Shown here: piece by piece, positions 1-64,000 of the stretch
Layout: each line of letters begins with the position of its first letter
Numbering within the stretch: position 1 is the first letter of the stretch
Source: Rothia mucilaginosa
GTDB lineage: Bacteria > Actinomycetota > Actinomycetes > Actinomycetales > Micrococcaceae
DNA length: 64,000 bases
Reading direction: 5' to 3'
Assembly (NCBI RefSeq): GCF_001061665.1
Contig: NZ_JVSP01000013.1
Span: 1 to 64,000 of the forward strand
Program-made: the position numbers and the translations under genes
Notes under the pieces: generated by a model
Databases searched by the model: none
The model's input: only the letters and a program-made list of their open reading frames with translations
Told to the model about the DNA's origin: nothing

Positions 1-563
1 CCAACGTCTACAAGAACCAAGCCGTCAACTTCTACGTCGACGCACCCACCGCACATTGGGAAGGCGACCTCATGATCGGCCACGTAGAAATCGAATCCTA
101 TCCCACCCAGATGACCATCCAATACGGCAACGGTGACGAGGATACTTTCTACACCATGGGTAAGCCGGTTAGCAGGGCACGCGGCGAAGAGTCACGCAAG
201 ACCGCGACCAGTTATGTGTATAAGCGTTCGGGTAATTTCCATGCCTACGCAACAGTGTCATACTCTGGTCGTTTCCGGGTGAACGGCGGCGCATGGCAGG
301 CGTTGGATGTTGTGTTGACGAAAGATACCGTTGACCCGCTGCTGGTGCGTGTGTGGTGGGTTGATGTGGGACGCGTCGGCGGCACCTGCGAAGACGACGA
401 CACTCGTTGGGGCTGCAAGAACGACCCGACGATGGGTAAAAAGGATAACCCGAACCCCAGGTTGCGCAAGGCTGACATCCGTACCGGCCAGCGCTGGCAT
501 CTAAACGATAGCGGTGACGGGGACACAGAGTATTCACTGCACCGCGACTGGCCCGACATGTAA
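1..563 (+). CDS. Secreted PKD-like domain protein, C-terminal part (5' end outside window)
   Basis: The reading frame is open from the left edge of the window (first full codon at base 3) and stops at 561-563, so the gene starts upstream. The visible part of about 186 residues has alternating hydrophobic strands, a YGNGDEDTF segment and a TATSYVYKRSGNFHAYATV segment. Together these look like the aspartate-rich turn and closing strands of a PKD fold. A Cys-Asp/Glu-rich loop (GTCEDDDTRWGC) near the C-terminus could form a disulfide. Proteins of this type in actinobacteria are usually exported and often lie beside DUF6318 lipoprotein genes, as here. The function is unknown and no signal peptide is visible because the N-terminus is missing. 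A 65-bp hairpin follows 22 bases after the stop. Confidence 0.6.
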   Translation, partial: NVYKNQAVNFYVDAPTAHWEGDLMIGHVEIESYPTQMTIQYGNGDEDTFYTMGKPVSRARGEESRKTATSYVYKRSGNFHAYATVSYSGRFRVNGGAWQALDVVLTKDTVDPLLVRVWWVDVGRVGGTCEDDDTRWGCKNDPTMGKKDNPNPRLRKADIRTGQRWHLNDSGDGDTEYSLHRDWPDM

Positions 564-585
564 AGTCCGCCGCGGGTCTTACGTT

Positions 586-650
586 GAGAAGCCACATGTT
601 TGCCGAGAAGCCACTTCTTTGGTGGCTTTTCGAAACACATGTGGCTTCTC
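586..650. repeat. 65-bp hairpin repeat, copy 1
   Basis: Perfect 14-bp outer inverted repeat (586-599 with 637-650) enclosing a second inverted pair (605-614 with 622-631). A copy of identical length, nearly identical in its right half, lies at 2471-2535 in the same orientation. Each copy sits just after a stop codon, so it may act as a terminator, but two copies of one sequence suggest a dispersed intergenic element. Confidence 0.85.
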
Positions 651-747
651 ATCTATCGGGGTTCTTCCCTTCGGTTGGTTAGTCTTCCGGTTTCTAACCA
701 GCCCCCCATCTCTTCACACACCACACCGATATGAGGAATACAATTCC

Positions 748-1257
748 ATGACTTCCAACCTTTTTACCCGCCGCGCAATGCTGAGCGGCGGTACCCTTCT
801 GGGTCTTGGTGCCCTGCTTGCGGCATGCGGCCATCAGGCAAATAACGAGGCGGCAGCCACCACCTCCGCAGCGCCGAGCGAAACCGCCTCGGCGTCTGCG
901 GCAGCATCTAACGCTACTTCTGCTTCCGCTACTCCGAGCCCGGTCATTACCGCGGCTATTCCGGCGGATCAAAGGCACCCGACGGCGAGTACCGCAAAGC
1001 TGATGCATATGGTATAGCTCAAAACGTCCCTCTTCCGAAGGCTAAGCCGCAACAGTACCCTTGAAACCTTTGCTGGTCTTCGTGAGATGATGACCGATTG
1101 GGTCAGAGCCCGTAACTACGGTATTCAGACCGGTGACATGCAGTATGTATGGCCCTATATGCTGGATACCTACGAGAAGGATATTAAGTTCCTCAAGGAT
1201 ATCGAAGGCCTTTATCAGCGCGGAGGCTGAGGTGGCGCGTTCCCCGGGCTGGGTCTG
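748..1257 (+). pseudogene. DUF6318-like lipoprotein, 5' fragment, frameshifted and interrupted
   Basis: Start ATG 748 follows a GAGGA ribosome site. The first 30 residues form a signal peptide with twin arginines (RRAMLSGG) and a lipobox ending LLAAC, so the ancestral product was an exported lipoprotein with an Ala/Ser/Thr-rich linker. The frame then breaks: around base 960 the coding signal moves by one frame (SGGSKAPDGEYRKADAYG), and near 1062 it returns (ETFAGLREMMTDWVRARNYG) and runs to a TGA at 1228-1230. The order of segments resembles DUF6318 lipoproteins from Micrococcaceae. From about 1258 the sequence turns A+T-rich and belongs to the inserted yeiH-like segment. A likely 3' remnant lies at 2371-2457. 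The family name is from memory and moderately sure. The frame breaks are read directly. Confidence 0.65.
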
Positions 1258-1296
1258 CATTCCTACTTTCTATTTTATTTTTCTAACAAATAAGAT

Positions 1297-1302
1297 TATA
1301 AT
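1297..1302 (+). promoter_or_regulatory. Candidate -10 of the inserted yeiH-like gene
   Basis: A perfect TATAAT in an A+T-rich leader, 28 bases before the start codon. A strong GGAGG ribosome site lies at 1320-1324. No convincing -35 is seen. The signals look Firmicutes-like and appear to have travelled with the gene. Confidence 0.5.
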
Positions 1303-1329
1303 AAGGAGTGTTTATTTTCGGAGGTTTTT

Positions 1330-2343
1330 ATGTCATTTCTATCAAAAAATTGGGCAGGATTGTCAGTCTGTCTGATCATTTCTATCATCTCTTGGGTTTT
1401 AGGAGGATTTCTGCCTGTTGTGGGAGCACCTGTTTTCGCCATTTTTATCGGAATGATTCTCCATCCCTTTCTCGCTTCCTATGCACAACTGGATGCCGGT
1501 TTGACTTATAGCTCTAAAAAACTGCTTCAGTATGCTGTTATTTTGCTTGGGTTTGGACTCAATATCTCACAAGTTTTCGCAGTTGGAAAATCTTCCCTTC
1601 CTGTTATCCTTTCAACTATTTCAATTGCTTTGATTATAGCTTTCTTTTTCCAACGCTTTTTTAAGCTTGATACAAAGCTAGCTACCTTGATTGGAGTTGG
1701 ATCTTCTATCTGTGGCGGTTCTGCCATTGCAGCGACTGCTCCTGTTATTCGCGCCAAGGAAAAAGAAGTAGCCCAAGCCATTTCTGTTATCTTTTTCTTC
1801 AATGTCTTGGCAGCTCTTATCTTTCCAACTCTAGGTTCTTGGCTCCATCTTTCCAACGAAGGTTTTGCTCTCTTTGCGGGTACTGCGGTCAACGATACTT
1901 CCTCTGTGACAGCTACTGCTAGTGCCTGGGATAGTCTTTACAATGCAAACACTCTTGAGCCTGCAACTATTGTCAAGCTGACACGTACTCTAGCTATTAT
2001 CCCTATCGTTCTCTTCCTCTCCTATTATTGGCAAAGCCGTCAACAAGGCAACAACCAAGGAGTGAAGCTTAAAAAAATCTTCCCCGTTTTCATTCTCTAC
2101 TTTATCCTAGCTTCTCTGATAACTACTCTTCTCACATCTTTCGGTGTCAGCAATAGCTTCTTTTCACCTCTCAAACAACTCTCTATATTCCTCATCATCA
2201 TGGCTATGAGTGCTATTGGTCTCAAAACCAACCTCATTGCTATGATCAAATCCAGTGGAAAATCCATTCTTCTTGGAGCCCTTTGCTGGATTGCTATCAT
2301 CCTGACTAGTCTTGGCATGCAATTATTCATCGGTATTTACTAA
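1330..2343 (+). CDS. YeiH/UPF0324 family putative sulfate exporter, horizontally acquired
   Basis: 337 residues, very hydrophobic, with about ten membrane spans, matching the usual size of the YeiH (UPF0324) family. Recognisable family segments are [39 protein letters not shown] and a C-terminal AIGLKTN stretch. YeiH proteins are annotated as putative sulfate exporters; the substrate is not well established. The start ATG 1330 has a GGAGG site six bases upstream. Codon use is strongly A/T-ending (TCT, CTT, ATT, AAA, GTT), unlike every other gene in the window, which points to a low-GC donor; the protein reads like streptococcal YeiH. It has its own TATAAT, ribosome site and a short terminator-like hairpin, and is complete, so it may be expressed. 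It lies inside a broken lipoprotein gene. Confidence 0.88.
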
Positions 2344-2350
2344 GAAAAAA

Positions 2351-2370
2351 AGGGAGCCTAAAGGCTACCT
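2351..2370 (+). terminator. Short terminator-like hairpin after the yeiH-like gene
   Basis: AGCC-TAAA-GGCT stem-loop with an A-tract before it, just after the stop codon. It was probably carried in with the insert, and its right edge is close to the point where native sequence resumes. Confidence 0.4.
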
Positions 2371-2457
2371 CAGAACGTAGGCAAATCAGATGGATTTTGG
2401 ACTGTCGTTGGCTCGCTTTCTCAAGAGCAGCTGAAGGAAAAAGGGCTACTGAAATAA
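2371..2457 (+). pseudogene. Probable 3' fragment of the interrupted DUF6318-like lipoprotein
   Basis: An open frame of 28 codons without a start runs to TAA 2455-2457 and reads QNVGKSDGFWTVVGSL and then SQEQLKEKGLLK. A Gly/Phe/Trp strand followed by an amphipathic, charged tail is what the end of a small secreted lipoprotein looks like. The hairpin repeat copy 2 begins 14 bases later, matching the arrangement after the first gene of the window. That it is the continuation of the fragment ending near 1257 is an inference. Confidence 0.45.
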
Positions 2458-2470
2458 CCCCATAACCATT

Positions 2471-2535
2471 GAGAAGCCACACGTGTTTCGAGAAGCCACC
2501 ATCGTTGTGGCTTTTCGAAACACATGTGGCTTCTC
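2471..2535. repeat. 65-bp hairpin repeat, copy 2
   Basis: Same length and orientation as the copy at 586-650. The outer arms are 2471-2486 and 2520-2535, with one internal difference (ACGTGT against ACATGT) that pairs as G-T in RNA. The right half is identical to copy 1. Confidence 0.85.
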
Positions 2536-2572
2536 GGCGCATAGGTATCGGCGCGTAGGTATCGGCGCATGG
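2536..2572. repeat. 14-nt tandem repeat, about 2.6 copies
   Basis: Units GGCGCATAGGTATC (2536-2549) and GGCGCGTAGGTATC (2550-2563), then a partial GGCGCATGG. It abuts hairpin copy 2 and ends ten bases before the -10 element of ybaK. Confidence 0.8.
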
Positions 2573-2581
2573 TGACTTCCG

Positions 2582-2587
2582 TAAAAT
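2582..2587 (+). promoter_or_regulatory. -10 element of a probable leaderless ybaK transcript
   Basis: TAAAAT followed by six bases and then the ATG. No Shine-Dalgarno sequence is present. Transcription would begin at or next to the A of the start codon. Confidence 0.55.
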
Positions 2588-2593
2588 GGTTGT

Positions 2594-3094
2594 ATGGCTA
2601 AGAAAAATAAAGGCAAGAAGAGCGGAGCAGCAACGGCCGCCGTTGCCCTCCTCGCCGAGACGAACACTCCCTTCCAGATGCGCGAATACGAGCACACCGA
2701 GGGCGTAACCTCCTTCGGCGAAGAGGCTGCGAAGAACCTCGGCGCATCCGAGGAACAGGTCTTCAAGACCCTGCTCATCGTGCACGAAAAGGAATTCGCA
2801 GTCGCAATCGTCCCCGTCTCCGGCAAGCTCAACGTGAAGGCCGCCGCCGCAGCCCTCGGCTGGAAGAACGCTTCCATGTGCGACCCGAAGGTCGCCGAAC
2901 GCCGCACCGGCTACGTGGTCGGCGGTATCTCCCCGCTGGGCCAGAAGACCCCCTCCCCCACCCTCCTGGACGAAAGCGCCCAGCTCTTCGATACCATCAT
3001 GGTGTCCGGAGGCAAGCGTGGACTGGACGTCGAGCTCGCCCCCGACGACCTGCTGAAGCTCACCAACGGAAAGTACGCCGATATCCGCGCCTAA
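2594..3094 (+). CDS. ybaK: Cys-tRNA(Pro) deacylase, YbaK/EbsC family
   Basis: 166 residues, the normal length for YbaK. These free-standing editing proteins hydrolyse Cys-tRNA(Pro) formed by prolyl-tRNA synthetase, acting in the cytoplasm. After a short Lys-rich N-terminus the YbaK fold is clear: EQVFKTLLIV with the conserved lysine, an AIVPVSGKLNVKAAA strand-helix, the glycine-rich YVVGGISPLGQK loop, and the C-terminal MVSGGKRGLDVELAPDDL. The next gene, msrB, is separated by a hairpin, so this is probably a single-gene unit. A TAAAAT box six bases before ATG and the lack of a ribosome site suggest a leaderless mRNA. Confidence 0.9.
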   Translation: MAKKNKGKKSGAATAAVALLAETNTPFQMREYEHTEGVTSFGEEAAKNLGASEEQVFKTLLIVHEKEFAVAIVPVSGKLNVKAAAAALGWKNASMCDPKVAERRTGYVVGGISPLGQKTPSPTLLDESAQLFDTIMVSGGKRGLDVELAPDDLLKLTNGKYADIRA

Positions 3095-3143
3095 CAGCCT
3101 CGTGCTGCCCCGCGACAGAATATTATCGGCACAGACTGCGCAC

Positions 3144-3180
3144 CGCGGCGGTTGAGGAAATATACTCCTCCACCGCCGCG
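3144..3180. terminator. Hairpin between ybaK and msrB
   Basis: Nine-base arms CGCGGCGGT (3144-3152) and ACCGCCGCG (3172-3180) with an inner GAGGA/TCCTC stem. It is most likely the ybaK terminator. A TATACT in its loop region could also serve as a -10 for msrB. Confidence 0.6.
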
Positions 3181-3190
3181 TTATGCATGT

Positions 3191-3230
3191 GTACAGATCA
3201 ACGATTTAATGTACAGATCAACGATTTAAA
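3191..3230 (+). repeat. 20-bp tandem duplication in the msrB leader
   Basis: Two head-to-tail copies, 3191-3210 and 3211-3230, differing only at the last base. The second copy runs into the AAAGGAG ribosome site of msrB. Confidence 0.9.
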
Positions 3231-3240
3231 GGAGAATCCC

Positions 3241-3675
3241 ATGGGTAACTCGTTGCCGGGTGTCGGCACCATCGCAAAGAATTGGCGTGAAGTCCTCCGC
3301 CCCGAAGAATACGCGGTGCTGCGCGAGGGCGGCACGGAGCGTCCCTTCACGGGCGAGTACTGGAACACGCACGCCGAAGGCATCTACTCCTGCCGAGCCT
3401 GCGGCACGGAGCTGTTCCGCTCGGACCAGAAGTTCGACTCGCACTGCGGCTGGCCGTCGTTCTTCGCTCCCCTGGCCGAGGACCGCGTGCGCTACCTGGA
3501 AGACACGACGTTCGGCATGCGCCGCGTCGAGGTGCGATGTGCCGCCTGCGACTCGCACCTGGGCCATGTATTCGAGGGTGAGGGCTACCCCACCCCCACC
3601 GACCTGCGCTACTGCATTAACTCGGTGTGCCTGACCCTCACCCCGGCCGAGAACGAAAAGGCCGAAGAGGAATAG
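3241..3675 (+). CDS. msrB: Peptide-methionine (R)-S-oxide reductase MsrB
   Basis: 144 residues. MsrB reduces the R epimer of methionine sulfoxide in proteins, using thioredoxin. Zinc-binding pairs C51-x2-C54 and C100-x2-C103 are present, as are GWPSF (70-74), HLGHVF (106-111) and the catalytic cysteine C125 in RYCINSV. The start ATG 3241 follows AAAGGAG at the normal distance. Longer in-frame readings extend into the hairpin and repeat region and are rejected. A second cysteine, C130, lies five residues after the catalytic one. The resolving cysteine was not otherwise identified. Confidence 0.95.
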   Translation: MGNSLPGVGTIAKNWREVLRPEEYAVLREGGTERPFTGEYWNTHAEGIYSCRACGTELFRSDQKFDSHCGWPSFFAPLAEDRVRYLEDTTFGMRRVEVRCAACDSHLGHVFEGEGYPTPTDLRYCINSVCLTLTPAENEKAEEE

Positions 3676-3827
3676 CATCCAGAAGCGGCCCCGGGGCCAC
3701 CCCGATTCCCCTAATTCGAGCCTCTCAGCCGGGGCGGGTAGAATGGCCTAGTGCCTTTGGGGGCCGGTGTGGCGTGCCCGGGGCGATCTACATGTACAAC
3801 ACCTGAGCGTCAGAAGAGGATGGTTCC

Positions 3828-5081
3828 ATGAGTAGCGCAGCTAAAGCGAACGGTTCGCTGACCCTTCAGGATATTGAGGTTCCCGAGGTTGTTCCGCTGA
3901 ACACCCCTTCGACGCCGATTCCCACGCTGATTAACACCGAGAGCGGTTTGCGCCGAGCCGCCGAGTCACTGGCGGCGGCCTCCGGCCCGGTGGCCGTTGA
4001 TACCGAGCGCGCGCAGGGTATCCGTTACGGTTCGCGCGCGTTCCTAGTGCAGCTCAAGCGCGAGGACAAGCTGTACCTGATCGACCCGGAGGCCTTCTCT
4101 GACCTGCGCATCATTAATGATGCGCTGGCCGACGCCGAGTGGGTGATTCACGCGGCGATTCAGGACTTCCCGAGCCTCGACATGCTGGGCATGCGCCCCA
4201 AGCGCCTATTTGACACCGAGCTGGGTGCTCGCCTGGCGGGCCTGAAACGCGTGAATCTGGGCGCGACGGTTGAGGAGCTTCTGGGCTACAGGCTGGAGAA
4301 GAAGCATTCGAAGGAGGACTGGTCGCACCGTCCCCTACCGGAGTCGTGGCTGAACTACGCGCTGCTGGACGTTGACGTGCTCATCGACCTGCGCGACGCC
4401 TTGGAGGAGCTACTCCGCAAGCAGGGCAAGCTGCAGTACGCTCAAGAGGAGTTTGCGTACCTGTGCGCATCACCGGTGAAGGACCCCACGGACCAGCCGG
4501 AGCGTTGGCGCAAGACGAAGGGCCGCACTGCCCTGCGGTCGGTCAAACAGCTGACGGCGCTGCGTAACCTGTGGGTTGAACGCGATTCGCTGGCCCGCAA
4601 GAAGGACATCGATTCGAAGCGGCTACTACCCGATTCCGCGTTGATTGAGGCGGCCCGCACCATGCCCCGCAACGTGCCGGCCGTGATGGCCATCCCCGGT
4701 TTTCAGACGCGCGGCCTGCGCCGTGAGGGTCCCCGCTGGGTGCGCGCTATCGCATCCGCAGCCCGCGGCGAGAACGCGGTGCCGTACACCCTGCCCTCGA
4801 CCGCCCCTCCCCCGTTGAAGGCGTGGGAGTCGAAGCGCCCCGAGAATCTTGCGCTGTTTACCGAGGTTCGCCAGGTGATTGATGACCTCTCCGAGCGCCT
4901 GACGATTCCGGCGCAGAACCTGATTACGACCGATTACGTGCGCCGCCTCTGCTGGGAGCCTCCGGCCCGTCACGACGAGCAGTCCCTGCGGGATGCGCTG
5001 GCCGCCTACGGCGCACGCCCCTGGCAGACCGGTCTGGTCGCCCCCGCGATCGCGCCGGTATTCGCGAAGTATTTGGGTTAG
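3828..5081 (+). CDS. Ribonuclease D-like 3'-5' exonuclease with HRDC domain
   Basis: 417 residues. The DEDDy exonuclease domain spans about residues 30-210: motif I D58-T-E60, motif II D113 in IQDFPSL, motif III Y177-x3-D181 in NYALLDVDVL. A helical HRDC domain follows at about 230-310, then a less conserved C-terminal helical region with a second HRDC-like part. RNase D enzymes trim the 3' ends of tRNA and other small RNAs. The start ATG 3828 is preceded by AGAGGAT. A TAGAAT box at 3741-3746 is a likely -10, leaving an 80-base leader. In actinobacteria this gene often lies near dxs, as here. It is probably co-transcribed with the Rieske gene 24 bases downstream. Confidence 0.88.
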   Translation: MSSAAKANGSLTLQDIEVPEVVPLNTPSTPIPTLINTESGLRRAAESLAAASGPVAVDTERAQGIRYGSRAFLVQLKREDKLYLIDPEAFSDLRIINDALADAEWVIHAAIQDFPSLDMLGMRPKRLFDTELGARLAGLKRVNLGATVEELLGYRLEKKHSKEDWSHRPLPESWLNYALLDVDVLIDLRDALEELLRKQGKLQYAQEEFAYLCASPVKDPTDQPERWRKTKGRTALRSVKQLTALRNLWVERDSLARKKDIDSKRLLPDSALIEAARTMPRNVPAVMAIPGFQTRGLRREGPRWVRAIASAARGENAVPYTLPSTAPPPLKAWESKRPENLALFTEVRQVIDDLSERLTIPAQNLITTDYVRRLCWEPPARHDEQSLRDALAAYGARPWQTGLVAPAIAPVFAKYLG

Positions 5082-5105
5082 CTTTCGCTCAACGAAAGAG
5101 GATTT

Positions 5106-5639
5106 ATGTCTACTTCTCAGAATTGTTCCTGCTGTCGGCAGGCGAGCGTTCAGGAGCAGTCCGCTTCGGTGAAGCCCACGGCGACTGCCGAAACCGACCT
5201 TGCGTCGGATGCCGAGAGGGCCTCGTCCCGTCTGTTTTCGCGCCGTGCGACCCTGGTGACCGGGGCACTGGCCTCCACCGCGGCGCTGGCTTCCTGTGCC
5301 GAGGGCGGCGGCACGACGGTGACCGCGCCCGACGGAACCGTGGATATGGCAGCCGCGTCTTCGGTGGGCGTGGGTAAGGCCGCTAAGCTGACCCGCGGCA
5401 CCACGACCGTGATTGTGGCTCAGCCGTCCGAGGGTCAGTACAAGGCGTACAGCCCCGTGTGCACTCACCAGGGGTGCCAGTTGCAGGTGCAGGATTCGAA
5501 CCGCATCGTGTGCCCCTGCCATGGTTCGGAGTTCGCGACCGCCGACGGTTCGGTGCTGCACGGCCCGGCGGAGACCCCGCTGAAGACCTACTCGGTGCAG
5601 GTGAAAGACGGCCGTATCTTTGTGGGAAACAACAGCTAG
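5106..5639 (+). CDS. Rieske [2Fe-2S] lipoprotein with Tat signal
   Basis: 177 residues. A twin-arginine motif SRRATLV (about 45-51) is followed by a hydrophobic stretch and a lipobox LASC, predicting Tat export of the folded cluster protein and lipid attachment at C64. The Rieske domain covers the C-terminal half: C119-T-H121-QGC and C136-P-C138-H139 supply the two cysteines and two histidines of the cluster, with two more cysteines (C124, C138) that could form the usual disulfide. It is not part of a bc complex operon here. Small Rieske proteins of this kind are annotated as putative electron carriers and the partner is unknown. An unusual Cys-rich N-terminus (CSCC) precedes the signal. Ribosome site AGAGGA. 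Confidence 0.9.
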   Translation: MSTSQNCSCCRQASVQEQSASVKPTATAETDLASDAERASSRLFSRRATLVTGALASTAALASCAEGGGTTVTAPDGTVDMAAASSVGVGKAAKLTRGTTTVIVAQPSEGQYKAYSPVCTHQGCQLQVQDSNRIVCPCHGSEFATADGSVLHGPAETPLKTYSVQVKDGRIFVGNNS

Positions 5640-5700
5640 GGCCGGCCTCTGCCTCGTTTTAGTTTCGTGTGCCGTTGAGGTGCACTGTTGAAAACACAGA

Positions 5701-5733
5701 AAACCCAGCTACCCGGTCGGGGTAGCTGGGTTT
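5701..5733. terminator. Bidirectional terminator between the Rieske gene and dxs
   Basis: Perfect 14-bp arms (5701-5714 and 5720-5733) with a five-base loop, A-tract on the left and T-tract on the right. It serves two convergent genes. Confidence 0.9.
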
Positions 5734-5762
5734 TCTGCGTCTCTAACTTTTACGCGTTACGG

Positions 5763-7835
5763 CTACGCGGTGTGGCGGGGCTTCTGGCCCTCCTCACGGG
5801 CGAAGGGCACCTTGTCGCCGGCCAGCTGGGCACGCACATCCGCGGCGATTCGCTCGGGGGTCAGGCCAACCTCCTCCAGAATCTGCTCGCGCGATGCGTG
5901 CGGGATGAACTCGGCGGGCAGACCCAGCTCGCTCAGGGCCGTATCGACGCCGGCCTCACGCATCTCTTGTCGGATGCGCGCACCCACGCCGCCGGAACGC
6001 ACGCCGTCCTCGATGGTCACCACGATGCGGTGGTCACGGGCCAGCTCCACGACGGAGGAGGGAACGGGAATGATCCAGCGCGGGTCAATCACGGTGGACT
6101 CAATGTCCTCTGCGGCCAGAATCTCGGAAACCTCCAGGGCCACGCGGGCCATGGCGCCCACGGCCACGAAGAGCACGTCGCGCTGGCCGGTCTCGGGATG
6201 CGGTTCGCCGGTGCGGGCCAGAACGTCTACACCGTCGGCGCGGCGCTCAATAGCTGGGATGTCCTCGCCCACGGAGCCTTTGGGGTAGCGAATCACGGTG
6301 GGTGCGTCGTTGATGGCTACGGCTTCGCGCAGCTCCTCGCGCAGGGTTGCGGCGTCACGCGGGGCGGCCAGGTGCAGCCCGGGGATGAACTGCAGCATCG
6401 CCAAGTCCCACATGCCGTGGTGGCTTGCGCCGTCGGGGCCGGTGATGCCGGAGCGGTCCAGGACCACGGTCACGCCGGCCTTGTGCAGTGCCACATCCAT
6501 GAGCAGCTGGTCGAAACCGCGGTTCAGGAAGGTTGCGTAGAGCGCGACGACCGGATGCATGCCACCGTAGGCGAGGCCCGCGCTCATGGCGATGGCGTGC
6601 TGCTCGGCGATGCCCACGTCAATCACGCGGTCGGGGTGGCGCTTCTGGAACTCGCGCAGACCCACGGGAATGAGCATAGCGCCGGTGATGCCGACGACGT
6701 TCTCCTGCTCATCCGCAATATCTGCAATCTCACGGCCAAAGACGCTGGTCCAGGACTCGGCGGTGCTCTTGGAGACGGCATTACCGGTCAGCGGGTCAAT
6801 CGGGCCGACCGCGTGGAACTGGTCGTCCTTGTTCGCGCGGGCGGGTGCATAACTGTGGCCCTTCTCGGTGATGGCGTGCACGATGACCGGGCCCCCGTAG
6901 TTCTTCGCGGCGGTCAGGGCGTTCTCCACAGCCTGCTGATCGTGGCCGTCGATGGGGCCCACGTACTTCATGCCGAGTTCCTCGAAGATACCCTTGGGCA
7001 CCACCACGTCCTTGATGCCGGCCTTCATGCCGTGCAGGCCGCGGTAAATCATCTGGCCCAGGGCACCACCCCGCTGCAGACCCACGCGCACCGCGTCGAG
7101 GGCGCGGTCGTAGCGGTGGTCCAGGCGAACGCGGTCCACCTGCTGCTGCACGCCGTGCTTGAGCTCGGAAAGCTGGTTGGCGAAACCGCCGATGGTGGGC
7201 GCGTAGGAGCGGCCGTTATCGTTCACGATGATTACGACCTTGCGGCTACGGTCGGCGGCGATGTTGTTCACGGCCTCCCAGGCCATGCCGCCGGTGAGCG
7301 CGCCGTCGCCGATGAGCACGACGGTGTAGCGGTCGTCCTCACCGTTAATACGGTTGGCGCGCGAAATGCCGTCGGCCCAGGAGATAGAGCTGGAGGCGTG
7401 CGAGGAGGCAATAATGTCGTGCTTGGACTCGTTGCGGTCGGGGTAGCCCGAGAGGCCGCCCTTCTGACGCAGAGTCTTAAACGCATGACGGCCGGTCACG
7501 AGCTTGTGCACGTAGGACTGGTGGCCGGTGTCAAAGAGGATGTTGTCCTTGGGGGAATCGAAAATGCGGTGGATGCCAAGGGTCAGCTCCACAACGCCCA
7601 GGTTCGGGCCCAGGTGGCCGCCGGTCGCCGAAACGTTCGTCACGATGAACTGGCGAATCTCGTTGGAAAGCTCCTCCAGCTGCTCGTAGCTCAGGTTGCG
7701 CAGGTCGGAGGGGTCCTTGATGCCGGGCAGCAGGCGGGCCGTGTGGCCGTCGCCGAGGCTGTAATCTACGGTGGGTGCTCCGGGGGTGGCGGCCTTCGGG
7801 TTGTTCTCCTGCGGCGACGCATTTTCAGCAGACAT
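5763..7835 (-). CDS. dxs: 1-deoxy-D-xylulose-5-phosphate synthase
   Basis: 690 residues. DXS condenses pyruvate and glyceraldehyde 3-phosphate with thiamine diphosphate, the first step of the MEP isoprenoid pathway. Seen in order: the GHQSYVHKL segment with the catalytic histidine, the SSHASSSISWADG motif, the TPP/Mg2+ site GDGALTGGMAWEA with a downstream NDN, the transketolase pyrimidine-domain GIAEQHA, and the C-terminal domain with ITIED-like VTIEDGV. The start ATG at 7835 has a GAGGAG site ten bases upstream. N-terminal Pro/Ala-rich residues before the conserved LLPGIKDP are common in actinobacteria. It ends against a strong bidirectional terminator. Confidence 0.97.
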   Translation of the reverse strand: MSAENASPQENNPKAATPGAPTVDYSLGDGHTARLLPGIKDPSDLRNLSYEQLEELSNEIRQFIVTNVSATGGHLGPNLGVVELTLGIHRIFDSPKDNILFDTGHQSYVHKLVTGRHAFKTLRQKGGLSGYPDRNESKHDIIASSHASSSISWADGISRANRINGEDDRYTVVLIGDGALTGGMAWEAVNNIAADRSRKVVIIVNDNGRSYAPTIGGFANQLSELKHGVQQQVDRVRLDHRYDRALDAVRVGLQRGGALGQMIYRGLHGMKAGIKDVVVPKGIFEELGMKYVGPIDGHDQQAVENALTAAKNYGGPVIVHAITEKGHSYAPARANKDDQFHAVGPIDPLTGNAVSKSTAESWTSVFGREIADIADEQENVVGITGAMLIPVGLREFQKRHPDRVIDVGIAEQHAIAMSAGLAYGGMHPVVALYATFLNRGFDQLLMDVALHKAGVTVVLDRSGITGPDGASHHGMWDLAMLQFIPGLHLAAPRDAATLREELREAVAINDAPTVIRYPKGSVGEDIPAIERRADGVDVLARTGEPHPETGQRDVLFVAVGAMARVALEVSEILAAEDIESTVIDPRWIIPVPSSVVELARDHRIVVTIEDGVRSGGVGARIRQEMREAGVDTALSELGLPAEFIPHASREQILEEVGLTPERIAADVRAQLAGDKVPFAREEGQKPRHTA

Positions 7836-7894
7836 ACACCCACACTCCTCAAGGGTTCAGGGCACGGCTCATTCCGTGCGTTGGTTCTCCAATG

Positions 7895-7900
7895 ATTTTA
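7895..7900 (-). promoter_or_regulatory. Candidate -10 of dxs
   Basis: TAAAAT on the minus strand, 60 bases upstream of the dxs start codon. Confidence 0.4.
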
Positions 7901-8055
7901 CCTTTTAAGGGGCTAAAAATCAGATTCGCGTCACCGTCAGGTGAGACGAGCTCTCCTCTCCTCCGACGGCACCCCGGGCAGGTCTGCCGCCAATCGAACG
8001 CCGGTCCGCGCCCCGCCCTCCTCTGTCGAAGGACGAGCCGCGGCCAATCCGCCGC

Positions 8056-9675
8056 CTACTTGCGGCGACGACGCGGGCGAGGCTTCGCCGGCGCACGCTC
8101 GAAGAGCGCCACGCTCTCAACGTGGTGCGTGTTCGGGTACATGTCGAAGGCCCGCAGCTGCACCATATCCCAGCCGAGCTCACGCAGAATACCTGTGTCG
8201 CGGCCCAGAGCCGCCGGATCGCAGGCCACGTACAGGATGCGACCGGGATCCAGAGCGTCCAGGCGCTCCAGGGTGGTGCGGTTGGCACCCTCACGCGAGG
8301 GGTCCAGAACCACGGCGTCAATCGGCGGGATCTGTTCGAAGTCGCGGGCGGTCTTCAGGTCGACCAGGTGGCGCGCCACGTCACCGCGAATCACCTCGAT
8401 GCGGGTCTGCGCCGAGTTATCGGTGCGGGAGCATCCATCGGGCGCAAAGTTGGAGCGGGCGTCCTTGTGGGTCACGGGGGAACCCTCGATGCTGATGACC
8501 GTTCCGGTGGGGCCCACCGCATCGGCCAGGGCCGCGGTGAACAGTCCCGCTCCGGCGTACAGGTCGAGGGCGCACTCGCCCTCCTGCGGGCGCAGCATGG
8601 TCAGCATCGCCGCAATCATGGTCGAAGGAGCCGAACGGTGAATCTGCCAGAATCCGCCGGCCGAGACCTGGTAGCTGAAGCGGCGGGGGCCGAAGGTCAC
8701 TTCCTCGGTCACCGAACGCAGGCCGGCACCGAGCAGGCGGTCGCTTTCCTCCACGCGGCGGTAGGGTGCGTGGGAGGCGCCAGGGCGGCGACGCTTGGGC
8801 TTACCGTTCGAGGACGACTCCGGCGTGAAGTAGAGGGACACCTTACGCTTGGCGAGCAGTCCCCAGGCTTCGGTGGCCTGCTCCTCCACCGCGCGCGCAA
8901 TCTCGTCAATCGAGAAGCGCGGGTCCACGATGAATTGCAGTAGCACGCGGCCGCGGGAGGAGACGGTCGCCTCCACCTCGCGCACACCGCGCAGGTTCAG
9001 CTGCTCCAGGTGCAGGTCGCGCAATTCCCTGGCTGCAAGCGGAAAATCAACGACCGGGACCGGCGAGGAGGCGTGGTACGGGTGCATGGCGACGCGCCAG
9101 GTCACGACGGGTCGGCCCTCTGCGTTTTCCTCACGCACGCGGGCCACGGCGTAGCGCACGCGGGTTCGCCACGACAGCCCCTCGGAGTTATCGCGCAGGG
9201 GCAGCTCCTCGACGGTCAGGTTCGTTAGCAGCGGAGAGGTCAGCGGCAGGCCGCCCAGACGGTGAATCTGGGTGCGCACAATATCGGTCTTGTAGCGGCG
9301 CTGCTCATCCAGCGCGAGGTGACCGTACTCCATGCCGCCCAGCAGCTCTGGCACACCGGTTGCGGCGGCGCGCTCCTCGGCGCTGGCGAGCGCATCGGCC
9401 TGAATCCAGGGGTGGGGGCGGCGGGCAAGGGAGGACACGGGAACGTCGATGACGTCCGCGAAGTAGTAGCGGCGCTTGGGGCCGATGGAGGTGATGCGCA
9501 CGCGAGCCTGCTCGCCGACAACGCCGTGGCGAACGAAGATGACGCCCTCTGCGGTGCGAGCGACGAAGGAGCCTCCGTGGGCGGGTGCTTCACAGGTGAC
9601 GGTGAGGACTTGGCCGACGCTGTAACCACCTGCTTCTGTGGAGGCGGCGGCGGGGTCAGTGGTGTGTTGAGTCAC
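8056..9675 (-). CDS. TRAM-domain 5-methyluridine-type RNA methyltransferase (TrmA/RlmD family)
   Basis: 539 residues. An N-terminal TRAM RNA-binding domain (about 18-80, with GGSFVAR and GEQARVRI) is followed by a middle region and a SAM-dependent domain: LDLYAGAGLF is the SAM motif, VVLDPSREG the catalytic-loop motif, and YVACDPAALGRD carries the cysteine nucleophile. Enzymes of this family methylate C5 of uridine in tRNA or 23S rRNA. The target cannot be told from sequence. The iron-sulfur cysteines of E. coli RlmD are not evident. The start is GTG 9675 with AGGAG eight bases upstream; a TAAAAT box lies at 9709-9714. Actinobacteria often carry this gene next to dxs and the TrkA genes. Confidence 0.9.
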   Translation of the reverse strand: MTQHTTDPAAASTEAGGYSVGQVLTVTCEAPAHGGSFVARTAEGVIFVRHGVVGEQARVRITSIGPKRRYYFADVIDVPVSSLARRPHPWIQADALASAEERAAATGVPELLGGMEYGHLALDEQRRYKTDIVRTQIHRLGGLPLTSPLLTNLTVEELPLRDNSEGLSWRTRVRYAVARVREENAEGRPVVTWRVAMHPYHASSPVPVVDFPLAARELRDLHLEQLNLRGVREVEATVSSRGRVLLQFIVDPRFSIDEIARAVEEQATEAWGLLAKRKVSLYFTPESSSNGKPKRRRPGASHAPYRRVEESDRLLGAGLRSVTEEVTFGPRRFSYQVSAGGFWQIHRSAPSTMIAAMLTMLRPQEGECALDLYAGAGLFTAALADAVGPTGTVISIEGSPVTHKDARSNFAPDGCSRTDNSAQTRIEVIRGDVARHLVDLKTARDFEQIPPIDAVVLDPSREGANRTTLERLDALDPGRILYVACDPAALGRDTGILRELGWDMVQLRAFDMYPNTHHVESVALFERAPAKPRPRRRRK

Positions 9676-9938
9676 GACGTTGTCTCCTAATCATCACTTA
9701 ATGTGAACTATTTTACACCGAAATATTCGGGGTCTCGGGTTTCGACGCTCCCCGGGGGTGAAGTGCGGTGAAGCCCTCACCGTGCCGGTCCGGGGCGTTT
9801 GTAGCAGGTGCTTGTAGCAAGGCAATAGGGCGAGCCTTTCAGCGCGGTCCCTTCGTGTTTCAGCGCGGTTCTTCGGGGCCGCCGTTTTCTCGGGAAGCTC
9901 TCGGGATTTTCTCGGGAAGCTGCGCTCCCCCGCGTAGC
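9676..9938. other. Intergenic region with short direct repeats
   Basis: It holds the promoter of the methyltransferase (TAAAAT on the minus strand near 9709) and the 3' region of the permease gene. Imperfect direct repeats are visible: TTTCAGCGCGGT twice (9836 and 9859) and TTTTCTCGGGAAGCT twice (9883-9921). No coding signal is seen. Confidence 0.5.
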
Positions 9939-12077
9939 TTAGGATGCAGAGTCCTCGTGCAATCGGCCGCGGTAGACCGCGTGACGGTTGCTCTGGGTGA
10001 GCTCTCGGCCGCCGCCGGCGGGGCGGGTGACGTTCGGTGCCAGGGCGGGGTTCTCCCCCGGGGTGGTCGCCTCCTCGACGACCTCTTCGGTCTGCAGGCG
10101 CTGGTCGAAGATTTCGTCGTACACTTCGTCCTCGTGCATGGCCCACGGCACGGTCGCGGTCATCACGCCAGACTCATGAAGCAGCGCCTTCTTGAGGCGG
10201 CGCACGGTGCGGCGGTGCAGAATACGCTGCCACCAGTGATCCACCACGAATTCGGGCAGGTACACGACCAGGATGTCGCGCGGCGACTTCTTGCGGCGGC
10301 GGCGAATGTACGAGACCACTGCCTGCACGGTATCGCGGTAGGGCGAGTCGATGACCGACAGCGGCACTGGGATGTCGAGGGCGTACCAGCGGTTCTTCAC
10401 GATCTCGAGAGCCGCGCGGTCGTTGTTGACGGTGAGCGCCTCAATCGTCGAGGGACGCGAGGCACGCGCGTACGAGAGGGCACGCACCGCGGGCCTGCGC
10501 ACGCGTTCCACGTACACGATGGCGTGCACGCGTGAGGGCAGGGCCGCCACATCCGCCACGGACTCGGCGTTCAGCGGCATATCCATGGCTTCGTCGACCG
10601 TGGCGTAACGACGGTGAGTGAGCATCATACCTCCAACCATGAGGGCAATCATTCCGAGGGACAGCCAGGCGCCGGCACCGAGCTTCGTGACGATCACCAC
10701 AACGAGTACGGCGGCGGTGACGGTCACGCCCAGGGCGGACACCGCGATATCGCGCAGGAGGGCGCGGCGGGGCATCTGGGCCAGGGTAACCCGCAGCAGG
10801 CGCATGCGGTAACGCACCACGGCCAGCTGCACCATGACCATGGAGATACACATACCCACGATGTACAGCTGAATCAGGGAGTAGACATCCGAGCCGAAGA
10901 GCACGGTGAGTATCGTCGAGAAGCCCGCGAGGGTCAGCACGCCGTTGGTGTACAGGCCGCGGGAATCCACGCTGCGGAAGAAGACGGGCAGGTACTGGTA
11001 GTCCGCCAGGGAGGAGGCGATCATGGGGAAGCCGGTGAACGCGGTAATCGAAGCGATAATCAGCACGCCCACGGTCGCAAACACCAGCAGCTGCGCGTAA
11101 ATCGGGGTGTCGCGGTACACCGCGAGAGCCACCTGGTAGAGGGCGGGCTTCTGGTGGAAGTACTCCCCCGGCGCGCGCCCGTCGATGAAGAGGAATTGGG
11201 TCGTGTCATGCACCATGTGCACGTGCGTGAGGTAGGCCAGGCTCAGCAGGCCCACCAGCAGAACGGAGGTGATGATGCCCATCATCATCATGGTCAGGGC
11301 CGCGTTGTACTTCTTGGGCGGGCGGAAGTAGCGGACCGAATTGGAAATCGTCGACACGCCGGAGAAAGCAACCGCGCCTCCCGAGAAGGAGCGTGCCAGC
11401 AGCAGCATGAGCGCCACGCCTTCGGTGGCGTTGCTGCCTAGCTCCGGCACGATGGCGTAGCCGGCGGATTCGGCCACGGGCAGGGCGCCCACGGAGGCAC
11501 GCACCCAACCAATAATCAGGGTGATGCCCAGGAGCGCCAGGAAGATGTACAGCGGCCAGTGAGCAATCTTGCCCATGAGCTGCAGACCGCGCAGGGCCGT
11601 GAGCGTCAGAGCCAGGATGAGCAGCACCGCAATCGTCGTGCGCCAATCCTGAATCTCGGGGTACAGGGCCACGAGGAATGTGGCCGCCGAAGACATGGAC
11701 ACCGACACCGTCAGCATGTAGTCCATGAGCGAGGAGGCACCCATCATGACCGCGGGTAACGCGCCCAGCTTCTTGTGCACCAGCTGAATATCGCCCTCGG
11801 CGGCAATCTGGCTGATGTTGTAGCGGTAGGTGCCGATGACCACCAGCCCCACCAGGGCGACCGCCAGGCCAACCCACGGGGAGAACGCGAGCGCCGAAGC
11901 ACCCGCCGCGGCCAGGGTCAGAATCGTCTGGTCGGCGGCGTAGGCCACCGAGGAGATGCCGTCGGCACCAAAAAGGGGCAGGGCGTACCGCTTCGGCAGG
12001 GTCACTGCCGAAAGGTTCCGCGTGCTGACCGGTCGACCGATCAGGGCGATGCGCATCCTGTCCCAACGATTTCTCAC
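9939..12077 (-). CDS. KimA-like potassium/proton symporter, APC superfamily
   Basis: 712 residues. The first 460 form about 12 membrane spans with the APC fold (SSVAYAADQTIL early, GTYRYN, then a DYMLTVSVS helix). The last 230 form a cytosolic domain (AIVYVERVRRPAVRAL onward, and LVVYLPEFVVDHWWQRILH). This architecture, and similarity recalled from memory across both parts, matches Bacillus KimA (YdaO), a high-affinity K+ importer inhibited by c-di-AMP; most automatic annotation would say amino acid permease. It is divergent from two TrkA genes, which supports a K+ role. The Mycobacterium Rv2690c-Rv2691-Rv2692 block has the same layout. The GTG start is tentative; an ATG at 12056 is the alternative. 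Confidence 0.78.
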   Translation of the reverse strand: MRNRWDRMRIALIGRPVSTRNLSAVTLPKRYALPLFGADGISSVAYAADQTILTLAAAGASALAFSPWVGLAVALVGLVVIGTYRYNISQIAAEGDIQLVHKKLGALPAVMMGASSLMDYMLTVSVSMSSAATFLVALYPEIQDWRTTIAVLLILALTLTALRGLQLMGKIAHWPLYIFLALLGITLIIGWVRASVGALPVAESAGYAIVPELGSNATEGVALMLLLARSFSGGAVAFSGVSTISNSVRYFRPPKKYNAALTMMMMGIITSVLLVGLLSLAYLTHVHMVHDTTQFLFIDGRAPGEYFHQKPALYQVALAVYRDTPIYAQLLVFATVGVLIIASITAFTGFPMIASSLADYQYLPVFFRSVDSRGLYTNGVLTLAGFSTILTVLFGSDVYSLIQLYIVGMCISMVMVQLAVVRYRMRLLRVTLAQMPRRALLRDIAVSALGVTVTAAVLVVVIVTKLGAGAWLSLGMIALMVGGMMLTHRRYATVDEAMDMPLNAESVADVAALPSRVHAIVYVERVRRPAVRALSYARASRPSTIEALTVNNDRAALEIVKNRWYALDIPVPLSVIDSPYRDTVQAVVSYIRRRRKKSPRDILVVYLPEFVVDHWWQRILHRRTVRRLKKALLHESGVMTATVPWAMHEDEVYDEIFDQRLQTEEVVEEATTPGENPALAPNVTRPAGGGRELTQSNRHAVYRGRLHEDSAS

Positions 12078-12181
12078 CCATTAAGGCTATCTTCCCGGGC
12101 CCCAAAGCTCAATTCAATGAGCGGTTCAATTACACTGGAAGGGTATGCGTTAAAGCGCGTCATCAACACATGGAGAGAAGC
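12078..12181. promoter_or_regulatory. Divergent promoter region between the K+ permease and the trkA pair
   Basis: Only 104 bases. On the plus strand TACACT at 12131-12136 is a candidate -10 for the trkA pair. On the minus strand TAGCCT six bases before the permease GTG would give a leaderless transcript. A shared control region is plausible, but no clear palindromic operator is seen. Confidence 0.35.
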
Positions 12182-12994
12182 ATGCCTCACTTTGTCATCA
12201 TGGGCGCCGGGCGCGTGGGCGTCATGCTGGCCCGCACGCTGGAGGCCTCCGGGCACACGGTTGCCGTCATCGATCAGGATGAGCGCGCCTTCCAGCCGTT
12301 GCGCAAGGGTTTTGAGGGTCAGCTGGTGACCGGTGTGGGTTTCGATCAGGAGACCCTCAAGCGCGCCGGAATTACCGAGGCCTACGCCTTTGCGGCCGTC
12401 TCGTCGGGTGATAACTCGAACATCATTGCCGCGCGTGTGGCTCGCGAGCTGTTCAAGGTGAAGAACGTGGTGGCTCGCGTGTACGATCCCAACCGCGCCG
12501 AATTCTTCCAGCGCATGGGCATCCCCACGGTGGCCTCGGTGCGTTGGTCTACCGATCAGGTGTTGCGCCGTCTGCTGCCCGAGCAGGCGCTGAAGGGTGA
12601 TTTCCGTGAGCCTTCGGGCCGCCTCATGCTCACCGAGATTCCGCTGGATGACGGCTGGGCCGGCCACGCGCTCGTCGACATTGAGCGTGCCGCCGGGGTG
12701 CGCATCGCCTACATCACCCGCTTTGGTGAGGGTATGCTCCCCCGCCCCGATAGCGCCTACCAGCAGGGTGATAGCGTGCACGTGATGATGCGCACCGACG
12801 ACGTCGCCGATGTGACGCGTATTCTTTCGCGCCCGCCGCGCACCGAGGACGACGAGGTGGAGTACCGCACCGACGCGAATATGGACTGGTTGCGTTCCGC
12901 CACGAGTAAGGCCACCCCTGGATTCGGGACCCCCTCCCTGCCCGATCCCCGCCAGCTCTTTGGCCGCCAGCGCTCGACCCCTAAGGAGAAGTAA
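12182..12994 (+). CDS. TrkA-type potassium transport regulator (CeoB-like)
   Basis: 270 residues. The RCK/TrkA-N Rossmann domain is at the N-terminus with the dinucleotide motif G8-A-G10-R-V-G13 and an acidic residue at the end of strand 2 (VIDQDE). A TrkA-C ligand domain follows (about 135-215), then a less conserved tail. TrkA proteins gate K+ uptake in response to NAD(H) or other ligands. The start is placed at ATG 12182 because GGAGAGAAG lies just upstream and the fold begins at once; an ATG at 12170 would put this site inside the gene. The stop overlaps the next start (TAATG), so the pair is translationally coupled. It probably works with the divergent permease. Confidence 0.88.
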   Translation: MPHFVIMGAGRVGVMLARTLEASGHTVAVIDQDERAFQPLRKGFEGQLVTGVGFDQETLKRAGITEAYAFAAVSSGDNSNIIAARVARELFKVKNVVARVYDPNRAEFFQRMGIPTVASVRWSTDQVLRRLLPEQALKGDFREPSGRLMLTEIPLDDGWAGHALVDIERAAGVRIAYITRFGEGMLPRPDSAYQQGDSVHVMMRTDDVADVTRILSRPPRTEDDEVEYRTDANMDWLRSATSKATPGFGTPSLPDPRQLFGRQRSTPKEK

Positions 12995-13647
12995 TGAAGG
13001 TACTCATCGTTGGTGCCGGTTCCGTGGGTGCGTCGATTGCCAAGGAGCTCATGATAAACGGACACGACGTGACCATCATCGATTCCAAGCCCGAAGCTAA
13101 GAAGCGCGCCGACCTGCCCGGCGTGCGCTGGCATATAGGTGACGCCTGCGAGCTGTCCGTGCTACGCCAGGTGCACCCGAACAAGGCGGACGTGGTCGTT
13201 GCCGCAACCGGTGACGACAAGGCAAACCTGATGGTCTCCCTGCTGGTGCGCAGCGAGTTCGGCGTGCCGCGCACCGTGGCCCGCGTGAATAACCCCCGCA
13301 ACGAGTGGCTCTTCGACGACTCCTGGGGCGTGGATGTGGCCGTGTCCACCCCGCGCCTGATGACCGCGCTGGTTGAGGAGGCCGTGGAGGTGGGCGACGT
13401 CGTGCGTCTGCTGACCCTGCAGGCCGGTGGCGCGACCCTGGCCGAGTACACTGTGCCGGAGGATCACCCCATCATCGGTTACCGTGTCGACCACGTGCAG
13501 TGGCCGGCCGATACGGTACTCACCGCGATTCTGCGCGATGGCGCCCCGATTCCGCCGAGCCCCGACGTCGTGCTCGAGGGCGGCGACGAGCTGTTCTTCA
13601 TCACGACGATTGCCGGTGAGGATCAGATTCGCGCCCTCTTCGCGTAG
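12994..13647 (+). CDS. TrkA-type potassium transport regulator (CeoC-like)
   Basis: 217 residues, the size of a single TrkA-N plus TrkA-C unit. The dinucleotide motif G7-A-G9-S-V-G12 is followed by VTIIDS with the ribose-binding acid, then the characteristic DACELSVLRQ and ATGDDKANLMVSLL segments. The TrkA-C domain covers about 135-217. It follows the first regulator with a one-base overlap. Paired TrkA proteins of unequal length are the rule in actinobacterial CeoBC systems, where they are thought to form a hetero-complex on the K+ permease. A strong terminator follows. Confidence 0.9.
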   Translation: MKVLIVGAGSVGASIAKELMINGHDVTIIDSKPEAKKRADLPGVRWHIGDACELSVLRQVHPNKADVVVAATGDDKANLMVSLLVRSEFGVPRTVARVNNPRNEWLFDDSWGVDVAVSTPRLMTALVEEAVEVGDVVRLLTLQAGGATLAEYTVPEDHPIIGYRVDHVQWPADTVLTAILRDGAPIPPSPDVVLEGGDELFFITTIAGEDQIRALFA

Positions 13648-13684
13648 ACTTGCGCGGCGTGGTTATCCCCTAAATTTGAGGATG

Positions 13685-13720
13685 CGAAAGCCCCGATCCC
13701 CTTACGGACCGGGGCTTTCG
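13685..13720 (+). terminator. Terminator after the trkA pair
   Basis: 11-bp perfect arms CGAAAGCCCCG (13685-13695) and CGGGGCTTTCG (13710-13720). It also faces the end of the convergent DUF3159 gene. Confidence 0.85.
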
Positions 13721-13765
13721 CCTTATCTTCTATGAAGCCTTCTCTACGAAGGTGCGGGGTGTGTT

Positions 13766-14671
13766 TTAGCGGTTTTCAGAGCCCTCAGAGCCCTCAGCGA
13801 CGCCGGAGCCCTCAGCGCTGTCAGCGCTATTAGCGGTCTCAGGTTCTTCAGCTTCTTCGGCATCGCGAGCCTCGGCGTCCCCACCCGAGCTCGCCTCTCC
13901 GGGGGCCGAAACGCGCCAGGCCAGCCACACGCCCAAAGCGTACAGCGGCAGGCCCATAATCAGGCGGGTGGCGCCCAGCGCCTCCACCGCGTTGGCAAAG
14001 TACAGGGGCATCTGCACCGCCAGGCGCAGAAGCATCAGGATCGTAATAATCCAGGTGGCCAGCATGTACTGGCGCACCCGCACCGGGTTCTTCCGCCAGG
14101 TCAGGCCCTCGCCGCGAATCACGCCGAAAATCAGGCCCGTAATCGGCCAACGCACCGCCATGGACACCAGGTACCCCAGCGAATACAGGCCGTTCGTCCA
14201 GAAACCAACCACAAAGTAGTCGCTCGCATTACCCGTGCGGTAGGCCGCGAAGGCGCAAATCGCCACGCCCACCAGACCGGTCAGGGCGCTCACCAGCTTG
14301 GACCCCTGCACCAGGCGAATCAGGGTGAAGGCGGCGGCCGCGACCAGCGCGGCAATCAGCGAAAGGTTCAGTTCCTTCGTCACGGTGAACAACACCAGGA
14401 ACGCCACCGCGGGCAGGGAGGATTCCACCAGGCCGCGCCAACCGCCGATGGCGTGCAGAACATCCACGTCACCATTGGCGGTGCGGCGCATGTTCGCGCT
14501 CATGGAGGCGCTCACCGCCTGCGCGAACTGGTGCGGCGACTCGGACGATTTGGAGGATTTGGAGGACTCGTTCCGCTCGCTCACCCGGCTCTGCTGTGCG
14601 GCGGATGCGGGCACGGTTTCGCGCGCGGTCTTCTCGGCCTCCCGGTCGGGATTGGTCGGCTCGGAGCTCAT
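13766..14671 (-). CDS. DUF3159 family membrane protein
   Basis: 301 residues. A long charged, Ser-rich N-terminus (1-80) is followed by six or so membrane spans (LAAFLVLFTVTKELN-like, LSLIAALVAAAAF, LVGVAICAFAAYRTG, YFVVGFWTNGLYSLGYLV, and two near the C-terminus) and an acidic tail. The WTNGLYSLGYLVSMAVRWPI segment and the genomic place between OB-fold and TrkA genes are typical of DUF3159. No biochemical role is established. The start is ATG 14671, one base after the upstream OB-fold gene's stop; upstream in-frame codons lie inside that gene and are rejected. Confidence 0.85.
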   Translation of the reverse strand: MSSEPTNPDREAEKTARETVPASAAQQSRVSERNESSKSSKSSESPHQFAQAVSASMSANMRRTANGDVDVLHAIGGWRGLVESSLPAVAFLVLFTVTKELNLSLIAALVAAAAFTLIRLVQGSKLVSALTGLVGVAICAFAAYRTGNASDYFVVGFWTNGLYSLGYLVSMAVRWPITGLIFGVIRGEGLTWRKNPVRVRQYMLATWIITILMLLRLAVQMPLYFANAVEALGATRLIMGLPLYALGVWLAWRVSAPGEASSGGDAEARDAEEAEEPETANSADSAEGSGVAEGSEGSENR

Positions 14672-14672
14672 G

Positions 14673-15203
14673 TTATCCCTTCTCCACAAAGAATTGCGGC
14701 ACAATCTCGTAGCGCGGATTGTAAATAATCGGCTGGTTCGCGCGAATCGACACCACGCCCGAACAGCGCAGGAGCGCACCGGCGAGGACGCCCGGCACCA
14801 TCTGCTGGCCCTGCCACTTGAGTATCACCCGGTCGCCGTAGTTGAACGGCGGGTAGGAGGGAAAAGCCACATCCACGGTTTCCAGCTGCGAGGTGACCGT
14901 GGCCAGCGAGGCCGTGTTCAGATGGTGCTGCTTCTCGGGGTCCTCGGATTCCTCCTCAAAATCCTCGCCCGGAGGCTCCACAATGGGCATGCCGATGATT
15001 GCGCGCGGGTTCGTCCACTGCAGCGGCTTTGACTTGGCGACCAGCAGCTCGGCGCGGTACATCGGCTTGCTGTGGGCCGTCGGTAGCCACACCTGCTCCA
15101 CGCGACCGGCGAGGCGCACGCGAAAGCGCTCGGGGTAGCCGGGAGCAATCGGATGCTCCTCGGGAACCACGAGCGCGCTCGGATGATGCGAAAAGCTCGG
15201 CAT
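14673..15203 (-). CDS. OB-fold nucleic-acid-binding-like protein (Rv2694c-type)
   Basis: 176 residues. The position between DUF3710 and DUF3159, the same as Rv2694c in Mycobacterium, and a beta-rich pattern (RFRVRLAGRVEQVWL, MYRAELLVAKS, then GVVSIRANQPIIYNPRYE) suggest an OB fold. A Glu-rich insertion (GEDFEEESEDPEK, about 78-90) breaks the domain and is probably a loop. Its start overlaps the stop of the DUF3710 gene (TAATG), so the two are coupled. The ligand is unknown. Confidence 0.7.
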   Translation of the reverse strand: MPSFSHHPSALVVPEEHPIAPGYPERFRVRLAGRVEQVWLPTAHSKPMYRAELLVAKSKPLQWTNPRAIIGMPIVEPPGEDFEEESEDPEKQHHLNTASLATVTSQLETVDVAFPSYPPFNYGDRVILKWQGQQMVPGVLAGALLRCSGVVSIRANQPIIYNPRYEIVPQFFVEKG

Positions 15204-15991
15204 TAGCCGATCTCGGTGATCTCGGGGCCGCGGCGAGGCATCGGGCGGAGCTCCTGGTGATTATCCTTCGGCTCCTCGTCCTCAGTTTCGTCCTCGGCGA
15301 TAGCCAGGTCTGCGGGCAGGGTCATGGGCAGCAGCTCGCGGGGCGGGCGCGGGTCGTCACCGCGGTCCACCACCACATCGCGGAAAACCTCCTCCACGGA
15401 GGCTGCGGCAGCCTCGTCGCCCAGCACAGCGGCACCGGAGATGACGCCGCGCAGGAACCAGCGGGGGCCGTCCACGCCCACGAAGCGGGCGATGCGCTCG
15501 CCGCGCTTGCCGTCCGGGGTGATGGCGGGCAGGCGGGTCAGCATCTCGGCACCGAACACGCCGGCGTACACCTCAACCGTGCCGCCCTGGGAGGCGACGG
15601 ACTCGGTCAGGTCGTGGCGGATGTCGTCCCAAATGCCGGTGGTACGCGGCGCTGCGAAGGCCTGCACCTGCAGGGTTGCACCGTCGCGGGTGATGGTTGC
15701 GGCAATCACCGCACCGGTCGAGTCATCGGTCTCGAGTCGCAGGTTCATGCCCTCGTGCATCTTGATGCGCAGGGCGCCCAGGTCGACGTAGTCCTCGAGA
15801 TCCTCTTCGCTGACCTCCTCGATGTCGTGGGGTCCGTTCACGCGATCGTACTTGATCACTTCGGCGGAGTTCTCCTCCTCCTTCAGCTCCTCGACCTCGA
15901 CGCTGGTCTCTTCGATTTCCTCGTTGACAGCCTTGTCGATGGCGGCCTTCTCGGCCTCCTCGGCTTTCTTCTTCTTACCAAATCCGAACAT
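15203..15991 (-). CDS. DUF3710 family protein
   Basis: 262 residues. A Lys-rich start (FGFGKKKKAEE) leads into a strongly acidic, probably coiled stretch up to about residue 50. The conserved DUF3710 core runs from YVDLGALRI to FLRGVISGAAV with the RFVGVDGPRWFLRG signature, and an acidic tail ends in a short basic patch. The family always occurs in the dut neighbourhood of actinobacteria (Rv2696c) and its function is unknown. It may be the head of a three-gene unit with the OB-fold and DUF3159 genes. Confidence 0.88.
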   Translation of the reverse strand: MFGFGKKKKAEEAEKAAIDKAVNEEIEETSVEVEELKEEENSAEVIKYDRVNGPHDIEEVSEEDLEDYVDLGALRIKMHEGMNLRLETDDSTGAVIAATITRDGATLQVQAFAAPRTTGIWDDIRHDLTESVASQGGTVEVYAGVFGAEMLTRLPAITPDGKRGERIARFVGVDGPRWFLRGVISGAAVLGDEAAAASVEEVFRDVVVDRGDDPRPPRELLPMTLPADLAIAEDETEDEEPKDNHQELRPMPRRGPEITEIG

Positions 15992-16122
15992 GGTGTTCCA
16001 CCTTTCGCCGCACCCCGGGTGCGGGTTGTGTTCCCTCCACCCGGGGAATCCGTCAGAATCCGTTGAGGGGAGGTACGTTTCTACGCGCGAGCCGCAGCGC
16101 GGCGGACCCGTGCGAGCCCGTC

Positions 16123-16566
16123 CTAGTGAACTCCGCTGGAGCCGAAGCCGCTGGAGCCACGCTCCGTCTCGTCCAGTTCCTCCACGATGGTGAAGGTCGC
16201 GTGCTCGTACTTCTGAATCACCAGCTGAGCGATGCGATCGCCGCGGCTCACGTGGAAAGCCTTCGTCTTATCGGTGTTGAGCAGGGTGACCATCAGCTCA
16301 CCGCGGTAGCCGGAGTCAACGGTTCCGGGCGCATTAACAATGGTAATACCGTGCTTGGTGGCCAGACCCGAGCGCGGATGCACCAGACCCACGTAGCCCT
16401 CGGGCAGGGCGATGGCCACGCCGGTGGGCACGAGCGCACGCTCGCCCGGCTCCAGCTCGAATTCGATGCGCGAGCGCAGATCGGCGCCGGCGTCACCGGG
16501 CTTGGCGTAGGAGGGGGCGGGCAGCTCGGGATCGAGCAGCTTAATGTGAACGTTGATGGGGTTCAT
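16123..16566 (-). CDS. dut: dUTP diphosphatase
   Basis: 147 residues, standard for trimeric dUTPase. It hydrolyses dUTP to dUMP, keeping uracil out of DNA and feeding dTMP synthesis. All five family motifs are present: GDAGADLRS, PRSGLA, NAPGTVDSGYRGEL with the catalytic aspartate, RGDRIAQLVI, and the C-terminal arm ERGSSGFGSSG that closes on the nucleotide. Ribosome site AAAGGA. The usual membrane-protein gene (DUF3093, Rv2698-like) that sits between dut and DUF4193 in relatives is missing here; only 135 bases separate the two. Confidence 0.97.
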   Translation of the reverse strand: MNPINVHIKLLDPELPAPSYAKPGDAGADLRSRIEFELEPGERALVPTGVAIALPEGYVGLVHPRSGLATKHGITIVNAPGTVDSGYRGELMVTLLNTDKTKAFHVSRGDRIAQLVIQKYEHATFTIVEELDETERGSSGFGSSGVH

Positions 16567-16701
16567 CGGGGTCGGTCCTTTCGGGATGTGTGTGCCAGGC
16601 TCCCGCGCGGCGGGTGCGGAGGCATACTCAACGGGGCGGTGCCGTGTGGCACTCGCCCCGTTCAGATGTCTATCGGGTGGGGGTTACCCATCCTTGGAAT
16701 A

Positions 16702-17001
16702 TTAGCCTTCGCATTCGACGCAGTAGTACAGGCCGCCGTCCTCGCGTGCAATCTGCGAGCGGTGGCGAACCAGGAAGCAGGATGCGCAGGTGAACTCGTC
16801 GTCCTGAGCGGGCAGAACCACGACGTTCAGCTCCTCGTTGGAGAGGTCGGCGCCGGGAAGCTCGAAGCTCTCGGCGGCGCTGTTCTCGTCCTCGTCTACC
16901 GCGCCGGACTGCATGTCGGAACGGCGCGCGTTGAGCTCCTCGTAGGACTCTTCGCTCTGCTCTTCGTCCTGCTTGCGAGGTGCATCGTAATCAGTTGCCA
17001 A
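16702..17001 (-). CDS. DUF4193 family protein
   Basis: 99 residues. It starts MATDYDAPRK, the near-universal beginning of DUF4193, has an acidic middle (DEDENSAAESFELPG), and ends with two CxxC pairs (CASC and CVEC, about 20 residues apart) likely to bind zinc. The start codon is TTG (16999-17001), chosen because it gives the conserved N-terminus and has GGAG nine bases upstream; no ATG fits. The function is unknown. The family is highly conserved next to dut in actinobacteria (Rv2699c). Confidence 0.9.
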   Translation of the reverse strand: MATDYDAPRKQDEEQSEESYEELNARRSDMQSGAVDEDENSAAESFELPGADLSNEELNVVVLPAQDDEFTCASCFLVRHRSQIAREDGGLYYCVECEG

Positions 17002-17326
17002 ACTTTCACGCTCCGTTGAATCTATTGAATCTGTGGCCGCGTTAGCCGCGCCACTCTGGTTTTAAAATTCTCCATGCCGCCGCTACGCCCGTGACGACAT
17101 GCCAGGTATTGTTCACCATTGAACACCCTTTTGTCTAATCCAGCGTGAGCTTTGAGCATACACGACGTCATATTCTGTGCAATAAAGATGGCGCGGGACA
17201 TATTTTTTGGCCCAAACAAGCCCCCGAGCTACTGATTTTGCGCGCTTTCACGGTACCCTGGAAGGTAGTTTGCGTTCCGTGCACCACATTTCACGGAAGG
17301 CGCCCGGTTCACCTATGGAGGTTCTC

Positions 17327-18511
17327 ATGCTTGAGCTACGTCTGATTGGCGTGCACGATGACGGCGAAAATCTGGTGCTTGAGTCTGCCGACGGCACCCG
17401 CTTCTTGCTGCCCATTGACGCCAACCTGCGCACGAGCATCACCAAGGCTCGCCGTATTCAGCCCGCCCGCGGCCTGGGCGCTAAGGGCACCTACGGCCCG
17501 CGCGATATTCAGACCCGTTTCCGTCAGGGTGCCTCCGTTGAGGAGATCGCGGAGGAGTCCGGCTGGGAGCCGGAGCGCGTGCGCCGCTACGAGTGGCCGA
17601 TCGTGGCCGAACGCGCCCACATTATTCGCGCCGCTCAGAGCGTGAAGATTGGCCGCCGCGATTCGGCTTCGGGTAGCGCGCAGATTCCGGTGACGCTCAG
17701 CGCCCGCATTGAGGAGGTTTCGGAGCGTTACGGTTTTGAGGAGGCCACCCAGGATTGGACGACCCGCCAGCAGGAGAACGGCCAGTGGCGCGTTGAGGTT
17801 GATATTGCGCTGAAGGATTCGGTGCGTCAGAACCTGCCCTCGCAGGTGATGTTCCCCGCCCGCTGGGTGTACAACCCCGCGAACCAGGGCCTGTACGCCT
17901 CGAACGAGGCCGCGTACTTCCTGATGGGCAATAGCGAGGACGCTGTGGCCGCCGCCGCGAAGAAGGCCCCCGTGGAGGTTCCGCAGGCCCGCCTGCCGAA
18001 GGCTCCGGAGCCCGCACCGGCTCCCCTGGCTTCTTCCGAGAGTGCTGACGAGCGTAAGCTCAAGGAGCTTCTGGAGCGTGCCCGCTCGGTGCGTCCCGCC
18101 CAGGTTGAGGAGCCCGAGGTGTTCGTGCATCGCGAGTCTGCTGAGACTCCGCAGGCTGAGGCTCCCGCAGAGACTCCTGCTGAGGCCCCCAAGGCTGAGG
18201 CGACCACCCGCGCGAACGAGGAACAGCCTGCACAGACCGCAACCGCCGATCGAGGCCCGCTGACCGGTGCGCCCTCCGCGCACACCCCCGCGGCGCATCC
18301 GGCACCGGAGGAGTACGGCAAGCACTCCCCCGATACCGAGGCAGCCGAGACTGCCGAGGCTCCCGCGGCGCAGGATGAGCCCGCAGAAGCTGCGGGTGCG
18401 GCCGAGGAATCCGCCAAGGCCTCCGCGGCAGAGAAGCCCAAGTCTTCCTCGAAGAAGCAGCGCGTGAGCGTTCCCGCCTGGGACGACATCATCTTCGGCG
18501 GCCGCAAGTAA
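17327..18511 (+). CDS. sepH: Septation protein SepH (DUF3071)
   Basis: 394 residues. SepH binds FtsZ and promotes its assembly at the septum in actinobacteria. The N-terminal DUF3071 domain (1-210) contains LELRLIGVHDDGENLVL and a helix-turn-helix (VEEIAEESGWEPERVRRYEW). A long low-complexity linker rich in Ala, Pro and Glu (about 215-375) follows, and a short conserved C-terminal motif ends VPAWDDIIFGGRK, as in Streptomyces SepH. The start ATG 17327 has GGAGG six bases upstream; the frame is open for 40 more codons but they lie in A+T-rich leader sequence. A strong terminator follows. Confidence 0.93.
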   Translation: MLELRLIGVHDDGENLVLESADGTRFLLPIDANLRTSITKARRIQPARGLGAKGTYGPRDIQTRFRQGASVEEIAEESGWEPERVRRYEWPIVAERAHIIRAAQSVKIGRRDSASGSAQIPVTLSARIEEVSERYGFEEATQDWTTRQQENGQWRVEVDIALKDSVRQNLPSQVMFPARWVYNPANQGLYASNEAAYFLMGNSEDAVAAAAKKAPVEVPQARLPKAPEPAPAPLASSESADERKLKELLERARSVRPAQVEEPEVFVHRESAETPQAEAPAETPAEAPKAEATTRANEEQPAQTATADRGPLTGAPSAHTPAAHPAPEEYGKHSPDTEAAETAEAPAAQDEPAEAAGAAEESAKASAAEKPKSSSKKQRVSVPAWDDIIFGGRK

Positions 18512-18568
18512 GCGACCACCCGCGCGCCGCCCGATAAAGGCTTCTAGGCAAAGGCGCCAAGACAGCAG

Positions 18569-18608
18569 AAAGCCGCCGGTTATTCGCGTGAATAACCAGC
18601 GGCTTTTT
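18569..18608 (+). terminator. Terminator after sepH
   Basis: Eight-base outer arms (18569-18576 and 18599-18606) and eight-base inner arms (18578-18585 and 18590-18597) with one mismatch, A-tract before and T-tract after. It serves sepH and the convergent phosphodiesterase. Confidence 0.9.
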
Positions 18609-18652
18609 CTATCTTCTCAGCCTGTATCCGCTGAGCGGGGCTCTTCCGAGTC

Positions 18653-19933
18653 TTAGAAGGTCTTGAGCATGCGCAACGGCACCAGACGCTCAGCGTCCGT
18701 CAGCGAACCGTGCTGACCAACCATGTGCAGGGCACGCTCCTGATAGTGGCGCATATCGTACAGCGCCCAATCGTCGCGAGCGCACACCATCAGGTCACCA
18801 ATGCGGCCGCGCGCCGCATCCGTGATGACCGGGCCGAAGTAGCCGGCACGCATCAGCTCGCGAGAGTCAATCACCCAGGCGCGCTCGCCCCAGTACTGCG
18901 CCCAACGCTGAGCGGTGGCGGTGCGTGCCGCCTCCGAGGTGTCCTCCAGGTGCAGGTGCACGGCGCGCGGTTCACCGGCGGTCATGGCGATGTTGCGGGT
19001 CAGCTCCTCCACGCCCGAGTAGTCGATGCGCTGGTGCTCGGGCACGTTCACCATGCCGTGATCGGCGGTCACGAAAAGTGCCGCCCACGCCGGGGCGCGC
19101 TCCGTCAGACGCTTCAGCGCCGAGTTCAGTTCCTCCAGCTGCTGTAGCCATTCGTCGCTGCCCACACCGTAGCGGTGGCCCGCCGCGTCAATCTCGCCCC
19201 AGTACAGGTACACGGTGGTCGGGGTGCGGCTGGAGAGCGCCTCCAGGGCGTAGGTGACGCGGGCATTGTAGCCGACGGCATCTACGAAGTCGCCGCCGCG
19301 CAGCGCCGCCTCGGTCAGGCCGGTGCCGCGGTACTTACCCAGCGAAATGGTCAGCACACGGCGGTTCGTATGGTGGCGTTCCAGCACGGTCGGCAGCGGC
19401 TGCCAGGCGTGCGGGTCCACCGACTGGTCCCAGCCGGACAGGTGGTTCATGACCGAGCCCGCTCCCCCGTTGCCCGCCGGGTTGCGCACCTCGTAGCCGG
19501 CAACGCCGTGCGCGCCGGGTGCAGTGCCGGTGCCCAGCGAGGTCAGGGAGGCAGCGGTCGTGGTGGGGAACGCGGCGTCCAGCGGGCCCAGGTTCAGGGT
19601 CTTACGCAGGGCGGGCGCGTAGCCACCGTAGCTGTTGAGCAGCTGCTCGCCCAGGCCGTCCACCATGATCACGCAGGCGTGGCGGAACGACGCCGGATCA
19701 ACATCCTGCTCCTCAAGGCGGCCGGCAAGGTTTAGCGGGTCGGCGGAGGAGTGGAAGGCCGGGTCGGCGTCCAGGGCGTGGACCGGGCGCGCCAGGCTTC
19801 GCTGAGCCACGAGGGATGAGGCGGACTCCAGCACATCGGCGATGCTATTGCTGCCGTAGGCGGGCGCGGGAGGCAACGGCGCACCCAAGATATCGTGCAG
19901 GGCGGGCTGTTCGGTGCGGGACGGGGCCGTCAT
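18653..19933 (-). CDS. Nucleotide pyrophosphatase/phosphodiesterase family protein (alkaline phosphatase fold)
   Basis: 426 residues, cytoplasmic (no signal peptide). The alkaline-phosphatase-like PF01663 fold is recognisable: VIMVDGLGEQLL with metal ligand D92, the nucleophile region FPTTTAASLTSLGTG (threonines 124-126), YWGEIDAAGHRYG and VTADHGMV with later metal ligands. Such proteins hydrolyse phosphodiester or pyrophosphate bonds; the natural substrate here is not known. It starts 44 bases after the DUF5998 stop, and an AGGAACC ribosome site precedes the ATG, so the two are probably one unit. Confidence 0.9.
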   Translation of the reverse strand: MTAPSRTEQPALHDILGAPLPPAPAYGSNSIADVLESASSLVAQRSLARPVHALDADPAFHSSADPLNLAGRLEEQDVDPASFRHACVIMVDGLGEQLLNSYGGYAPALRKTLNLGPLDAAFPTTTAASLTSLGTGTAPGAHGVAGYEVRNPAGNGGAGSVMNHLSGWDQSVDPHAWQPLPTVLERHHTNRRVLTISLGKYRGTGLTEAALRGGDFVDAVGYNARVTYALEALSSRTPTTVYLYWGEIDAAGHRYGVGSDEWLQQLEELNSALKRLTERAPAWAALFVTADHGMVNVPEHQRIDYSGVEELTRNIAMTAGEPRAVHLHLEDTSEAARTATAQRWAQYWGERAWVIDSRELMRAGYFGPVITDAARGRIGDLMVCARDDWALYDMRHYQERALHMVGQHGSLTDAERLVPLRMLKTF

Positions 19934-19946
19934 GGTGGTTCCTCTC

Positions 19947-19982
19947 GGCGGGTGCTTGTTTAGCGGCGGGTGCTTGTTTAGC
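19947..19982. repeat. 18-bp tandem duplication at the DUF5998 stop
   Basis: GGCGGGTGCTTGTTTAGC occurs twice head to tail (19947-19964, 19965-19982). The stop codon of the DUF5998 gene lies in the second copy, and the extra copy gives an additional in-frame stop. Confidence 0.9.
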
Positions 19983-20571
19983 GGCGGGCGGCGCGCATGC
20001 GGGCGCGGTGCAGGGCGCGCGCAAAGTGCTGGGCGCGGTACACCGACTCGGGGCCGTCAGCGGTTGCGGAAACACGCACCGCGATATCCTCGCGGCGGGC
20101 GTCACCGGTGTAGCCGTGGTCGGCGTTGCACTGCGGATCCTGGCAACCGGCCGGGGCGAGCTCCAGGTGCAGGGACCCGGTCCAGGCAATCTGGAAGGAA
20201 ATTTCGGTCGGGGCGGTGTTGCCGGCGTTGTAGGCCTGCGGCTGGCTGAAGCCGTAGCTCATGGTGACCGCGTTCAGGTCGCTCAGGTGCACGGCCTCCA
20301 CGCTCACGTGCGCCACGGTGCCCTGCGCATCGCCCTCGAGGTGCTGGTCGTCCAGGTGTGCAAACACGATGAAGTCGCCGCACAGGACCATCACGGTGAT
20401 GTGGCGGTGGAAATCATCGCGAGAGAAATGGGTTTCGTGCTGCACAAAGTGGGCGTCGGGATTCATATCGGCCAGGGCCTCGTCCACCACTTCCAGCACC
20501 AGGTCGGGGTAGAAGCCGGCGTGCTTGATGTCTGCGACCAGCTGCTCGCGTTCGGGGGTGGGGGTGTTCAT
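19978..20571 (-). CDS. DUF5998 family protein
   Basis: 197 residues. It is soluble, with alternating strands (HITVMVLCGDFIVFAHLDD, GTVAHVSVEAVHL), a GYTGD motif after a CxxxxC pair (CQDPQC) and a basic C-terminal helix. This pattern and the place beside the phosphodiesterase gene match DUF5998 of actinobacteria, whose function is unknown. The start ATG 20571 has an AAGAGG site; an upstream in-frame ATG would add 25 Arg-rich residues without a ribosome site and is rejected. Confidence 0.8.
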   Translation of the reverse strand: MNTPTPEREQLVADIKHAGFYPDLVLEVVDEALADMNPDAHFVQHETHFSRDDFHRHITVMVLCGDFIVFAHLDDQHLEGDAQGTVAHVSVEAVHLSDLNAVTMSYGFSQPQAYNAGNTAPTEISFQIAWTGSLHLELAPAGCQDPQCNADHGYTGDARREDIAVRVSATADGPESVYRAQHFARALHRARMRAARR

Positions 20572-20905
20572 CGGACCTCTTTCGTGCGGTGTCAGCCGGC
20601 GCGCACGGCGGCTCTGCGGGGCGTGCGCGTTTCGGCGGTTAGGCATTACTACCTTCTACCTTAGAGGGTTCCAGCCGGGCTGTGCTACTTAACCACGCGT
20701 ACAGGTGCGCATATGACGAGACGCCGGGCCTGGCCCGCTCCCCCGCCGGGTCGACGCACCATCTCCCGGCCCGCCCAGACGCACGCCCGGGTATCCCCGC
20801 GCGTCTCCGTGTATCTTCGCGCGTGACGCTGACCGGTCGGCCCGTCTCATCCGCTGCCACCCGCTAAAATAGGAGGAGCGAAAACACACGGACACGAGGA
20901 GATAT
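20572..20905. promoter_or_regulatory. Divergent intergenic region between DUF5998 and parC
   Basis: 334 bases without a gene. TAAAAT at 20864-20869 is a candidate -10 for parC, giving a leader of about 30 bases with a GAGGAGA ribosome site. The rest is GC-rich and shows no convincing operator or structured RNA. Confidence 0.4.
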
Positions 20906-23431
20906 ATGGCTCGCCGATCCAAATCCGCCGTCAGCGACTACCCGGTGGATGTGGTAGAGAATATCGTCGACATCGACGTATCCGCCGAGATGGAATCCAG
21001 CTTCCTGGAATACTCCTACTCGGTGATTTATTCGCGCGCCCTCCCCGACGCCCGCGACGGCCTCAAGCCCGTGCAGCGCCGCATCCTCTACATGATGCAG
21101 CAGATGGGCCTGCGCCCCGATAAGGGCCACGTCAAGAGCGCCCGCGTGACCGGTGAGGTCATGGGTAAGCTCCACCCGCACGGCGACGCCGCCATCTACG
21201 ACGCGATGGTGCGCCTCGCCCAGCCCTTCGCGCTGCGTCTGCCCCTCGTTGACGGTCACGGTAACTTCGGCTCCCTCGACGACGGCCCGGCGGCCGCCCG
21301 ATACACCGAGGCGCGCATGGCACCCGCCGCGCAGGCGCTGACCGCCGACCTCGACGAAGATGTCGTCGACTTCGTGCCCAACTACGACAACCAGTTCATG
21401 CAGCCCGCCGTGCTGCCCGCCGCGTTCCCGAACCTGCTCGTCAACGGCACCACAGGCATCGCGGTCGGCATGGCGACCAACATGGCGCCGCACAACCTGC
21501 GCGAGGTCATCGCCGGTACCCGCCACCTCATCGCGCACCCCGAGGCGAGCCTCAAAGACATCATGAAGTTCATTCCCGGCCCCGATTTGCCCACCGGCGG
21601 CACCATCGTGGGCCTGAGCGGAATCCGTGACGCCTACGAAACCGGCCGAGGCACCTTCAAGACCCGCGCGAAGGTCTCAATCGAGCAGGTCAGCCCCCGC
21701 AAGCAGGGCATCGTCGTCACCGAGCTGCCGTACATGGTCGGCCCCGAAAAGGTCATCGAAAAGATCAAGGACGGCGTCAACTCCAAGAAGCTCACCGGCA
21801 TCTCGGACGTGGTCGACCTGACCGACCGCACCCACGGCCTGCGCCTCATCATCGAGATCAAGAACGGCTTCAACCCCGAGGCCGTGCTCGCCGCCCTATA
21901 CAAGCACACCCCGCTCGAGGACTCCTTCGGTATCAACAACGTAGCGCTCGTGGACGGTCAGCCGCAGACCCTCGGCCTGCTCGACCTGATGCGCGTGTAC
22001 ATTGACCACCGCCTGAACGTGGTCCGCCGCCGCACCGAGTTCCGCCTGGGCAAGCGCACCGACCGCCTGCACCTGGTGGAGGGCCTGCTCGTGGCCATCC
22101 TCGACATTGACGAGGTCATCCAGATTATTCGCGAATCCGATGAGACCGCTCAGGCACGCGAAAAGCTGAAGGTCGTCTTCGACCTGACCGACACCCAGGC
22201 GAACCACATTCTGGAGCTGCGCCTGCGCCAGCTCACCAAGTACTCCCGCCTGGAGTTGGAAGCAGAACGCGATACCCTGCAGCAGGAAATCGCCGAGCTG
22301 CAGCGCATCCTCGGCTCTGATGCGGCCCTGCGCGAGCTGGTTTCTGACGAGCTCGCCGAAGTTGCCGAACGCTACGGCACCGACCGCCGCACCCAGCTCA
22401 AGACCAAGGACGACATGCAGGTCGCCATCGAGGCAGTCACCGCGCAGTCCAAGGCGAAGAAGAGCCTGGGCCTGGCCCTCGAGATTGCCGACGAGCCCTG
22501 CTGGGTGCTGCTCTCCGCCACCGGCATGATGGGACGCACCCCCGGCAAGCCCATCCGCGAGGCGCTCGTGGATCCCGGCAAGCGTTTCAAGCACGACGTG
22601 TTCGCTTCGATTGTGCCGACCACCGCACGCGGTGAGATTGGTGCCGTCACCTCCGCCGGACGCATGGTGCGTCTGTCCGTCATGGACATTACGGTGCTGG
22701 ACGAGAACGGCGGCACCCCCTCCATGGCGTCGGCGGTGAAGGCAACCGAGCTGGTTCAGCTCGCTAAGGGTGAGAAGCTGATTGCACTCGTGCCGCTGAA
22801 CACCGTGCTGGCGATGGCAACCGCCGGCGGCGTGATTAAGCGCGTGAACCCCGACTACCCGCTGAATCAGACCGAGTGGGACATCATGAAGCTCAAGGAC
22901 GGCGACGAAATCGTGGCCGCCGCCCCCTGCCCCGCCGACGATGCGGTACTCACCTTCGTCACCCGCGACGCAAAACTGCTGACCTTCGACGCCGCCAAGG
23001 TTCGTCCGCAGGGACGCACCGGAGGCGGCATCGCAGGCATCAAGCTCACCGAGGGCGACCGCGTCATCGCCCTGGGTGTGACCGCACCCGGCGACGCGGC
23101 GGAGGTCGTGACCGTCACCAACGGCAAGGACGGCCTGGCGAGCGCCAAGGTCACCGCTCTGAGCGAGTACCCGCAGAAGGGCCGCGCGACCGGCGGTGTG
23201 CGTGCGCACCGATTCCTCACCGGTGAGAGCCAGCTGGCTCTGGCGTGGGTGGGCGTGGGCCCGGCGAAGGCGGCATCCTCCGGCGGCGTGGCTCGTTCCC
23301 TGCCGACCGAGCACGGTGCCCGCGACGGCTCCGGCGTGATGCTCACCCAGAGCATCGGTGTGGTTGGTCCGAACTACGCGGCGGTTTCCGCGGCGTTGGC
23401 GGTCAGCCCGGAGGGTGAAAAGCTCTTCTAG
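20906..23431 (+). CDS. parC: DNA topoisomerase IV subunit A
   Basis: 841 residues. It is the breaking-and-rejoining subunit of the type II topoisomerase that decatenates daughter chromosomes, partner of ParE at 36464-38566. It starts at the conserved [28 protein letters not shown], then has the quinolone-region [18 protein letters not shown] (90-107) and the catalytic tyrosine Y133 in ARYTEAR. The coiled-coil dimer domain (about 370-480) and six beta-pinwheel blades follow. I call it ParC, not GyrA, from the overall sequence and the ParE-like partner nearby. Residue A95 stands where E. coli GyrA has Ser83; D99 matches Asp87. Ribosome site GAGGAG. Confidence 0.93.
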
Positions 23432-23469
23432 GCGCGCCGTTCACGGCCTTTCGACCTCATGTTGCTAAC

Positions 23470-23516
23470 AAAGCCGGGGGTGAAGATACGTTGTGTGTGT
23501 CTTCACCCCCGGCTTT
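23470..23516. terminator. Terminator after parC
   Basis: 17-bp perfect arms (23470-23486 and 23500-23516) followed by T-rich sequence. Confidence 0.95.
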
Positions 23517-23580
23517 TATGTGGTGTACCTTAAGTAACACAGCACACATTTATTGACGCATTGTTCTTAGAGGATTTGTC

Positions 23581-24366
23581 GTGCTTGATTTACTGTCCGT
23601 CACACCAGAGTTATTTATCGTGCTCCTGCTCGCTGCCTTCTGCGCGGGCTGCATCGACTCTGTCGTGGGCGGAGGCGGCATGATCCAGCTCCCCGCCCTG
23701 CTCATGGCGCCCGGATTCTCGCCCGTCGCCGCTCTGAGCACCAATAAAGTTGCCAGCGCCATGGGCACTTTGATGAGTGCCTCAACCTATATTCGCTCGC
23801 TCAAAATCCCGTGGAAAATCCTGCTCCCCGTAGCGTTCGTGGCGTTCTGCGCCTCCGCCGCCGGCGCCTACTGCGCCACAATCCTGCCGGCACATATTTT
23901 CCGCCCCGCCATTGTGGTGGTTCTAGCCGCTATCCTCGTCTTCTCGGTGCTACAACCGCGCATACCTCGCGGGCAGCCTCGCGCGCTCACAACCTCATCG
24001 TTCCTAGTGCGCGGCTTTGCGCTGGGTCTGATTCTGGGCGGCTACGACGGCATCCTCGGGGCTGGCACCGGCGCGATGATGCTCGTCGCCCTGCAGGTAG
24101 CCATGGGCTACGATATGCTCCACGCGACCGCCGCCGCCAAGGTTCTCAACACCGCCACCAACCTCGGCGCGCTCCTCTACTTCATTCCGCTGGGCTCAAT
24201 TCACTGGCTCCTCGGAATCACCATGGGATGCGCCAACATGGCGGGAAGCTGGGTTGGTGCCCGCACCGCAATTCACCTGGGCGAACGATTCATTCGCCGC
24301 GTGCTTGTTATCGTTATGACCCTCATGCTACTGCGGTTGAGCGCGCAGATACTCGGCTGGGTCTAG
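23581..24366 (+). CDS. TSUP (TauE/SafE) family permease
   Basis: 261 residues with about eight membrane spans. The family hallmarks are the two related glycine-rich segments, CIDSVVGGGGMIQLPALL near the N-terminus and LGGYDGILGAGTGAMMLVAL in the middle, plus LSTNKVASAMGT. Members export sulfite, sulfoacetate or related organic sulfur anions; the substrate here is unknown. The start is GTG 23581 after an AGAGGAT ribosome site. The gene stands alone between two terminators. Confidence 0.92.
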   Translation: MLDLLSVTPELFIVLLLAAFCAGCIDSVVGGGGMIQLPALLMAPGFSPVAALSTNKVASAMGTLMSASTYIRSLKIPWKILLPVAFVAFCASAAGAYCATILPAHIFRPAIVVVLAAILVFSVLQPRIPRGQPRALTTSSFLVRGFALGLILGGYDGILGAGTGAMMLVALQVAMGYDMLHATAAAKVLNTATNLGALLYFIPLGSIHWLLGITMGCANMAGSWVGARTAIHLGERFIRRVLVIVMTLMLLRLSAQILGWV

Positions 24367-24442
24367 CTTCCTCCTCTCCCCCCCCTCACCCGAACCTATC
24401 CGCGCGGAGATATAAACACTCAGAACTATCTGCGCACACAGA

Positions 24443-24477
24443 AATGCCCCGGTACTTTCACAAAGTACCGGGGCATT
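24443..24477. terminator. Bidirectional terminator between the TSUP gene and cydDC
   Basis: 16-bp perfect arms (24443-24458 and 24462-24477) with a three-base loop, between convergent genes. Confidence 0.95.
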
Positions 24478-24530
24478 CCTCGCAGTTTCTTGCGTTCAGC
24501 CTCGCACGCGGTGCCTGCGCCCGGGTGCGT

Positions 24531-27500
24531 TTAGAGGCGAACCACCTCGTCGCAGTAGGCGACATCCTCGGGACGGTGCGACACCAGGACCGTGGCCACC
24601 GAGCTGGCGCGGGTTGCCGCATCCAGGTCTGCCATGAGCGCGCGGGCAGACTCGGCGTCCAGGTGCGCGGTCGGCTCGTCCAGCAGCAGAACCGGCGAGT
24701 TCACCAGCAGGGCGCGAGCCACCGCCAGGCGCTGACGCTGACCGCCCGACAGGAAGGAACCGCCGGCACCCACGGGGGTGCGCAGGCCCTTCGGCAGGGC
24801 GTCAAACCACTCGCCCAGACCCACGCGGCGCAGAACCTCGATGAGCTCCTCCTCGCTCGGTCGATCTGAACGGTCGCGGGCCAGCAGCAGGTTACCCTCG
24901 AGGGTCGACTCAAAGATGTGCGCCGCCTGCGGGCACCACGCCGCGTAACCGCGCAGCTCTTCGGGATCCAGCACCTCGCCGGCGGCCTCGATGCGGCCCG
25001 ACTCCAGGGGCAGGAAGCCCAGCAGGGTGGCAAGCACGGTGGACTTACCGGATCCGGAGGGGCCGGTCACCGCGGTCCAGGAGCCCTCGCGAGCCGTCAG
25101 GTTCAGGTGTGCGAAGACCGGGTGGTCCATGCCGGGCCAGCGGGCGGAACCGTCCTGCATGGCCAGGGCGGGGGTCGCGCCGGTGACCTTCACGCCGAGC
25201 TGCTGCGGGGTGCCGCATCCGACTATCTTGGGCTCGCCTGGCTTGGGCGGGCGCGGAGATTCAGCCTGGGAATCAGCCTTGGAATCAGCCGCAGAGTCGG
25301 GGCGCGCGAAGCGGCGGGCACGCTGGCGGTCCGCCTCCAGCAGCTCCTCCATCTCAGCCTCGGCGCGGGCGCGCAGACGCTCGGCACGACGCGGCAGAAC
25401 GTGGGTGTCTACCTCGGCTTCGGTGGGCACGGAACGCTTCAGGGTCGAGGTGGCGACAACGCCCTCCAGGGATACGTCGCGAACGCTCGGGGCAATCGAG
25501 GCGAGCAGACGGGCGAACTCGGGCCAGGAGCGAACCGCCTCGATATGGCCCAGGGAGCTCTCCAGCATGCCGGTGCACAGTAGCACCACGATCGCTGACT
25601 CGGGGGCGCCCACGGTGCCGTTTACAGCCAGCGGGTAGGCAATCACGGCGCTCGCCAGCGCAGCGCCAAACCAGCTCAGCGCCACGAGGGTTCGGCCCAG
25701 GCCCTGGGCGGTCGAGCCCTTCTGCAGGGCGGAAAGGTTCTGCGCGTCCAGCTCGTTGTTGGCGCGTTCGGCGGTGTTCGCCACGCCGTTGGCGCGCAGG
25801 TCCTCGGCGGCGGAGAGCATACCGGTGCCCAGGCGCAGCATACGTGCGGTGGACTGGCGGGCCAGAGCCTCCGCGCGGGCATCGGCACGAAGCACGGCCC
25901 AGGGGGCCACAAAGGTGCTCACCAGCACCGCCGCCAGCACGGGAATCAGGGCCTGGGGCAGGATGCACGCGGTTGTCACCAGCGCGGCAATCATAACCAG
26001 CAGGTGCGCGGCCGGCGGAATAATCACGCGCGGAATACCGTCGCGAAGCTCGTCAATACCGCCCACGAGGCGCTCCAGCAGGGCGTCGCCGCGCAGCAGG
26101 GCGCGCACGCTGCTCACGCTCTGCCAGGCGCCAACCCAGGCGCGCAGACGCAGAATATTCGCGGCGGCAAGCACCTTCGAGTGGGTCATCAGACGCTCGG
26201 CGTAGCGGGCGCACGCGCGGCCCAGGCCGAAGAATCGCACGCCCACGATGGCGACCATCAGGTACATCATGGCGGGACCCTCGCCCGCGCGCACGATGAG
26301 CCAGCCGGACAGCGCGGTCAGCGCCGCGGCCATCAGGGAGGTGGTCGCCGCCATCAGCACGGGGCCGGAGAAGGCGCGCGCACCGATTCCGGTCAGCTCC
26401 TTGAGGGTGCGCAGGGTGGCGAACAGGCCTGCGGGCTTTTCCTCTTGCGGGTTCTCGTCCGCGGCGGGGGTGGCCTCCACGAGGGCGCGGCTTTCGGCCT
26501 CGTGCTCGCTCTTGAGCTCCAGCAGGTGCGCGGGGGCTTCGGCGGGCACGGGCACGCGGGTCGCGTTAAGCGAGGTGCTCCAAGTGTATCCGGACGCGCC
26601 CAGCTCGGCTCGCACGAGGTGGTCGCAGTGCGCGGCCAGTTCACCCTCGTGGGTCACGATTAGCACGGTGGCGCCAAGTTCCGCCAGGCGGTGCAGGGCG
26701 CGGGTCACCAGGTATGCCGAGTAGGCGTCCAGGTGCGCGGTCGGCTCATCCACCAGCACGGTCAGCACGGTCTGCTCGCCGCCGGCGCGGTAGATGGCCT
26801 CGGCGCGGGCCAGGGTGCGTGCCACGGCGAGGCGGCGCGCCTGACCGGCGCTCAGGGCGCCCGGTTCCAGCACGTTCACGCTCTCAAGGCCCAGCTGCGC
26901 CAGCGGGCGCATCATCAGGTCGTTATCGGCGGGGCTCACGGCGAACTCGCCGCGCTCTAGCACGCCGGTCACCAGGGCCGCGGCGCGCTCGCGTTCGGAG
27001 TCGTCGGCGCTCAGGGCGTACAGTGCCATTTCGGCGCGCACGGTGGGTGCGGTGAAGACCGGCGACTGCGGAATCATCAGGGTCGTGCCCAGGCCGGTGA
27101 CGCTACCGGTGACGCGCATCGGCTCCTGCGAGCCGGTGGGCACCAGACCCTCACGCACGGCACCGGAGAACACGTTCAGCAGGGTGGATTTGCCGCAACC
27201 GGAGGGGCCCATGATGCCGATGACGGTGCCGCGTTCCGAACCGGGCTCCGCCGCCTGAGCCACGCGGCGAGGCAGGCTCAGCGACAGGTCGGTCAGCACC
27301 TCGGGGCGATCGGGGTAGTTCACGTCCAGGTTGCGCACCTCGATGGCTGCGGGGTTGGCCGAGTCGTCCTCGACGGTTTCCTCGGGCAGGGGCGCATCGA
27401 TAATCTTCTGGGCGCTGCGCAGGGCGGCCACGCCGTCCTCGGACTGGTGGAAGGCGGCGCCCACATCGCGCAGCGGCTGGTAGCACTCGGGGGCGAGCAG

Positions 27501-28562
27501 CAGCACGAGAATGGCGGTGTCCAGGCCCAGGGTGCCGTTGACCAGGCGCACACCAATCAGCACGGCAATCAGCGCCACGGAGATGGTGGTAATCAGCTCG
27601 AGGGCCAGCGAAGACATAAAGGCGCTGCGCAGGGTCTGCATGGTGCGCTCGCGGTAGCGCTGACCCAGAGAGTTCATGGCGCGGGTCTGCGCACGTTCAC
27701 GGCCCAGACCGATGATGACGGGCAGGCCGCGCACGAGCTCCAGGATGTGGTCTGAGAGGCGGTGCAGCTCGGCCTGCGCCTCCGCGGTTTCGGTGCGGGT
27801 GTTCTTGCCGATCAGCACCATGAACACGGGAATGAGTGGCAGGGTGCAGAGCAACACGAGGGCGCTCATCATGTCCAGGGAGGCGACCACAATCCACAGC
27901 AGGACCGGCACCACCGCGGTGGAAACAAACGCGGTCAGGGTCTTGGTGTAGTAGTCGTCCAGGGCGTTCAGGCCGCGCGAAAGCAACACCGCGGTCGCGC
28001 CGGTACCCTCGGGGGTGTCCGCGCCACCGGTGGCGAGCACGCGGCGCAACAGGCTACGGCGAATCTGAGACTTCGCTCCGGAGGCGGCACGCTGCGCGCT
28101 CACCGCCAGCAGGTAGTCCGCGCCCGAACGCACCGCGAGAGCCAGGACCGCCACGATGAGCAGGCCGGGGGTGATGGCGTCGCCGTCACCGAAGATGCCG
28201 CCGAGTCCGAGCAGCCAGCCGCCGTGCGCCTCCAGGTGTGCCTGGGCGGAGCCGGCGAACTCAACGTAGGCGCGGTACACGTCCGGCGCGCTCGTCTCCT
28301 TGAGGCGCGCGTGTTCGGCGGCGACCGCGGCAAACCCCGCGTGGGCTGCGCGGGCAATGATGACCGCGAGCGCCGCGCTGAAAAGCACGGTGGCCAGGGT
28401 GTGCACGGCGGTGATGATGCCGAAGGTGCTCAGATTTTTGCGGGCGTTGGGTCCCAGCGGCGGACGGCGGTCAGCGCGGTTATTGCGCTTTCCTTCGGTC
28501 GCCTCTGGTGCCTCAGTGTTCTGATGTTTGTCAGCGTGACGCGGTGTGTGCGTTCGACTCAC
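24531..28562 (-). CDS. cydDC: Fused CydD-CydC thiol reductant ABC exporter
   Basis: 1343 residues, two complete ABC half-transporters in one chain. CydDC exports glutathione/cysteine-type reductants or handles heme and is needed to assemble cytochrome bd. The first half has six membrane spans (about 45-375) and an ATPase with Walker A GPSGCGKST (near 450) but a variant signature LSAGQARRL. The second half has the CydC-type GLGRACARYAERL entry, six spans, a charged insertion of about 100 residues before its ATPase, Walker [10 protein letters not shown] (near 1168) and a standard LSGGQRQRL plus DEPTAHLD. The start is GTG 28562. Many bacteria have two genes and fusions occur in actinobacteria. 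The cydAB genes lie 5 kb upstream on the same strand. Confidence 0.92.
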   Translation of the reverse strand: MSRTHTPRHADKHQNTEAPEATEGKRNNRADRRPPLGPNARKNLSTFGIITAVHTLATVLFSAALAVIIARAAHAGFAAVAAEHARLKETSAPDVYRAYVEFAGSAQAHLEAHGGWLLGLGGIFGDGDAITPGLLIVAVLALAVRSGADYLLAVSAQRAASGAKSQIRRSLLRRVLATGGADTPEGTGATAVLLSRGLNALDDYYTKTLTAFVSTAVVPVLLWIVVASLDMMSALVLLCTLPLIPVFMVLIGKNTRTETAEAQAELHRLSDHILELVRGLPVIIGLGRERAQTRAMNSLGQRYRERTMQTLRSAFMSSLALELITTISVALIAVLIGVRLVNGTLGLDTAILVLLLAPECYQPLRDVGAAFHQSEDGVAALRSAQKIIDAPLPEETVEDDSANPAAIEVRNLDVNYPDRPEVLTDLSLSLPRRVAQAAEPGSERGTVIGIMGPSGCGKSTLLNVFSGAVREGLVPTGSQEPMRVTGSVTGLGTTLMIPQSPVFTAPTVRAEMALYALSADDSERERAAALVTGVLERGEFAVSPADNDLMMRPLAQLGLESVNVLEPGALSAGQARRLAVARTLARAEAIYRAGGEQTVLTVLVDEPTAHLDAYSAYLVTRALHRLAELGATVLIVTHEGELAAHCDHLVRAELGASGYTWSTSLNATRVPVPAEAPAHLLELKSEHEAESRALVEATPAADENPQEEKPAGLFATLRTLKELTGIGARAFSGPVLMAATTSLMAAALTALSGWLIVRAGEGPAMMYLMVAIVGVRFFGLGRACARYAERLMTHSKVLAAANILRLRAWVGAWQSVSSVRALLRGDALLERLVGGIDELRDGIPRVIIPPAAHLLVMIAALVTTACILPQALIPVLAAVLVSTFVAPWAVLRADARAEALARQSTARMLRLGTGMLSAAEDLRANGVANTAERANNELDAQNLSALQKGSTAQGLGRTLVALSWFGAALASAVIAYPLAVNGTVGAPESAIVVLLCTGMLESSLGHIEAVRSWPEFARLLASIAPSVRDVSLEGVVATSTLKRSVPTEAEVDTHVLPRRAERLRARAEAEMEELLEADRQRARRFARPDSAADSKADSQAESPRPPKPGEPKIVGCGTPQQLGVKVTGATPALAMQDGSARWPGMDHPVFAHLNLTAREGSWTAVTGPSGSGKSTVLATLLGFLPLESGRIEAAGEVLDPEELRGYAAWCPQAAHIFESTLEGNLLLARDRSDRPSEEELIEVLRRVGLGEWFDALPKGLRTPVGAGGSFLSGGQRQRLAVARALLVNSPVLLLDEPTAHLDAESARALMADLDAATRASSVATVLVSHRPEDVAYCDEVVRL

Positions 28563-28632
28563 GTGTTGTCCTTAGTCTTCTGCTGTTTTTACCTCCCATC
28601 AGTTTAAGGGGTGGGCTATCCAATACCTATTT

Positions 28633-28663
28633 GACCAGTCAAGTTTCGGATAATTGGCTGGTC
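28633..28663 (-). terminator. Weak hairpin between the MacB-like gene and cydDC
   Basis: Imperfect ten-base arms around GACCAG (28633-28638) and CTGGTC (28658-28663), without a clear U-tract. It may end the exporter operon or sit in the cydDC leader. Confidence 0.3.
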
Positions 28664-28680
28664 CTCACCCAGCGCTAGTT

Positions 28681-30891
28681 CTATCCGCGCATCGCGTCGG
28701 CGGGGCTCTTGCGGGACGCCACCCACGCCGGGTACGCCGAAGACACCAGACCGGTAAGGGCACCAACGCCCACGCCGAGCACCACGAATCCCGGGGAGAG
28801 GACCGCCTGCCAGCCTTGCACGAGCGAAAGAATGATGGTCGCAATCATGCCGGAGCAGGCGCCGATGGAGCCGCCGAGCACGCCGAGCATGACGCCCTCC
28901 ATGAGGAAGATGCGGGCAATCAGCCATTTACTCGATCCGATGGCGCGGCGCAGCGCGATTTCGGCAGTGCGCGATTGCACGGACAGGTACATGGCGGTTG
29001 CCGCCGAGAGGGAGGCGAGCACCAGCAGAATACCGGAGAGCACGCCCACGTACAGGCCCAGATCCGAGGCGATGGATGCGCGCAGGCTCTGCAGGTCGGA
29101 GGGGGTTTCCACGTTGATCTGGCTGGGTTCAGCGGGCTTGAGGGTCAGCGGAATTGCCTTGGCGACCGCTTTGCCGTAGCCCCGTTCGGTTTCGGTAATG
29201 TAGGTCACCTGGCCGCGTCCGGTGCGCTGAAGTGTGCCCGGCGAGACAATGACCGTGTTCCTGAATTCGTAGCCGCTATTGCCGGGGTCGAAGAGGCCGA
29301 TGACCGGCATCAGCTGACCGTCCACCCAGATGCTCACACCGGGTGCTACCTGCGGCAGCCCGCCGAGCTTAATGCCGTAGTCGACGGCGGGTAGCTCGCC
29401 GGGGCGGGGCTCGGTTGTGGCGTTATCTGCCGCCTTATCTTCGGGGAGAATGCCGAGGGCTCGGGCAGCGGAGACCGACACAATAGCGCCGGAGAGCTGC
29501 TCGGCGCGTTCACGGTCGGCAACATTCTCCTGGGTGAGGGTCGAGTTCATCTGTTCGAGCGCACGCAGGGTTTCGGGGTTCATGCGGGCACCGATTTGCT
29601 CGAGCCTGGTCTTCGAGGTGGAGCTGAGGCCAATCGCCGTTTTGGGTTCATCCTCGTAGGGGCTGAATCGGGTGATTCGCACGTCGGCGGGCGCCACGCT
29701 GCTGACGAATCCGGTGTTCTTCACGTAGTCCAGCGCGCTAATGCGGTCGGCAACATTCTGCGCGGATTCACCCTGCCGGTAGGTTCCGAGCATGTTTTGG
29801 TCATTGTCCCTGTCGCTGATGTAGAGCGTGGATTGTTCGGATCCGAGCAGGCGCTGGTTCACCTGGTAGCTGGCGGATTCGCTCATGCCGGAGGCGCTGA
29901 TGAGTCCGCCCACGCCCAGTGCGAAGGACAGGCCCAGCAGCAGGGTGCGTAGCGGTCGTGAGGTGAGCGCCGAGATCGCCTCGATGCTGTCGTCGGTGAG
30001 GAAGCTTCCGCGGCGATGCGTAGCGGGCTTCTCCCCCGGTGCGAGGCTGGTGGGGGCATCCGCCGGGCTATCCTGCACGACCGGAACCACCTCGGCGACC
30101 GGCACCGTAGCCAAGTCGGCGCGGCTCTGCTCGTGCAGCCGCCCATCCTCAATGCGAATCACGCGGCGGGCGGCAGCGGCAACCTCCGGGTCGTGGGTAA
30201 TCACCAGCACGGTACAGCCGGTCGCGTTAATGCGCTGAAGAATCTCAATGACCTTGGCGCTATTGTGGCTGTCCAGGTTACCGGTGGGCTCGTCGGCAAG
30301 AATCAGCGGCGGGCGCGTGGCGAGAGCACGAGCAATGGCGCAGCGCTGCTTCTCGCCGCCGGAGAGGTAGCGGGTGCGGATGCTGGCGCGGTCGCTCAAC
30401 CCCAGAAATTCTAGGGTTTCTTCGGTGCGTTGCAGGCGCTCGCCGTAGGGTACGCCCTGCACACGCAGGCCCATGGAGGCGTTGGTCGTACTGGTTTCGT
30501 CCAGCAGCATGTTTGAGGATTGGAAGATGAAGCCGAGGTGGTCTCGGCGCATTTCGTCGCGTTCTCTGTCGCTGAGTCCTTCCGTGTTTTTGCCGAAGAG
30601 GCTGTAGGTTCCGCTGGTGGGAGTGTCGAGCAGGCCAATGGCGTTGAGCAGGGTGGATTTACCGGAGCCCGACGGACCAATAATGGCGAGGAATTCGCCA
30701 CGTTCGACCACCAGGTCGAGGTGGTCGAGGACTGCTCGTTCGCTCCCCTCGAAAACACGGGTAATGCCGTGCATTTCGATAGCGGGCGCGGTACCGAGCC
30801 CGGCGGCAGGTGTAGCGGCGGACGCTACGTTGGGCGCAACTGTAGGCGCACGTCCTGGGCTTGCGTCTGGGGTTCTCTTACGGCGGCTCAT
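28681..30891 (-). CDS. MacB-like ABC exporter: ATPase fused to FtsX-type permease
   Basis: 736 residues. The ATPase lies at 38-260: Walker [10 protein letters not shown] (72-80), LSGGE (176-180), DEPTGNLD (200-207). The permease half has one span near 310-330, a large extracytoplasmic domain (about 335-590), and three C-terminal spans with the FtsX signature ([20 protein letters not shown]). This is MacB order: ATPase first, permease after. MacB-type pumps are mechanotransmitters that move peptides, lipoproteins or drugs. The start overlaps the stop of the adaptor gene by four bases (ATGA), so the two are coupled and form one machine. The substrate is not predictable. Confidence 0.9.
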
Positions 30892-32015
30892 GAGACAAGC
30901 ACCTTCTGTCCCGTGCTGAGGTTCGCGTTGATTGCGGCGTATCCGCCGGCGGTGCGTAGAACCTCAACGTTGACTCGTTCGGTGGCGGGCGCATCCTTGC
31001 TGGTCGAGGTGGAGCTTCCGCCCTTTTCAACGAGCACGTAGGTGCCCTGGGAGTCCTGGCGTACCGCGGTAGTCGGCACGGCGAGGGTGGTTGAGGTGTT
31101 GCCCTTACTGGTGATGGAGGCGCTCTGCCCCGGAGTGAGCTTGCTCGGGTCGTCGGCGCTGAATCGCACGCTCTTTGCCGCACCCTTGGAGGGGTCGTTC
31201 TGCAGCTCACCAATGCTGGTGATGGTTCCCTCGACGCTGCCGGTGGAGGTGCGCAGGCTGATGCGGTCGCCGACCTTGAGCTTGTTGGCGACGGCGAGTT
31301 CAACGCTGGATTCCACGTAGGGTTCGCTGGTTTCTACACTTGCGATGGGGTTGCCGTCGCTGATGAGCTGGCCGACCGCCGCAACTGCGGTGACGGTGTG
31401 GCTTCCGCCGGGCAGAATCGCGTAGTTGCTGCGGGCAATGCTGGTGACCCCTTCGCTGGGCACGCCGGTCAGGTGCGCGCGGTGCAGGCGCGTGACGGCG
31501 TCGAGGGTGTCTTCGGTGACGGTGCCGCTCTGAGCGGTGGCGTACCCGGCGGAGTTCAGTGCCTTCTGGAAGGCGAGCACGTCGTCGCCGTTATCGCCCA
31601 GGTTGAGGTCGCGGTACAGCGGCAGCGGCCCCTCCAGCACGAAGACGGGGTCGGCGCCAATGATGCCGATGAAGTCACCGGCCTTGAGCACGTTACCGGG
31701 CTTCTGGTTCTGGTAGACGAGCACCGGTTCACCGTTAGTGCGCGCGCTAATCGGGGCGGTCTCTCCAGCCTTGGTGGTTCCGGCAATGGCGAGACCCTCG
31801 CTGACGGTGCGTTCTTCAACCTTCGCCCAGACCGGGATCACGGTTTTCGCCTGCACGGTCGGGTCGGGTCCGGTGGCTGCGTAGCGGGTGCCCAGGTAGA
31901 AGGACAGCATGAGCGAGCCAATGGCGAGGATTGCGAGTAGCAGGAGCACGCGGGGTCGGGCGATGCGTTCGCTGAAGCGGTGCCCGCTGTTTTGGTTTTT
32001 CGTGTGAGTGGTCAT
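30888..32015 (-). CDS. Membrane-fusion (periplasmic adaptor-like) protein of the MacB-like exporter
   Basis: 375 residues. One membrane span (about 22-42) anchors an extracellular part. Residues 60-130 form a lipoyl/barrel-like region (TKAGETAPISARTNG, GNVLKAGDFIGIIG), 131-180 resemble a peptidoglycan-binding helical unit (LNLGDNGDDVLAFQKALNS), and the C-terminal half has adaptor beta domains (SSVELAVANKLKVGDRISL, KLTPGQSASITSK). In Gram-positive bacteria such adaptors pair with MacB-like ABC pumps and may dock on the cell wall. It is coupled to the next gene by an ATGA overlap. Ribosome site AGAAAGA. Confidence 0.82.
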   Translation of the reverse strand: MTTHTKNQNSGHRFSERIARPRVLLLLAILAIGSLMLSFYLGTRYAATGPDPTVQAKTVIPVWAKVEERTVSEGLAIAGTTKAGETAPISARTNGEPVLVYQNQKPGNVLKAGDFIGIIGADPVFVLEGPLPLYRDLNLGDNGDDVLAFQKALNSAGYATAQSGTVTEDTLDAVTRLHRAHLTGVPSEGVTSIARSNYAILPGGSHTVTAVAAVGQLISDGNPIASVETSEPYVESSVELAVANKLKVGDRISLRTSTGSVEGTITSIGELQNDPSKGAAKSVRFSADDPSKLTPGQSASITSKGNTSTTLAVPTTAVRQDSQGTYVLVEKGGSSTSTSKDAPATERVNVEVLRTAGGYAAINANLSTGQKVLVS

Positions 32016-32112
32016 GGCGGTGTCTTTCTGAACTGTGTCAGCGCTGTCTATTTCTCTGCGCTGCCTATTTCTTAGCGCCGTCTTTCGGTGCGCTGTCTTT
32101 TAGTGCCCCGGT

Positions 32113-33072
32113 TTACTGGTGATCCAGAACGTACTGTTTGAACTTCTCGTCACGCTCACGTTCTGCTTTGCGGTCCTGTTCAAGCTGCGACTGGTACTTG
32201 CGGATGAGCGGCATCTGGTACTGAGCTTCCAGGTCGTAGAGCTGCTTGCTCATGCCGACCTGCTGGTTACATTCGGCCTGGATGGTGGCGATGCGAATCT
32301 CTTCTTCGGAGGCGGGCTCGTCGATACCGTCGTTCTTGCTCCACTGCTCAGCCAGCGGGGATTCCTCGGCTACCGCCCCTGCCTTAATGGGGGTGATCCC
32401 CCGGTTTGAGACGCACTGCTTCCACTTCTCTTCGAGTTCGCGGTGCAGTTTGCTACCGTAAACGGCGTTGACCGCCTCGGTGGAGATACGACTGTATGTG
32501 GACTGCACGTCGTTCTCGGGCCTCTTACCTTCGGGAACCGCGGCGTCCAGGGTCTCGCGGGCCTTGGGGTAGCATTCGGTGCGAAGCTTGTCCTCGGGGC
32601 TGAGGCTTGCCCCTGGGGTGACGGAGATGGGAGCTTTGGCGTTGGGGTCTCGCTTCTGAAAACCGTACTTCTTGGCGTACTCGACGTTCCAGGGGCCGTA
32701 CATTCGGCCCGGATCGCCACGCGGCGCGCTTTCAGATTGGGGAGCTTGGTCGGGGTCGGTGTAGCTCTGCCCGTGTTCGGCGTAGCACTGCTTCATGGCA
32801 ATCTTAAAGGCCGTGTATTCGTAATGAGTGCCCCCCTCGTAGTGGGAGTAATCGTCCAGGGGCATCTTCACGATGTCCTGCTCCGCGTCGAAGATGGCGT
32901 GGACGCTTTCGTCACGTTCCAGCGGCGGGTTGAAGAGCGAGCACGCGCTCAGCGGGAGCACGCCGATGCAGAGCAGGGCGCCCGTGGTGAGCAGGCGGCG
33001 GCGCGTGCCGGTACGAGGGGCGGTTCCGGTGCGAGGGGCGGATGCGGCGGTGCGGCGGGTGAGGGACTTCAT
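32113..33072 (-). CDS. Lipoprotein of unknown function
   Basis: 319 residues. The signal sequence has an Arg/Thr-rich n-region, a hydrophobic core and a lipobox LSAC with lipidation at C44. The mature part is hydrophilic, helical and charged, with conserved-looking tryptophans and single cysteines (QCYAEHG, ECYPKA, KQCVSNRG, ECNQQVG) spread through it, and ends in a Lys/Glu-rich helix. I do not recognise the family. The cysteines could pair outside the cell. The start ATG 33072 has a GAAAGG site; the frame is open further upstream, but that stretch is non-coding leader. It lies 97 bases upstream of the adaptor gene on the same strand, so it may belong to the exporter unit. Confidence 0.75.
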   Translation of the reverse strand: MKSLTRRTAASAPRTGTAPRTGTRRRLLTTGALLCIGVLPLSACSLFNPPLERDESVHAIFDAEQDIVKMPLDDYSHYEGGTHYEYTAFKIAMKQCYAEHGQSYTDPDQAPQSESAPRGDPGRMYGPWNVEYAKKYGFQKRDPNAKAPISVTPGASLSPEDKLRTECYPKARETLDAAVPEGKRPENDVQSTYSRISTEAVNAVYGSKLHRELEEKWKQCVSNRGITPIKAGAVAEESPLAEQWSKNDGIDEPASEEEIRIATIQAECNQQVGMSKQLYDLEAQYQMPLIRKYQSQLEQDRKAERERDEKFKQYVLDHQ

Positions 33073-33224
33073 CGTTGAACACCTTTCATAAGAGTGAGTT
33101 GCACACCACATTACACTTTTTGCTCCTTGCCGCGCCTTAAATCCGGGGGGGGTGTGCACCAAAAATTTTTTATGACTTCTCTGCTCACCTACCTTGAATC
33201 CACGCCCTCTCCGCAAATAGAAAA

Positions 33225-33261
33225 ATCCCCCGAACTTCTCAGAAGAGAAATTCGGGGGATT
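33225..33261. terminator. Terminator after cydB
   Basis: Long hairpin with arms starting AATCCCCCGAA (33225) and ending TTCGGGGGATT (33261), plus a GAGAAG-type inner stem. Confidence 0.85.
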
Positions 33262-33278
33262 CTTCAATCAGCTACATG

Positions 33279-34349
33279 CTACTTGGTCGGCAATTCAGCC
33301 AGTTCGGTAGCGTCGTGAGCATCGGGGATGTGATCCACGTGCAGACGCTTACGGAAGACCCAGTAGGTCCAAGCCTGGTAGACGAACACGACCGGCAGAC
33401 CAAGGCAGGTCACGAAGGTCATAACGCCCAGGGTGTACTCGGAGCTGGATGCGTTCGCAATGGTGAGCGAGTATGCCGGGTCCAGGGTGGAGGGCAGCAC
33501 GTTCGGGTACATTGCGGTGAAGATTGCCAGTGCGCCCAGTGCGACGAACACGGACAGGCCGGCGAAAGCGCGACCCTCGCGGCCGCCCTTAGCGGAGACC
33601 CAAGCAATCAGAACGGCAACAACAGCCAGGATGGTGCACAGCCAGGAGATGCCGTTACCGCTGGTGAAGTCCAGGGTCAGAACCCATGCGACGATCGGCA
33701 GCAGCAGGACGGGAGCCCAGCGCACCAGGGTGTTGCGGGCACGGTCGCGGATATCGCCGTCGGTCTTCAGAGCGACGAAGGCAAGACCCTGAACCAGAGC
33801 GAAGCCCACGAAGCCCAGGCCGCCCAGCAGGACGGGCAGAGAAATCCAGGCGAAGGCACCGCCAACGCGGTCACCGTTCTCGTTGATGGGCAGACCCATG
33901 GAGGTCAGGCCCAGCAGCGCGCCCACGAGCAGAGCGATGAAGAAGGAGGAGACGGACAGAGCGATGTTCCAGTTACGGATCCACTTCTCGTCGTTCTTCT
34001 TACCGCGGTATTCAATTGCGACCACGCGCAGAATCAGGAAGACCAGCGCGAGGGTCAGGGGGATGTACAGAGCCGAGAAGAGGGCTGCGTACCAGATGGG
34101 GAATGCCGCGAAGATAGCAGCACCACCGGACACAATCCACACCTCGTTACCGTCCCAGACGGGGCCGATGATGTTCAGCAGCAGACGGCGTTCCTTCTCG
34201 TTCTTTGCGAACTTGGAACCCATCAGCATACCGACACCCAGGTCAAAACCGTCCAGGATCATGTACATGATGAGGAAGACGCCAATGGCAACAAACCAGA
34301 GGGTGGGCAGGCCAGGCTGACCGGCAAAGATATTGAAATCAAAGTTCAT
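33279..34349 (-). CDS. cydB: Cytochrome bd ubiquinol oxidase subunit II
   Basis: 356 residues, about nine membrane spans, normal for CydB. The N-terminus LWFVAIGVFLIMYMILDGFDLGVG with the DGFDLG motif, then GPVWDGNEVWIV, are diagnostic. CydB forms the heterodimer with CydA in the cell membrane; the complex reduces O2 with quinol and contributes to the proton gradient without pumping. It starts 21 bases after cydA on the same strand with a TAAGGA ribosome site, so cydAB is one operon. A strong terminator follows. Confidence 0.97.
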   Translation of the reverse strand: MNFDFNIFAGQPGLPTLWFVAIGVFLIMYMILDGFDLGVGMLMGSKFAKNEKERRLLLNIIGPVWDGNEVWIVSGGAAIFAAFPIWYAALFSALYIPLTLALVFLILRVVAIEYRGKKNDEKWIRNWNIALSVSSFFIALLVGALLGLTSMGLPINENGDRVGGAFAWISLPVLLGGLGFVGFALVQGLAFVALKTDGDIRDRARNTLVRWAPVLLLPIVAWVLTLDFTSGNGISWLCTILAVVAVLIAWVSAKGGREGRAFAGLSVFVALGALAIFTAMYPNVLPSTLDPAYSLTIANASSSEYTLGVMTFVTCLGLPVVFVYQAWTYWVFRKRLHVDHIPDAHDATELAELPTK

Positions 34350-34370
34350 GGTGAATCAATCCTTACCCGC

Positions 34371-35942
34371 CTAGTAGGCGAACTCCAGCACGTCGCGCTT
34401 GGACTTGTCGTTGGACTCGTCCTCGTGGTGCGACTGAACCAGCTCGGGCATTGCAGCAACCACACCGGCCTTGACGTACTTGATGAGCAGGTAAACCTCA
34501 ACCACCATCAGCACGCCGTAGAGCAGGCCCAGGGTGAGCAGGGAGAAGAGGATTTCTTCACCGGAAACACCCGGGGAGATAGCTGCTGCGGTGTACAGGC
34601 GGATTGCGGGATCGCCCTCAAGGTTGGGGACAACCACGAAGGGCTGACGGCCCATTTCGGTGAAGATCCAGCCCAGTGCAATTGCGAAGAAGGGAGCCAG
34701 GATGGACCAGACGGCAACGTTCTTGAGCAGCTTGGACTCGGGGACGGTGCCCACGCCCTTCTTACGGGTAACCCACAGTGCGTAGAGGTAGAAGGGAACG
34801 ACGACTGCGCCCAGACCGATCATGCCGCGGAAGCCCCAGTAGGAGACCTCGAGGGAGGGCAGGTAATCAATCTTCTGACCTGCACGCTCACCGTAGAGCG
34901 GGTTATCGGGCAGGTTGGTGCCGTACTTAGCTTCGTACTCGGGAACCAGGGTCTGGATACCCTTCACCGGGGTGTTGAAGTTGTCGTGTGCCAGGAAGGA
35001 CAGCACGCCGGGAACCTCGATGATGGTGTGAATCTTGTCGCAGCTCTGAGCGCCAAGCTCACCAACGGTCAGCACGGAGAAGGAGGTACCGTCGTGGCAG
35101 GCGGCCTCGGCGGCAGCCATCTTCATGGGCTGCTCGTGAATCATCATCTGTGCCTGCATGTGGCCGGATGCGCCAACACCAGCGAAGCCGATGAGGCCCA
35201 CCACTGCGCCCAGGCGCAGGGACTTGAGCCAAACCTGGAAGTCCTTCTTGTCGCGTGCGCCCTTGTCGGACTCACCAACGACAACCTTGCCGTCAACGAC
35301 CTTGTCAATGCCGTCCTTGCGGCGGCGCCACAGCTTGTACCAGGCGATACCGACCAGGAAGCCACCGGCAACCTGAATGGATGCGGTGATGACGTGCGGG
35401 AAGGTGACCCATGCGGTGGGGTTCATCAGCACGGCGCCGATGTCGGTCATACGGGGACGACCGTCAATCATTTCTGCGCCGACGGGGTGCTGCATCCAGG
35501 AGTTTGCCACCAGGATGAAGAAGGCGGAAACCCAGGAGCCAAGAACAGCCATGAACAGCGAGAAGGCGTGGACTGCGGGCTTGAGGCGATCCCAGCCGAA
35601 GATCCACAGGCCCAGGAAGGTCGACTCGACGAAGAACGCGAAGAGGCCTTCCATAGCCAGCGGGGCGCCGAAGACGTCGCCCACGAAGCGGGAGTATTCA
35701 CTCCATGCCATACCGAACTGGAACTCCTGAACCAGACCGGTGGCCACACCCATGGCGAAGTTAATGAGGTACAGCTTGCCCCAGAACTTCGTCATTCGCT
35801 TGTATTCGTCCTTCTTGGTACGAACGTAGCAAATGTACAGGTAGGTCACTACAAGGCCCAGACCCAGGGTCAGCGGAACCATGAAGAAGTGGTAGACGGT
35901 GGTGATACCGAACTGCCACCTACCAAAATCAAGGGGATCCAT
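34371..35942 (-). CDS. cydA: Cytochrome bd ubiquinol oxidase subunit I
   Basis: 523 residues. It holds the hemes and the quinol site. Heme ligands are visible at H18 (TVYHFFMVPLT), H183 (FPHVITAS) and M374 (FRGM). The Q-loop region starts with EQPMKMAAAEA (K274 and E279 for quinol), and GRQPF lies at 431-435. Two cysteines, C282 and C301, are 19 residues apart in the Q-loop, the same spacing as the disulfide described in Mycobacterium tuberculosis CydA (C266-C285, from memory). The start ATG 35942 has AAGGACC upstream; the 36 extra codons of the open frame lack a ribosome site and the conserved family start. An extended, A+T-rich upstream region suggests regulated transcription. Confidence 0.96.
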   Translation of the reverse strand: MDPLDFGRWQFGITTVYHFFMVPLTLGLGLVVTYLYICYVRTKKDEYKRMTKFWGKLYLINFAMGVATGLVQEFQFGMAWSEYSRFVGDVFGAPLAMEGLFAFFVESTFLGLWIFGWDRLKPAVHAFSLFMAVLGSWVSAFFILVANSWMQHPVGAEMIDGRPRMTDIGAVLMNPTAWVTFPHVITASIQVAGGFLVGIAWYKLWRRRKDGIDKVVDGKVVVGESDKGARDKKDFQVWLKSLRLGAVVGLIGFAGVGASGHMQAQMMIHEQPMKMAAAEAACHDGTSFSVLTVGELGAQSCDKIHTIIEVPGVLSFLAHDNFNTPVKGIQTLVPEYEAKYGTNLPDNPLYGERAGQKIDYLPSLEVSYWGFRGMIGLGAVVVPFYLYALWVTRKKGVGTVPESKLLKNVAVWSILAPFFAIALGWIFTEMGRQPFVVVPNLEGDPAIRLYTAAAISPGVSGEEILFSLLTLGLLYGVLMVVEVYLLIKYVKAGVVAAMPELVQSHHEDESNDKSKRDVLEFAY

Positions 35943-36463
35943 TGATAGGTCCTTACTATGTGTGTACTGATATGCGCGTGCGCCAGAATCGGGCACTCCC
36001 CCGTCAGTGAAGGGAGTGCGAGAGTTACTGACACAGTGTCTCTCACCCATCTACGGTACAGGTTTTTCTTTGAAGGCTGTGAGGCACCTGTGTGCCGACT
36101 GGGCGTTAAATGTTTGACGTTTCGATAAAGGTTCATCGCACGTTATCAGCAAATACCGAGGTGAGACGGTTTAGAAACAGCCTGTCACCATCCGGAGTAC
36201 GGAAGCCTTTTCCAACCCCTCCCTCAAACCTTGCAGTAAATTGCGATGTCTGCAAGATTTTGGTGACGGATTTATCGAAACTGACACAATAGTTATTCAG
36301 TGCCAATTCATTAAATTTGCATCAAAAATACTGATTTTTTGCGCCGTGGTGAAATCTATTGTGACAATAATCATAGAAAATTCCCACTTTATGACAAATC
36401 GTCAGCATGTTTTCCACGAGTCTCGCAAGAAAATACACACGCAAACACACACGGGAAGAACCG
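35943..36463 (-). promoter_or_regulatory. cydAB upstream region with two inverted repeats
   Basis: 521 bases without a gene between cydA and the end of parE. An eight-base inverted repeat GCACTCCC/GGGAGTGC (35993-36000 and 36012-36019) lies in the leader. A palindrome GACACAGTGTC (36030-36040) lies about 90 bases before the start codon. On the minus strand TTCAAA and TAGATG with 15-base spacing could be a promoter whose start falls on that palindrome. The half nearer parE (36110-36440) is distinctly A+T-rich. None of these matches a regulator site I can name with confidence. Confidence 0.45.
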
Positions 36464-38566
36464 CTACATATCGATGTTCTCGGTATCCAGCTGATGCGCG
36501 CCGGCGATAATGAACTCCTTACGCGGAGCCACCTCGGAACCCATCAGCAGCGAGAAGGCGCGCTCGGCAGCCTCAGCATCCTCGATGCGGATGCGGCGCA
36601 GCATGCGGTGGCGCGGATCCATCGTGGTCTCGGCCAGCTGGTCGGCGTCCATCTCACCCAGACCCTTGTAACGCTGAATCGGTTCCTTGTAGGTCACGCC
36701 CTGCTCCCGCAGAGAATCCAGCAGCTCGTGCAGCTGCTTCTCGGAGTAGGTGTACACCATCTCGTTCGGCTTACCGCGGCGCACCACCTCCACGCGGTGC
36801 AGGGGCGGAACCGCGGCGTACACGCGACCGGCCTCAATCAGCGGGCGCATGTAACGGTAGAACAGGGTCAACAGCAGGGTGCGGATGTGCGCGCCGTCAA
36901 CGTCCGCATCGGTCATCATGATGACCTTGCCGTAACGGGCAGACTCTAGGTCAAAGGTGCGGCCCGAACCGGCACCAATCACCTGAATCAGCGCCGCGCA
37001 CTCGGCGTTCGCGAGCACATCGGTCACCGAGGCGCGCTGAGTGTTCAGGATCTTACCGCGAATCGGCAGCAGAGCCTGGTACGAGGAGGAACGAGCCAGA
37101 CGCGCAGTACCCAGCGCCGAGTCACCCTCCACAATGAACAGCTCGGAATGTTCGACGTTCGTCGAACGGCAATCCACCAGCTTGGTGGGCATGGATGAAG
37201 ACTCCAGCGCGGTCTTGCGGCGCTGCGTCTCCTTGTGAATACGCGCCGAGACGCGGGTCTTCATCTCAGAGACGACCTTCTCGCACAGAGCCGTAGCCTG
37301 CGCCTTCTCCGCGCGGGCGGTCGACTCCAGGCGGGCCTTCAGGGCATCGCCCACCACCTTGGAGACAATCTGGCGAACCGCCGGGGTGCCCAGAATCTCC
37401 TTGGTCTGACCCTCAAACTGCGGCTCGGCCAGACGAACGGTCAGCACGGCGGTCAGACCGGCCAGCACGTCGTCCTTCTCAATCTTGTCGTTACCCACCT
37501 TGTACTTGCGGGCGTTGTCGGCCAGATGCTTGCGCATCACGCGCAGCAGGCCCTGCTCGAAGCCCGCGGTGTGGGTACCGCCCTTGGGGGTCGAAATAAT
37601 GTTCACGAAGCTGCGAATCGTGGTCTCGTAGCCGATGCCCCAGCGCAGGGCAACGTCCACCTCGCAATCGCGTTCCACATCGGTCAGCTGCGAGCGGCCG
37701 TCCTCCCCCAGCACGGGCACGGTCTCGGTGAAAGTTCCGCTACCGCTGAAACGCCAGATGTCGGTGACGCGCTCGTCGTGCGCCAGGAATTCCACGAACT
37801 CGCTAATGCCGCCGTCGTACTGGAAGACCTCCTCGTGCGCCTCCAGCTCGCCGGGGGTGCCGGGCAGCCGGCGCTCATCGCGAATACAAATGCGCAGGCC
37901 CGGAATGAGGAACGCGGTCTGGCGCGCACGAGCCACCAGGTCCTCGTAGCTGAACTTGGCGTCGGGGGTAAAAATCTGCGGGTCAGCCCAGTAGCGCACG
38001 CGGGTGCCGGTCACACCGCGCTTCGCCTTACCCACAATCTGCAGGGCGTCGGTGCCCTCGGATGCGGGGGTGAACGGGTCATCGGGCTTGGGGGTGCGGC
38101 CCGAATCGAAGTGGCCGGGAATACCGTGACGGAACGACATCTGGTAGGTCTTCGAACCGCGGTCCACCTGCACGTCCAGGCGCGAAGACAGCGCGTTCAC
38201 CACGGATGCGCCCACACCGTGCAGACCGCCGGAAGCGGTGTAGGAACCGCCGCCGAACTTACCGCCGGCGTGAAGCTTGGTGAAGACGACCTCCACACCG
38301 GACAGGCCGGTACGCGGCTCAATATCCGTGGGGATGCCTCGGCCGTCGTCGCGAACCTCCACCGAACCATCGCGGTAGAGAATCACCTGAATGGACTGGC
38401 CGAAGCCGGCGAGCGCCTCGTCCACCGAGTTGTCGATAATCTCCCAGAGGCAGTGCATGAGGCCGCGGGAATCGGTGGAGCCGATGTACATGCCCGGGCG
38501 TTTGCGGACTGCTTCAAGACCTTCCAGAACGGAGAGGTTGCGAGCGGTGTAGTTCGAGGACGCCAC
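36464..38566 (-). CDS. parE: DNA topoisomerase IV subunit B
   Basis: 700 residues. It is the ATPase subunit that pairs with ParC. The GHKL domain contains E42 and N46 (WEIIDNSVDEA), the DGRGIP loop and GLHGVGASVVNALS. The transducer domain follows, and a TOPRIM domain begins at VEGDSALGTARLARSSSYQALLP with DADVDGAHI. The EGDSALG form in place of the EGDSAGG of GyrB supports ParE. The start is GTG 38566 after GAAAGGA; a TAGAAT box at 38712-38717 (minus strand) is a likely -10. The nearest gene on the left is cydA, from which it is separated by 0.5 kb. Confidence 0.94.
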   Translation of the reverse strand: MASSNYTARNLSVLEGLEAVRKRPGMYIGSTDSRGLMHCLWEIIDNSVDEALAGFGQSIQVILYRDGSVEVRDDGRGIPTDIEPRTGLSGVEVVFTKLHAGGKFGGGSYTASGGLHGVGASVVNALSSRLDVQVDRGSKTYQMSFRHGIPGHFDSGRTPKPDDPFTPASEGTDALQIVGKAKRGVTGTRVRYWADPQIFTPDAKFSYEDLVARARQTAFLIPGLRICIRDERRLPGTPGELEAHEEVFQYDGGISEFVEFLAHDERVTDIWRFSGSGTFTETVPVLGEDGRSQLTDVERDCEVDVALRWGIGYETTIRSFVNIISTPKGGTHTAGFEQGLLRVMRKHLADNARKYKVGNDKIEKDDVLAGLTAVLTVRLAEPQFEGQTKEILGTPAVRQIVSKVVGDALKARLESTARAEKAQATALCEKVVSEMKTRVSARIHKETQRRKTALESSSMPTKLVDCRSTNVEHSELFIVEGDSALGTARLARSSSYQALLPIRGKILNTQRASVTDVLANAECAALIQVIGAGSGRTFDLESARYGKVIMMTDADVDGAHIRTLLLTLFYRYMRPLIEAGRVYAAVPPLHRVEVVRRGKPNEMVYTYSEKQLHELLDSLREQGVTYKEPIQRYKGLGEMDADQLAETTMDPRHRMLRRIRIEDAEAAERAFSLLMGSEVAPRKEFIIAGAHQLDTENIDM

Positions 38567-38663
38567 GGGATTCCTTTCGGGTGAATATGTCTGCGGTGGT
38601 GAACGCGCGCCGCACGCAGGGCGGAGTGAGGGCCCGGCTCACGTGCTACTAGGCAGAACGGAT

Positions 38664-38691
38664 GCGGGGCACGACGCGTGTCGTGCCCCGC
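38664..38691. terminator. Hairpin between the membrane protein gene and parE
   Basis: 12-bp perfect arms GCGGGGCACGAC (38664-38675) and GTCGTGCCCCGC (38680-38691). It follows the membrane protein gene in the minus direction and lies close upstream of the parE promoter. Confidence 0.7.
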
Positions 38692-38792
38692 AGAGCGTTC
38701 AACGTTCGGAACTCTATTCTAGCGTGGCTTGGGGAAAAGGGTGGTCAGGACGGTCACCGATGGTGCCGTGCGTGGTTCCCACGTTCACCCCG

Positions 38793-40022
38793 CTAGTGTG
38801 CCTCACCCGTGGCCTTCGAGGAGCTCTCGTGACGGTTCGTGACCATGATATTGGACTTGAAGTAGAACTCTTCGGGAAGCTCATTGGTGACCGGGCCGTG
38901 GGGGAACTCGCTGAGCTTCGGCACGAAGTACCAGTCCATCAGCTCGCCGCTGCTCTGCTTGAGCACGCGACGTTCGCGCATGGCGCGGCGAATCTTGCGG
39001 CGCAGGCGGGGGCTGTCCTCCAGGGTGCTCGTGAAGACCCAGGGGGTTTCGTACCCCTCGGTGGCGGTGCCGAAGGTGATGCGCAGCTTGCCCTGTTCAT
39101 TGGCGTCGATAACGAAGTCCCCGGGCGTGATATCGGTGAAGGCGAGCATCCAGCTGTGTCGGCGTTCGTAGCTTTCGCGGGTGGTCTGCAGTGCCGCAAT
39201 GATGCGGTGGTCGACCAGCAGCTCAACCTTACGTTCGGTGATTTCGCCCAAACGAGCGTAGGAGCCGAAGGCGCGGTTCGCACCGCTACGGCGAGGCCAC
39301 TTCGTCACCGCACCGTGCGGCACCTCCCCCGCAAAGGTGAAGGGGCCGGTAATGGTGCCGGGCAGACGCAGACGCTCAAACGGCGCAGTCGGCAGGAAGG
39401 TCGTCAGCAGTTGATCGGAGCTCACCGACTTACCCCAGCGCGCCATCTCAAAAATAGTCGGCTCGGGGCCCACCGGGTAGAGGCGCGGCATCTTGCGACC
39501 GAACTCGTCAAAGCCCTCAATAAACTCACCGTTGGAGCTGTACCCGGGCATGGTCGCACCGAGCGGGCGAGTCCACGAGCCCGAGTACGGCTTGGTCAGG
39601 TGCGGGTTCTCCACCGGCAAGATGCTGGTGCGAGCGCCCAGGTAGGCGGGCATACGGGACAGGTTACGCCAGGCGAACTTCGCGGCAACCGCCTCACGCC
39701 ACCACATGGGGCGCTTGCCGGGGGTTTGGCCGCCCAGGCAGTGCATGAGGAGCCAAAAACCAGCCCAGCCGAGAGTACCGGCAACAATCACCCACAACAC
39801 CACGCTCAGCACCAGCTGGAGGGTACCGGTCGCCCACATATTCGTGGCGATGATGCCCATCAACCCCGCCCAGGCCACCATGGCGTACGGGCCGAGCGTA
39901 ATCATGGGGTCGACCACCTTGACGGCGGCGATAACACGGCGGTTGAGGCCGCGCCACACGTAGGAGTAGGACCAGAGGGCGACGGCAAGCATCAGCGCCA
40001 TCAGCAAGAGAAGGATGAACAT
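38793..40022 (-). CDS. Unrecognised membrane protein
   Basis: 409 residues. Three membrane spans occupy the N-terminus (about 1-20, 40-63 and 68-92, the last rich in tryptophan and glycine). The remaining 310 residues are hydrophilic and predicted cytosolic, with strands and basic patches (RRKIRRAMRERRVL) and no motif I can assign. I do not recognise the family. The start ATG 40022 is supported by a hydrophobic N-terminus and an AAGAGAAC region upstream. It lies alone between the rdgB terminator and parE, so its function cannot be guessed from neighbours. Confidence 0.7.
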   Translation of the reverse strand: MFILLLLMALMLAVALWSYSYVWRGLNRRVIAAVKVVDPMITLGPYAMVAWAGLMGIIATNMWATGTLQLVLSVVLWVIVAGTLGWAGFWLLMHCLGGQTPGKRPMWWREAVAAKFAWRNLSRMPAYLGARTSILPVENPHLTKPYSGSWTRPLGATMPGYSSNGEFIEGFDEFGRKMPRLYPVGPEPTIFEMARWGKSVSSDQLLTTFLPTAPFERLRLPGTITGPFTFAGEVPHGAVTKWPRRSGANRAFGSYARLGEITERKVELLVDHRIIAALQTTRESYERRHSWMLAFTDITPGDFVIDANEQGKLRITFGTATEGYETPWVFTSTLEDSPRLRRKIRRAMRERRVLKQSSGELMDWYFVPKLSEFPHGPVTNELPEEFYFKSNIMVTNRHESSSKATGEAH

Positions 40023-40115
40023 CGGTGCGTTCTCTTTCGCGGCAGGTTTTTCTACCGGGGTCGGTGGCAGCAGACATCAGGCAGATGCTCCGTTGAAGTG
40101 CTTTTCAACAACAAA

Positions 40116-40149
40116 ACTCGTCTGCCGAAGGTACCTTCAGCAGACGAGT
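40116..40149 (-). terminator. rdgB terminator
   Basis: Ten-base arms ACTCGTCTGC (40116-40125) and GCAGACGAGT (40140-40149) enclose a GAAGGTACCTTC palindrome. On the minus strand it is followed by a T-rich run. Confidence 0.85.
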
Positions 40150-40171
40150 CTCTTTGGTGTCACTAACCCTG

Positions 40172-40190
40172 AGGTAAAGCTTCTTTACCT
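40172..40190. other. Small hairpin AGGTAAAG/CTTTACCT in a 303-base gene-free stretch
   Basis: Perfect eight-base arms with a three-base loop. The surrounding gap (40023-40325) otherwise holds the rdgB terminator and no gene. It could be a second terminator or an operator. Confidence 0.4.
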
Positions 40191-40325
40191 ATTGTGCCTT
40201 TAAGTGGTATTCGTATGGGGGATTTTGGCCGCGGTGTACGAATAAATCCCACTCGCCCCTCCGCCAGGCAGATACCCGACAGATATCAGGCACAGCAAAC
40301 AAGCTGTAACGCCCCGGTGACGGTT

Positions 40326-40979
40326 TTAGGCCAGAGCCGCAGCAATCTGCGGAATCAGCGCCTCAAAAGCACGCGCGCGGTGGCTAATCGAGTTCTTGAT
40401 CTCGGCGGGAATCTGCGCGCAGGACTGGCCGGCGTACTTACCCTCGTAGAGGGCGTTCTCGCCGTTGAGCTCCACGGGGCGCAGAATCGGGTCGTAGCCG
40501 AAGCCGCCCTCCCCCGCCGGTGCGGTCAGCAGCTCGCCGGGTAGCTCGCCGTATTCAACCGCCTCGAAGCCGTCCGGGGAGGCCACCGATGCGGCGCAGC
40601 AGAACTTCGCGCTGCGGTGCTCCGGAGCGATATCGCTCAGCTGAGCCAGCAGCAGGTTCAGGTTCGCGGTGTCATCGCCGTGGCGGCCGGCCCAGCGGGC
40701 CGAGAAGATGCCGGGAGCGCCGCCGAGCACGTCCACGGACAGGCCCGAGTCGTCGGCAATAGCAATCAGACCGGTTGCCCGGGCGACCGCGCGAGCCTTG
40801 AGCAGGGAGTTCTCAGCGAAGGTCACACCGGTCTCAGGAACATCGGGTGCGTTCACGCTGGCTGCATCCACGACCTGGGTGTCAACGTCCAGGCCGTCGA
40901 TGTGGCCGCGCAGAATCTCGCGTAGCTCCTTGAGCTTGCCCTTGTTGTGGCTTGCCAGAACAATCTTTGCTTCTGCCAT
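40326..40979 (-). CDS. rdgB: XTP/dITP diphosphatase (RdgB/HAM1 family)
   Basis: 217 residues. It removes deaminated purine triphosphates (XTP, dITP) from the nucleotide pool. The N-terminus carries the family SHNKGKLKELREIL motif, followed by ENSLLKARAVARATG, the catalytic/metal DDSGLSVD, GAPGIFSARWAG and the C-terminal GEGGFGYDP with SHRARAFEAL. The start ATG 40979 has AAAGGAGAA upstream; nine codons further upstream are open but lack support. It lies 52 bases after rph in the same direction, the usual rph-rdgB pair. Confidence 0.97.
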   Translation of the reverse strand: MAEAKIVLASHNKGKLKELREILRGHIDGLDVDTQVVDAASVNAPDVPETGVTFAENSLLKARAVARATGLIAIADDSGLSVDVLGGAPGIFSARWAGRHGDDTANLNLLLAQLSDIAPEHRSAKFCCAASVASPDGFEAVEYGELPGELLTAPAGEGGFGYDPILRPVELNGENALYEGKYAGQSCAQIPAEIKNSISHRARAFEALIPQIAAALA

Positions 40980-41031
40980 GGTTTCTCCTTTGCAACAGGT
41001 GCACACGGTGCGGGGTGGGGCGCCGTGCGGG

Positions 41032-41766
41032 TTAGTCGTTTTTCAGGGCCTCGCGCTGAATCTGGGCCAGCTCTGCGGTGCCCTCCAGGGCCAGGTCGAG
41101 CAGGCTGTTGAGCTCGTCGCGGTCGAAGGGGGCGCCCTCGGCGGTGCCCTGAACCTCCACGAACTTGCCGCTACCGGTGACGACCACGTTCATGTCGGTC
41201 TCTGCGCGCACGTCCTCGGTGTAGGGCAGGTCAAGCATGGGGGTACCGTCGATGATGCCCACCGAAATCGCGGACACCGAATCAATCAGCGGGTTCGCCT
41301 TGGCGGAGATAATCTTCTGCTCCTTCGCCCAGGCGATAGCGTCGGCCAGGGCCACGTACGCGCCGGTAATCGAGGCGGTGCGGGTACCGCCGTCAGCCTG
41401 CAGCACGTCACAGTCGAGCACGATGGTGTTCTCGCCCAGCTCATCCATGTTGATGACCGCACGCAGGGAGCGACCAATCAGGCGAGAAATCTCGTGGGTG
41501 CGACCACCCACGCGGCCCTTCAGCGACTCGCGCGAAGAACGGGTGTTGGTTGCGCGCGGCAGCATGGCGTACTCGGCGGTCACCCAGCCCTTGCCCTCGC
41601 CCTTGAGCCAGCGCGGCACGCCCTCGGTGAAGGATGCGGTGCACAGCACGCGGGTGTTTCCGAACTCGATGAGGGCGGAACCCTCGGCGTTGCGGGACCA
41701 GCCGCGGGTAATGGTGATGGGGCGCAGTTCGTTGAGGGCGCGGCCGTCGTCGCGGGTCACAGTCAT
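41032..41766 (-). CDS. rph: Ribonuclease PH
   Basis: 244 residues. RNase PH trims the 3' ends of tRNA precursors by phosphorolysis. The N-terminus [18 protein letters not shown] matches the family start, and [18 protein letters not shown], the phosphate-site [27 protein letters not shown] region and the [19 protein letters not shown] signature are all present. The start ATG 41766 has an AAGGAGAA site; the 31 upstream codons are rejected. It overlaps nothing and runs with rdgB. Confidence 0.97.
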
Positions 41767-41839
41767 GGGTTCTCCTTGGGTCGGTCGGTCTGTTGTGCTT
41801 ATAACCTGGTCGGGTTGAATGTGGTTTGCGCTAGTCCAG

Positions 41840-42724
41840 CTAGGGTTTAGGGAGGGCAATGGCGGTCTTGAGCGGCGGGTCCAGCACCTCCACCACGTTC
41901 AGCGTGGAGGTCACCGGATGCGCCGGCGTGGGGCGCGGGTAGATGCGGTAGCTCGCGGCCATTTCGGCAACACCCACGGGACCGGAGAAGGCGCTACGTG
42001 CCTCGGCGCGGGCGATGTCAGGGTCGTTCCATACGGGCAGGTGGGTCAGCAGCAGGTTGCGTACGCCCGCCTCCTGGGCGGCCTGTCCGGCGCGCTTGCC
42101 GGTCAGGTGGATACCGCGCAGGGCGTCGTCGCGACCCTCCTGGTAGGCGGCCTCGCACAGGAACAGGTCGGCGCCGCGCGCGGCCTTAACCAGGCCCTCG
42201 CACAGGTCGGTATCACCCGAGTAGGCGAAAATCGTGTGGCCCTCGCGGTCGTTGCAGGTGATGCGCAGGGCGTAGGGATCCTTCGAGGGGTGCACCACGC
42301 GGAAGGGTTCCACGCGGAACGGGCCAATCTGCACGGGCTCGCCCTCGGTCCAGGTGTGGTACTCGAACTCGGTGCTCATGCCCGGATCGGGGTCCAGGCC
42401 GTGGGTCGCCGAAAGGTACTCGTTAATGGCGGCCGGGCCGTAGAGCGGAATACGTCCCTTGGGCCAGCCGCGCGGATCCCACTTGACGGCCACGTGCAGA
42501 CCGGACAGGTCGATGCAATGGTCCGGGTGCAGGTGCGAGATGAGAATCGCGTCGATATCGCTCAGGTCGATATGGCGCTGCAACATGCCGAGGGAGCCGT
42601 TGCCCATATCCACGATGACGCGCCAGGTGCGGCCGGCGAAGTCGGTCGCGGTGAGCATGTAGCAGCTGGCCGGCGAGACGGGGCCGGGGAAGGAACCGGT
42701 ACAACCGATAATCGTTAGGCGCAT
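41840..42724 (-). CDS. MBL-fold metallo-hydrolase
   Basis: 294 residues. The beta-lactamase fold is shown by the metal motif H64-L-H66-P-D68-H69, a later histidine (VVHPSKD), the GDTD metal-bridging aspartate (FAYSGDTDL) and THLPVW. The length and the early [12 protein letters not shown] sequence place it with RNase Z- or cyclic-nucleotide-phosphodiesterase-like proteins that accompany murI and rph in actinobacteria (the Rv1339 group). The substrate is not proven here. Its start overlaps the end of murI by ten bases. Confidence 0.88.
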
Positions 42725-43737
42725 GCGGGACCTTCCTGCGTCGCCGCGGCCTCTTCGGCCTCGGCGACGTCTTCGTCCAGGGTGATGTTGCGGTGTGCGG
42801 CCAGCATCTCGGGGGTGATGGTGGCAAAGGAGCCGGTCGGGAAACGCTCGGCCACGGATTTGGTGTGACGTACGTTCGTGACCTCGGGGCCGAGGAAGCG
42901 GCGCGCCAGCTGCGAGAACGTCTCAGATTCGCCGGTAGCGAGGAACTCGTGGTGCGGGTGCTCCTCGGGAACCGGGCTCTCGATGGCGTGGTTGAGCAGT
43001 TCGCGGTATACATCCTTGGCGGTCTCATCCGCGGAGGAAACAAGGGTGACGTCCTCGCCCATGATGTAGGAAATCACGCCGGCCAGCAACGGGTAGTGGG
43101 TGCATCCGAGCACGAGCGTGTCGACCCCTGCATCCTTGAGCGGCTGCAGGTACTGGCGAGCGGTCTCCAGCAGTTCGGGGCCGGAGGTAATGCCCTTCTC
43201 CACAAACTCCACGAAGCGCGGGCAGGCCACCGAGTACACCTGAAGGTTGGGGGTAATCGCGAAGGTGTCCTCGTAGGCGCGGGAGGTGACGGTCGCCTCC
43301 GTCGCAATCACGCCGATCTTGCGGTTGCGGGTCGCGGCAAGCGCGCGGCGGGCGGCGGGCTGAATCACCTCGATGACGGGGATGCCGTACTGGCGGGTGT
43401 AACGTTCGCGGGCGTCGCGCAGCACGGCGGCGGATGCGGTGTTGCAGGCGATGACGAGCATCTTCACGCCGGAGTCGACGAGCTCGTCCATGATGCGCAG
43501 TGCGTTGGCGCGCACCTCTGCGATTTTGAGGGGGCCGTAGGGGCCGTGCGCGGTGTCGCCGACGTAGATGATGCGTTCGTGGGGCAGCTGATCCATGATG
43601 GCGCGGGCCACGGTAAGGCCGCCTACGCCGGAGTCGAAGACGCCGATGGGTGCCGCGGCGGTGGGGGCTACGGGTTCGGGGCTTCCCCAGGGGGTGCGGG
43701 CACGGTAGGGATTGGTTGCGTCGATGCTGTCACTCAT
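42715..43737 (-). CDS. murI: Glutamate racemase
   Basis: 340 residues. It converts L-glutamate to D-glutamate for peptidoglycan. The two catalytic cysteines lie in ACNTASA (C98) and GCTHYPLL (C212), with GVFDSGVGG (D35) and [11 protein letters not shown] as substrate-site motifs. It is longer than the usual 265-270 residues because of about 25 extra N-terminal residues and a C-terminal acidic tail. The start ATG 43737 follows AGGTGA. It is first in the unit with the MBL gene. Confidence 0.96.
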
Positions 43738-43968
43738 GGGTCACCTACACTTCGGTATCGGTCGTTTCCTCGTTCTATGCTAACCCGCGTTCGGGGTGGT
43801 TTCTTCCCGGGAGGGGGTTAGATGAGTCCAGAACCACCATTATGAGACGGTCTGTGACGGCGGTGCGAGGGGGCAAACGAAAAATCCGTTCAGTGGGCGG
43901 TGTTCTATCGCACGTCGACGGGCAATATTACTGCGCGCGCGTGCACCTTATGAACCGAGAAGAGGCCT

Positions 43969-44544
43969 CTACTCCTCTTCGTCCAGGCCCTCAATCATCG
44001 CAAGCATGAGCGAATCCTGCACCCACGAGATGAAGTTGTACACCATCGCCATGTACTCCTCATTGTTGGTGACCTGCGAGGCGTCGGTGATGGTGCCGAT
44101 CTCGTCGGCGCGTTCTTCATCGGTAATCTGCAGGCGGTCGGCGAGCACCAGGCGAATATCGCCGAGGGCAGCGGCCCAGGCGCGGGCGTGCTCCTCGTTC
44201 AGGCGCAGGTCGCTCGACTCAATGTCGAAGGCGAGCATCGCCAGGTTGGCACGCTTGGTTTCGCGCAAATCGCGTTCGGTGTAGCGACGGTACTCGGCCG
44301 CGCTTTCCTCGTCGCTGCTGGCGACGGGGAGCAGGCGAGCCACGGCGCTATCCTCGGGAATCGTGGGGTTCTCGGTGATGCCGACCAGCGCCTCGAGCGG
44401 GTCGACGGTACTGCCGTCGGCGGCGGTGTCGGAGGGTCGTAGCAGGGCGCGCACGTCCTCGGCGAGTTCTCGGATGAGCTCGCGCTCGGGCTGTTCAAAG
44501 CGTGCGGTGTAGCCGCCGGGGGTGCGTCGGAAGGGGCGTGCCAT
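43969..44544 (-). CDS. DUF2017 family protein
   Basis: 191 residues, soluble and mostly helical, with acidic stretches and RPFRRTPGGYTARFEQPERELIRELAEDV at the start. This and its place directly after clpS match DUF2017 of actinobacteria, of unknown function. The gene starts where clpS stops (TAATG overlap), so the two are coupled. It may be functionally linked to Clp proteolysis by this conserved linkage only. Confidence 0.88.
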   Translation of the reverse strand: MARPFRRTPGGYTARFEQPERELIRELAEDVRALLRPSDTAADGSTVDPLEALVGITENPTIPEDSAVARLLPVASSDEESAAEYRRYTERDLRETKRANLAMLAFDIESSDLRLNEEHARAWAAALGDIRLVLADRLQITDEERADEIGTITDASQVTNNEEYMAMVYNFISWVQDSLMLAMIEGLDEEE

Positions 44545-44870
44545 TAGTTCTCCACTTTCTCGAAGGTGGCCAGCAGACCCCAGGCGTGCATGGCCTGGGT
44601 GTGCTTTTCGGCGTCCTCGCGGGGCCCGGTGAAGACGATGGCCTTGCCGTTGTGGTGCACCTGCAGCATGAGCTCCTCGGCGCGGGCGCGGGAGTAGCCG
44701 AAGTGGCTGCGGAAGACGTAGGCCACGTAGGTCATGAGGTTGACGGGGTCGTTCCAGACGATGACGTTCCAGGGGGTATCAGCGGCGAGGATGTTCTCGA
44801 GCTCGGTCGTCAGGTCGGTGTCGCCTTCGGTGAGGGTTCCGCTGGAGAGAGTCACAGCTGCGTTATTCAT
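44544..44870 (-). CDS. clpS: ATP-dependent Clp protease adaptor ClpS
   Basis: 108 residues. ClpS delivers N-degron substrates to ClpA/ClpC. The binding-pocket motif WNDPVNLMTYVAYVF is present, followed by a helical AEELMLQVHHNGKAIVFTG and a conserved AEKHTQAMHAWGLLATFE ending. The start ATG 44870 has a GAAGGACC site; a 25-codon upstream extension is rejected. It is followed by the DUF2017 gene with a one-base overlap. Confidence 0.96.
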   Translation of the reverse strand: MNNAAVTLSSGTLTEGDTDLTTELENILAADTPWNVIVWNDPVNLMTYVAYVFRSHFGYSRARAEELMLQVHHNGKAIVFTGPREDAEKHTQAMHAWGLLATFEKVEN

Positions 44871-45058
44871 GGGGGTCCTTCGGGGTCCGGTCTGATGGAT
44901 TCCGGAGTTCGTGGGGCCGGGCTGTTGGGAACCGAGCCTCGCCACTTCGTGCAGCGTGGCGGCGGCTCGCGGCCGGTGTGTGCGGGGGCCGAATCTCTTT
45001 CGATTATACGGCCGGACGCGCCGGGCGGCGGGCAGAGTGCCTGTACTTTTTCATACTA

Positions 45059-45091
45059 CACTACTTATAGTCAATAGTACTTTATGTAGTG
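45059..45091 (+). promoter_or_regulatory. Imperfect palindrome upstream of pncB, candidate operator
   Basis: Arms CACTACTTATAGT (45059-45071) and ACTTTATGTAGTG (45079-45091) match at 11 of 13 positions with a seven-base spacer. It lies 57-89 bases before the start codon. Nicotinate salvage genes are often controlled by NAD-sensing repressors such as NrtR or NiaR; I cannot say this is such a site. Confidence 0.45.
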
Positions 45092-45134
45092 ATTGACACG
45101 CCGTCACAACAAGAAAAACGCCCGCTCCCCCCTC

Positions 45135-45140
45135 TACAAT
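45135..45140 (+). promoter_or_regulatory. -10 element of a probable leaderless pncB transcript
   Basis: TACAAT with seven bases to the ATG at 45148 and no ribosome site. Confidence 0.5.
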
Positions 45141-45147
45141 TGGACAC

Positions 45148-46446
45148 ATGACTACTACTTCACTTCTCACCGATCACTACGAGCTGACCATGCTTCAGGC
45201 AGCTCTCGCCTCCGGAGCCGCCCAGCGCAAGTGCACCTTCGAGGTCTTCACCCGCCGACTTCCCGCGGGCCGCCGCTACGGCGTGCTCGCCGGCACCGGC
45301 CGCTTCCTCGAGGGACTCTCCGAGTTCCGCTTCACCGACGAAGAGCTCTCGTTCCTCTCCTCCCGCAACGTCGTCAACAAGGAGACCCTCTCCTTCCTGG
45401 AGTCCTTCCGCTTCAGCGGCAACATCCGCGGCTACGCCGAGGGTGAGGCGTTCTTCCCCCACTCCCCCGTCATGCAGATCGAGTCCACCTTCGCCGAGGC
45501 GTGCATCCTCGAAACCTACCTGCTGTCCATCCTGAACTTTGACTCCGCCGTGGCCAGCGCCGCCTCGCGCATGACCGCCGCCGCCGGCAACCGCCCCTGC
45601 CTCGAAATGGGTTCGCGCCGCGCCCACGAGCGCGCCGCCGTCTCCGCTGCCCGCGCCGCCGTCATCGCTGGCTTCGCCGGCACCTCCAACCTGGAGGCGG
45701 GCCGCTCCTACGGCCTGCACACCATCGGCACCAGCGCCCACGCCTTCACCCTGCTACACGACAACGAGCGCGAAGCCTTCGAAGCGCAGCTGCGTTCCCT
45801 CGGCGCCCGCACGACCCTGCTGGTCGACACCTACGACGTGGACAACGCCGTGCGCCTGGGCGTGGAACTGGCCGGCGAGGAGCTCGGCGGCGTTCGCCTG
45901 GACTCGGGTGACCTGGTCACCACCGCCGCCCACGTGCGCGAACTGCTCGATTCGCTGGGTAACACCAATACGAAGATCACCGTGACCAGCGACCTGGACG
46001 AATACGCCATCGCCTCGCTGGCCGCCGCCCCCGTGGACTCCTACGGCGTGGGTACCCGCCTGGTGACCGGTTCGGGCGCGCCGACCTCCTCCATGGTGTA
46101 CAAGGTCGTGGCCCGCGAGAACTCCGCGGGCGAGATGCAGCCGGTCGCGAAGGCCTCGGCCGGCAAGGCCTCGGTGGGTGGCGCCAAGCTCGCTGCCCGC
46201 CGCCTGAACAGCATGGGCATCGCAACGGCCGAGGTTCTGGGAACCCACGAAGACCCGGCCCTGCACGAGGACACCCGCCCCCTGCTCGTGGACTTCGTTC
46301 GCGAGGGCGAGCTGTTGCCCGGCTTCACCGGCGAGGAGGGCGTGCGCCGCGCAACCGCCCGCCACGCCGCGTCCCTGGCCGAGTTGCCCGAGGCCGCTCG
46401 TCGCCTCTCCGAGGGCGAGCCGGTTATCCCGACCGAATTCATCTAA
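45148..46446 (+). CDS. pncB: Nicotinate phosphoribosyltransferase
   Basis: 432 residues. It makes nicotinate mononucleotide from nicotinate and PRPP, feeding NAD synthesis by the Preiss-Handler route. The N-terminus LLTDHYELTMLQAAL is the family hallmark, followed by FTRRLPAGRRYGV, the catalytic-histidine region GSRRAHERAAVSAARAA, GTSAHAF, and the phosphate-site segments VRLDSGDL and YGVGTRLVTG. The start ATG 45148 lacks a ribosome site, consistent with a leaderless mRNA. pncA follows 134 bases later on the same strand, so together they recycle nicotinamide and nicotinate. Confidence 0.96.
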   Translation: MTTTSLLTDHYELTMLQAALASGAAQRKCTFEVFTRRLPAGRRYGVLAGTGRFLEGLSEFRFTDEELSFLSSRNVVNKETLSFLESFRFSGNIRGYAEGEAFFPHSPVMQIESTFAEACILETYLLSILNFDSAVASAASRMTAAAGNRPCLEMGSRRAHERAAVSAARAAVIAGFAGTSNLEAGRSYGLHTIGTSAHAFTLLHDNEREAFEAQLRSLGARTTLLVDTYDVDNAVRLGVELAGEELGGVRLDSGDLVTTAAHVRELLDSLGNTNTKITVTSDLDEYAIASLAAAPVDSYGVGTRLVTGSGAPTSSMVYKVVARENSAGEMQPVAKASAGKASVGGAKLAARRLNSMGIATAEVLGTHEDPALHEDTRPLLVDFVREGELLPGFTGEEGVRRATARHAASLAELPEAARRLSEGEPVIPTEFI

Positions 46447-46580
46447 AACTCCCCCACGGTGCCCGCCCCGCGAGCCGCCGCGATACCCCTCAAGGACGGG
46501 GTGCATCCGGCGCAATCACGCGGGGCGGCGCGCCATACTTCTACCCGTGACCGTATAGGAACGGCTTGATAAGGACGGCT

Positions 46581-47207
46581 ATGTCTAAGGCATTGATTAT
46601 TGTGGACGTGCAGAACGACTTCTGCGAGGGCGGTTCCCTGGCGACCGCTCGCGGCGCCGAGGTGGCTTCGCTCATTAGCGAGTTCGTGGAGAACAACCAC
46701 CACCGCTACGACGCAATCGTGGCCACCCAGGATTGGCACATCGATCCGGGTTCGCACTTCTCCGACACCCCTGACTTCGTGGACTCCTGGCCCGTGCACT
46801 GCGTGGCCAAGAGCAAGGGTGCGCAGATTCACGAGAACCTGGACACCGACTACATTGAGGCGTACTTCCGTAAGGGCCGCTACGAGGCCGCATACTCGGG
46901 TTTCGAGGGTCTGCTGGCCCCCGAGGACGAGGTGGCCACCGGCGAGCACGAGCCGGGCGCAGACGCTTCCGAGGACGGCCCGCAGACTCCCCTGTCGGAG
47001 TGGCTGGATGAGCGCGGTATCGAGTACGTTGATGTTGTCGGTATCGCCACCGATTACTGCGTGTCGGCCACCGCGCGCGATGCGGTCGACGCCGGCTACG
47101 AGACCCGCGTTCTGATTGATTTGACCGCGCCGGTGCACGAGGATAAGCTCGACGAAACCGCCGAGGCACTGGAAGCCGACGGCGTGGAGGTCGTAGAGGT
47201 CCTCTAG
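46581..47207 (+). CDS. pncA: Nicotinamidase
   Basis: 208 residues. It deaminates nicotinamide to nicotinate, the substrate of PncB. The catalytic aspartate D9 (VDVQNDFCEGG), the metal loop TQDWHIDPGSHF and the catalytic cysteine in GIATDYCVSATA are present, as in pyrazinamidases. The start ATG 46581 has AAGGA five bases upstream; five earlier codons (from 46566) lack a site. An acidic loop of about 25 residues (EDEVATGEHEPGADASEDG) is an insertion compared with shorter family members. Confidence 0.96.
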   Translation: MSKALIIVDVQNDFCEGGSLATARGAEVASLISEFVENNHHRYDAIVATQDWHIDPGSHFSDTPDFVDSWPVHCVAKSKGAQIHENLDTDYIEAYFRKGRYEAAYSGFEGLLAPEDEVATGEHEPGADASEDGPQTPLSEWLDERGIEYVDVVGIATDYCVSATARDAVDAGYETRVLIDLTAPVHEDKLDETAEALEADGVEVVEVL

Positions 47208-47230
47208 CCTCAACGCAACTCGCACAACGA

Positions 47231-47270
47231 TAGGGCGGGCACCCCGAGAGTACTCGGGATGCCCGCCCTA
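47231..47270. terminator. Terminator after pncA
   Basis: Nine-base GC-rich arms AGGGCGGGC (47232-47240) and GCCCGCCCT (47261-47269) with an inner CCCGAG/CTCGGG stem. Confidence 0.9.
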
Positions 47271-47297
47271 TTGCGTCTACGCGAACAAATATTACGG

Positions 47298-47340
47298 GCA
47301 CGCAAAAGCCCCGCGAGCGCATACACACTCGCGGGGCTTC
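47298..47340. terminator. Terminator hairpin, copy 1 of a flanking pair
   Basis: GCACGCAAAAGCCCCGCGAG and a matching CTCGCGGGGCTT arm. Almost the same sequence returns at 49081-49120, in the same orientation, so the pair brackets the glycine-rich protein gene. Confidence 0.85.
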
Positions 47341-47397
47341 AAGCCAAGAGCTGATACCGGTAGTAGCTAGTTCAACATGCGATTAAGCAATATCAAA

Positions 47398-48825
47398 TTA
47401 CTTTCCGGTCTGGCAAAGGAATACCTTCACGATACCATTATGAGAGTACGTTGCTCCGCTGAATGCCTCGCTGGAAGTGACGTTATTGGAGTTAGAAATC
47501 TCCCCCTCCATCACCTGCGGTGCCAGGTAGGAACCACCCGCACCACCAGAGCCTGCCAACTGCACATAGCTGATGCTCTGGCGAATGCCCTTCGGATTGT
47601 TATTCCACTTCTGAGCAATCGTGATAGATGACTGCGAGAGCGCAGCTCCCGAGCCACCGCCACCGTAACCGCCGCCGCCACCACCGGAGACGATAATCTG
47701 CGCACCGTTAAAGAAGGGCGCTACTCCGTAGTAGCCGATTTCTTCTCGGGTTCCATCGGGGAATTCAAGAACCTCGACGTCATCCTGCCGAAACTCTGCT
47801 TTATTATTATCCAGCTGGTAGCTCACAGACATTACTCCGTCGCCACCTTTGCCATTCAGGCCGTTAGTGCCGGGATTGCCTGCTGCCGAGGAGCTATAAA
47901 GCACCTGATTATTCTGACTATCAAAGCTAAAGATGCTGTTGGGAGTACCGGTCATCACGGTCGGCTTAGCGCCGCCAGCACCACCAATGCCTCCGCCGCC
48001 ACCTTTACCGCCTTCAACAGTCAGTTCAAGGCTCAAATCCTGAGCATAGTATTCGTGGCCTTCGGTGGCGTCACCACCACGAGCTCCACTAGCAACACCA
48101 GCAGCGCTATATACGGGCGCGTGGGTCGGGTGCTCCGGACCGGTCATGCGGACATCCACAATGCCGGGGAAATGGCGATGATTAGGTTCTGCGGTGTATG
48201 GTTTTCCGACAATTGATACGCCACCGCCACCACCGGCAACGGCAATGACTTCACCATCAATCAGTAGTGCCGATGAGCCACCGCCCGAGCATCCGTAGAC
48301 TTCTTCCATAGGCAAAGGATTGGGTCCGTAAGACCATTGGTGAGCCCAGACCCAGCGCTCATATACTTTATCCATAACATCGTTAGGGATTCTCACCTCA
48401 GGAGTCGAGCCTCCGTCGCCGAACCCGTATCCGCCCTCTACCGGAGCGGTTCGGTATCCGTCACCGACTTTGTAGAACTCAGGAGCAAAACTACCACCGC
48501 CGCCAGCAATAATTTTGACGGTCTGATTGGGTTTCACTTCAACGATTCCGCTGACCTTGGCACCGGATCCTCCATCCAGGCCCTTCTCGTATCTTCCGCC
48601 TGCGCCACCGGTCAGTTCAAAACGTAGCTTATGGGTGCCTGCTGGAATAGTAAATTCTTGTTCAACGCGTTCATAATTGCTCATACCCCGTGCGGAGGCA
48701 TATGCGTTCTCTGCAAAAGTACAGTCCACAGAAGAAGCGAAGGCCGGCACTACTGAAGAAGCCGCAATCACAGGGGTCGCCCAGGCGACACCCTTCACGA
48801 CCTTACGGCGAGAAATATGAGACAT
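47398..48825 (-). CDS. Tat-exported glycine-rich surface protein
   Basis: 475 residues. The N-terminus SRRKVVKGVAWATPVIAASS carries a twin-arginine motif, a hydrophobic core and an AFA-S cleavage site, so it should be exported folded and released or held at the surface (no lipobox, no LPxTG and no C-terminal span). The mature part has many glycine clusters (AGGGG, AGGGGGVS, GGKGGGGGIGGAGG, SGGGGGGYGGGGSG, AGSGGAGGSYLAP) between beta-strands, resembling the polyglycine domains of ALK/LTK-type glycine-rich folds. Cysteines are few. The function is unknown; adhesion or binding is a guess. The start ATG 48825 follows AAGGAC; the GTG just before it is less well placed. Codon use is less GC-biased than in neighbours. 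Confidence 0.8.
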   Translation of the reverse strand: MSHISRRKVVKGVAWATPVIAASSVVPAFASSVDCTFAENAYASARGMSNYERVEQEFTIPAGTHKLRFELTGGAGGRYEKGLDGGSGAKVSGIVEVKPNQTVKIIAGGGGSFAPEFYKVGDGYRTAPVEGGYGFGDGGSTPEVRIPNDVMDKVYERWVWAHQWSYGPNPLPMEEVYGCSGGGSSALLIDGEVIAVAGGGGGVSIVGKPYTAEPNHRHFPGIVDVRMTGPEHPTHAPVYSAAGVASGARGGDATEGHEYYAQDLSLELTVEGGKGGGGGIGGAGGAKPTVMTGTPNSIFSFDSQNNQVLYSSSAAGNPGTNGLNGKGGDGVMSVSYQLDNNKAEFRQDDVEVLEFPDGTREEIGYYGVAPFFNGAQIIVSGGGGGGYGGGGSGAALSQSSITIAQKWNNNPKGIRQSISYVQLAGSGGAGGSYLAPQVMEGEISNSNNVTSSEAFSGATYSHNGIVKVFLCQTGK

Positions 48826-49141
48826 CACTGTCCTTCAATGGTTGGTGCAACCGTCCCAGTGCACACTATTCGGGCGCGCGTCATCCGGGGGTTAGTTGCA
48901 TGGTGTTTCTTAAAGTTTTGATGACTCAGCATAGACCTATATGCCGCGCATCATTGGAAAGTTCCCTATAATCGGCGACCATGCCGTGTTTTCTAAAGAA
49001 CTTACCCCCACTAGGCTACACGTTCCATCTCCGCGCTGCCATGATTATGGCGCCTCAGACCCAACATTTCTGCATTTTATGCACGCAAAGCCCCGCGAGC
49101 GCATACACTCGCGGGGCTTCTCTATACGTTCTACCTATGTT
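48826..49141. other. Gene-free stretch upstream of the glycine-rich protein gene
   Basis: 316 bases, more A+T-rich than the flanks. It must hold the promoter of the glycine-rich gene (minus strand), but I see no strong -10/-35 pair. Its right end contains the second copy of the terminator hairpin. Confidence 0.4.
49081..49120. terminator. Terminator hairpin, copy 2 of a flanking pair
   Basis: It differs from the copy at 47298-47340 only by one A in the A-run and two bases in the loop. It lies just after the helicase gene on the minus strand, whose terminator it probably is. Confidence 0.85.
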
Positions 49142-50929
49142 CTAGCGTCGGCCAACGAACCAGTCCGACAGCTTATCGAGACGCGCCTGAATCTGCTCAG
49201 CAGATGCCTGCGCCACCGCCGGGCCGCCACAAATCTTACGCAGCTCATTGTGAATCACGCCGTGCGGCTTGCCCGAACGAATCGACCACGCCGCCACGTT
49301 CTTCGCCAACTTATTGCGCAGCGCCTTCAGCTGACGATGATCCACCACCGAAGGCACCGCGGTTGCCGGGCGACGAGCCGCGTGCTCACGCTGATGCGCG
49401 CGCAACAGCGTGCCCACCTGCTCGGCGTCCAGCAGACCCGGAATACCCAGGAAGTCCTGCTCCTCCTCGCTGCCCACGGCGAGGTTGCCGGAGGCGAACT
49501 CGGCGCCGTCGAACAGCACGCCGTGGAAGGATGCCTCGGAGCCGAGCGCCTCAAACTTACCGCGGGCCAGCTGCTCGGAGGCGCGTTCCTCGCGGTTCGC
49601 TTCTTCGAGCAGGTGGTCGTCCAGACCCTCGACCATGGGGTCGATTTCCTGGGGTGCGCCGCGGTCGAGGGCGTGGTCGCGCTCGACCTCCATATCGTTG
49701 GCCAGCATCATCAGCTGCGGCACCGAGGGCAGGAACACGGAGGCGGTTTCGCCGCGCTTGCGGGCACGCACGAAACGACCGATAGCCTGCGCAAAGAACA
49801 GCGGGGTGCTGGTGCTGGTGGCGTACACGCCCACGGCGAGGCGGGGCACATCCACGCCTTCGGACACCATGCGCACGGCGACCATCCAGCGCTGCGTGCC
49901 CTCGCGGAACTCGTCGATCTTGGCGGAGGCCTCGCGGTCGTCAGAGAGGATCACGGTGGGATATTCGCCGGTAATCTTCTGCAGCTGTTCGGCGTAGGCT
50001 TTGGCGTCCGCGTGGTCGGTGGCGATGACGAGCGCGCCGGCGTCGGGCACGGTGCGGCGCACCTCGGTTAGGCGCTTGTCGGCGGCGGCGAGCACGGTCG
50101 GAATCCATTCGCCGTTGGGGTCCAGGGCGGTGCGCCATGCCTGGGAGGTGATGTCCTTGGTGAAGCCCTCGCCCAGGTTTGCCGCCATTTCTTCGCCCGC
50201 GGAGGTGCGCCAACGCATCTGACCCGAGTACGCCATGAAGATGACCGGGCGCACCACGTGATCCTTGAGCGCCGGGCCGTAGCCGTAGGAGTAGTCCGCC
50301 TTGGAGCGGCGGATACCGTCGTTGTCGACCTCGTAAGTGACGAACGGAATCGGGGAGGTATCGGAACGGAACGGGGTGCCGGTCAGCGCCACGCGGCGGG
50401 TCGCGTCGTCGAAGGCCTCGCGCAGGCCGTCGCCCCAGGAGAGGGAGTCTCCGGCGTGGTGAATCTCGTCAAAAATAACGAGGGTTTTCGTCGCCTCGGT
50501 GTTGCGCGCGTGCAGCTGCGGCTTATTCGCCACCTGCGCGTAGGTCAGCGCCACGCCCTTGTAGTGGCGGCTGATGGTCACGTCCGCGTTCTTAAAGTTC
50601 GGGTCAATCGGAATACCGACCTTCGCGGCGGCATCCGCCCACTGCTTCTTCAGGTGGTCGGTCGGCGCGACAACGATGAGCTGGCGCACCGTGCCGCGGT
50701 TGAAGAGTTCCTTGGCGAGGGTGAGCGCGAAGGTGGTTTTACCCGCGCCGGGGGTTGCCACGGCCATGAAGTCGCGGGGGTTCTTTTCGAAGTACTTCTG
50801 CATGGCCTCGGCCTGCCAGGCTCGCAGGTGCACCGAGGTGCCCCAGGGGGCGCGGTCGGGGTATGCCGGGGAGAGCTTCGGCTTCACCATGCTGTCAAAT
50901 AGCGTGGGTTCCTCTGGTGCTGCGCTCAT
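49142..50929 (-). CDS. SF2 DEAD/DEAH-box helicase
   Basis: 595 residues. Domain 1 has a Q-like WQAEAM segment, Walker A TPGAGKTT (59-66), VVAPTDHLKKQW (motif Ia) and Walker B DEIHHAG (154-160), then motif III VALTGTPFR. Domain 2 has ERYVPV-free VRMVSEGVDVPRLAVGVY (motif V) and QAIGRFVRARK (motif VI). The domain organisation is that of ssl2/UvrB-like restriction-type helicases common in actinobacteria; the substrate is unknown. No nuclease or methylase is adjacent, so a defence role is not supported. A Pro/Ala-rich N-terminus and a helical C-terminal region (about 440-595) complete it. The start ATG 50929 has a perfect AAGGAGAG site. Confidence 0.9.
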   Translation of the reverse strand: MSAAPEEPTLFDSMVKPKLSPAYPDRAPWGTSVHLRAWQAEAMQKYFEKNPRDFMAVATPGAGKTTFALTLAKELFNRGTVRQLIVVAPTDHLKKQWADAAAKVGIPIDPNFKNADVTISRHYKGVALTYAQVANKPQLHARNTEATKTLVIFDEIHHAGDSLSWGDGLREAFDDATRRVALTGTPFRSDTSPIPFVTYEVDNDGIRRSKADYSYGYGPALKDHVVRPVIFMAYSGQMRWRTSAGEEMAANLGEGFTKDITSQAWRTALDPNGEWIPTVLAAADKRLTEVRRTVPDAGALVIATDHADAKAYAEQLQKITGEYPTVILSDDREASAKIDEFREGTQRWMVAVRMVSEGVDVPRLAVGVYATSTSTPLFFAQAIGRFVRARKRGETASVFLPSVPQLMMLANDMEVERDHALDRGAPQEIDPMVEGLDDHLLEEANREERASEQLARGKFEALGSEASFHGVLFDGAEFASGNLAVGSEEEQDFLGIPGLLDAEQVGTLLRAHQREHAARRPATAVPSVVDHRQLKALRNKLAKNVAAWSIRSGKPHGVIHNELRKICGGPAVAQASAEQIQARLDKLSDWFVGRR

Positions 50930-51111
50930 TCTCTCCTTCTTCCTCGTCTGCCTCTGCCGGCCCGTTCTGAGCCTGTTATAAAACCGGTTTCCGGGCACAG
51001 CGAGGTTAAATTCTAGCACCACCGCCGCGGGTTGGGCCGGGCTGTGGTGCAAGAATTTGGTGCTCGTCAGCAAAGTCTCATGGGGTGTTTTGCCGCTGAG
51101 CTTTACTGCTG

Positions 51112-51182
51112 AGGCGTGTTATTCAGATGTATTCACTCGGGTTTACCCAGGTGTATTGTCTGAGTCGTATTATCTGGTTGTA
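51112..51182. repeat. Degenerate AATAC-containing repeats after the DUF3039 gene
   Basis: On the minus strand AATAC recurs about five times at irregular 10-24 base intervals, each followed by a CTCAGA- or CCAGA-like string. The array begins at the DUF3039 stop and fills much of the 253-base gap before the helicase start. Confidence 0.45.
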
Positions 51183-51482
51183 TTATTCGCCGGAGCCGTT
51201 ATCGCCGTCGTTGCCGGGTGCCAGGCCCTCGTAAATCTCCTTGCACTGCGGGCAGACAGGGAACTTCTGCGGGTCGCGGCCGGGTACCCACATTTTGCCG
51301 CAGAGCGCACGCACCGGCTCACCGGTCAGCGCCGACTCTAGAATCTTCTCCTTGCGCACGTAGTGGGAGAAACGCTCGTGGTCGCCCGGCTCGGATAGCT
51401 GGGTTTCCTCGCGCTCCAGCAGTGCCGTGCCGCCGGCCGTTCCGGGGCCGAACGGATCTTCAATACCTTCAATAGAGCTCAT
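51183..51482 (-). CDS. DUF3039 family protein
   Basis: 99 residues. The C-terminal half has LCGKMWVPGRDPQKFPVCPQC, with three cysteines spaced like a small zinc ribbon, the mark of DUF3039. The N-terminus is acidic and the tail short and charged. The function is unknown. The gene stands alone between the ABC-2 exporter and the helicase, as in related Micrococcaceae. A ribosome site AAGGAGAG precedes ATG 51482. Confidence 0.9.
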   Translation of the reverse strand: MSSIEGIEDPFGPGTAGGTALLEREETQLSEPGDHERFSHYVRKEKILESALTGEPVRALCGKMWVPGRDPQKFPVCPQCKEIYEGLAPGNDGDNGSGE

Positions 51483-51675
51483 TCTTCTCTCCTTGGTGTT
51501 TTAAGTTCTTGCGAGCGCGGTCACCCCGCGGCTCCTAGCTCGTGCATGCCTCTCTCCATTCTAGTGGCTCATAGCAAACCCGCGGCCCGCAACCGTGACG
51601 ATTGCGGGCCGCGGGCTCTGCGCCGGGCGCCGTGAGGGACGCGCGGCGAACCAGCACGGCGTCAGCTGCCGGGCG

Positions 51676-53352
51676 CTAGTTCACGCTGAATCGCGCCACG
51701 CGTTCCAGCATGCGGGGGCTCATCCGGTCGAAACGGCGGCCGCCCCAGACGACGCCTCCGACCAGCAGGCCCGCGCCGATCATCAGCTGCAGTACGCCTC
51801 CGATGACCAGCGTCAGCAGGTTCTGCGTGAGGAAAACGTACACGATCACGGAGATGCCACCGGGCAGGGCGCTGAGCATCACCACGGCCATGGAGAGCAT
51901 GAGGAGCAGCTGCTTGCCCATGCCCTCGTTATTCTTCGGGTTCTTGAACGGGTTAGCACCGGGAGGCGCCACGGGCGGGGTGATGAAGGTATCCAGCACG
52001 CAGCCCATGCCTGCCGCCGCCGCGAACACGCCCAGCTGGTGCATCAGCACGATGGGGAAGAGTTCCAGGTGCCCGTTCACCGCAGAGGCCACCAGCACCA
52101 TCAGCACCACAATCGGAGCAACGAGAATACTGTAGCCCCACAGGCGACCGATTCGGTCATCGATACCTCGCAGCGGGGAGAGCACGTGCAGGCTAAAGGC
52201 CGTGTTGTCGTAGGAAACGAGGAAGCACATGTAGTAGCCGGTGAAGACGGTGCAGAAGTAGATCCAGAATCCGAAGAGCTGCATCACGCCGCTATTGACG
52301 ACTTGTGTAGCCTGCTCGGGGTTGGGGCCGAAGCCAATCTCCCCATGGATGCTCCCGCCCGTGGCCGACATGAAGAGGGGAAAGCCAACCGCCAGGAGCA
52401 GGTACATCATGACCGTGGTAACCGTCAGCATCTGCAGGCGGTTGTCCTTGAGCAGCGAGTGTAGGGTGCGGGCCGCCACCGCGCCGCGCGGGGTTGCGGG
52501 GAACCGAGCGAACAGACCCAGGTCGCCCGCGGCGACTTCGGCTGCGCTCGCGTGGTGGGCGCTACCGCCAACGTTCGCCATGGAGCGCGCGAGGTTCTTA
52601 CCCCACAGCCACCAGCCGCCGGCCAGGTAGCCGAGGGTCAGCACCAGGCATCCGAGGGCCGCGGGAACGTTACCCGCCGCGAGCCAGTAGGGTACGGCGT
52701 AGGCCGCGCCGAAGGGAGTCACGCCCAGCCACGGCAGGAACGGGAGCAGCGCATCCCAGTGCCTCATCAGGTAGGTTGCGGTACCGCCGGAGATAAAGCC
52801 CATGCTCATCATGAGCACCGCAGCCACAATCATCAGCACGTTGGCGACGCGCGGGTTTGCGCTCAGCATGATGCCCAGGCGGTTGGCCAGGCGTGCCCAC
52901 ACCATGAGGTTGGCCAGGCCCAGTACCGCGCAAACCAGGTACACGATCAGCAGGAGCGGCTGGGAACCGTACGCGATGAGGCCCAGGAGCACGGCTAGCA
53001 CGGAGGCAACGCCGGGGATGCCCACGAACCCGCCGAGGAACTGTCCCTTCTGCAGAGTGGCGGGCTCGATGGGAAAGAGCACGAATCGGCTCTCGTCCAG
53101 GGTGCCGTCCAGACCGCTGAAGAAGATGGGGACGATGGCCCAGCCGATGGCGAGCACCGAGCCGGCCAGTAGCGCGATGAGCGGACCGGTTTCGGGCGCC
53201 TCAAAGGCCGCCGCCAGGTACCCGACGGCGAGACCAGCCAGCAGGATGACCGCGAAGACGGCGGCGATGACCAGACCGATAACCGCCCAGACGCTACGGC
53301 GGAAGGAGGCCTGCACGTACTTCCACTTTAGTGAGACGAGGTGCCCAACCAT
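51676..53352 (-). CDS. ABC-2 type exporter permease
   Basis: 558 residues with 12 or more membrane spans (LVIAAVFAVILLAGLAVGYLAAAF first), two similar halves of the ABC-2 fold. No binding or catalytic motif is expected. The start lies inside the 3' end of the ATPase gene (25-base overlap), so the two are translationally coupled and form one exporter, substrate unknown. The sequence is rich in Gly/Pro loops. A 43-residue hydrophilic loop (about 270-300) separates the halves. No terminator was seen after it. Confidence 0.85.
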   Translation of the reverse strand: MVGHLVSLKWKYVQASFRRSVWAVIGLVIAAVFAVILLAGLAVGYLAAAFEAPETGPLIALLAGSVLAIGWAIVPIFFSGLDGTLDESRFVLFPIEPATLQKGQFLGGFVGIPGVASVLAVLLGLIAYGSQPLLLIVYLVCAVLGLANLMVWARLANRLGIMLSANPRVANVLMIVAAVLMMSMGFISGGTATYLMRHWDALLPFLPWLGVTPFGAAYAVPYWLAAGNVPAALGCLVLTLGYLAGGWWLWGKNLARSMANVGGSAHHASAAEVAAGDLGLFARFPATPRGAVAARTLHSLLKDNRLQMLTVTTVMMYLLLAVGFPLFMSATGGSIHGEIGFGPNPEQATQVVNSGVMQLFGFWIYFCTVFTGYYMCFLVSYDNTAFSLHVLSPLRGIDDRIGRLWGYSILVAPIVVLMVLVASAVNGHLELFPIVLMHQLGVFAAAAGMGCVLDTFITPPVAPPGANPFKNPKNNEGMGKQLLLMLSMAVVMLSALPGGISVIVYVFLTQNLLTLVIGGVLQLMIGAGLLVGGVVWGGRRFDRMSPRMLERVARFSVN

Positions 53353-54341
53353 GACAATCCTTCCGAGGAGGTGCGGCCACCAACCAGCTGCACGAATCGT
53401 TCTTCAAGGCTCGTGCCGGCACGTACTTCGTCGACGGTTCCGGCGGCAAGGATTCGGCCCGAGTCCATAATCGCCACATGATCGCACAGGCGCTGCACGA
53501 GGTCCATGACGTGTGAGGAGATGACGACGGTGCCGCCGGATGCGACAAAGCCGCGCAGGATGTCCTGAATATTGGCCGCGGAAACCGGGTCGACCGCCTC
53601 GAAGGGCTCATCCAGGATCAGCACGGAGGGCGCGTGGATGAGCGCCGCGGCGAGCGCAATCTTCTTGGTCATACCGGCGGAATAGTCGGCGACGGCGCGA
53701 CCGGCCGCGTCGGTCAGGTCCATGGCGGCCAGCAGGTCCTTGACGCGGGAGGCAACGGTTTCCTTATCGATTCCGTGCAGGTAGCCGGAGTAGGTGATGA
53801 GCTGCTCGCCGGTAAGTTTGTCGAAGAGGTGCACGCCGTCGGGCAGCACACCCAGGTGCGCCTTAGCCTTGAGCGGGTCGGCCCACATGTCAATACCGCG
53901 AATCAGCGCGGTACCCTCGGTAGGCTGAAGCATGCCGGTAACCATGGAAATGGTCGTGGTTTTACCCGCGCCGTTGCGGCCGACCAGCCCGTAGAACGAG
54001 CCGGAGGGAATCGTCAGGTTAATGCGATCCACCGCGACCTTGTCGTCGAAGAGCTTAGCGAGTCCCCGAATCTCGACGGCGGCTCCGGTCTGCGACGGTG
54101 CTTGGGGAGGCACCACGGGAAGTTGCGCGGGGGCCGGCTGGAACTGCGGGGGTTGCTGACCCGGCTGAGCGTAGGCCGGCTGAGCGTAGGCGGCTTGTTC
54201 GGGTTGCTGGGCTACCGGCTGTTCGGGTTGAGCTGAGCTAGGTTGAACCGGGGTAGGCTGAGCTGGGCTCTGCGCTGCACCGTTCTGCGGCGTTCCGTGC
54301 TGCGGGTCGTGGGGCGGGGTGTTCACCGGATCCTGGGGCAT
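53328..54341 (-). CDS. ABC transporter ATPase with a Pro/Gln-rich N-terminal extension
   Basis: 337 residues. Residues 1-85 are Pro/Gln/Ala-rich with tandem AQPAYAQPG-type units and are probably disordered. The ATPase follows: Walker A GRNGAGKTT (121-129), signature YSAGMTKK and Walker B LILDEPFEAVD. The signature SAGM and the lack of a canonical LSGG are typical of ABC-2/NatA-like exporters. It is coupled to the permease gene. An eight-base inverted repeat with a ten-base spacer (54358-54365, 54376-54383) lies in its leader and may be an operator. The N-terminal extension is not part of the catalytic core. Confidence 0.9.
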   Translation of the reverse strand: MPQDPVNTPPHDPQHGTPQNGAAQSPAQPTPVQPSSAQPEQPVAQQPEQAAYAQPAYAQPGQQPPQFQPAPAQLPVVPPQAPSQTGAAVEIRGLAKLFDDKVAVDRINLTIPSGSFYGLVGRNGAGKTTTISMVTGMLQPTEGTALIRGIDMWADPLKAKAHLGVLPDGVHLFDKLTGEQLITYSGYLHGIDKETVASRVKDLLAAMDLTDAAGRAVADYSAGMTKKIALAAALIHAPSVLILDEPFEAVDPVSAANIQDILRGFVASGGTVVISSHVMDLVQRLCDHVAIMDSGRILAAGTVDEVRAGTSLEERFVQLVGGRTSSEGLSWLGTSSH

Positions 54342-54671
54342 CGTTGGTTCCTTACGCGTGAGAGTAACGGGTCACACTCTCACCCTATCACCCCCCCATT
54401 AGCCAAAATACCTTTTTCTGAAAGATGCTCAAAAAATGTCTTTTGTCCGCATCTCGAGCGTTTGGAGCCATTCGCAGAGAGGCTATCCGCAGAGCATCCC
54501 AAAGACGAAGATGCCGTACCCTACCCTGCCGGTGCGTTACGCACGCAAACGGGCCGTCGTCCCGCCGACACTACAGGTCGACGAGGCGGCGGCCCGCCTA
54601 TTGCACACCATTCCGTACGATTCTCCGATGGGTCCCCCCGGAGGTTGCCCCGGCCGCGCCGGGGAGCCTCT
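54342..54671. promoter_or_regulatory. Gap between ABC ATPase and ybbN-like gene, with operator-like inverted repeat
   Basis: 330 bases. GTGAGAGT (54358-54365) and ACTCTCAC (54376-54383) form a perfect eight-base inverted repeat 17 bases before the ATPase start codon. A C-rich run and an A+T-rich segment (54395-54440) follow, likely the ATPase promoter. A hairpin CCCCGGC/GCCGGGG (54648-54664) at the right end is probably the terminator of the co-chaperone gene. No gene was seen. Confidence 0.5.
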
Positions 54672-55661
54672 TTAGAACAGCGCCATGGTCAGCGCGGCAC
54701 GCGCCTTCACCGTGCGCGGGTCCGAGGCGCCGACCACGTCGAAGAGCTGCACGAGGCGCTCGCGCACGCGCTTCTTATCGTCGGGGCCAACCGCGCTGAA
54801 CAGGCGCAGCAGGCGGTTGTAGGCATCCTCCACGTGGCCGCCCACCAGGTCCAGGTCGGCCACGTTAAAGGCCGCCTCAATATTCAGCGGGTCAGATGCG
54901 GCGGCGGCGCGTTCGGTGGCCAAATCCAGGTCCTTCACGCGGGCCAGCAGCTCCACCTGCTCGAGGCCGAGTTTCGCCTCCTTATCGCCGGGATTCTCGG
55001 CGATGGCCTTGCGGTAGGCCTCCCGGGCGGCGGGCAGGTCGCCGCGATCCAGGGCGGCCACGGCCTCAGCGTGCAGGGGCGGCAGGGGCTTTTCATCCTC
55101 GGGGACGGCGGGATCAAAACCGCCGGGAAGCTGGTACTGGGCGGCGAGCTGCAGAACCTGCGAGAGCACATCGGCCAGGTCCTCGGCACTGACCGGGCCG
55201 GTGTAGATCGGGGCGGGTCGCCCACCCAGCACGGCCACGCCGGCGGGTACGCCGCTCATGCCGAAGGCCTGCGCGGCCTCGGGCAGTTTGGTGATGTCCA
55301 CGGCGGCGCAAATCATGGATCCGGCGGCGGAGTCCACAAGCTTCTGCACGCCCTCAAGCATCTGCAGGGAGGACGGTGAATGGGGCGCGTAGAGCGCGAA
55401 GATTACGGCGCCCTGGCTGGAGAGCTGCACGAACTTCTGGAACTCCTCGGGGGTGTTCACGTCGTAGCGCCAGGTGGGGGCGGCGGGGGCATCGGGTTGA
55501 TTGCCCGAGGATGCCGCGGACCCCTGCGTGCCGGAGGTGGGGTTCAGCTCCACGGCGTTGCGCACCGAGGCGGGGATGTTCGCCTCGGCCGGCGCAGCCT
55601 GCGCCCCACCCCGTGCGGCGTTGTTCTGCCCGCGGTCTGCCGGGTCAAAGATAATGCTCAT
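54672..55661 (-). CDS. YbbN/CnoX-type co-chaperone, thioredoxin-like plus TPR
   Basis: 329 residues. After a disordered N-terminus (to about 70) a thioredoxin-like domain appears (YDVNTPEEFQKFV to GRPAPIY), but the usual CxxC is replaced by PHSPSS, so it is not a disulfide enzyme. The C-terminal half is a helical TPR-like repeat region (AEAVAALDRGDLPAAREAYRKAI and AEAAFNVADLDLVGG-like). YbbN/CnoX hands unfolded proteins to GroEL/DnaK after stress; whether that function persists here is unproven. The start is ATG 55661; the weakly supported upstream ATG at 55703 would add 14 charged residues. Confidence 0.82.
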   Translation of the reverse strand: MSIIFDPADRGQNNAARGGAQAAPAEANIPASVRNAVELNPTSGTQGSAASSGNQPDAPAAPTWRYDVNTPEEFQKFVQLSSQGAVIFALYAPHSPSSLQMLEGVQKLVDSAAGSMICAAVDITKLPEAAQAFGMSGVPAGVAVLGGRPAPIYTGPVSAEDLADVLSQVLQLAAQYQLPGGFDPAVPEDEKPLPPLHAEAVAALDRGDLPAAREAYRKAIAENPGDKEAKLGLEQVELLARVKDLDLATERAAAASDPLNIEAAFNVADLDLVGGHVEDAYNRLLRLFSAVGPDDKKRVRERLVQLFDVVGASDPRTVKARAALTMALF

Positions 55662-56027
55662 CCTGCGTTCCTTCCGTTCACGTTGTTCGGCGTTTCCCGA
55701 CATTCAACTTCTCGTGCCGCGCGCACGTCGTTCACGACGGCTTTGAGCCCGGGCGTTCTCGCGCGGTGGCCCAATCTGCTGCGGCCCTCCCCTCCATTAT
55801 CTCCGTTTCGGCTCGCCCGGGGGGCGATAACTCCAGCCCCTTAGCTCTCAGCACATCCGAACCGGCGGGGGGCGCGGCCGGTGCAACCGAACTCTCGCGA
55901 GTCGGCCCTGTCGCGATGGGCACAACCCTCACGGCCGTGAGCCGGTAGAATGGCACAGTAGAGAAACGCCGCAGACATACGCGACGTCGCAACGCACGAA
56001 CCTCCGATTCCCTTGAAAAGGACCCGT

Positions 56028-57314
56028 ATGAGCAATCAGAAGCACCCCTCCGGCGATGGCGGGGACCAGCACTCCGAGGAACACCACAAGAAGGAATCCC
56101 TCGCCGATCAGCTGACGGGTACCCTTACCGATCTGACCGAGAGCATCAGCCAGGTGCGCTCCAACCGTCGACGCGCATCCATGCCCCCGACCGACACCCT
56201 ACCCGTGGTGTCGGCGGCCGGTAGCGATACTCCCCCGCCGCCGAAGGTCCTCGGTAACGGCAAGACCTCCATGATGCACAACCCCGTCGCGTTCGGCTTC
56301 CTCATGACCGTCGGTGTGGGTCTGGCCCTGCTGGCCTACTACATCTTCAATAACGTGGGTGCCCTGGTGGGCTGGGTGACCGGCGCTATTTTCATTGCGC
56401 TGGGTCTGGACCCGATTGTGCGTCGCCTGGAGGCTTGGGGCATTAAGCGCAACATCGGTGTGATCGTGGTTCTCGCCGGTTTTGCCGGTGCCGTTGCCGC
56501 CCTGGTGATGAGCATCGGCCCGATTATTAGCGAGCAGGCCTCCAAGTTTGTGCAGTATGCCCCGAATATTTACCAAAACACTATCGATTCTGATTGGTAC
56601 CACGAGCTCGATCAGCGCTTTAACATCAGCAGCTGGGTGAATGAGAACGTCCCCAAGTTCCTGGAGTCAACGTTCTCTTCCTCGCAGGTCAATAGCTTTA
56701 TGTCGAGCCTGTTGTCTGCCGGTTCTACCCTGGCGCAGAGCGTGACCGGCGTAATTATTGTTCTGTTCCTGTCCCTGTACTTCCTCACCTCGATGAACAC
56801 CATCAAGGCCTGGGGTGTGCGTCTGGCGCCGGGTTCCAAGCGCGCCCGCGTCAAGTACATCACCGATAAGATCACCGACTCGGTGGGTAACTACGTGATG
56901 GGCCAGGCTATGGTGGCCATCTGCAACGCCCTTTTCGCATTCTTCACCATGCTCTTCCTGGGGTTCAGCTTCCCCCAGTTGATGGCCATCGTCATCCTAA
57001 TTCTGGCGTTCATCCCGCTGGTTGGCGGCGTGGTGGCGCTGATTCTGACCTCGCTGATTCTGCTGACCCAGGGCTGGAGCATGGCGCTGTGGTTTGCGGT
57101 GGCGTACTTCCTGTACTTGCAGGTGGAGGCGTACCTGATTTCTCCGCGTATTATGGCTCGCGCTGTGTCGGTCCCTGCCGGTGTTGCGATTATTTCGGTG
57201 GCTGCCGGTGGCGCGCTCTGGGGCGTGCTGGGCGCACTGATTGCTATTCCGACGGCGGCTTCCATGCTGATTCTGGTGCGTGAGGTGTTCATTCCTCGCC
57301 AAGACCAGTTATAG
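56028..57314 (+). CDS. AI-2E family transporter
   Basis: 428 residues. A charged N-terminus of about 85 residues is followed by eight or so membrane spans, with the family pattern of two spans near 90-160, a long extracellular loop (YAPNIYQNTI to SSSQVNSFMS), and a C-terminal cluster ending PTAASMLILVREVF. Members are named for TqsA, an autoinducer-2 exporter, but many act as ion or small-molecule exporters. The substrate here is unknown. AAAAGGA lies five bases before ATG 56028, and TAGAAT at 55946-55951 is a likely -10. Confidence 0.9.
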   Translation: MSNQKHPSGDGGDQHSEEHHKKESLADQLTGTLTDLTESISQVRSNRRRASMPPTDTLPVVSAAGSDTPPPPKVLGNGKTSMMHNPVAFGFLMTVGVGLALLAYYIFNNVGALVGWVTGAIFIALGLDPIVRRLEAWGIKRNIGVIVVLAGFAGAVAALVMSIGPIISEQASKFVQYAPNIYQNTIDSDWYHELDQRFNISSWVNENVPKFLESTFSSSQVNSFMSSLLSAGSTLAQSVTGVIIVLFLSLYFLTSMNTIKAWGVRLAPGSKRARVKYITDKITDSVGNYVMGQAMVAICNALFAFFTMLFLGFSFPQLMAIVILILAFIPLVGGVVALILTSLILLTQGWSMALWFAVAYFLYLQVEAYLISPRIMARAVSVPAGVAIISVAAGGALWGVLGALIAIPTAASMLILVREVFIPRQDQL

Positions 57315-57412
57315 TCACCTCCCAGCTGTAGTCACCTCCAGCTGTAAACAGCTGTAGGTTCTCTACGCGCTCGTTCTTCTTCCTGCGGGCAACTATCTCG
57401 TATAGATACGAA

Positions 57413-57453
57413 GGCGGCGGCTTTGGATTCTCCATCCAAAGCCGCCGCCTTTA
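57413..57453. terminator. Bidirectional terminator between the AI-2E gene and the hydrolase gene
   Basis: 18-bp perfect arms (57413-57430 and 57436-57453) with a five-base loop. Confidence 0.95.
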
Positions 57454-57471
57454 CGTTTCTGTGCTGAGCGT

Positions 57472-58287
57472 TTAGAGCTCGGTAATTTCTTCTGCCACCG
57501 GGCCGCTGTATTCGGTGGGCAGCTCGGTTTCGGTGCCGGTCACGATGCTCACCACGGTGTTGAGCACCTGCTGCACCGACTTCTCGCCCACCCACAGGTG
57601 CTTGCAGCCCTCGAAGGGAATCACGTGAGTGCGAGGCACGGCGGCGAAGCGCTCGCGGGCCGCGGGAGGTTGCAGGTAGTCGTCGTGCTCGGGGACCAGC
57701 GCGTACAGCGGGTTCGAGATCTTGTTCCACTCGTCCAGCTCAGCCGGGTGCACACGGTGCAACGGCGGGGAAAGCAGAATAGCGCCGGTGAACTCGCCGG
57801 CGTATTCGGGGCCGTACTTGAGCACCAGCTCGGTGCCGAAGGACCAGCCGACCAGCCAGGGGTTCGGCAGGGCGCGCTCGCGCACAAACTTCAGGATTGC
57901 GTCGAAGTCCTTCTTCTCGGCGAAGCCGCCGTCAAAGACGCCCTCGCTGGTGCCGCGAATCGAGGAGGTGCCGCGCGTGTTGAAGCGTAGCACCGCAATG
58001 TTCGCCAGGGCCGGCAGACGGAATGATGCCTTCTTGTACACGTGGGAGTCCATGTAGCCGCCGTGGGTGGGCAGCGGGTGGAAGGTCACCAGGGTTGCCT
58101 TGATTTCGCCCTCGGGCAGGGCCAGCTCGCCGACCAGGCGCTTGCCGTCGGCGGTGGTCACGACGAAGTTCTCGCGGCGTGCCGGTAGCACGGTGCGTGC
58201 CTTAATGGGGGTGGGTTCTGCGGGGGTGCTGAAGACGTAGCGGGCGGGATCGAATTCCTGCTCGCGGGTAACCTCTGCGGTGCTCAT
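57472..58287 (-). CDS. Alpha/beta hydrolase
   Basis: 271 residues. The nucleophile elbow is G147-W-S149-F-G151, with an acid in the VPEHDDYLQP loop and a histidine in FEGCKHLW as the likely rest of the triad. An N-terminal cap-like region (1-60) ends in the LVTFHPLPTHGGYMDS oxyanion segment. It resembles dienelactone hydrolase/esterase-type family members that act on small esters, but the natural substrate is unknown. It is soluble. The start ATG 58287 follows AAGGAAC. It is convergent with the AI-2E gene and separated by a strong terminator. Confidence 0.88.
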   Translation of the reverse strand: MSTAEVTREQEFDPARYVFSTPAEPTPIKARTVLPARRENFVVTTADGKRLVGELALPEGEIKATLVTFHPLPTHGGYMDSHVYKKASFRLPALANIAVLRFNTRGTSSIRGTSEGVFDGGFAEKKDFDAILKFVRERALPNPWLVGWSFGTELVLKYGPEYAGEFTGAILLSPPLHRVHPAELDEWNKISNPLYALVPEHDDYLQPPAARERFAAVPRTHVIPFEGCKHLWVGEKSVQQVLNTVVSIVTGTETELPTEYSGPVAEEITEL

Positions 58288-58396
58288 GGGGTTCCTTCAC
58301 TCTTGAGATGTACGCGCGTGCGCGTCTGTCATTCTTCTAACGTTGGAGTTTCTAGCGTCGGGGTGCCGGATTATCCGACGCGATGCTCTGCCGCGG

Positions 58397-58723
58397 CTAT
58401 TTGCGGCGGGTCCTCCAGCAGTGCTGGTGCCAGTGCCGGCGCTCGTCGATGGCCCTCGAACGTCCCAGCGTGTGGCTCTCCTGCCACACCACCAGATGCG
58501 CGGTTCCCGGCGGAATCGGGCGGTAACATTCGGGGCATGTGTAGGTTTTACGGGCGTTCACCGCCGGAATGTACTGCACGAGCCAATCGCCGAAGCGGTC
58601 GCTCTCCAGGCGGGGCGCGGGGTCAAGAATCCTGCTGATGTCCCGTCCCGCGGGTGCGCTACGGTGCCACTTATCGCTGGTGGTACCGGACGCTCGCTTA
58701 CCGGGGTGATTCTTACGTGCCAT
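58397..58723 (-). CDS. Small zinc-finger-like protein
   Basis: 108 residues. The C-terminal half has CPEC near residue 64, then HLVVWQESH and HWHQHCW, giving two cysteines plus histidines and one more cysteine that could bind zinc. The N-terminus is basic (MARKNHPGKR) and the end ARTRRK-like, so nucleic-acid contact is possible. Related actinobacterial proteins are often labelled ATP/GTP-binding without evidence. The start ATG 58723 is chosen because upstream codons are Arg-rich and overlap the nucS promoter. It is divergent from nucS. The function is unknown. Confidence 0.7.
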   Translation of the reverse strand: MARKNHPGKRASGTTSDKWHRSAPAGRDISRILDPAPRLESDRFGDWLVQYIPAVNARKTYTCPECYRPIPPGTAHLVVWQESHTLGRSRAIDERRHWHQHCWRTRRK

Positions 58724-58780
58724 GAGCCCTATTCTACCGCGCCCGCTCCTGCCCTCTCCCCCGAGGCTGCGGATACCTGC

Positions 58781-58786
58781 TAGAGT
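58781..58786 (+). promoter_or_regulatory. -10 element of a probable leaderless nucS transcript
   Basis: TAGAGT with six bases to the ATG at 58793 and no ribosome site. Confidence 0.5.
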
Positions 58787-58792
58787 GGACGG

Positions 58793-59506
58793 ATGCGTAT
58801 TGTCATTGCTGAATGTTCCGTTGATTACGAGGGCCGCTTGCGCGCCCACCTTCCTCGCGCCACTCGCCTGCTCATGGTGAAGAACGACGGCTCGGTTCTC
58901 ATTCACTCCGACGGCGGCTCCTACAAGCCCCTGAACTGGATGAGCCCTCCCTGTTCCCTACTGGTGGCTGAGCGTGAGGACGTTCCGCAGAGCATCCGTG
59001 AGGACCTGGAGCCCGACGTTCAGCAGCTTTGGACGGTGCAGGCCGCCAAGAGCGACGACCGTCTGCTCATTCGCATCTACAGCATCGAGCACGAGCACTC
59101 CACCGACCTGGGCGTGGACCCGGGCCTCATCAAGGACGGCGTGGAGGCCGACCTGCAGCGCCTGCTCGCCGAGCAGATCCACACCCTGGGCGAGGGCTAC
59201 TCCCTTGTGCGCCGCGAATTTCCCACCCCAATCGGCCCGGTCGACATCATGGCCAAGGATGCGCACGGCGTCTCCGTGGCGGTCGAGCTCAAGCGTGTGG
59301 GCGATATCGACGGCGTGGAGCAGCTCACCCGCTACCTGGAGCTGCTCAACCGTGACCCGCTGCTAGCGCCTGTGCAGGGCGTATTCGCCGCTCAGACCAT
59401 CAAACCGCAGGCCCGCACCTTGGCCGAGGACCGCGGCATCCGCTGCGTGAGCCTGGACTACGACGCCATGCGCGGCGTGGACGACAGCGCGGACCGCCTG
59501 TTCTAA
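58793..59506 (+). CDS. nucS: Mismatch-specific endonuclease NucS (EndoMS)
   Basis: 237 residues. It cleaves both strands at G-T, G-G or T-T mismatches and replaces MutS/MutL repair in actinobacteria. The nuclease domain carries D151 (VDIM) and E165-x-K167 (VAVELKRV), the PD-(D/E)xK core, plus Y181 and the [14 protein letters not shown] end. The C-terminus DDSADRLF matches the beta-clamp-binding tail described for actinobacterial NucS. It lies next to the ATP synthase operon as in mycobacteria and corynebacteria. Probably leaderless. Confidence 0.96.
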
Positions 59507-59525
59507 GCGGCTCTAGACAACTCAT

Positions 59526-59558
59526 AGGGGTGCTTCCTGTGCTTTGGGAAGCGCCCCT
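59526..59558 (+). terminator. Terminator after nucS
   Basis: Arms AGGGGTGCTTCC (59526-59537) and GGAAGCGCCCCT (59547-59558) with one mismatch, followed by T-rich sequence. Confidence 0.8.
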
Positions 59559-59591
59559 CTTTCTGCGCACACCACGTAGCCCGGATACAGT

Positions 59592-59635
59592 AATCGCCGG
59601 TGCCTCACCCCGTAGGGGGTGAGGCACCGGCGATT
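59592..59635. terminator. Terminator after atpC
   Basis: 20-bp perfect arms (59592-59611 and 59616-59635) with a four-base loop. It closes the ATP synthase operon on the minus strand. Confidence 0.95.
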
Positions 59636-59661
59636 GCTATATCACCGAGTCCAGGCGGGAC

Positions 59662-59919
59662 CTAGACCCGTGCGTGCTTGGCGGCGATGGTCACGTGATC
59701 GTTCGAGACGGTCAAGAAACCAGCGTTGAGGGTGGTCTTAATGGTTTCGCCCTCAACAGGTTCGATGAGCAGCTCGCCGTCCTGTGCCAGCAGCGCGCAG
59801 GTGGGGATCATGCCCGGCAGAATACCGAGCTCACCGTCGACGGAACGTGCACGAACGTAGTTCGCCTCACCGGTCCACACCGTGCGCTCGCGGGAAACAA
59901 CTTCAACCTTCAGAGCCAT
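59662..59919 (-). CDS. atpC: ATP synthase F1 subunit epsilon, short form
   Basis: 85 residues, only the N-terminal beta-sandwich of epsilon (KVEVVSRERTVWTGEANYV through LTVSNDHVTIAAKHARV). The roughly 45-residue C-terminal helical hairpin, which inhibits ATP hydrolysis in many bacteria, is absent, and the stop is clean with no frameshift remnant downstream. The gene starts two bases after atpD, so the two are tightly coupled. It is the last gene of the operon. Confidence 0.96.
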   Translation of the reverse strand: MALKVEVVSRERTVWTGEANYVRARSVDGELGILPGMIPTCALLAQDGELLIEPVEGETIKTTLNAGFLTVSNDHVTIAAKHARV

Positions 59920-59921
59920 GA

Positions 59922-61394
<1,473 letters not shown>

Positions 61395-61441
61395 TTACTT
61401 AGAAAGTTTGGACAGTTGATGGCTTCGTTGGCGTACCGATA

Positions 61442-62383
61442 CTAGGAGCCGAGGGCGTCTGCGCCGCCCACGATTTCGGAGAGCTCCTGAGTAATTTCCG
61501 CCTGACGTGCGTTGTTCATCAAACGGGTGTACTTGGTAATCAGCGTCTCGGCGTTGTCGCCCGCGGTCTTCATTGCGCGCTGGCGGGATGCCAGCTCACT
61601 TGCTGCTGCCTGCAGGAGGCAGGAGAAGATACGCGATGCAATGTAGCGCGGCAACAGCGCGTTGAGCACTTCCTCAGCGGAGGGCTCGAACTCGAAGGAT
61701 GCCGCCTGCTCGTACTCAGCCTTGGTCAGTTCCTGATCGGGAACGATTTCCTCGCCCAGTGCCTTTGCCTCGCCCACGTGGATGGGCAGCAGGCGCAGGA
61801 TCTTGGGTTCCTGAACAACCATCGACTTGAATTCGGTGTACACGATGTGCAGTTCGTCCACGCCGCCCTCTTCGAAGGGCAGATCGTAGGCTTCGAGCAG
61901 CGCGTCACGGATCTCGACGGCGGTTTCGACGCGAGGTGCATCGGTGTGGCCCTCCCACGCACGGGCATAGGGGCGCTCACGGAACTCGAAGTAAGCCTTT
62001 GCCTTACGGCCAACCAGGTACAGCTGTACCTCCTGGCCGTTCGAGCGCAGCCTCTCAATCAGAGATTCGGTACGACGCAGGATGGCGGAGGAGTACGAGC
62101 CGGCCAGACCGCGGTCACTGGTGACGACCAGGATTGCGGAGCGGCGGTGTTCGTAGGTGCCAAACTCGTGCGGCTTGTAAATCAGCGGGTGCTGAATACC
62201 CTTCTGGGTCGCAACCGCAGTCACCACGCGGGTCAGAGCGTTCGCGTAAGGGCCAGCTGCCTGAGCAGCGTTACGAGCCTTGTTAATGCGGGAGGTCGCG
62301 ATCATCTCCATCGCCTTGAAGATCTTCTTCATGGACGACGTCGAAGCAATCTTCTGTCGGTAAACCCTAATCTGGGCTCCCAT
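61442..62383 (-). CDS. atpG: ATP synthase F1 subunit gamma
   Basis: 313 residues, the central stalk. The N-terminal helix ([27 protein letters not shown]) and C-terminal helix ([41 protein letters not shown]) that form the coiled coil are clear, with [11 protein letters not shown] in the globular part. Longer than the E. coli protein (287) by insertions in the globular domain, as usual in actinobacteria. Ribosome site AAAGGAAG. Confidence 0.97.
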
Positions 62384-62458
62384 AGAGCTTCCTTTCTCCT
62401 GCTCGTCTGCCCCGCCCCGACCCTAGAGCCGGGGCGGGCAGGGAGCGAGGACTAATCG

Positions 62459-64000
62459 CTAACCGATGGTTTCCTGGGTGATGTCGCTATCGCGAGCTGC
62501 CTTGTGCTCCTCGTGACCTGCGTCGACGAGGTGGCTGCTGCCCTCAGACTGGAAACCCTGCTTGAACTCGGTCACCGCGGTCTTCAGAGCGGCAACGGTG
62601 TCGTCCTCAAGCTTGCCGGAGGAGGCAATGTCGGTCAGGACCGAGGTCTTGTGACGCAGGTACTCGATGAAGCCTGCCTCGAAGCGCAGCACGTCGGAGA
62701 CCTCAATGTCGTCGAGGTAGCCGTTGGTGCCGGCCCAGATGGAGACAACCTGCTCCTCGACGGCGTACGGGGTGTACTGCGGCTGACGCAGCAGCTCGGT
62801 CAGGCGGGAACCGCGGGTCAGCTGAGCCTTGGTGGCGTCGTCCAGGTCGGATGCGAACATCGCGAACGCTTCCATTGCACGGTACTGTGCCAGCTCCAGC
62901 TTCAGGGTACCGGAGACCTTCTTCATAGCCTTGGTCTGTGCGGCACCACCAACGCGGGACACGGAGATACCGACGTCCACTGCCGGGCGCTGGTTAGCGT
63001 TGAACAGATCGGACTGCAGGAAGATCTGGCCGTCAGTAATGGAGATGACGTTGGTCGGGATGAAGGCGGAAACGTCGTTTGCCTTGGTCTCAATGATCGG
63101 GAAGCCGGTCATCGAGCCTGCGCCCAGGTCGTCGGAGAGCTTAGCGCAACGCTCCAGCAGGCGGGAGTGCAGGTAGAAGACGTCACCGGGGTATGCTTCA
63201 CGTCCCGGCGGGCGACGCAGCAGCAGGGACACGGCGCGGTATGCTTCTGCCTGCTTCGACAGGTCGTCGAAGATGATGAGGACGTGCTTACCGCCGTACA
63301 TCCAGTGCTGGCCGATAGCCGAACCGGTGTAGGGTGCCAGGTACTTGAAGCCGGCTGCGTCGGATGCGGGAGATGCCACGATGGTGGTGTACTCCAGCGC
63401 GCCGCGGGTCTCCAGGGTGTGGCGGACAGCCGCAATGGTGGATGCCTTCTGGCCAACGGCCACGTAGATGCATCGAACCTGCTTGTCCGGGTCACCGGAA
63501 GCCCAGTTGTCCTTCTGGTTCAGGATGGTGTCGATCGCGATAGCGGTCTTACCGGTCTGGCGGTCACCAATGATCAGCTGACGCTGACCGCGGCCGATCG
63601 GAATCATCGAGTCAATTGCCTTCAGACCGGTCTGCAGCGGCTCGTGAACCGACTTACGCTGGGTCACGCCGGGAGCCTGCAGCTCCAGTGCGCGGCGGCC
63701 TTCAGCCTCGATGGGGCCCAGGTCGTCAATCGGGTTACCCAGGGGGTCAACAACGCGACCGAGGTACGCGTCGCCAACGGGCACCGAGAGAACCTCACCG
63801 GTGCGGTGTACAACCTGACCCTCTTCAATACCGGTGAAGTCACCCAGGACAATCACACCAATATTGCGGGTATCCAGGTTCTGTGCGAGGCCGAGGGTGC
63901 CGTCTTCGAAACGAAGCAGCTCATTCGCCATCACCGAGGGAAGGCCCTCGACGCGAGCGATACCGTCGGAGGCCGATACAACTCGACCCACCTCAACACG
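62459..64000 (-). CDS. atpA: ATP synthase F1 subunit alpha, C-terminal part (5' end outside window)
   Basis: About 513 residues are visible; the frame remains open to base 64000, so the N-terminus lies beyond. Walker [10 protein letters not shown], the signature [17 protein letters not shown] and the C-terminal helical domain are present. Alpha subunits bind non-catalytic nucleotide and form the hexamer with beta. The acidic/His-rich tail ([17 protein letters not shown]) is an extension beyond the conserved core, frequent in actinobacteria. Confidence 0.98.

Follow-up and report, generated by a model that had tools for sequence, protein, structure and literature searches.

The stretch of DNA analysed here, referred to as the window, comprises 64,000 nucleotides of Rothia mucilaginosa (positions 1-64000 of contig C13 in genome G000) and contains a yeiH gene within foreign DNA that interrupts a native lipoprotein gene. 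Of the ten top plasmid-collection matches to the window's DXS protein, nine belong to Actinomycetota. The insertion first described from the letters of this region is considered real, with corrections, and its streptococcal-type origin is supported by sequence comparison. The features concerned are the following:

584..650, strand not assigned: left copy of a 67-nt palindromic repeat flanking the unit (repeat comparison)
748..1230, + strand: 5' fragment of a DUF6318-type lipoprotein gene, with several frame breaks and a TGA stop at 1228-1230 (paralog match)
1231..1258, + strand: filler of about 28 nt between the native gene and the foreign DNA, resembling C1:119587-119617 of genome G013
1259..2380, + strand: foreign segment, of streptococcal/mobile-element origin (BLAST match over 1259-2385 in loci L012, L013 and others)
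1274-1279, + strand: -35 hexamer TTTATT (assigned by eye)
1297..1302, + strand: -10 box TATAAT (read in the sequence)
1320..1324, + strand: ribosome binding site GGAGG, kept in most aligned copies shown
1330..2343, + strand: yeiH ORF of 337 aa, putative sulfite/sulfate exporter (ORF and family match)
1560..1710, + strand: mosaic patch (allele comparison, 72 of 78 loci aligned)
2352..2369, + strand: remnant hairpin at the yeiH 3' end, without a T run after it (tail comparison and fold)
2387..2457, + strand: 3' part of the interrupted DUF6318 gene (91.5% match at the DNA level with the terminal stretch of an intact paralog in genome G014, L136:3010-3080)
2469..2535, strand not assigned: right copy of the 67-nt palindromic repeat, 85% identical to the left copy

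The GC content of the segment (1259-2380) is 40.5%, compared with 55.9% to its left (1-1230) and 64.0% to its right (2458-8000), and the GC3 of the yeiH ORF is 0.38, as against values of 0.82 and 0.85 for two native genes nearby. The A+T-rich block with one complete gene that the first-pass annotation had reported is thus present, and its naming of the gene is upheld by a match to PF03601 in the Pfam scan (303.3 bits, cut-off 24.5, E 1.9e-90) that spans the full length of the family (residues 10-315 on profile positions 2-303 of 304). Within the YeiH/UPF0324 family (PF03601, TIGR00698), the window protein scores 142.5 bits with the NCBIfam model TIGR00698, below its cut-off of 232.6, and has lost Lys286 of the subfamily. 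The same scan, applied to the five ORFs of the region, named families only for yeiH and the downstream tRNA-editing gene, with no transposase or integrase, as had been claimed. The segment is present once in the genome of the window, according to a genome search, and contains neither integrase nor relaxase and, by inspection, no attachment site at its ends. The TATAAT and GGAGG motifs noted earlier are both there. The -35 hexamer, in turn, is TTTATT in the window versus TTTACT in L013, L025 and similar Streptococcus copies (all hexamers assigned by eye), and the yeiH -10/-35 pair is not listed by the promoter scan. Moreover, no terminator is listed on the + strand at the yeiH 3' end of the window, where the fold z-score is -0.40 and the junction cuts the second terminator hairpin of the donor. 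The claim that the gene brought its own terminator is therefore withdrawn, and so is the description of the insert as a compact promoter-gene-terminator unit, given the truncated terminator and the weaker -35.

Among 35 genomes of the genus, a close yeiH copy is found in two, namely the window's own and G014, while seven further genomes contain a distant YeiH (23-29% identical); the outcome named beforehand as speaking against a recent gain, that all related species share the segment, is thus absent. The left junction and the insertion site are the same in G000 and G014, whereas in G013, which belongs to another species, the insert is absent and an array of intact lipoprotein genes occupies the place. 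Positions 761-1229 of the window share 87% DNA identity with a G014 paralog whose frame continues beyond this point, and all five intact paralogs of the interrupted gene that were tested (four of G013, one of G014) contain DUF6318 (PF19843), a domain for which the window's own 5' fragment gave no Pfam match. Paralog matches on both flanks confirm that the insertion lies inside a native lipoprotein gene, and both fragments proposed earlier exist, although their limits have moved: the native 5' homology ends at about 1229-1230 rather than at 1257, and the 3' fragment starts at 2387 rather than at 2371. Streptococcal homology starts at 1259. In G014, the 5' lipoprotein fragment can still be read through 193 aa up to the junction and, therefore, need not be fully dead there.

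The filler separating native from foreign DNA belongs to a match between window positions 1217-1257 and G013 (88% over 41 nt, E 1.6e-7), and the matching G013 stretch is read as intergenic, holding no listed ORF of at least 90 aa. With up to three mismatches, the filler pattern occurs in 3 of the 35 genomes, two of which are the insert-bearing genomes that supplied it, and reversed-pattern controls gave 0 matches in this search. The filler is short and just 88% like its G013 counterpart. At the right junction of G014, the second terminator hairpin passes into the native gene inside a T run, with 3-4 nt of possible microhomology (by eye) and with 42 nt of the native gene missing relative to the intact paralog. 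The right end of the window is secondary, as G014 retains 162 nt more, and because of this loss the exact last bases of the foreign segment are ambiguous. No repeat resembling an attachment site was seen by inspection at either junction. This, together with the patchwork left junction and its filler of about 28 nt, fits illegitimate joining, the mode of recombination that the first-pass annotation had put forward.

Relatives of the segment were collected with one genome per species, and the best 80 of 82 relatives were kept, giving 78 named loci: 75 of Streptococcus and one each of Megasphaera micronuciformis, Oribacterium sinus, and Veillonella sp. The closest sampled copy is that of Megasphaera (L012), with 96.7% DNA identity over window positions 1259-2385; a chance match is excluded by this level of nucleotide identity to a named record over 1,132 aligned columns. 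In the phylum of the window, a YeiH at E 1e-60 or better was found in 22 of 396 genomes, the window's own included. The best-scoring match in the 395 other genomes is 60% identical and the highest identity, in a partial match, is 63%. A native YeiH of the phylum was thus rejected as the source, given that the best other score is just 60% identical, and the other outcome that would have spoken against foreign origin, best matches to actinobacterial YeiH, was not what the search returned. Carriage by phages or plasmids was likewise considered and set aside: no DNA match was found in phages, viral contigs gave 14 pattern matches and 0 relatives, and only 3 of 72,556 plasmid records matched, at 66-71% identity over 27-45% of the query.

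A tree built from 28 loci out of the 78, together with both Rothia-genus copies, places the window and G014 copies as sisters (99/96) and joins the pair to Megasphaera (100/99), amid Streptococcus copies. A shared chromosomal gene set lies next to yeiH in 65 of the 78 loci retained from the best 80 of 82 relatives, but not in the remaining 13. We take the gene beside chromosomal yeiH in Streptococcus to be an aminotransferase, other neighbours presumably being a CoA-binding gene and rarA. Most chromosomal copies end in a compact terminator with a T run, or in other downstream sequence, while in element-type loci this hairpin is disrupted and another terminator hairpin comes after it. The window and G014 carry the element-type tail and not the chromosomal terminator of S. 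infantis type. This tail and the Megasphaera tree neighbour tie the window copy to the yeiH cargo of an element with int, Rep, and XRE genes. However, element and chromosomal copies are intermixed in the tree (L025, L021, L081, and others), with chromosomal copies falling amid element copies, and thus tail and tree are not fully concordant and a chromosomal donor would be a less likely alternative; the direct donor may be unsampled. On these sequence comparisons, the source is best read as the cargo of a small mobile element present in several oral Bacillota and not simply as a streptococcal chromosome, which refines the streptococcal donor suggested at first: the streptococcal-type source stands, but the closest sampled copy is in Megasphaera.

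As to function, deletion of yeiH in Salmonella renders the cells about 20 times more sensitive to sulfite and a transport role has been suggested (PMC12880088), while a published YeiH model can be overlaid on the antiporter NapA, its helices being connected differently (PMC4602095). The likeness of the window protein to Salmonella YeiH (PMC12880088) is by family name and provides the best functional guess, according to which YeiH is most likely a membrane exporter for sulfite; the resistance is taken from the Salmonella deletion, and export is our deduction by analogy. Salmonella yeiH is activated by its divergent neighbour YeiE, as described in that source, whereas the window gene is flanked on both sides by lipoprotein fragments. 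Structure-based reasoning was abandoned since the AlphaFold model (mean pLDDT 39) was too poor for use, and the search for a solved structure of a relative returned 0 matches at E 0.001.

The first-pass annotation had raised the possibility of a new anion export trait, and a functional gain, in which YeiH would export sulfite or another sulfur anion and aid life among sulfite-releasing neighbours, is consistent with several observations. The window ORF is open over 337 codons and retains its -10 box and ribosome binding site, which also runs counter to decay. The chimera is present in two species and was probably exchanged between them. Elements of S. salivarius repeatedly carry YeiH-domain transporters (PMC7563491), and the sulfite sensitivity of the Salmonella mutant (PMC12880088) also fits such a gain. 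In addition, dN/dS between window and G014 is 0.123 over the 246 codons before the G014 frame break (18 S, 7 N). Most of this signal lies in the mosaic patch, with 16 of 24 differing codons (12 S, 4 N) compared with 5 S and 3 N outside it, and after the frame break the value is 0.95 (1 S, 3 N). The comparison with Megasphaera points in the opposite direction: with counts that are small, as throughout these comparisons, and with one genome per species, dN/dS is 0.76 (14 N, 6 S), and 14 of 20 coding differences alter the amino acid, a share near neutral (binomial p 0.61). The value between Megasphaera and S. xiaochunlingii is 0.053 (7 N, 39 S; Fisher p 2.5e-5 versus the window pair). The values of the window relative to Streptococcus (0.12-0.18) and Veillonella (0.23), in turn, speak against decay. 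Residue 286 is Ile in the window, whereas it is Lys in all 24 Bacillota copies compared and in all five relatives at the 60% level; the seven relatives of 23-29% do not conserve it. Moreover, the G014 yeiH is frameshifted by one extra A in a homopolymer. This frame break could be a sequencing error.

The cut terminator, the weakened -35, the G014 frameshift, the near-neutral dN/dS to Megasphaera, and the loss of Lys286 thus make a gained trait doubtful. We favour, from these sequence features, a decaying passenger over a working trait: it seems quite likely that yeiH is decaying here, its expression in this lineage would most likely be weak, and a functional trait appears as a minority possibility, to be held only tentatively.

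Among the 13 loci outside the chromosomal context, int is present in six (one a fragment), rep in five, and xre in six. In S. xiaochunlingii (L013), int-rep-xre-yeiH form a unit of about 5.1 kb between direct repeats at 1317-1420 and 6432-6535 that are 79% alike, the left one starting within the 3' end of a tRNA-Lys gene, so that these donor-side loci show the attachment repeats at a tRNA 3' end expected of an integrative and mobilizable element (IME). The integrase of L013 is also of the expected kind (PF00589, E 1.4e-19), whereas its Rep-like protein matches PF02486 at E 2.5e-6 and 27.7 bits, below the cut-off of 29.6, and NCBIfam has no name for this Rep_trans-like protein; for the former reason the element is called IME-like and not an IME. 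In 12 of the 13 loci, ARAGORN placed tRNA-Lys at the left side in six, tRNA-Thr in S. cristatus S22, and tRNA-Thr 86 nt past the right end in Megasphaera, and found no tRNA in four. The truncated Megasphaera element starts at the position of the left repeat, ends within 10 nt of that of the right one, retains just the last 103 residues of the integrase, and splits a hairpin resembling the tRNA target at a non-tRNA site. We read this copy, from its ends, as a probable integration at a secondary site. In Oribacterium the right end alone fits those of the element and in Veillonella neither does; for the loci of Megasphaera and Veillonella, the repeat finder did not list any direct repeats. More close carriers of YeiH (E 1e-140 or better) were sought in the families of the other recipients and found in 1 of 17, 1 of 397, and 1 of 28 genomes, each being the one already known.

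These donor-side elements resemble the streptococcal integrative and mobilizable elements (PMC7563491, PMC5357655) in their tRNA-Lys target, tyrosine integrase, Rep_trans-like protein, and YeiH cargo. In S. salivarius, 42 YeiH-domain transporters are listed as element cargo and 55 elements reside in tRNA-Lys (PMC7563491), although the passages of that source concerned do not tie the two together. A single integrase family with tRNA-Lys among its various tRNA targets has been described, as have relaxases of the PF02486 type (PMC5357655). In contrast to these IMEs, the window holds the cargo alone and the donor-side Rep_trans match is sub-threshold. The Streptococcus satellite phage Javan276 is similar in the DNA of the integrase region (68.8% identity, covering 37% of the query) but, at 12.2 kb and with 18 annotated genes, differs from the yeiH unit with its Rep_trans-like gene.

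Alternatively, a whole element might have integrated near the present site by its own integrase and been reduced afterwards by deletions to yeiH alone, a course favoured by the shrinkage of the element to little beyond yeiH in Oribacterium (L015), Veillonella (L037), and Megasphaera, as well as by its non-tRNA site in the latter. Nevertheless, neither end of the segment has the look of an attachment site, int-rep-xre DNA of the donor element matches the window's genome over 1259-1319 alone, and the Rep-like protein had 0 matches in 35 genomes, in a search run without a positive control. We therefore regard this course as unlikely, and end joining of a fragment as the preferred account of the entry.

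The distribution within the genus suggests a further step. The median identity of G000 and G014 is 87.3% over the 500-nt bins with data, whereas the bins over 1001-2500 reach 96.7, 95.8, and 98.6%, and the 5' remnant with the filler (1066-1258) is identical to G014 in 188 of 193 positions. G013 is closer to G014, with a median identity of 95.15%, and yet lacks the insert. An old insertion inherited vertically within the genus and lost from G013 would account for the left junction and site that G000 and G014 share, but it is difficult to reconcile with 96-99% identity over remnant and insert in an 87% neighbourhood and with G013 standing nearer than G000 to G014, and we hold it to be improbable. 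These same contrasts suggest that the chimera moved within the genus, and it probably passed between two species by homologous recombination, as judged from the identity profile. The 67-nt palindromic repeats on both sides might have helped homologous exchange of the unit. Other bins reach 93-98% (e.g., 28501-31999 and 60001), to G013 and G014 alike, and bin 48001 is 93.4% identical to G014 versus 78.5% to G013, a possible case of another exchange.

The insert itself is mosaic. Of the 35 differences counted between window and G014, 17 fall within the 150 nt of the patch at 1560-1710 and 18 within the remaining 966 nt of the comparison (binomial p 4e-9 for patch versus remainder). In this patch, the window is identical or close to the Megasphaera allele (0 and 3 differences), while the alleles closest to G014 are those of S. 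xiaochunlingii and S. cristatus (3 and 4 differences), an allele mosaic that suggests a second import or exchange.

An assembly chimera or contamination, which the sharp composition shift at the insert and a donor group common in mouth samples could bring to mind, is barely credible when the left junction recurs in a second genome, the single-contig G014, whose copy has substitutions of its own, and when the insert lies at one place only in the window's genome.

The best explanation overall, which we consider likely, is that of element DNA patched in by end joining, spread later within the genus, and now decaying. DNA of a small tRNA-targeting element with yeiH as cargo would have entered the cell by uptake or conjugation, and a fragment of it would have been patched into the DUF6318 lipoprotein gene by illegitimate end joining and not by an integrase. 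The chimera would later have crossed between two species through homologous recombination in the native flanks, the mosaic patch would require a second recombination event, and yeiH would persist in this lineage as a weakly expressed, decaying passenger.

No published account of this transfer of a Streptococcus-type yeiH to Rothia was found among the matches listed in the literature on yeiH, integrative elements, and Rothia transfers. The case is one of cross-phylum transfer of mobile-element cargo, a known process, and YeiH cargo on streptococcal elements is already published (PMC7563491); the present analysis adds the connection with a travelling element, the patchwork nature of the junction, the second-step spread among species of the genus, and the indications of decay. 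A broader and rather speculative view, to which we give little weight, is that yeiH travels through the oral biofilm as a cargo gene: a small tRNA-targeting element would have taken yeiH site-specifically from mitis-group streptococci to Negativicutes and Clostridia, and its DNA would also cross into Actinomycetota, being fixed by patchwork end joining, re-shared between species via repeat-flanked lipoprotein arrays, and conferring sulfite tolerance at least sometimes.

The locus provides a clear crossing of a single cargo gene from Bacillota to an actinobacterium in which the DNA displays the type of donor element, the junction, and the subsequent spread within the genus. To the published S. 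salivarius cargo it adds the element-borne yeiH of Megasphaera, that of Oribacterium, and a related Veillonella copy. Furthermore, it separates two steps that are often merged, namely the entry of foreign DNA without its own integration system and its later homologous sharing, and it serves as a warning that the open frame of a foreign transporter is not necessarily a gained trait.

The interrupted DUF6318 lipoprotein gene, which harbors the streptococcal-type yeiH segment, lies between two copies of a palindromic repeat and has several paralogs in the same Rothia mucilaginosa genome (G000):

window 584-650 and 2469-2535, 67-nt palindromic repeat, one copy on either side of the interrupted gene
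G000:C16:1015 (L102), DUF6318-type paralog
G000:C4:987 (L104), DUF6318-type paralog
G000:C13:748 (L090), DUF6318-type paralog

A search with the right flank found many more copies of this repeat in G000 and in three other genomes of the genus set (G013, G014, and G027), and none among the matches listed for the remaining 31 genomes. The three paralogs lie near the starts of their contigs and, thus, repeat arrays may be responsible for breaks in the G000 assembly.

Window 48001-48500 shares 93.4% identity with G014, which carries the same insert, versus 78.5% with the insert-free G013, a sequence pattern suggesting another possible exchange between the window and G014 lineages. In yeiH itself, the G014 locus L136 contains a mosaic patch, the counterpart of window 1560-1710, whose nearest alleles are those of Streptococcus xiaochunlingii and S. 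cristatus, pointing to a second exchange.

Outside Rothia, three loci document the small yeiH element and its surroundings:

L014:263-335, element site at tRNA-Thr, S. cristatus S22
L013:6600-7193, gene whose domains are of the GAD-like and T6SS Tdi1 immunity types, S. xiaochunlingii
L012:4417-6694, truncated yeiH element, Megasphaera micronuciformis F0359

The use of tRNA-Thr instead of tRNA-Lys in S22 shows that the tRNA target of the element is relaxed. In S. xiaochunlingii, the immunity-type gene is located immediately beyond the element boundary. The truncated element of M. micronuciformis is inserted in a terminator-like hairpin, which is likely a secondary attachment site. Regarding the YeiH product itself, in joint and eye inflammation HLA-B*27 reportedly presents a YeiH peptide to T cell receptors (PMC11343591).
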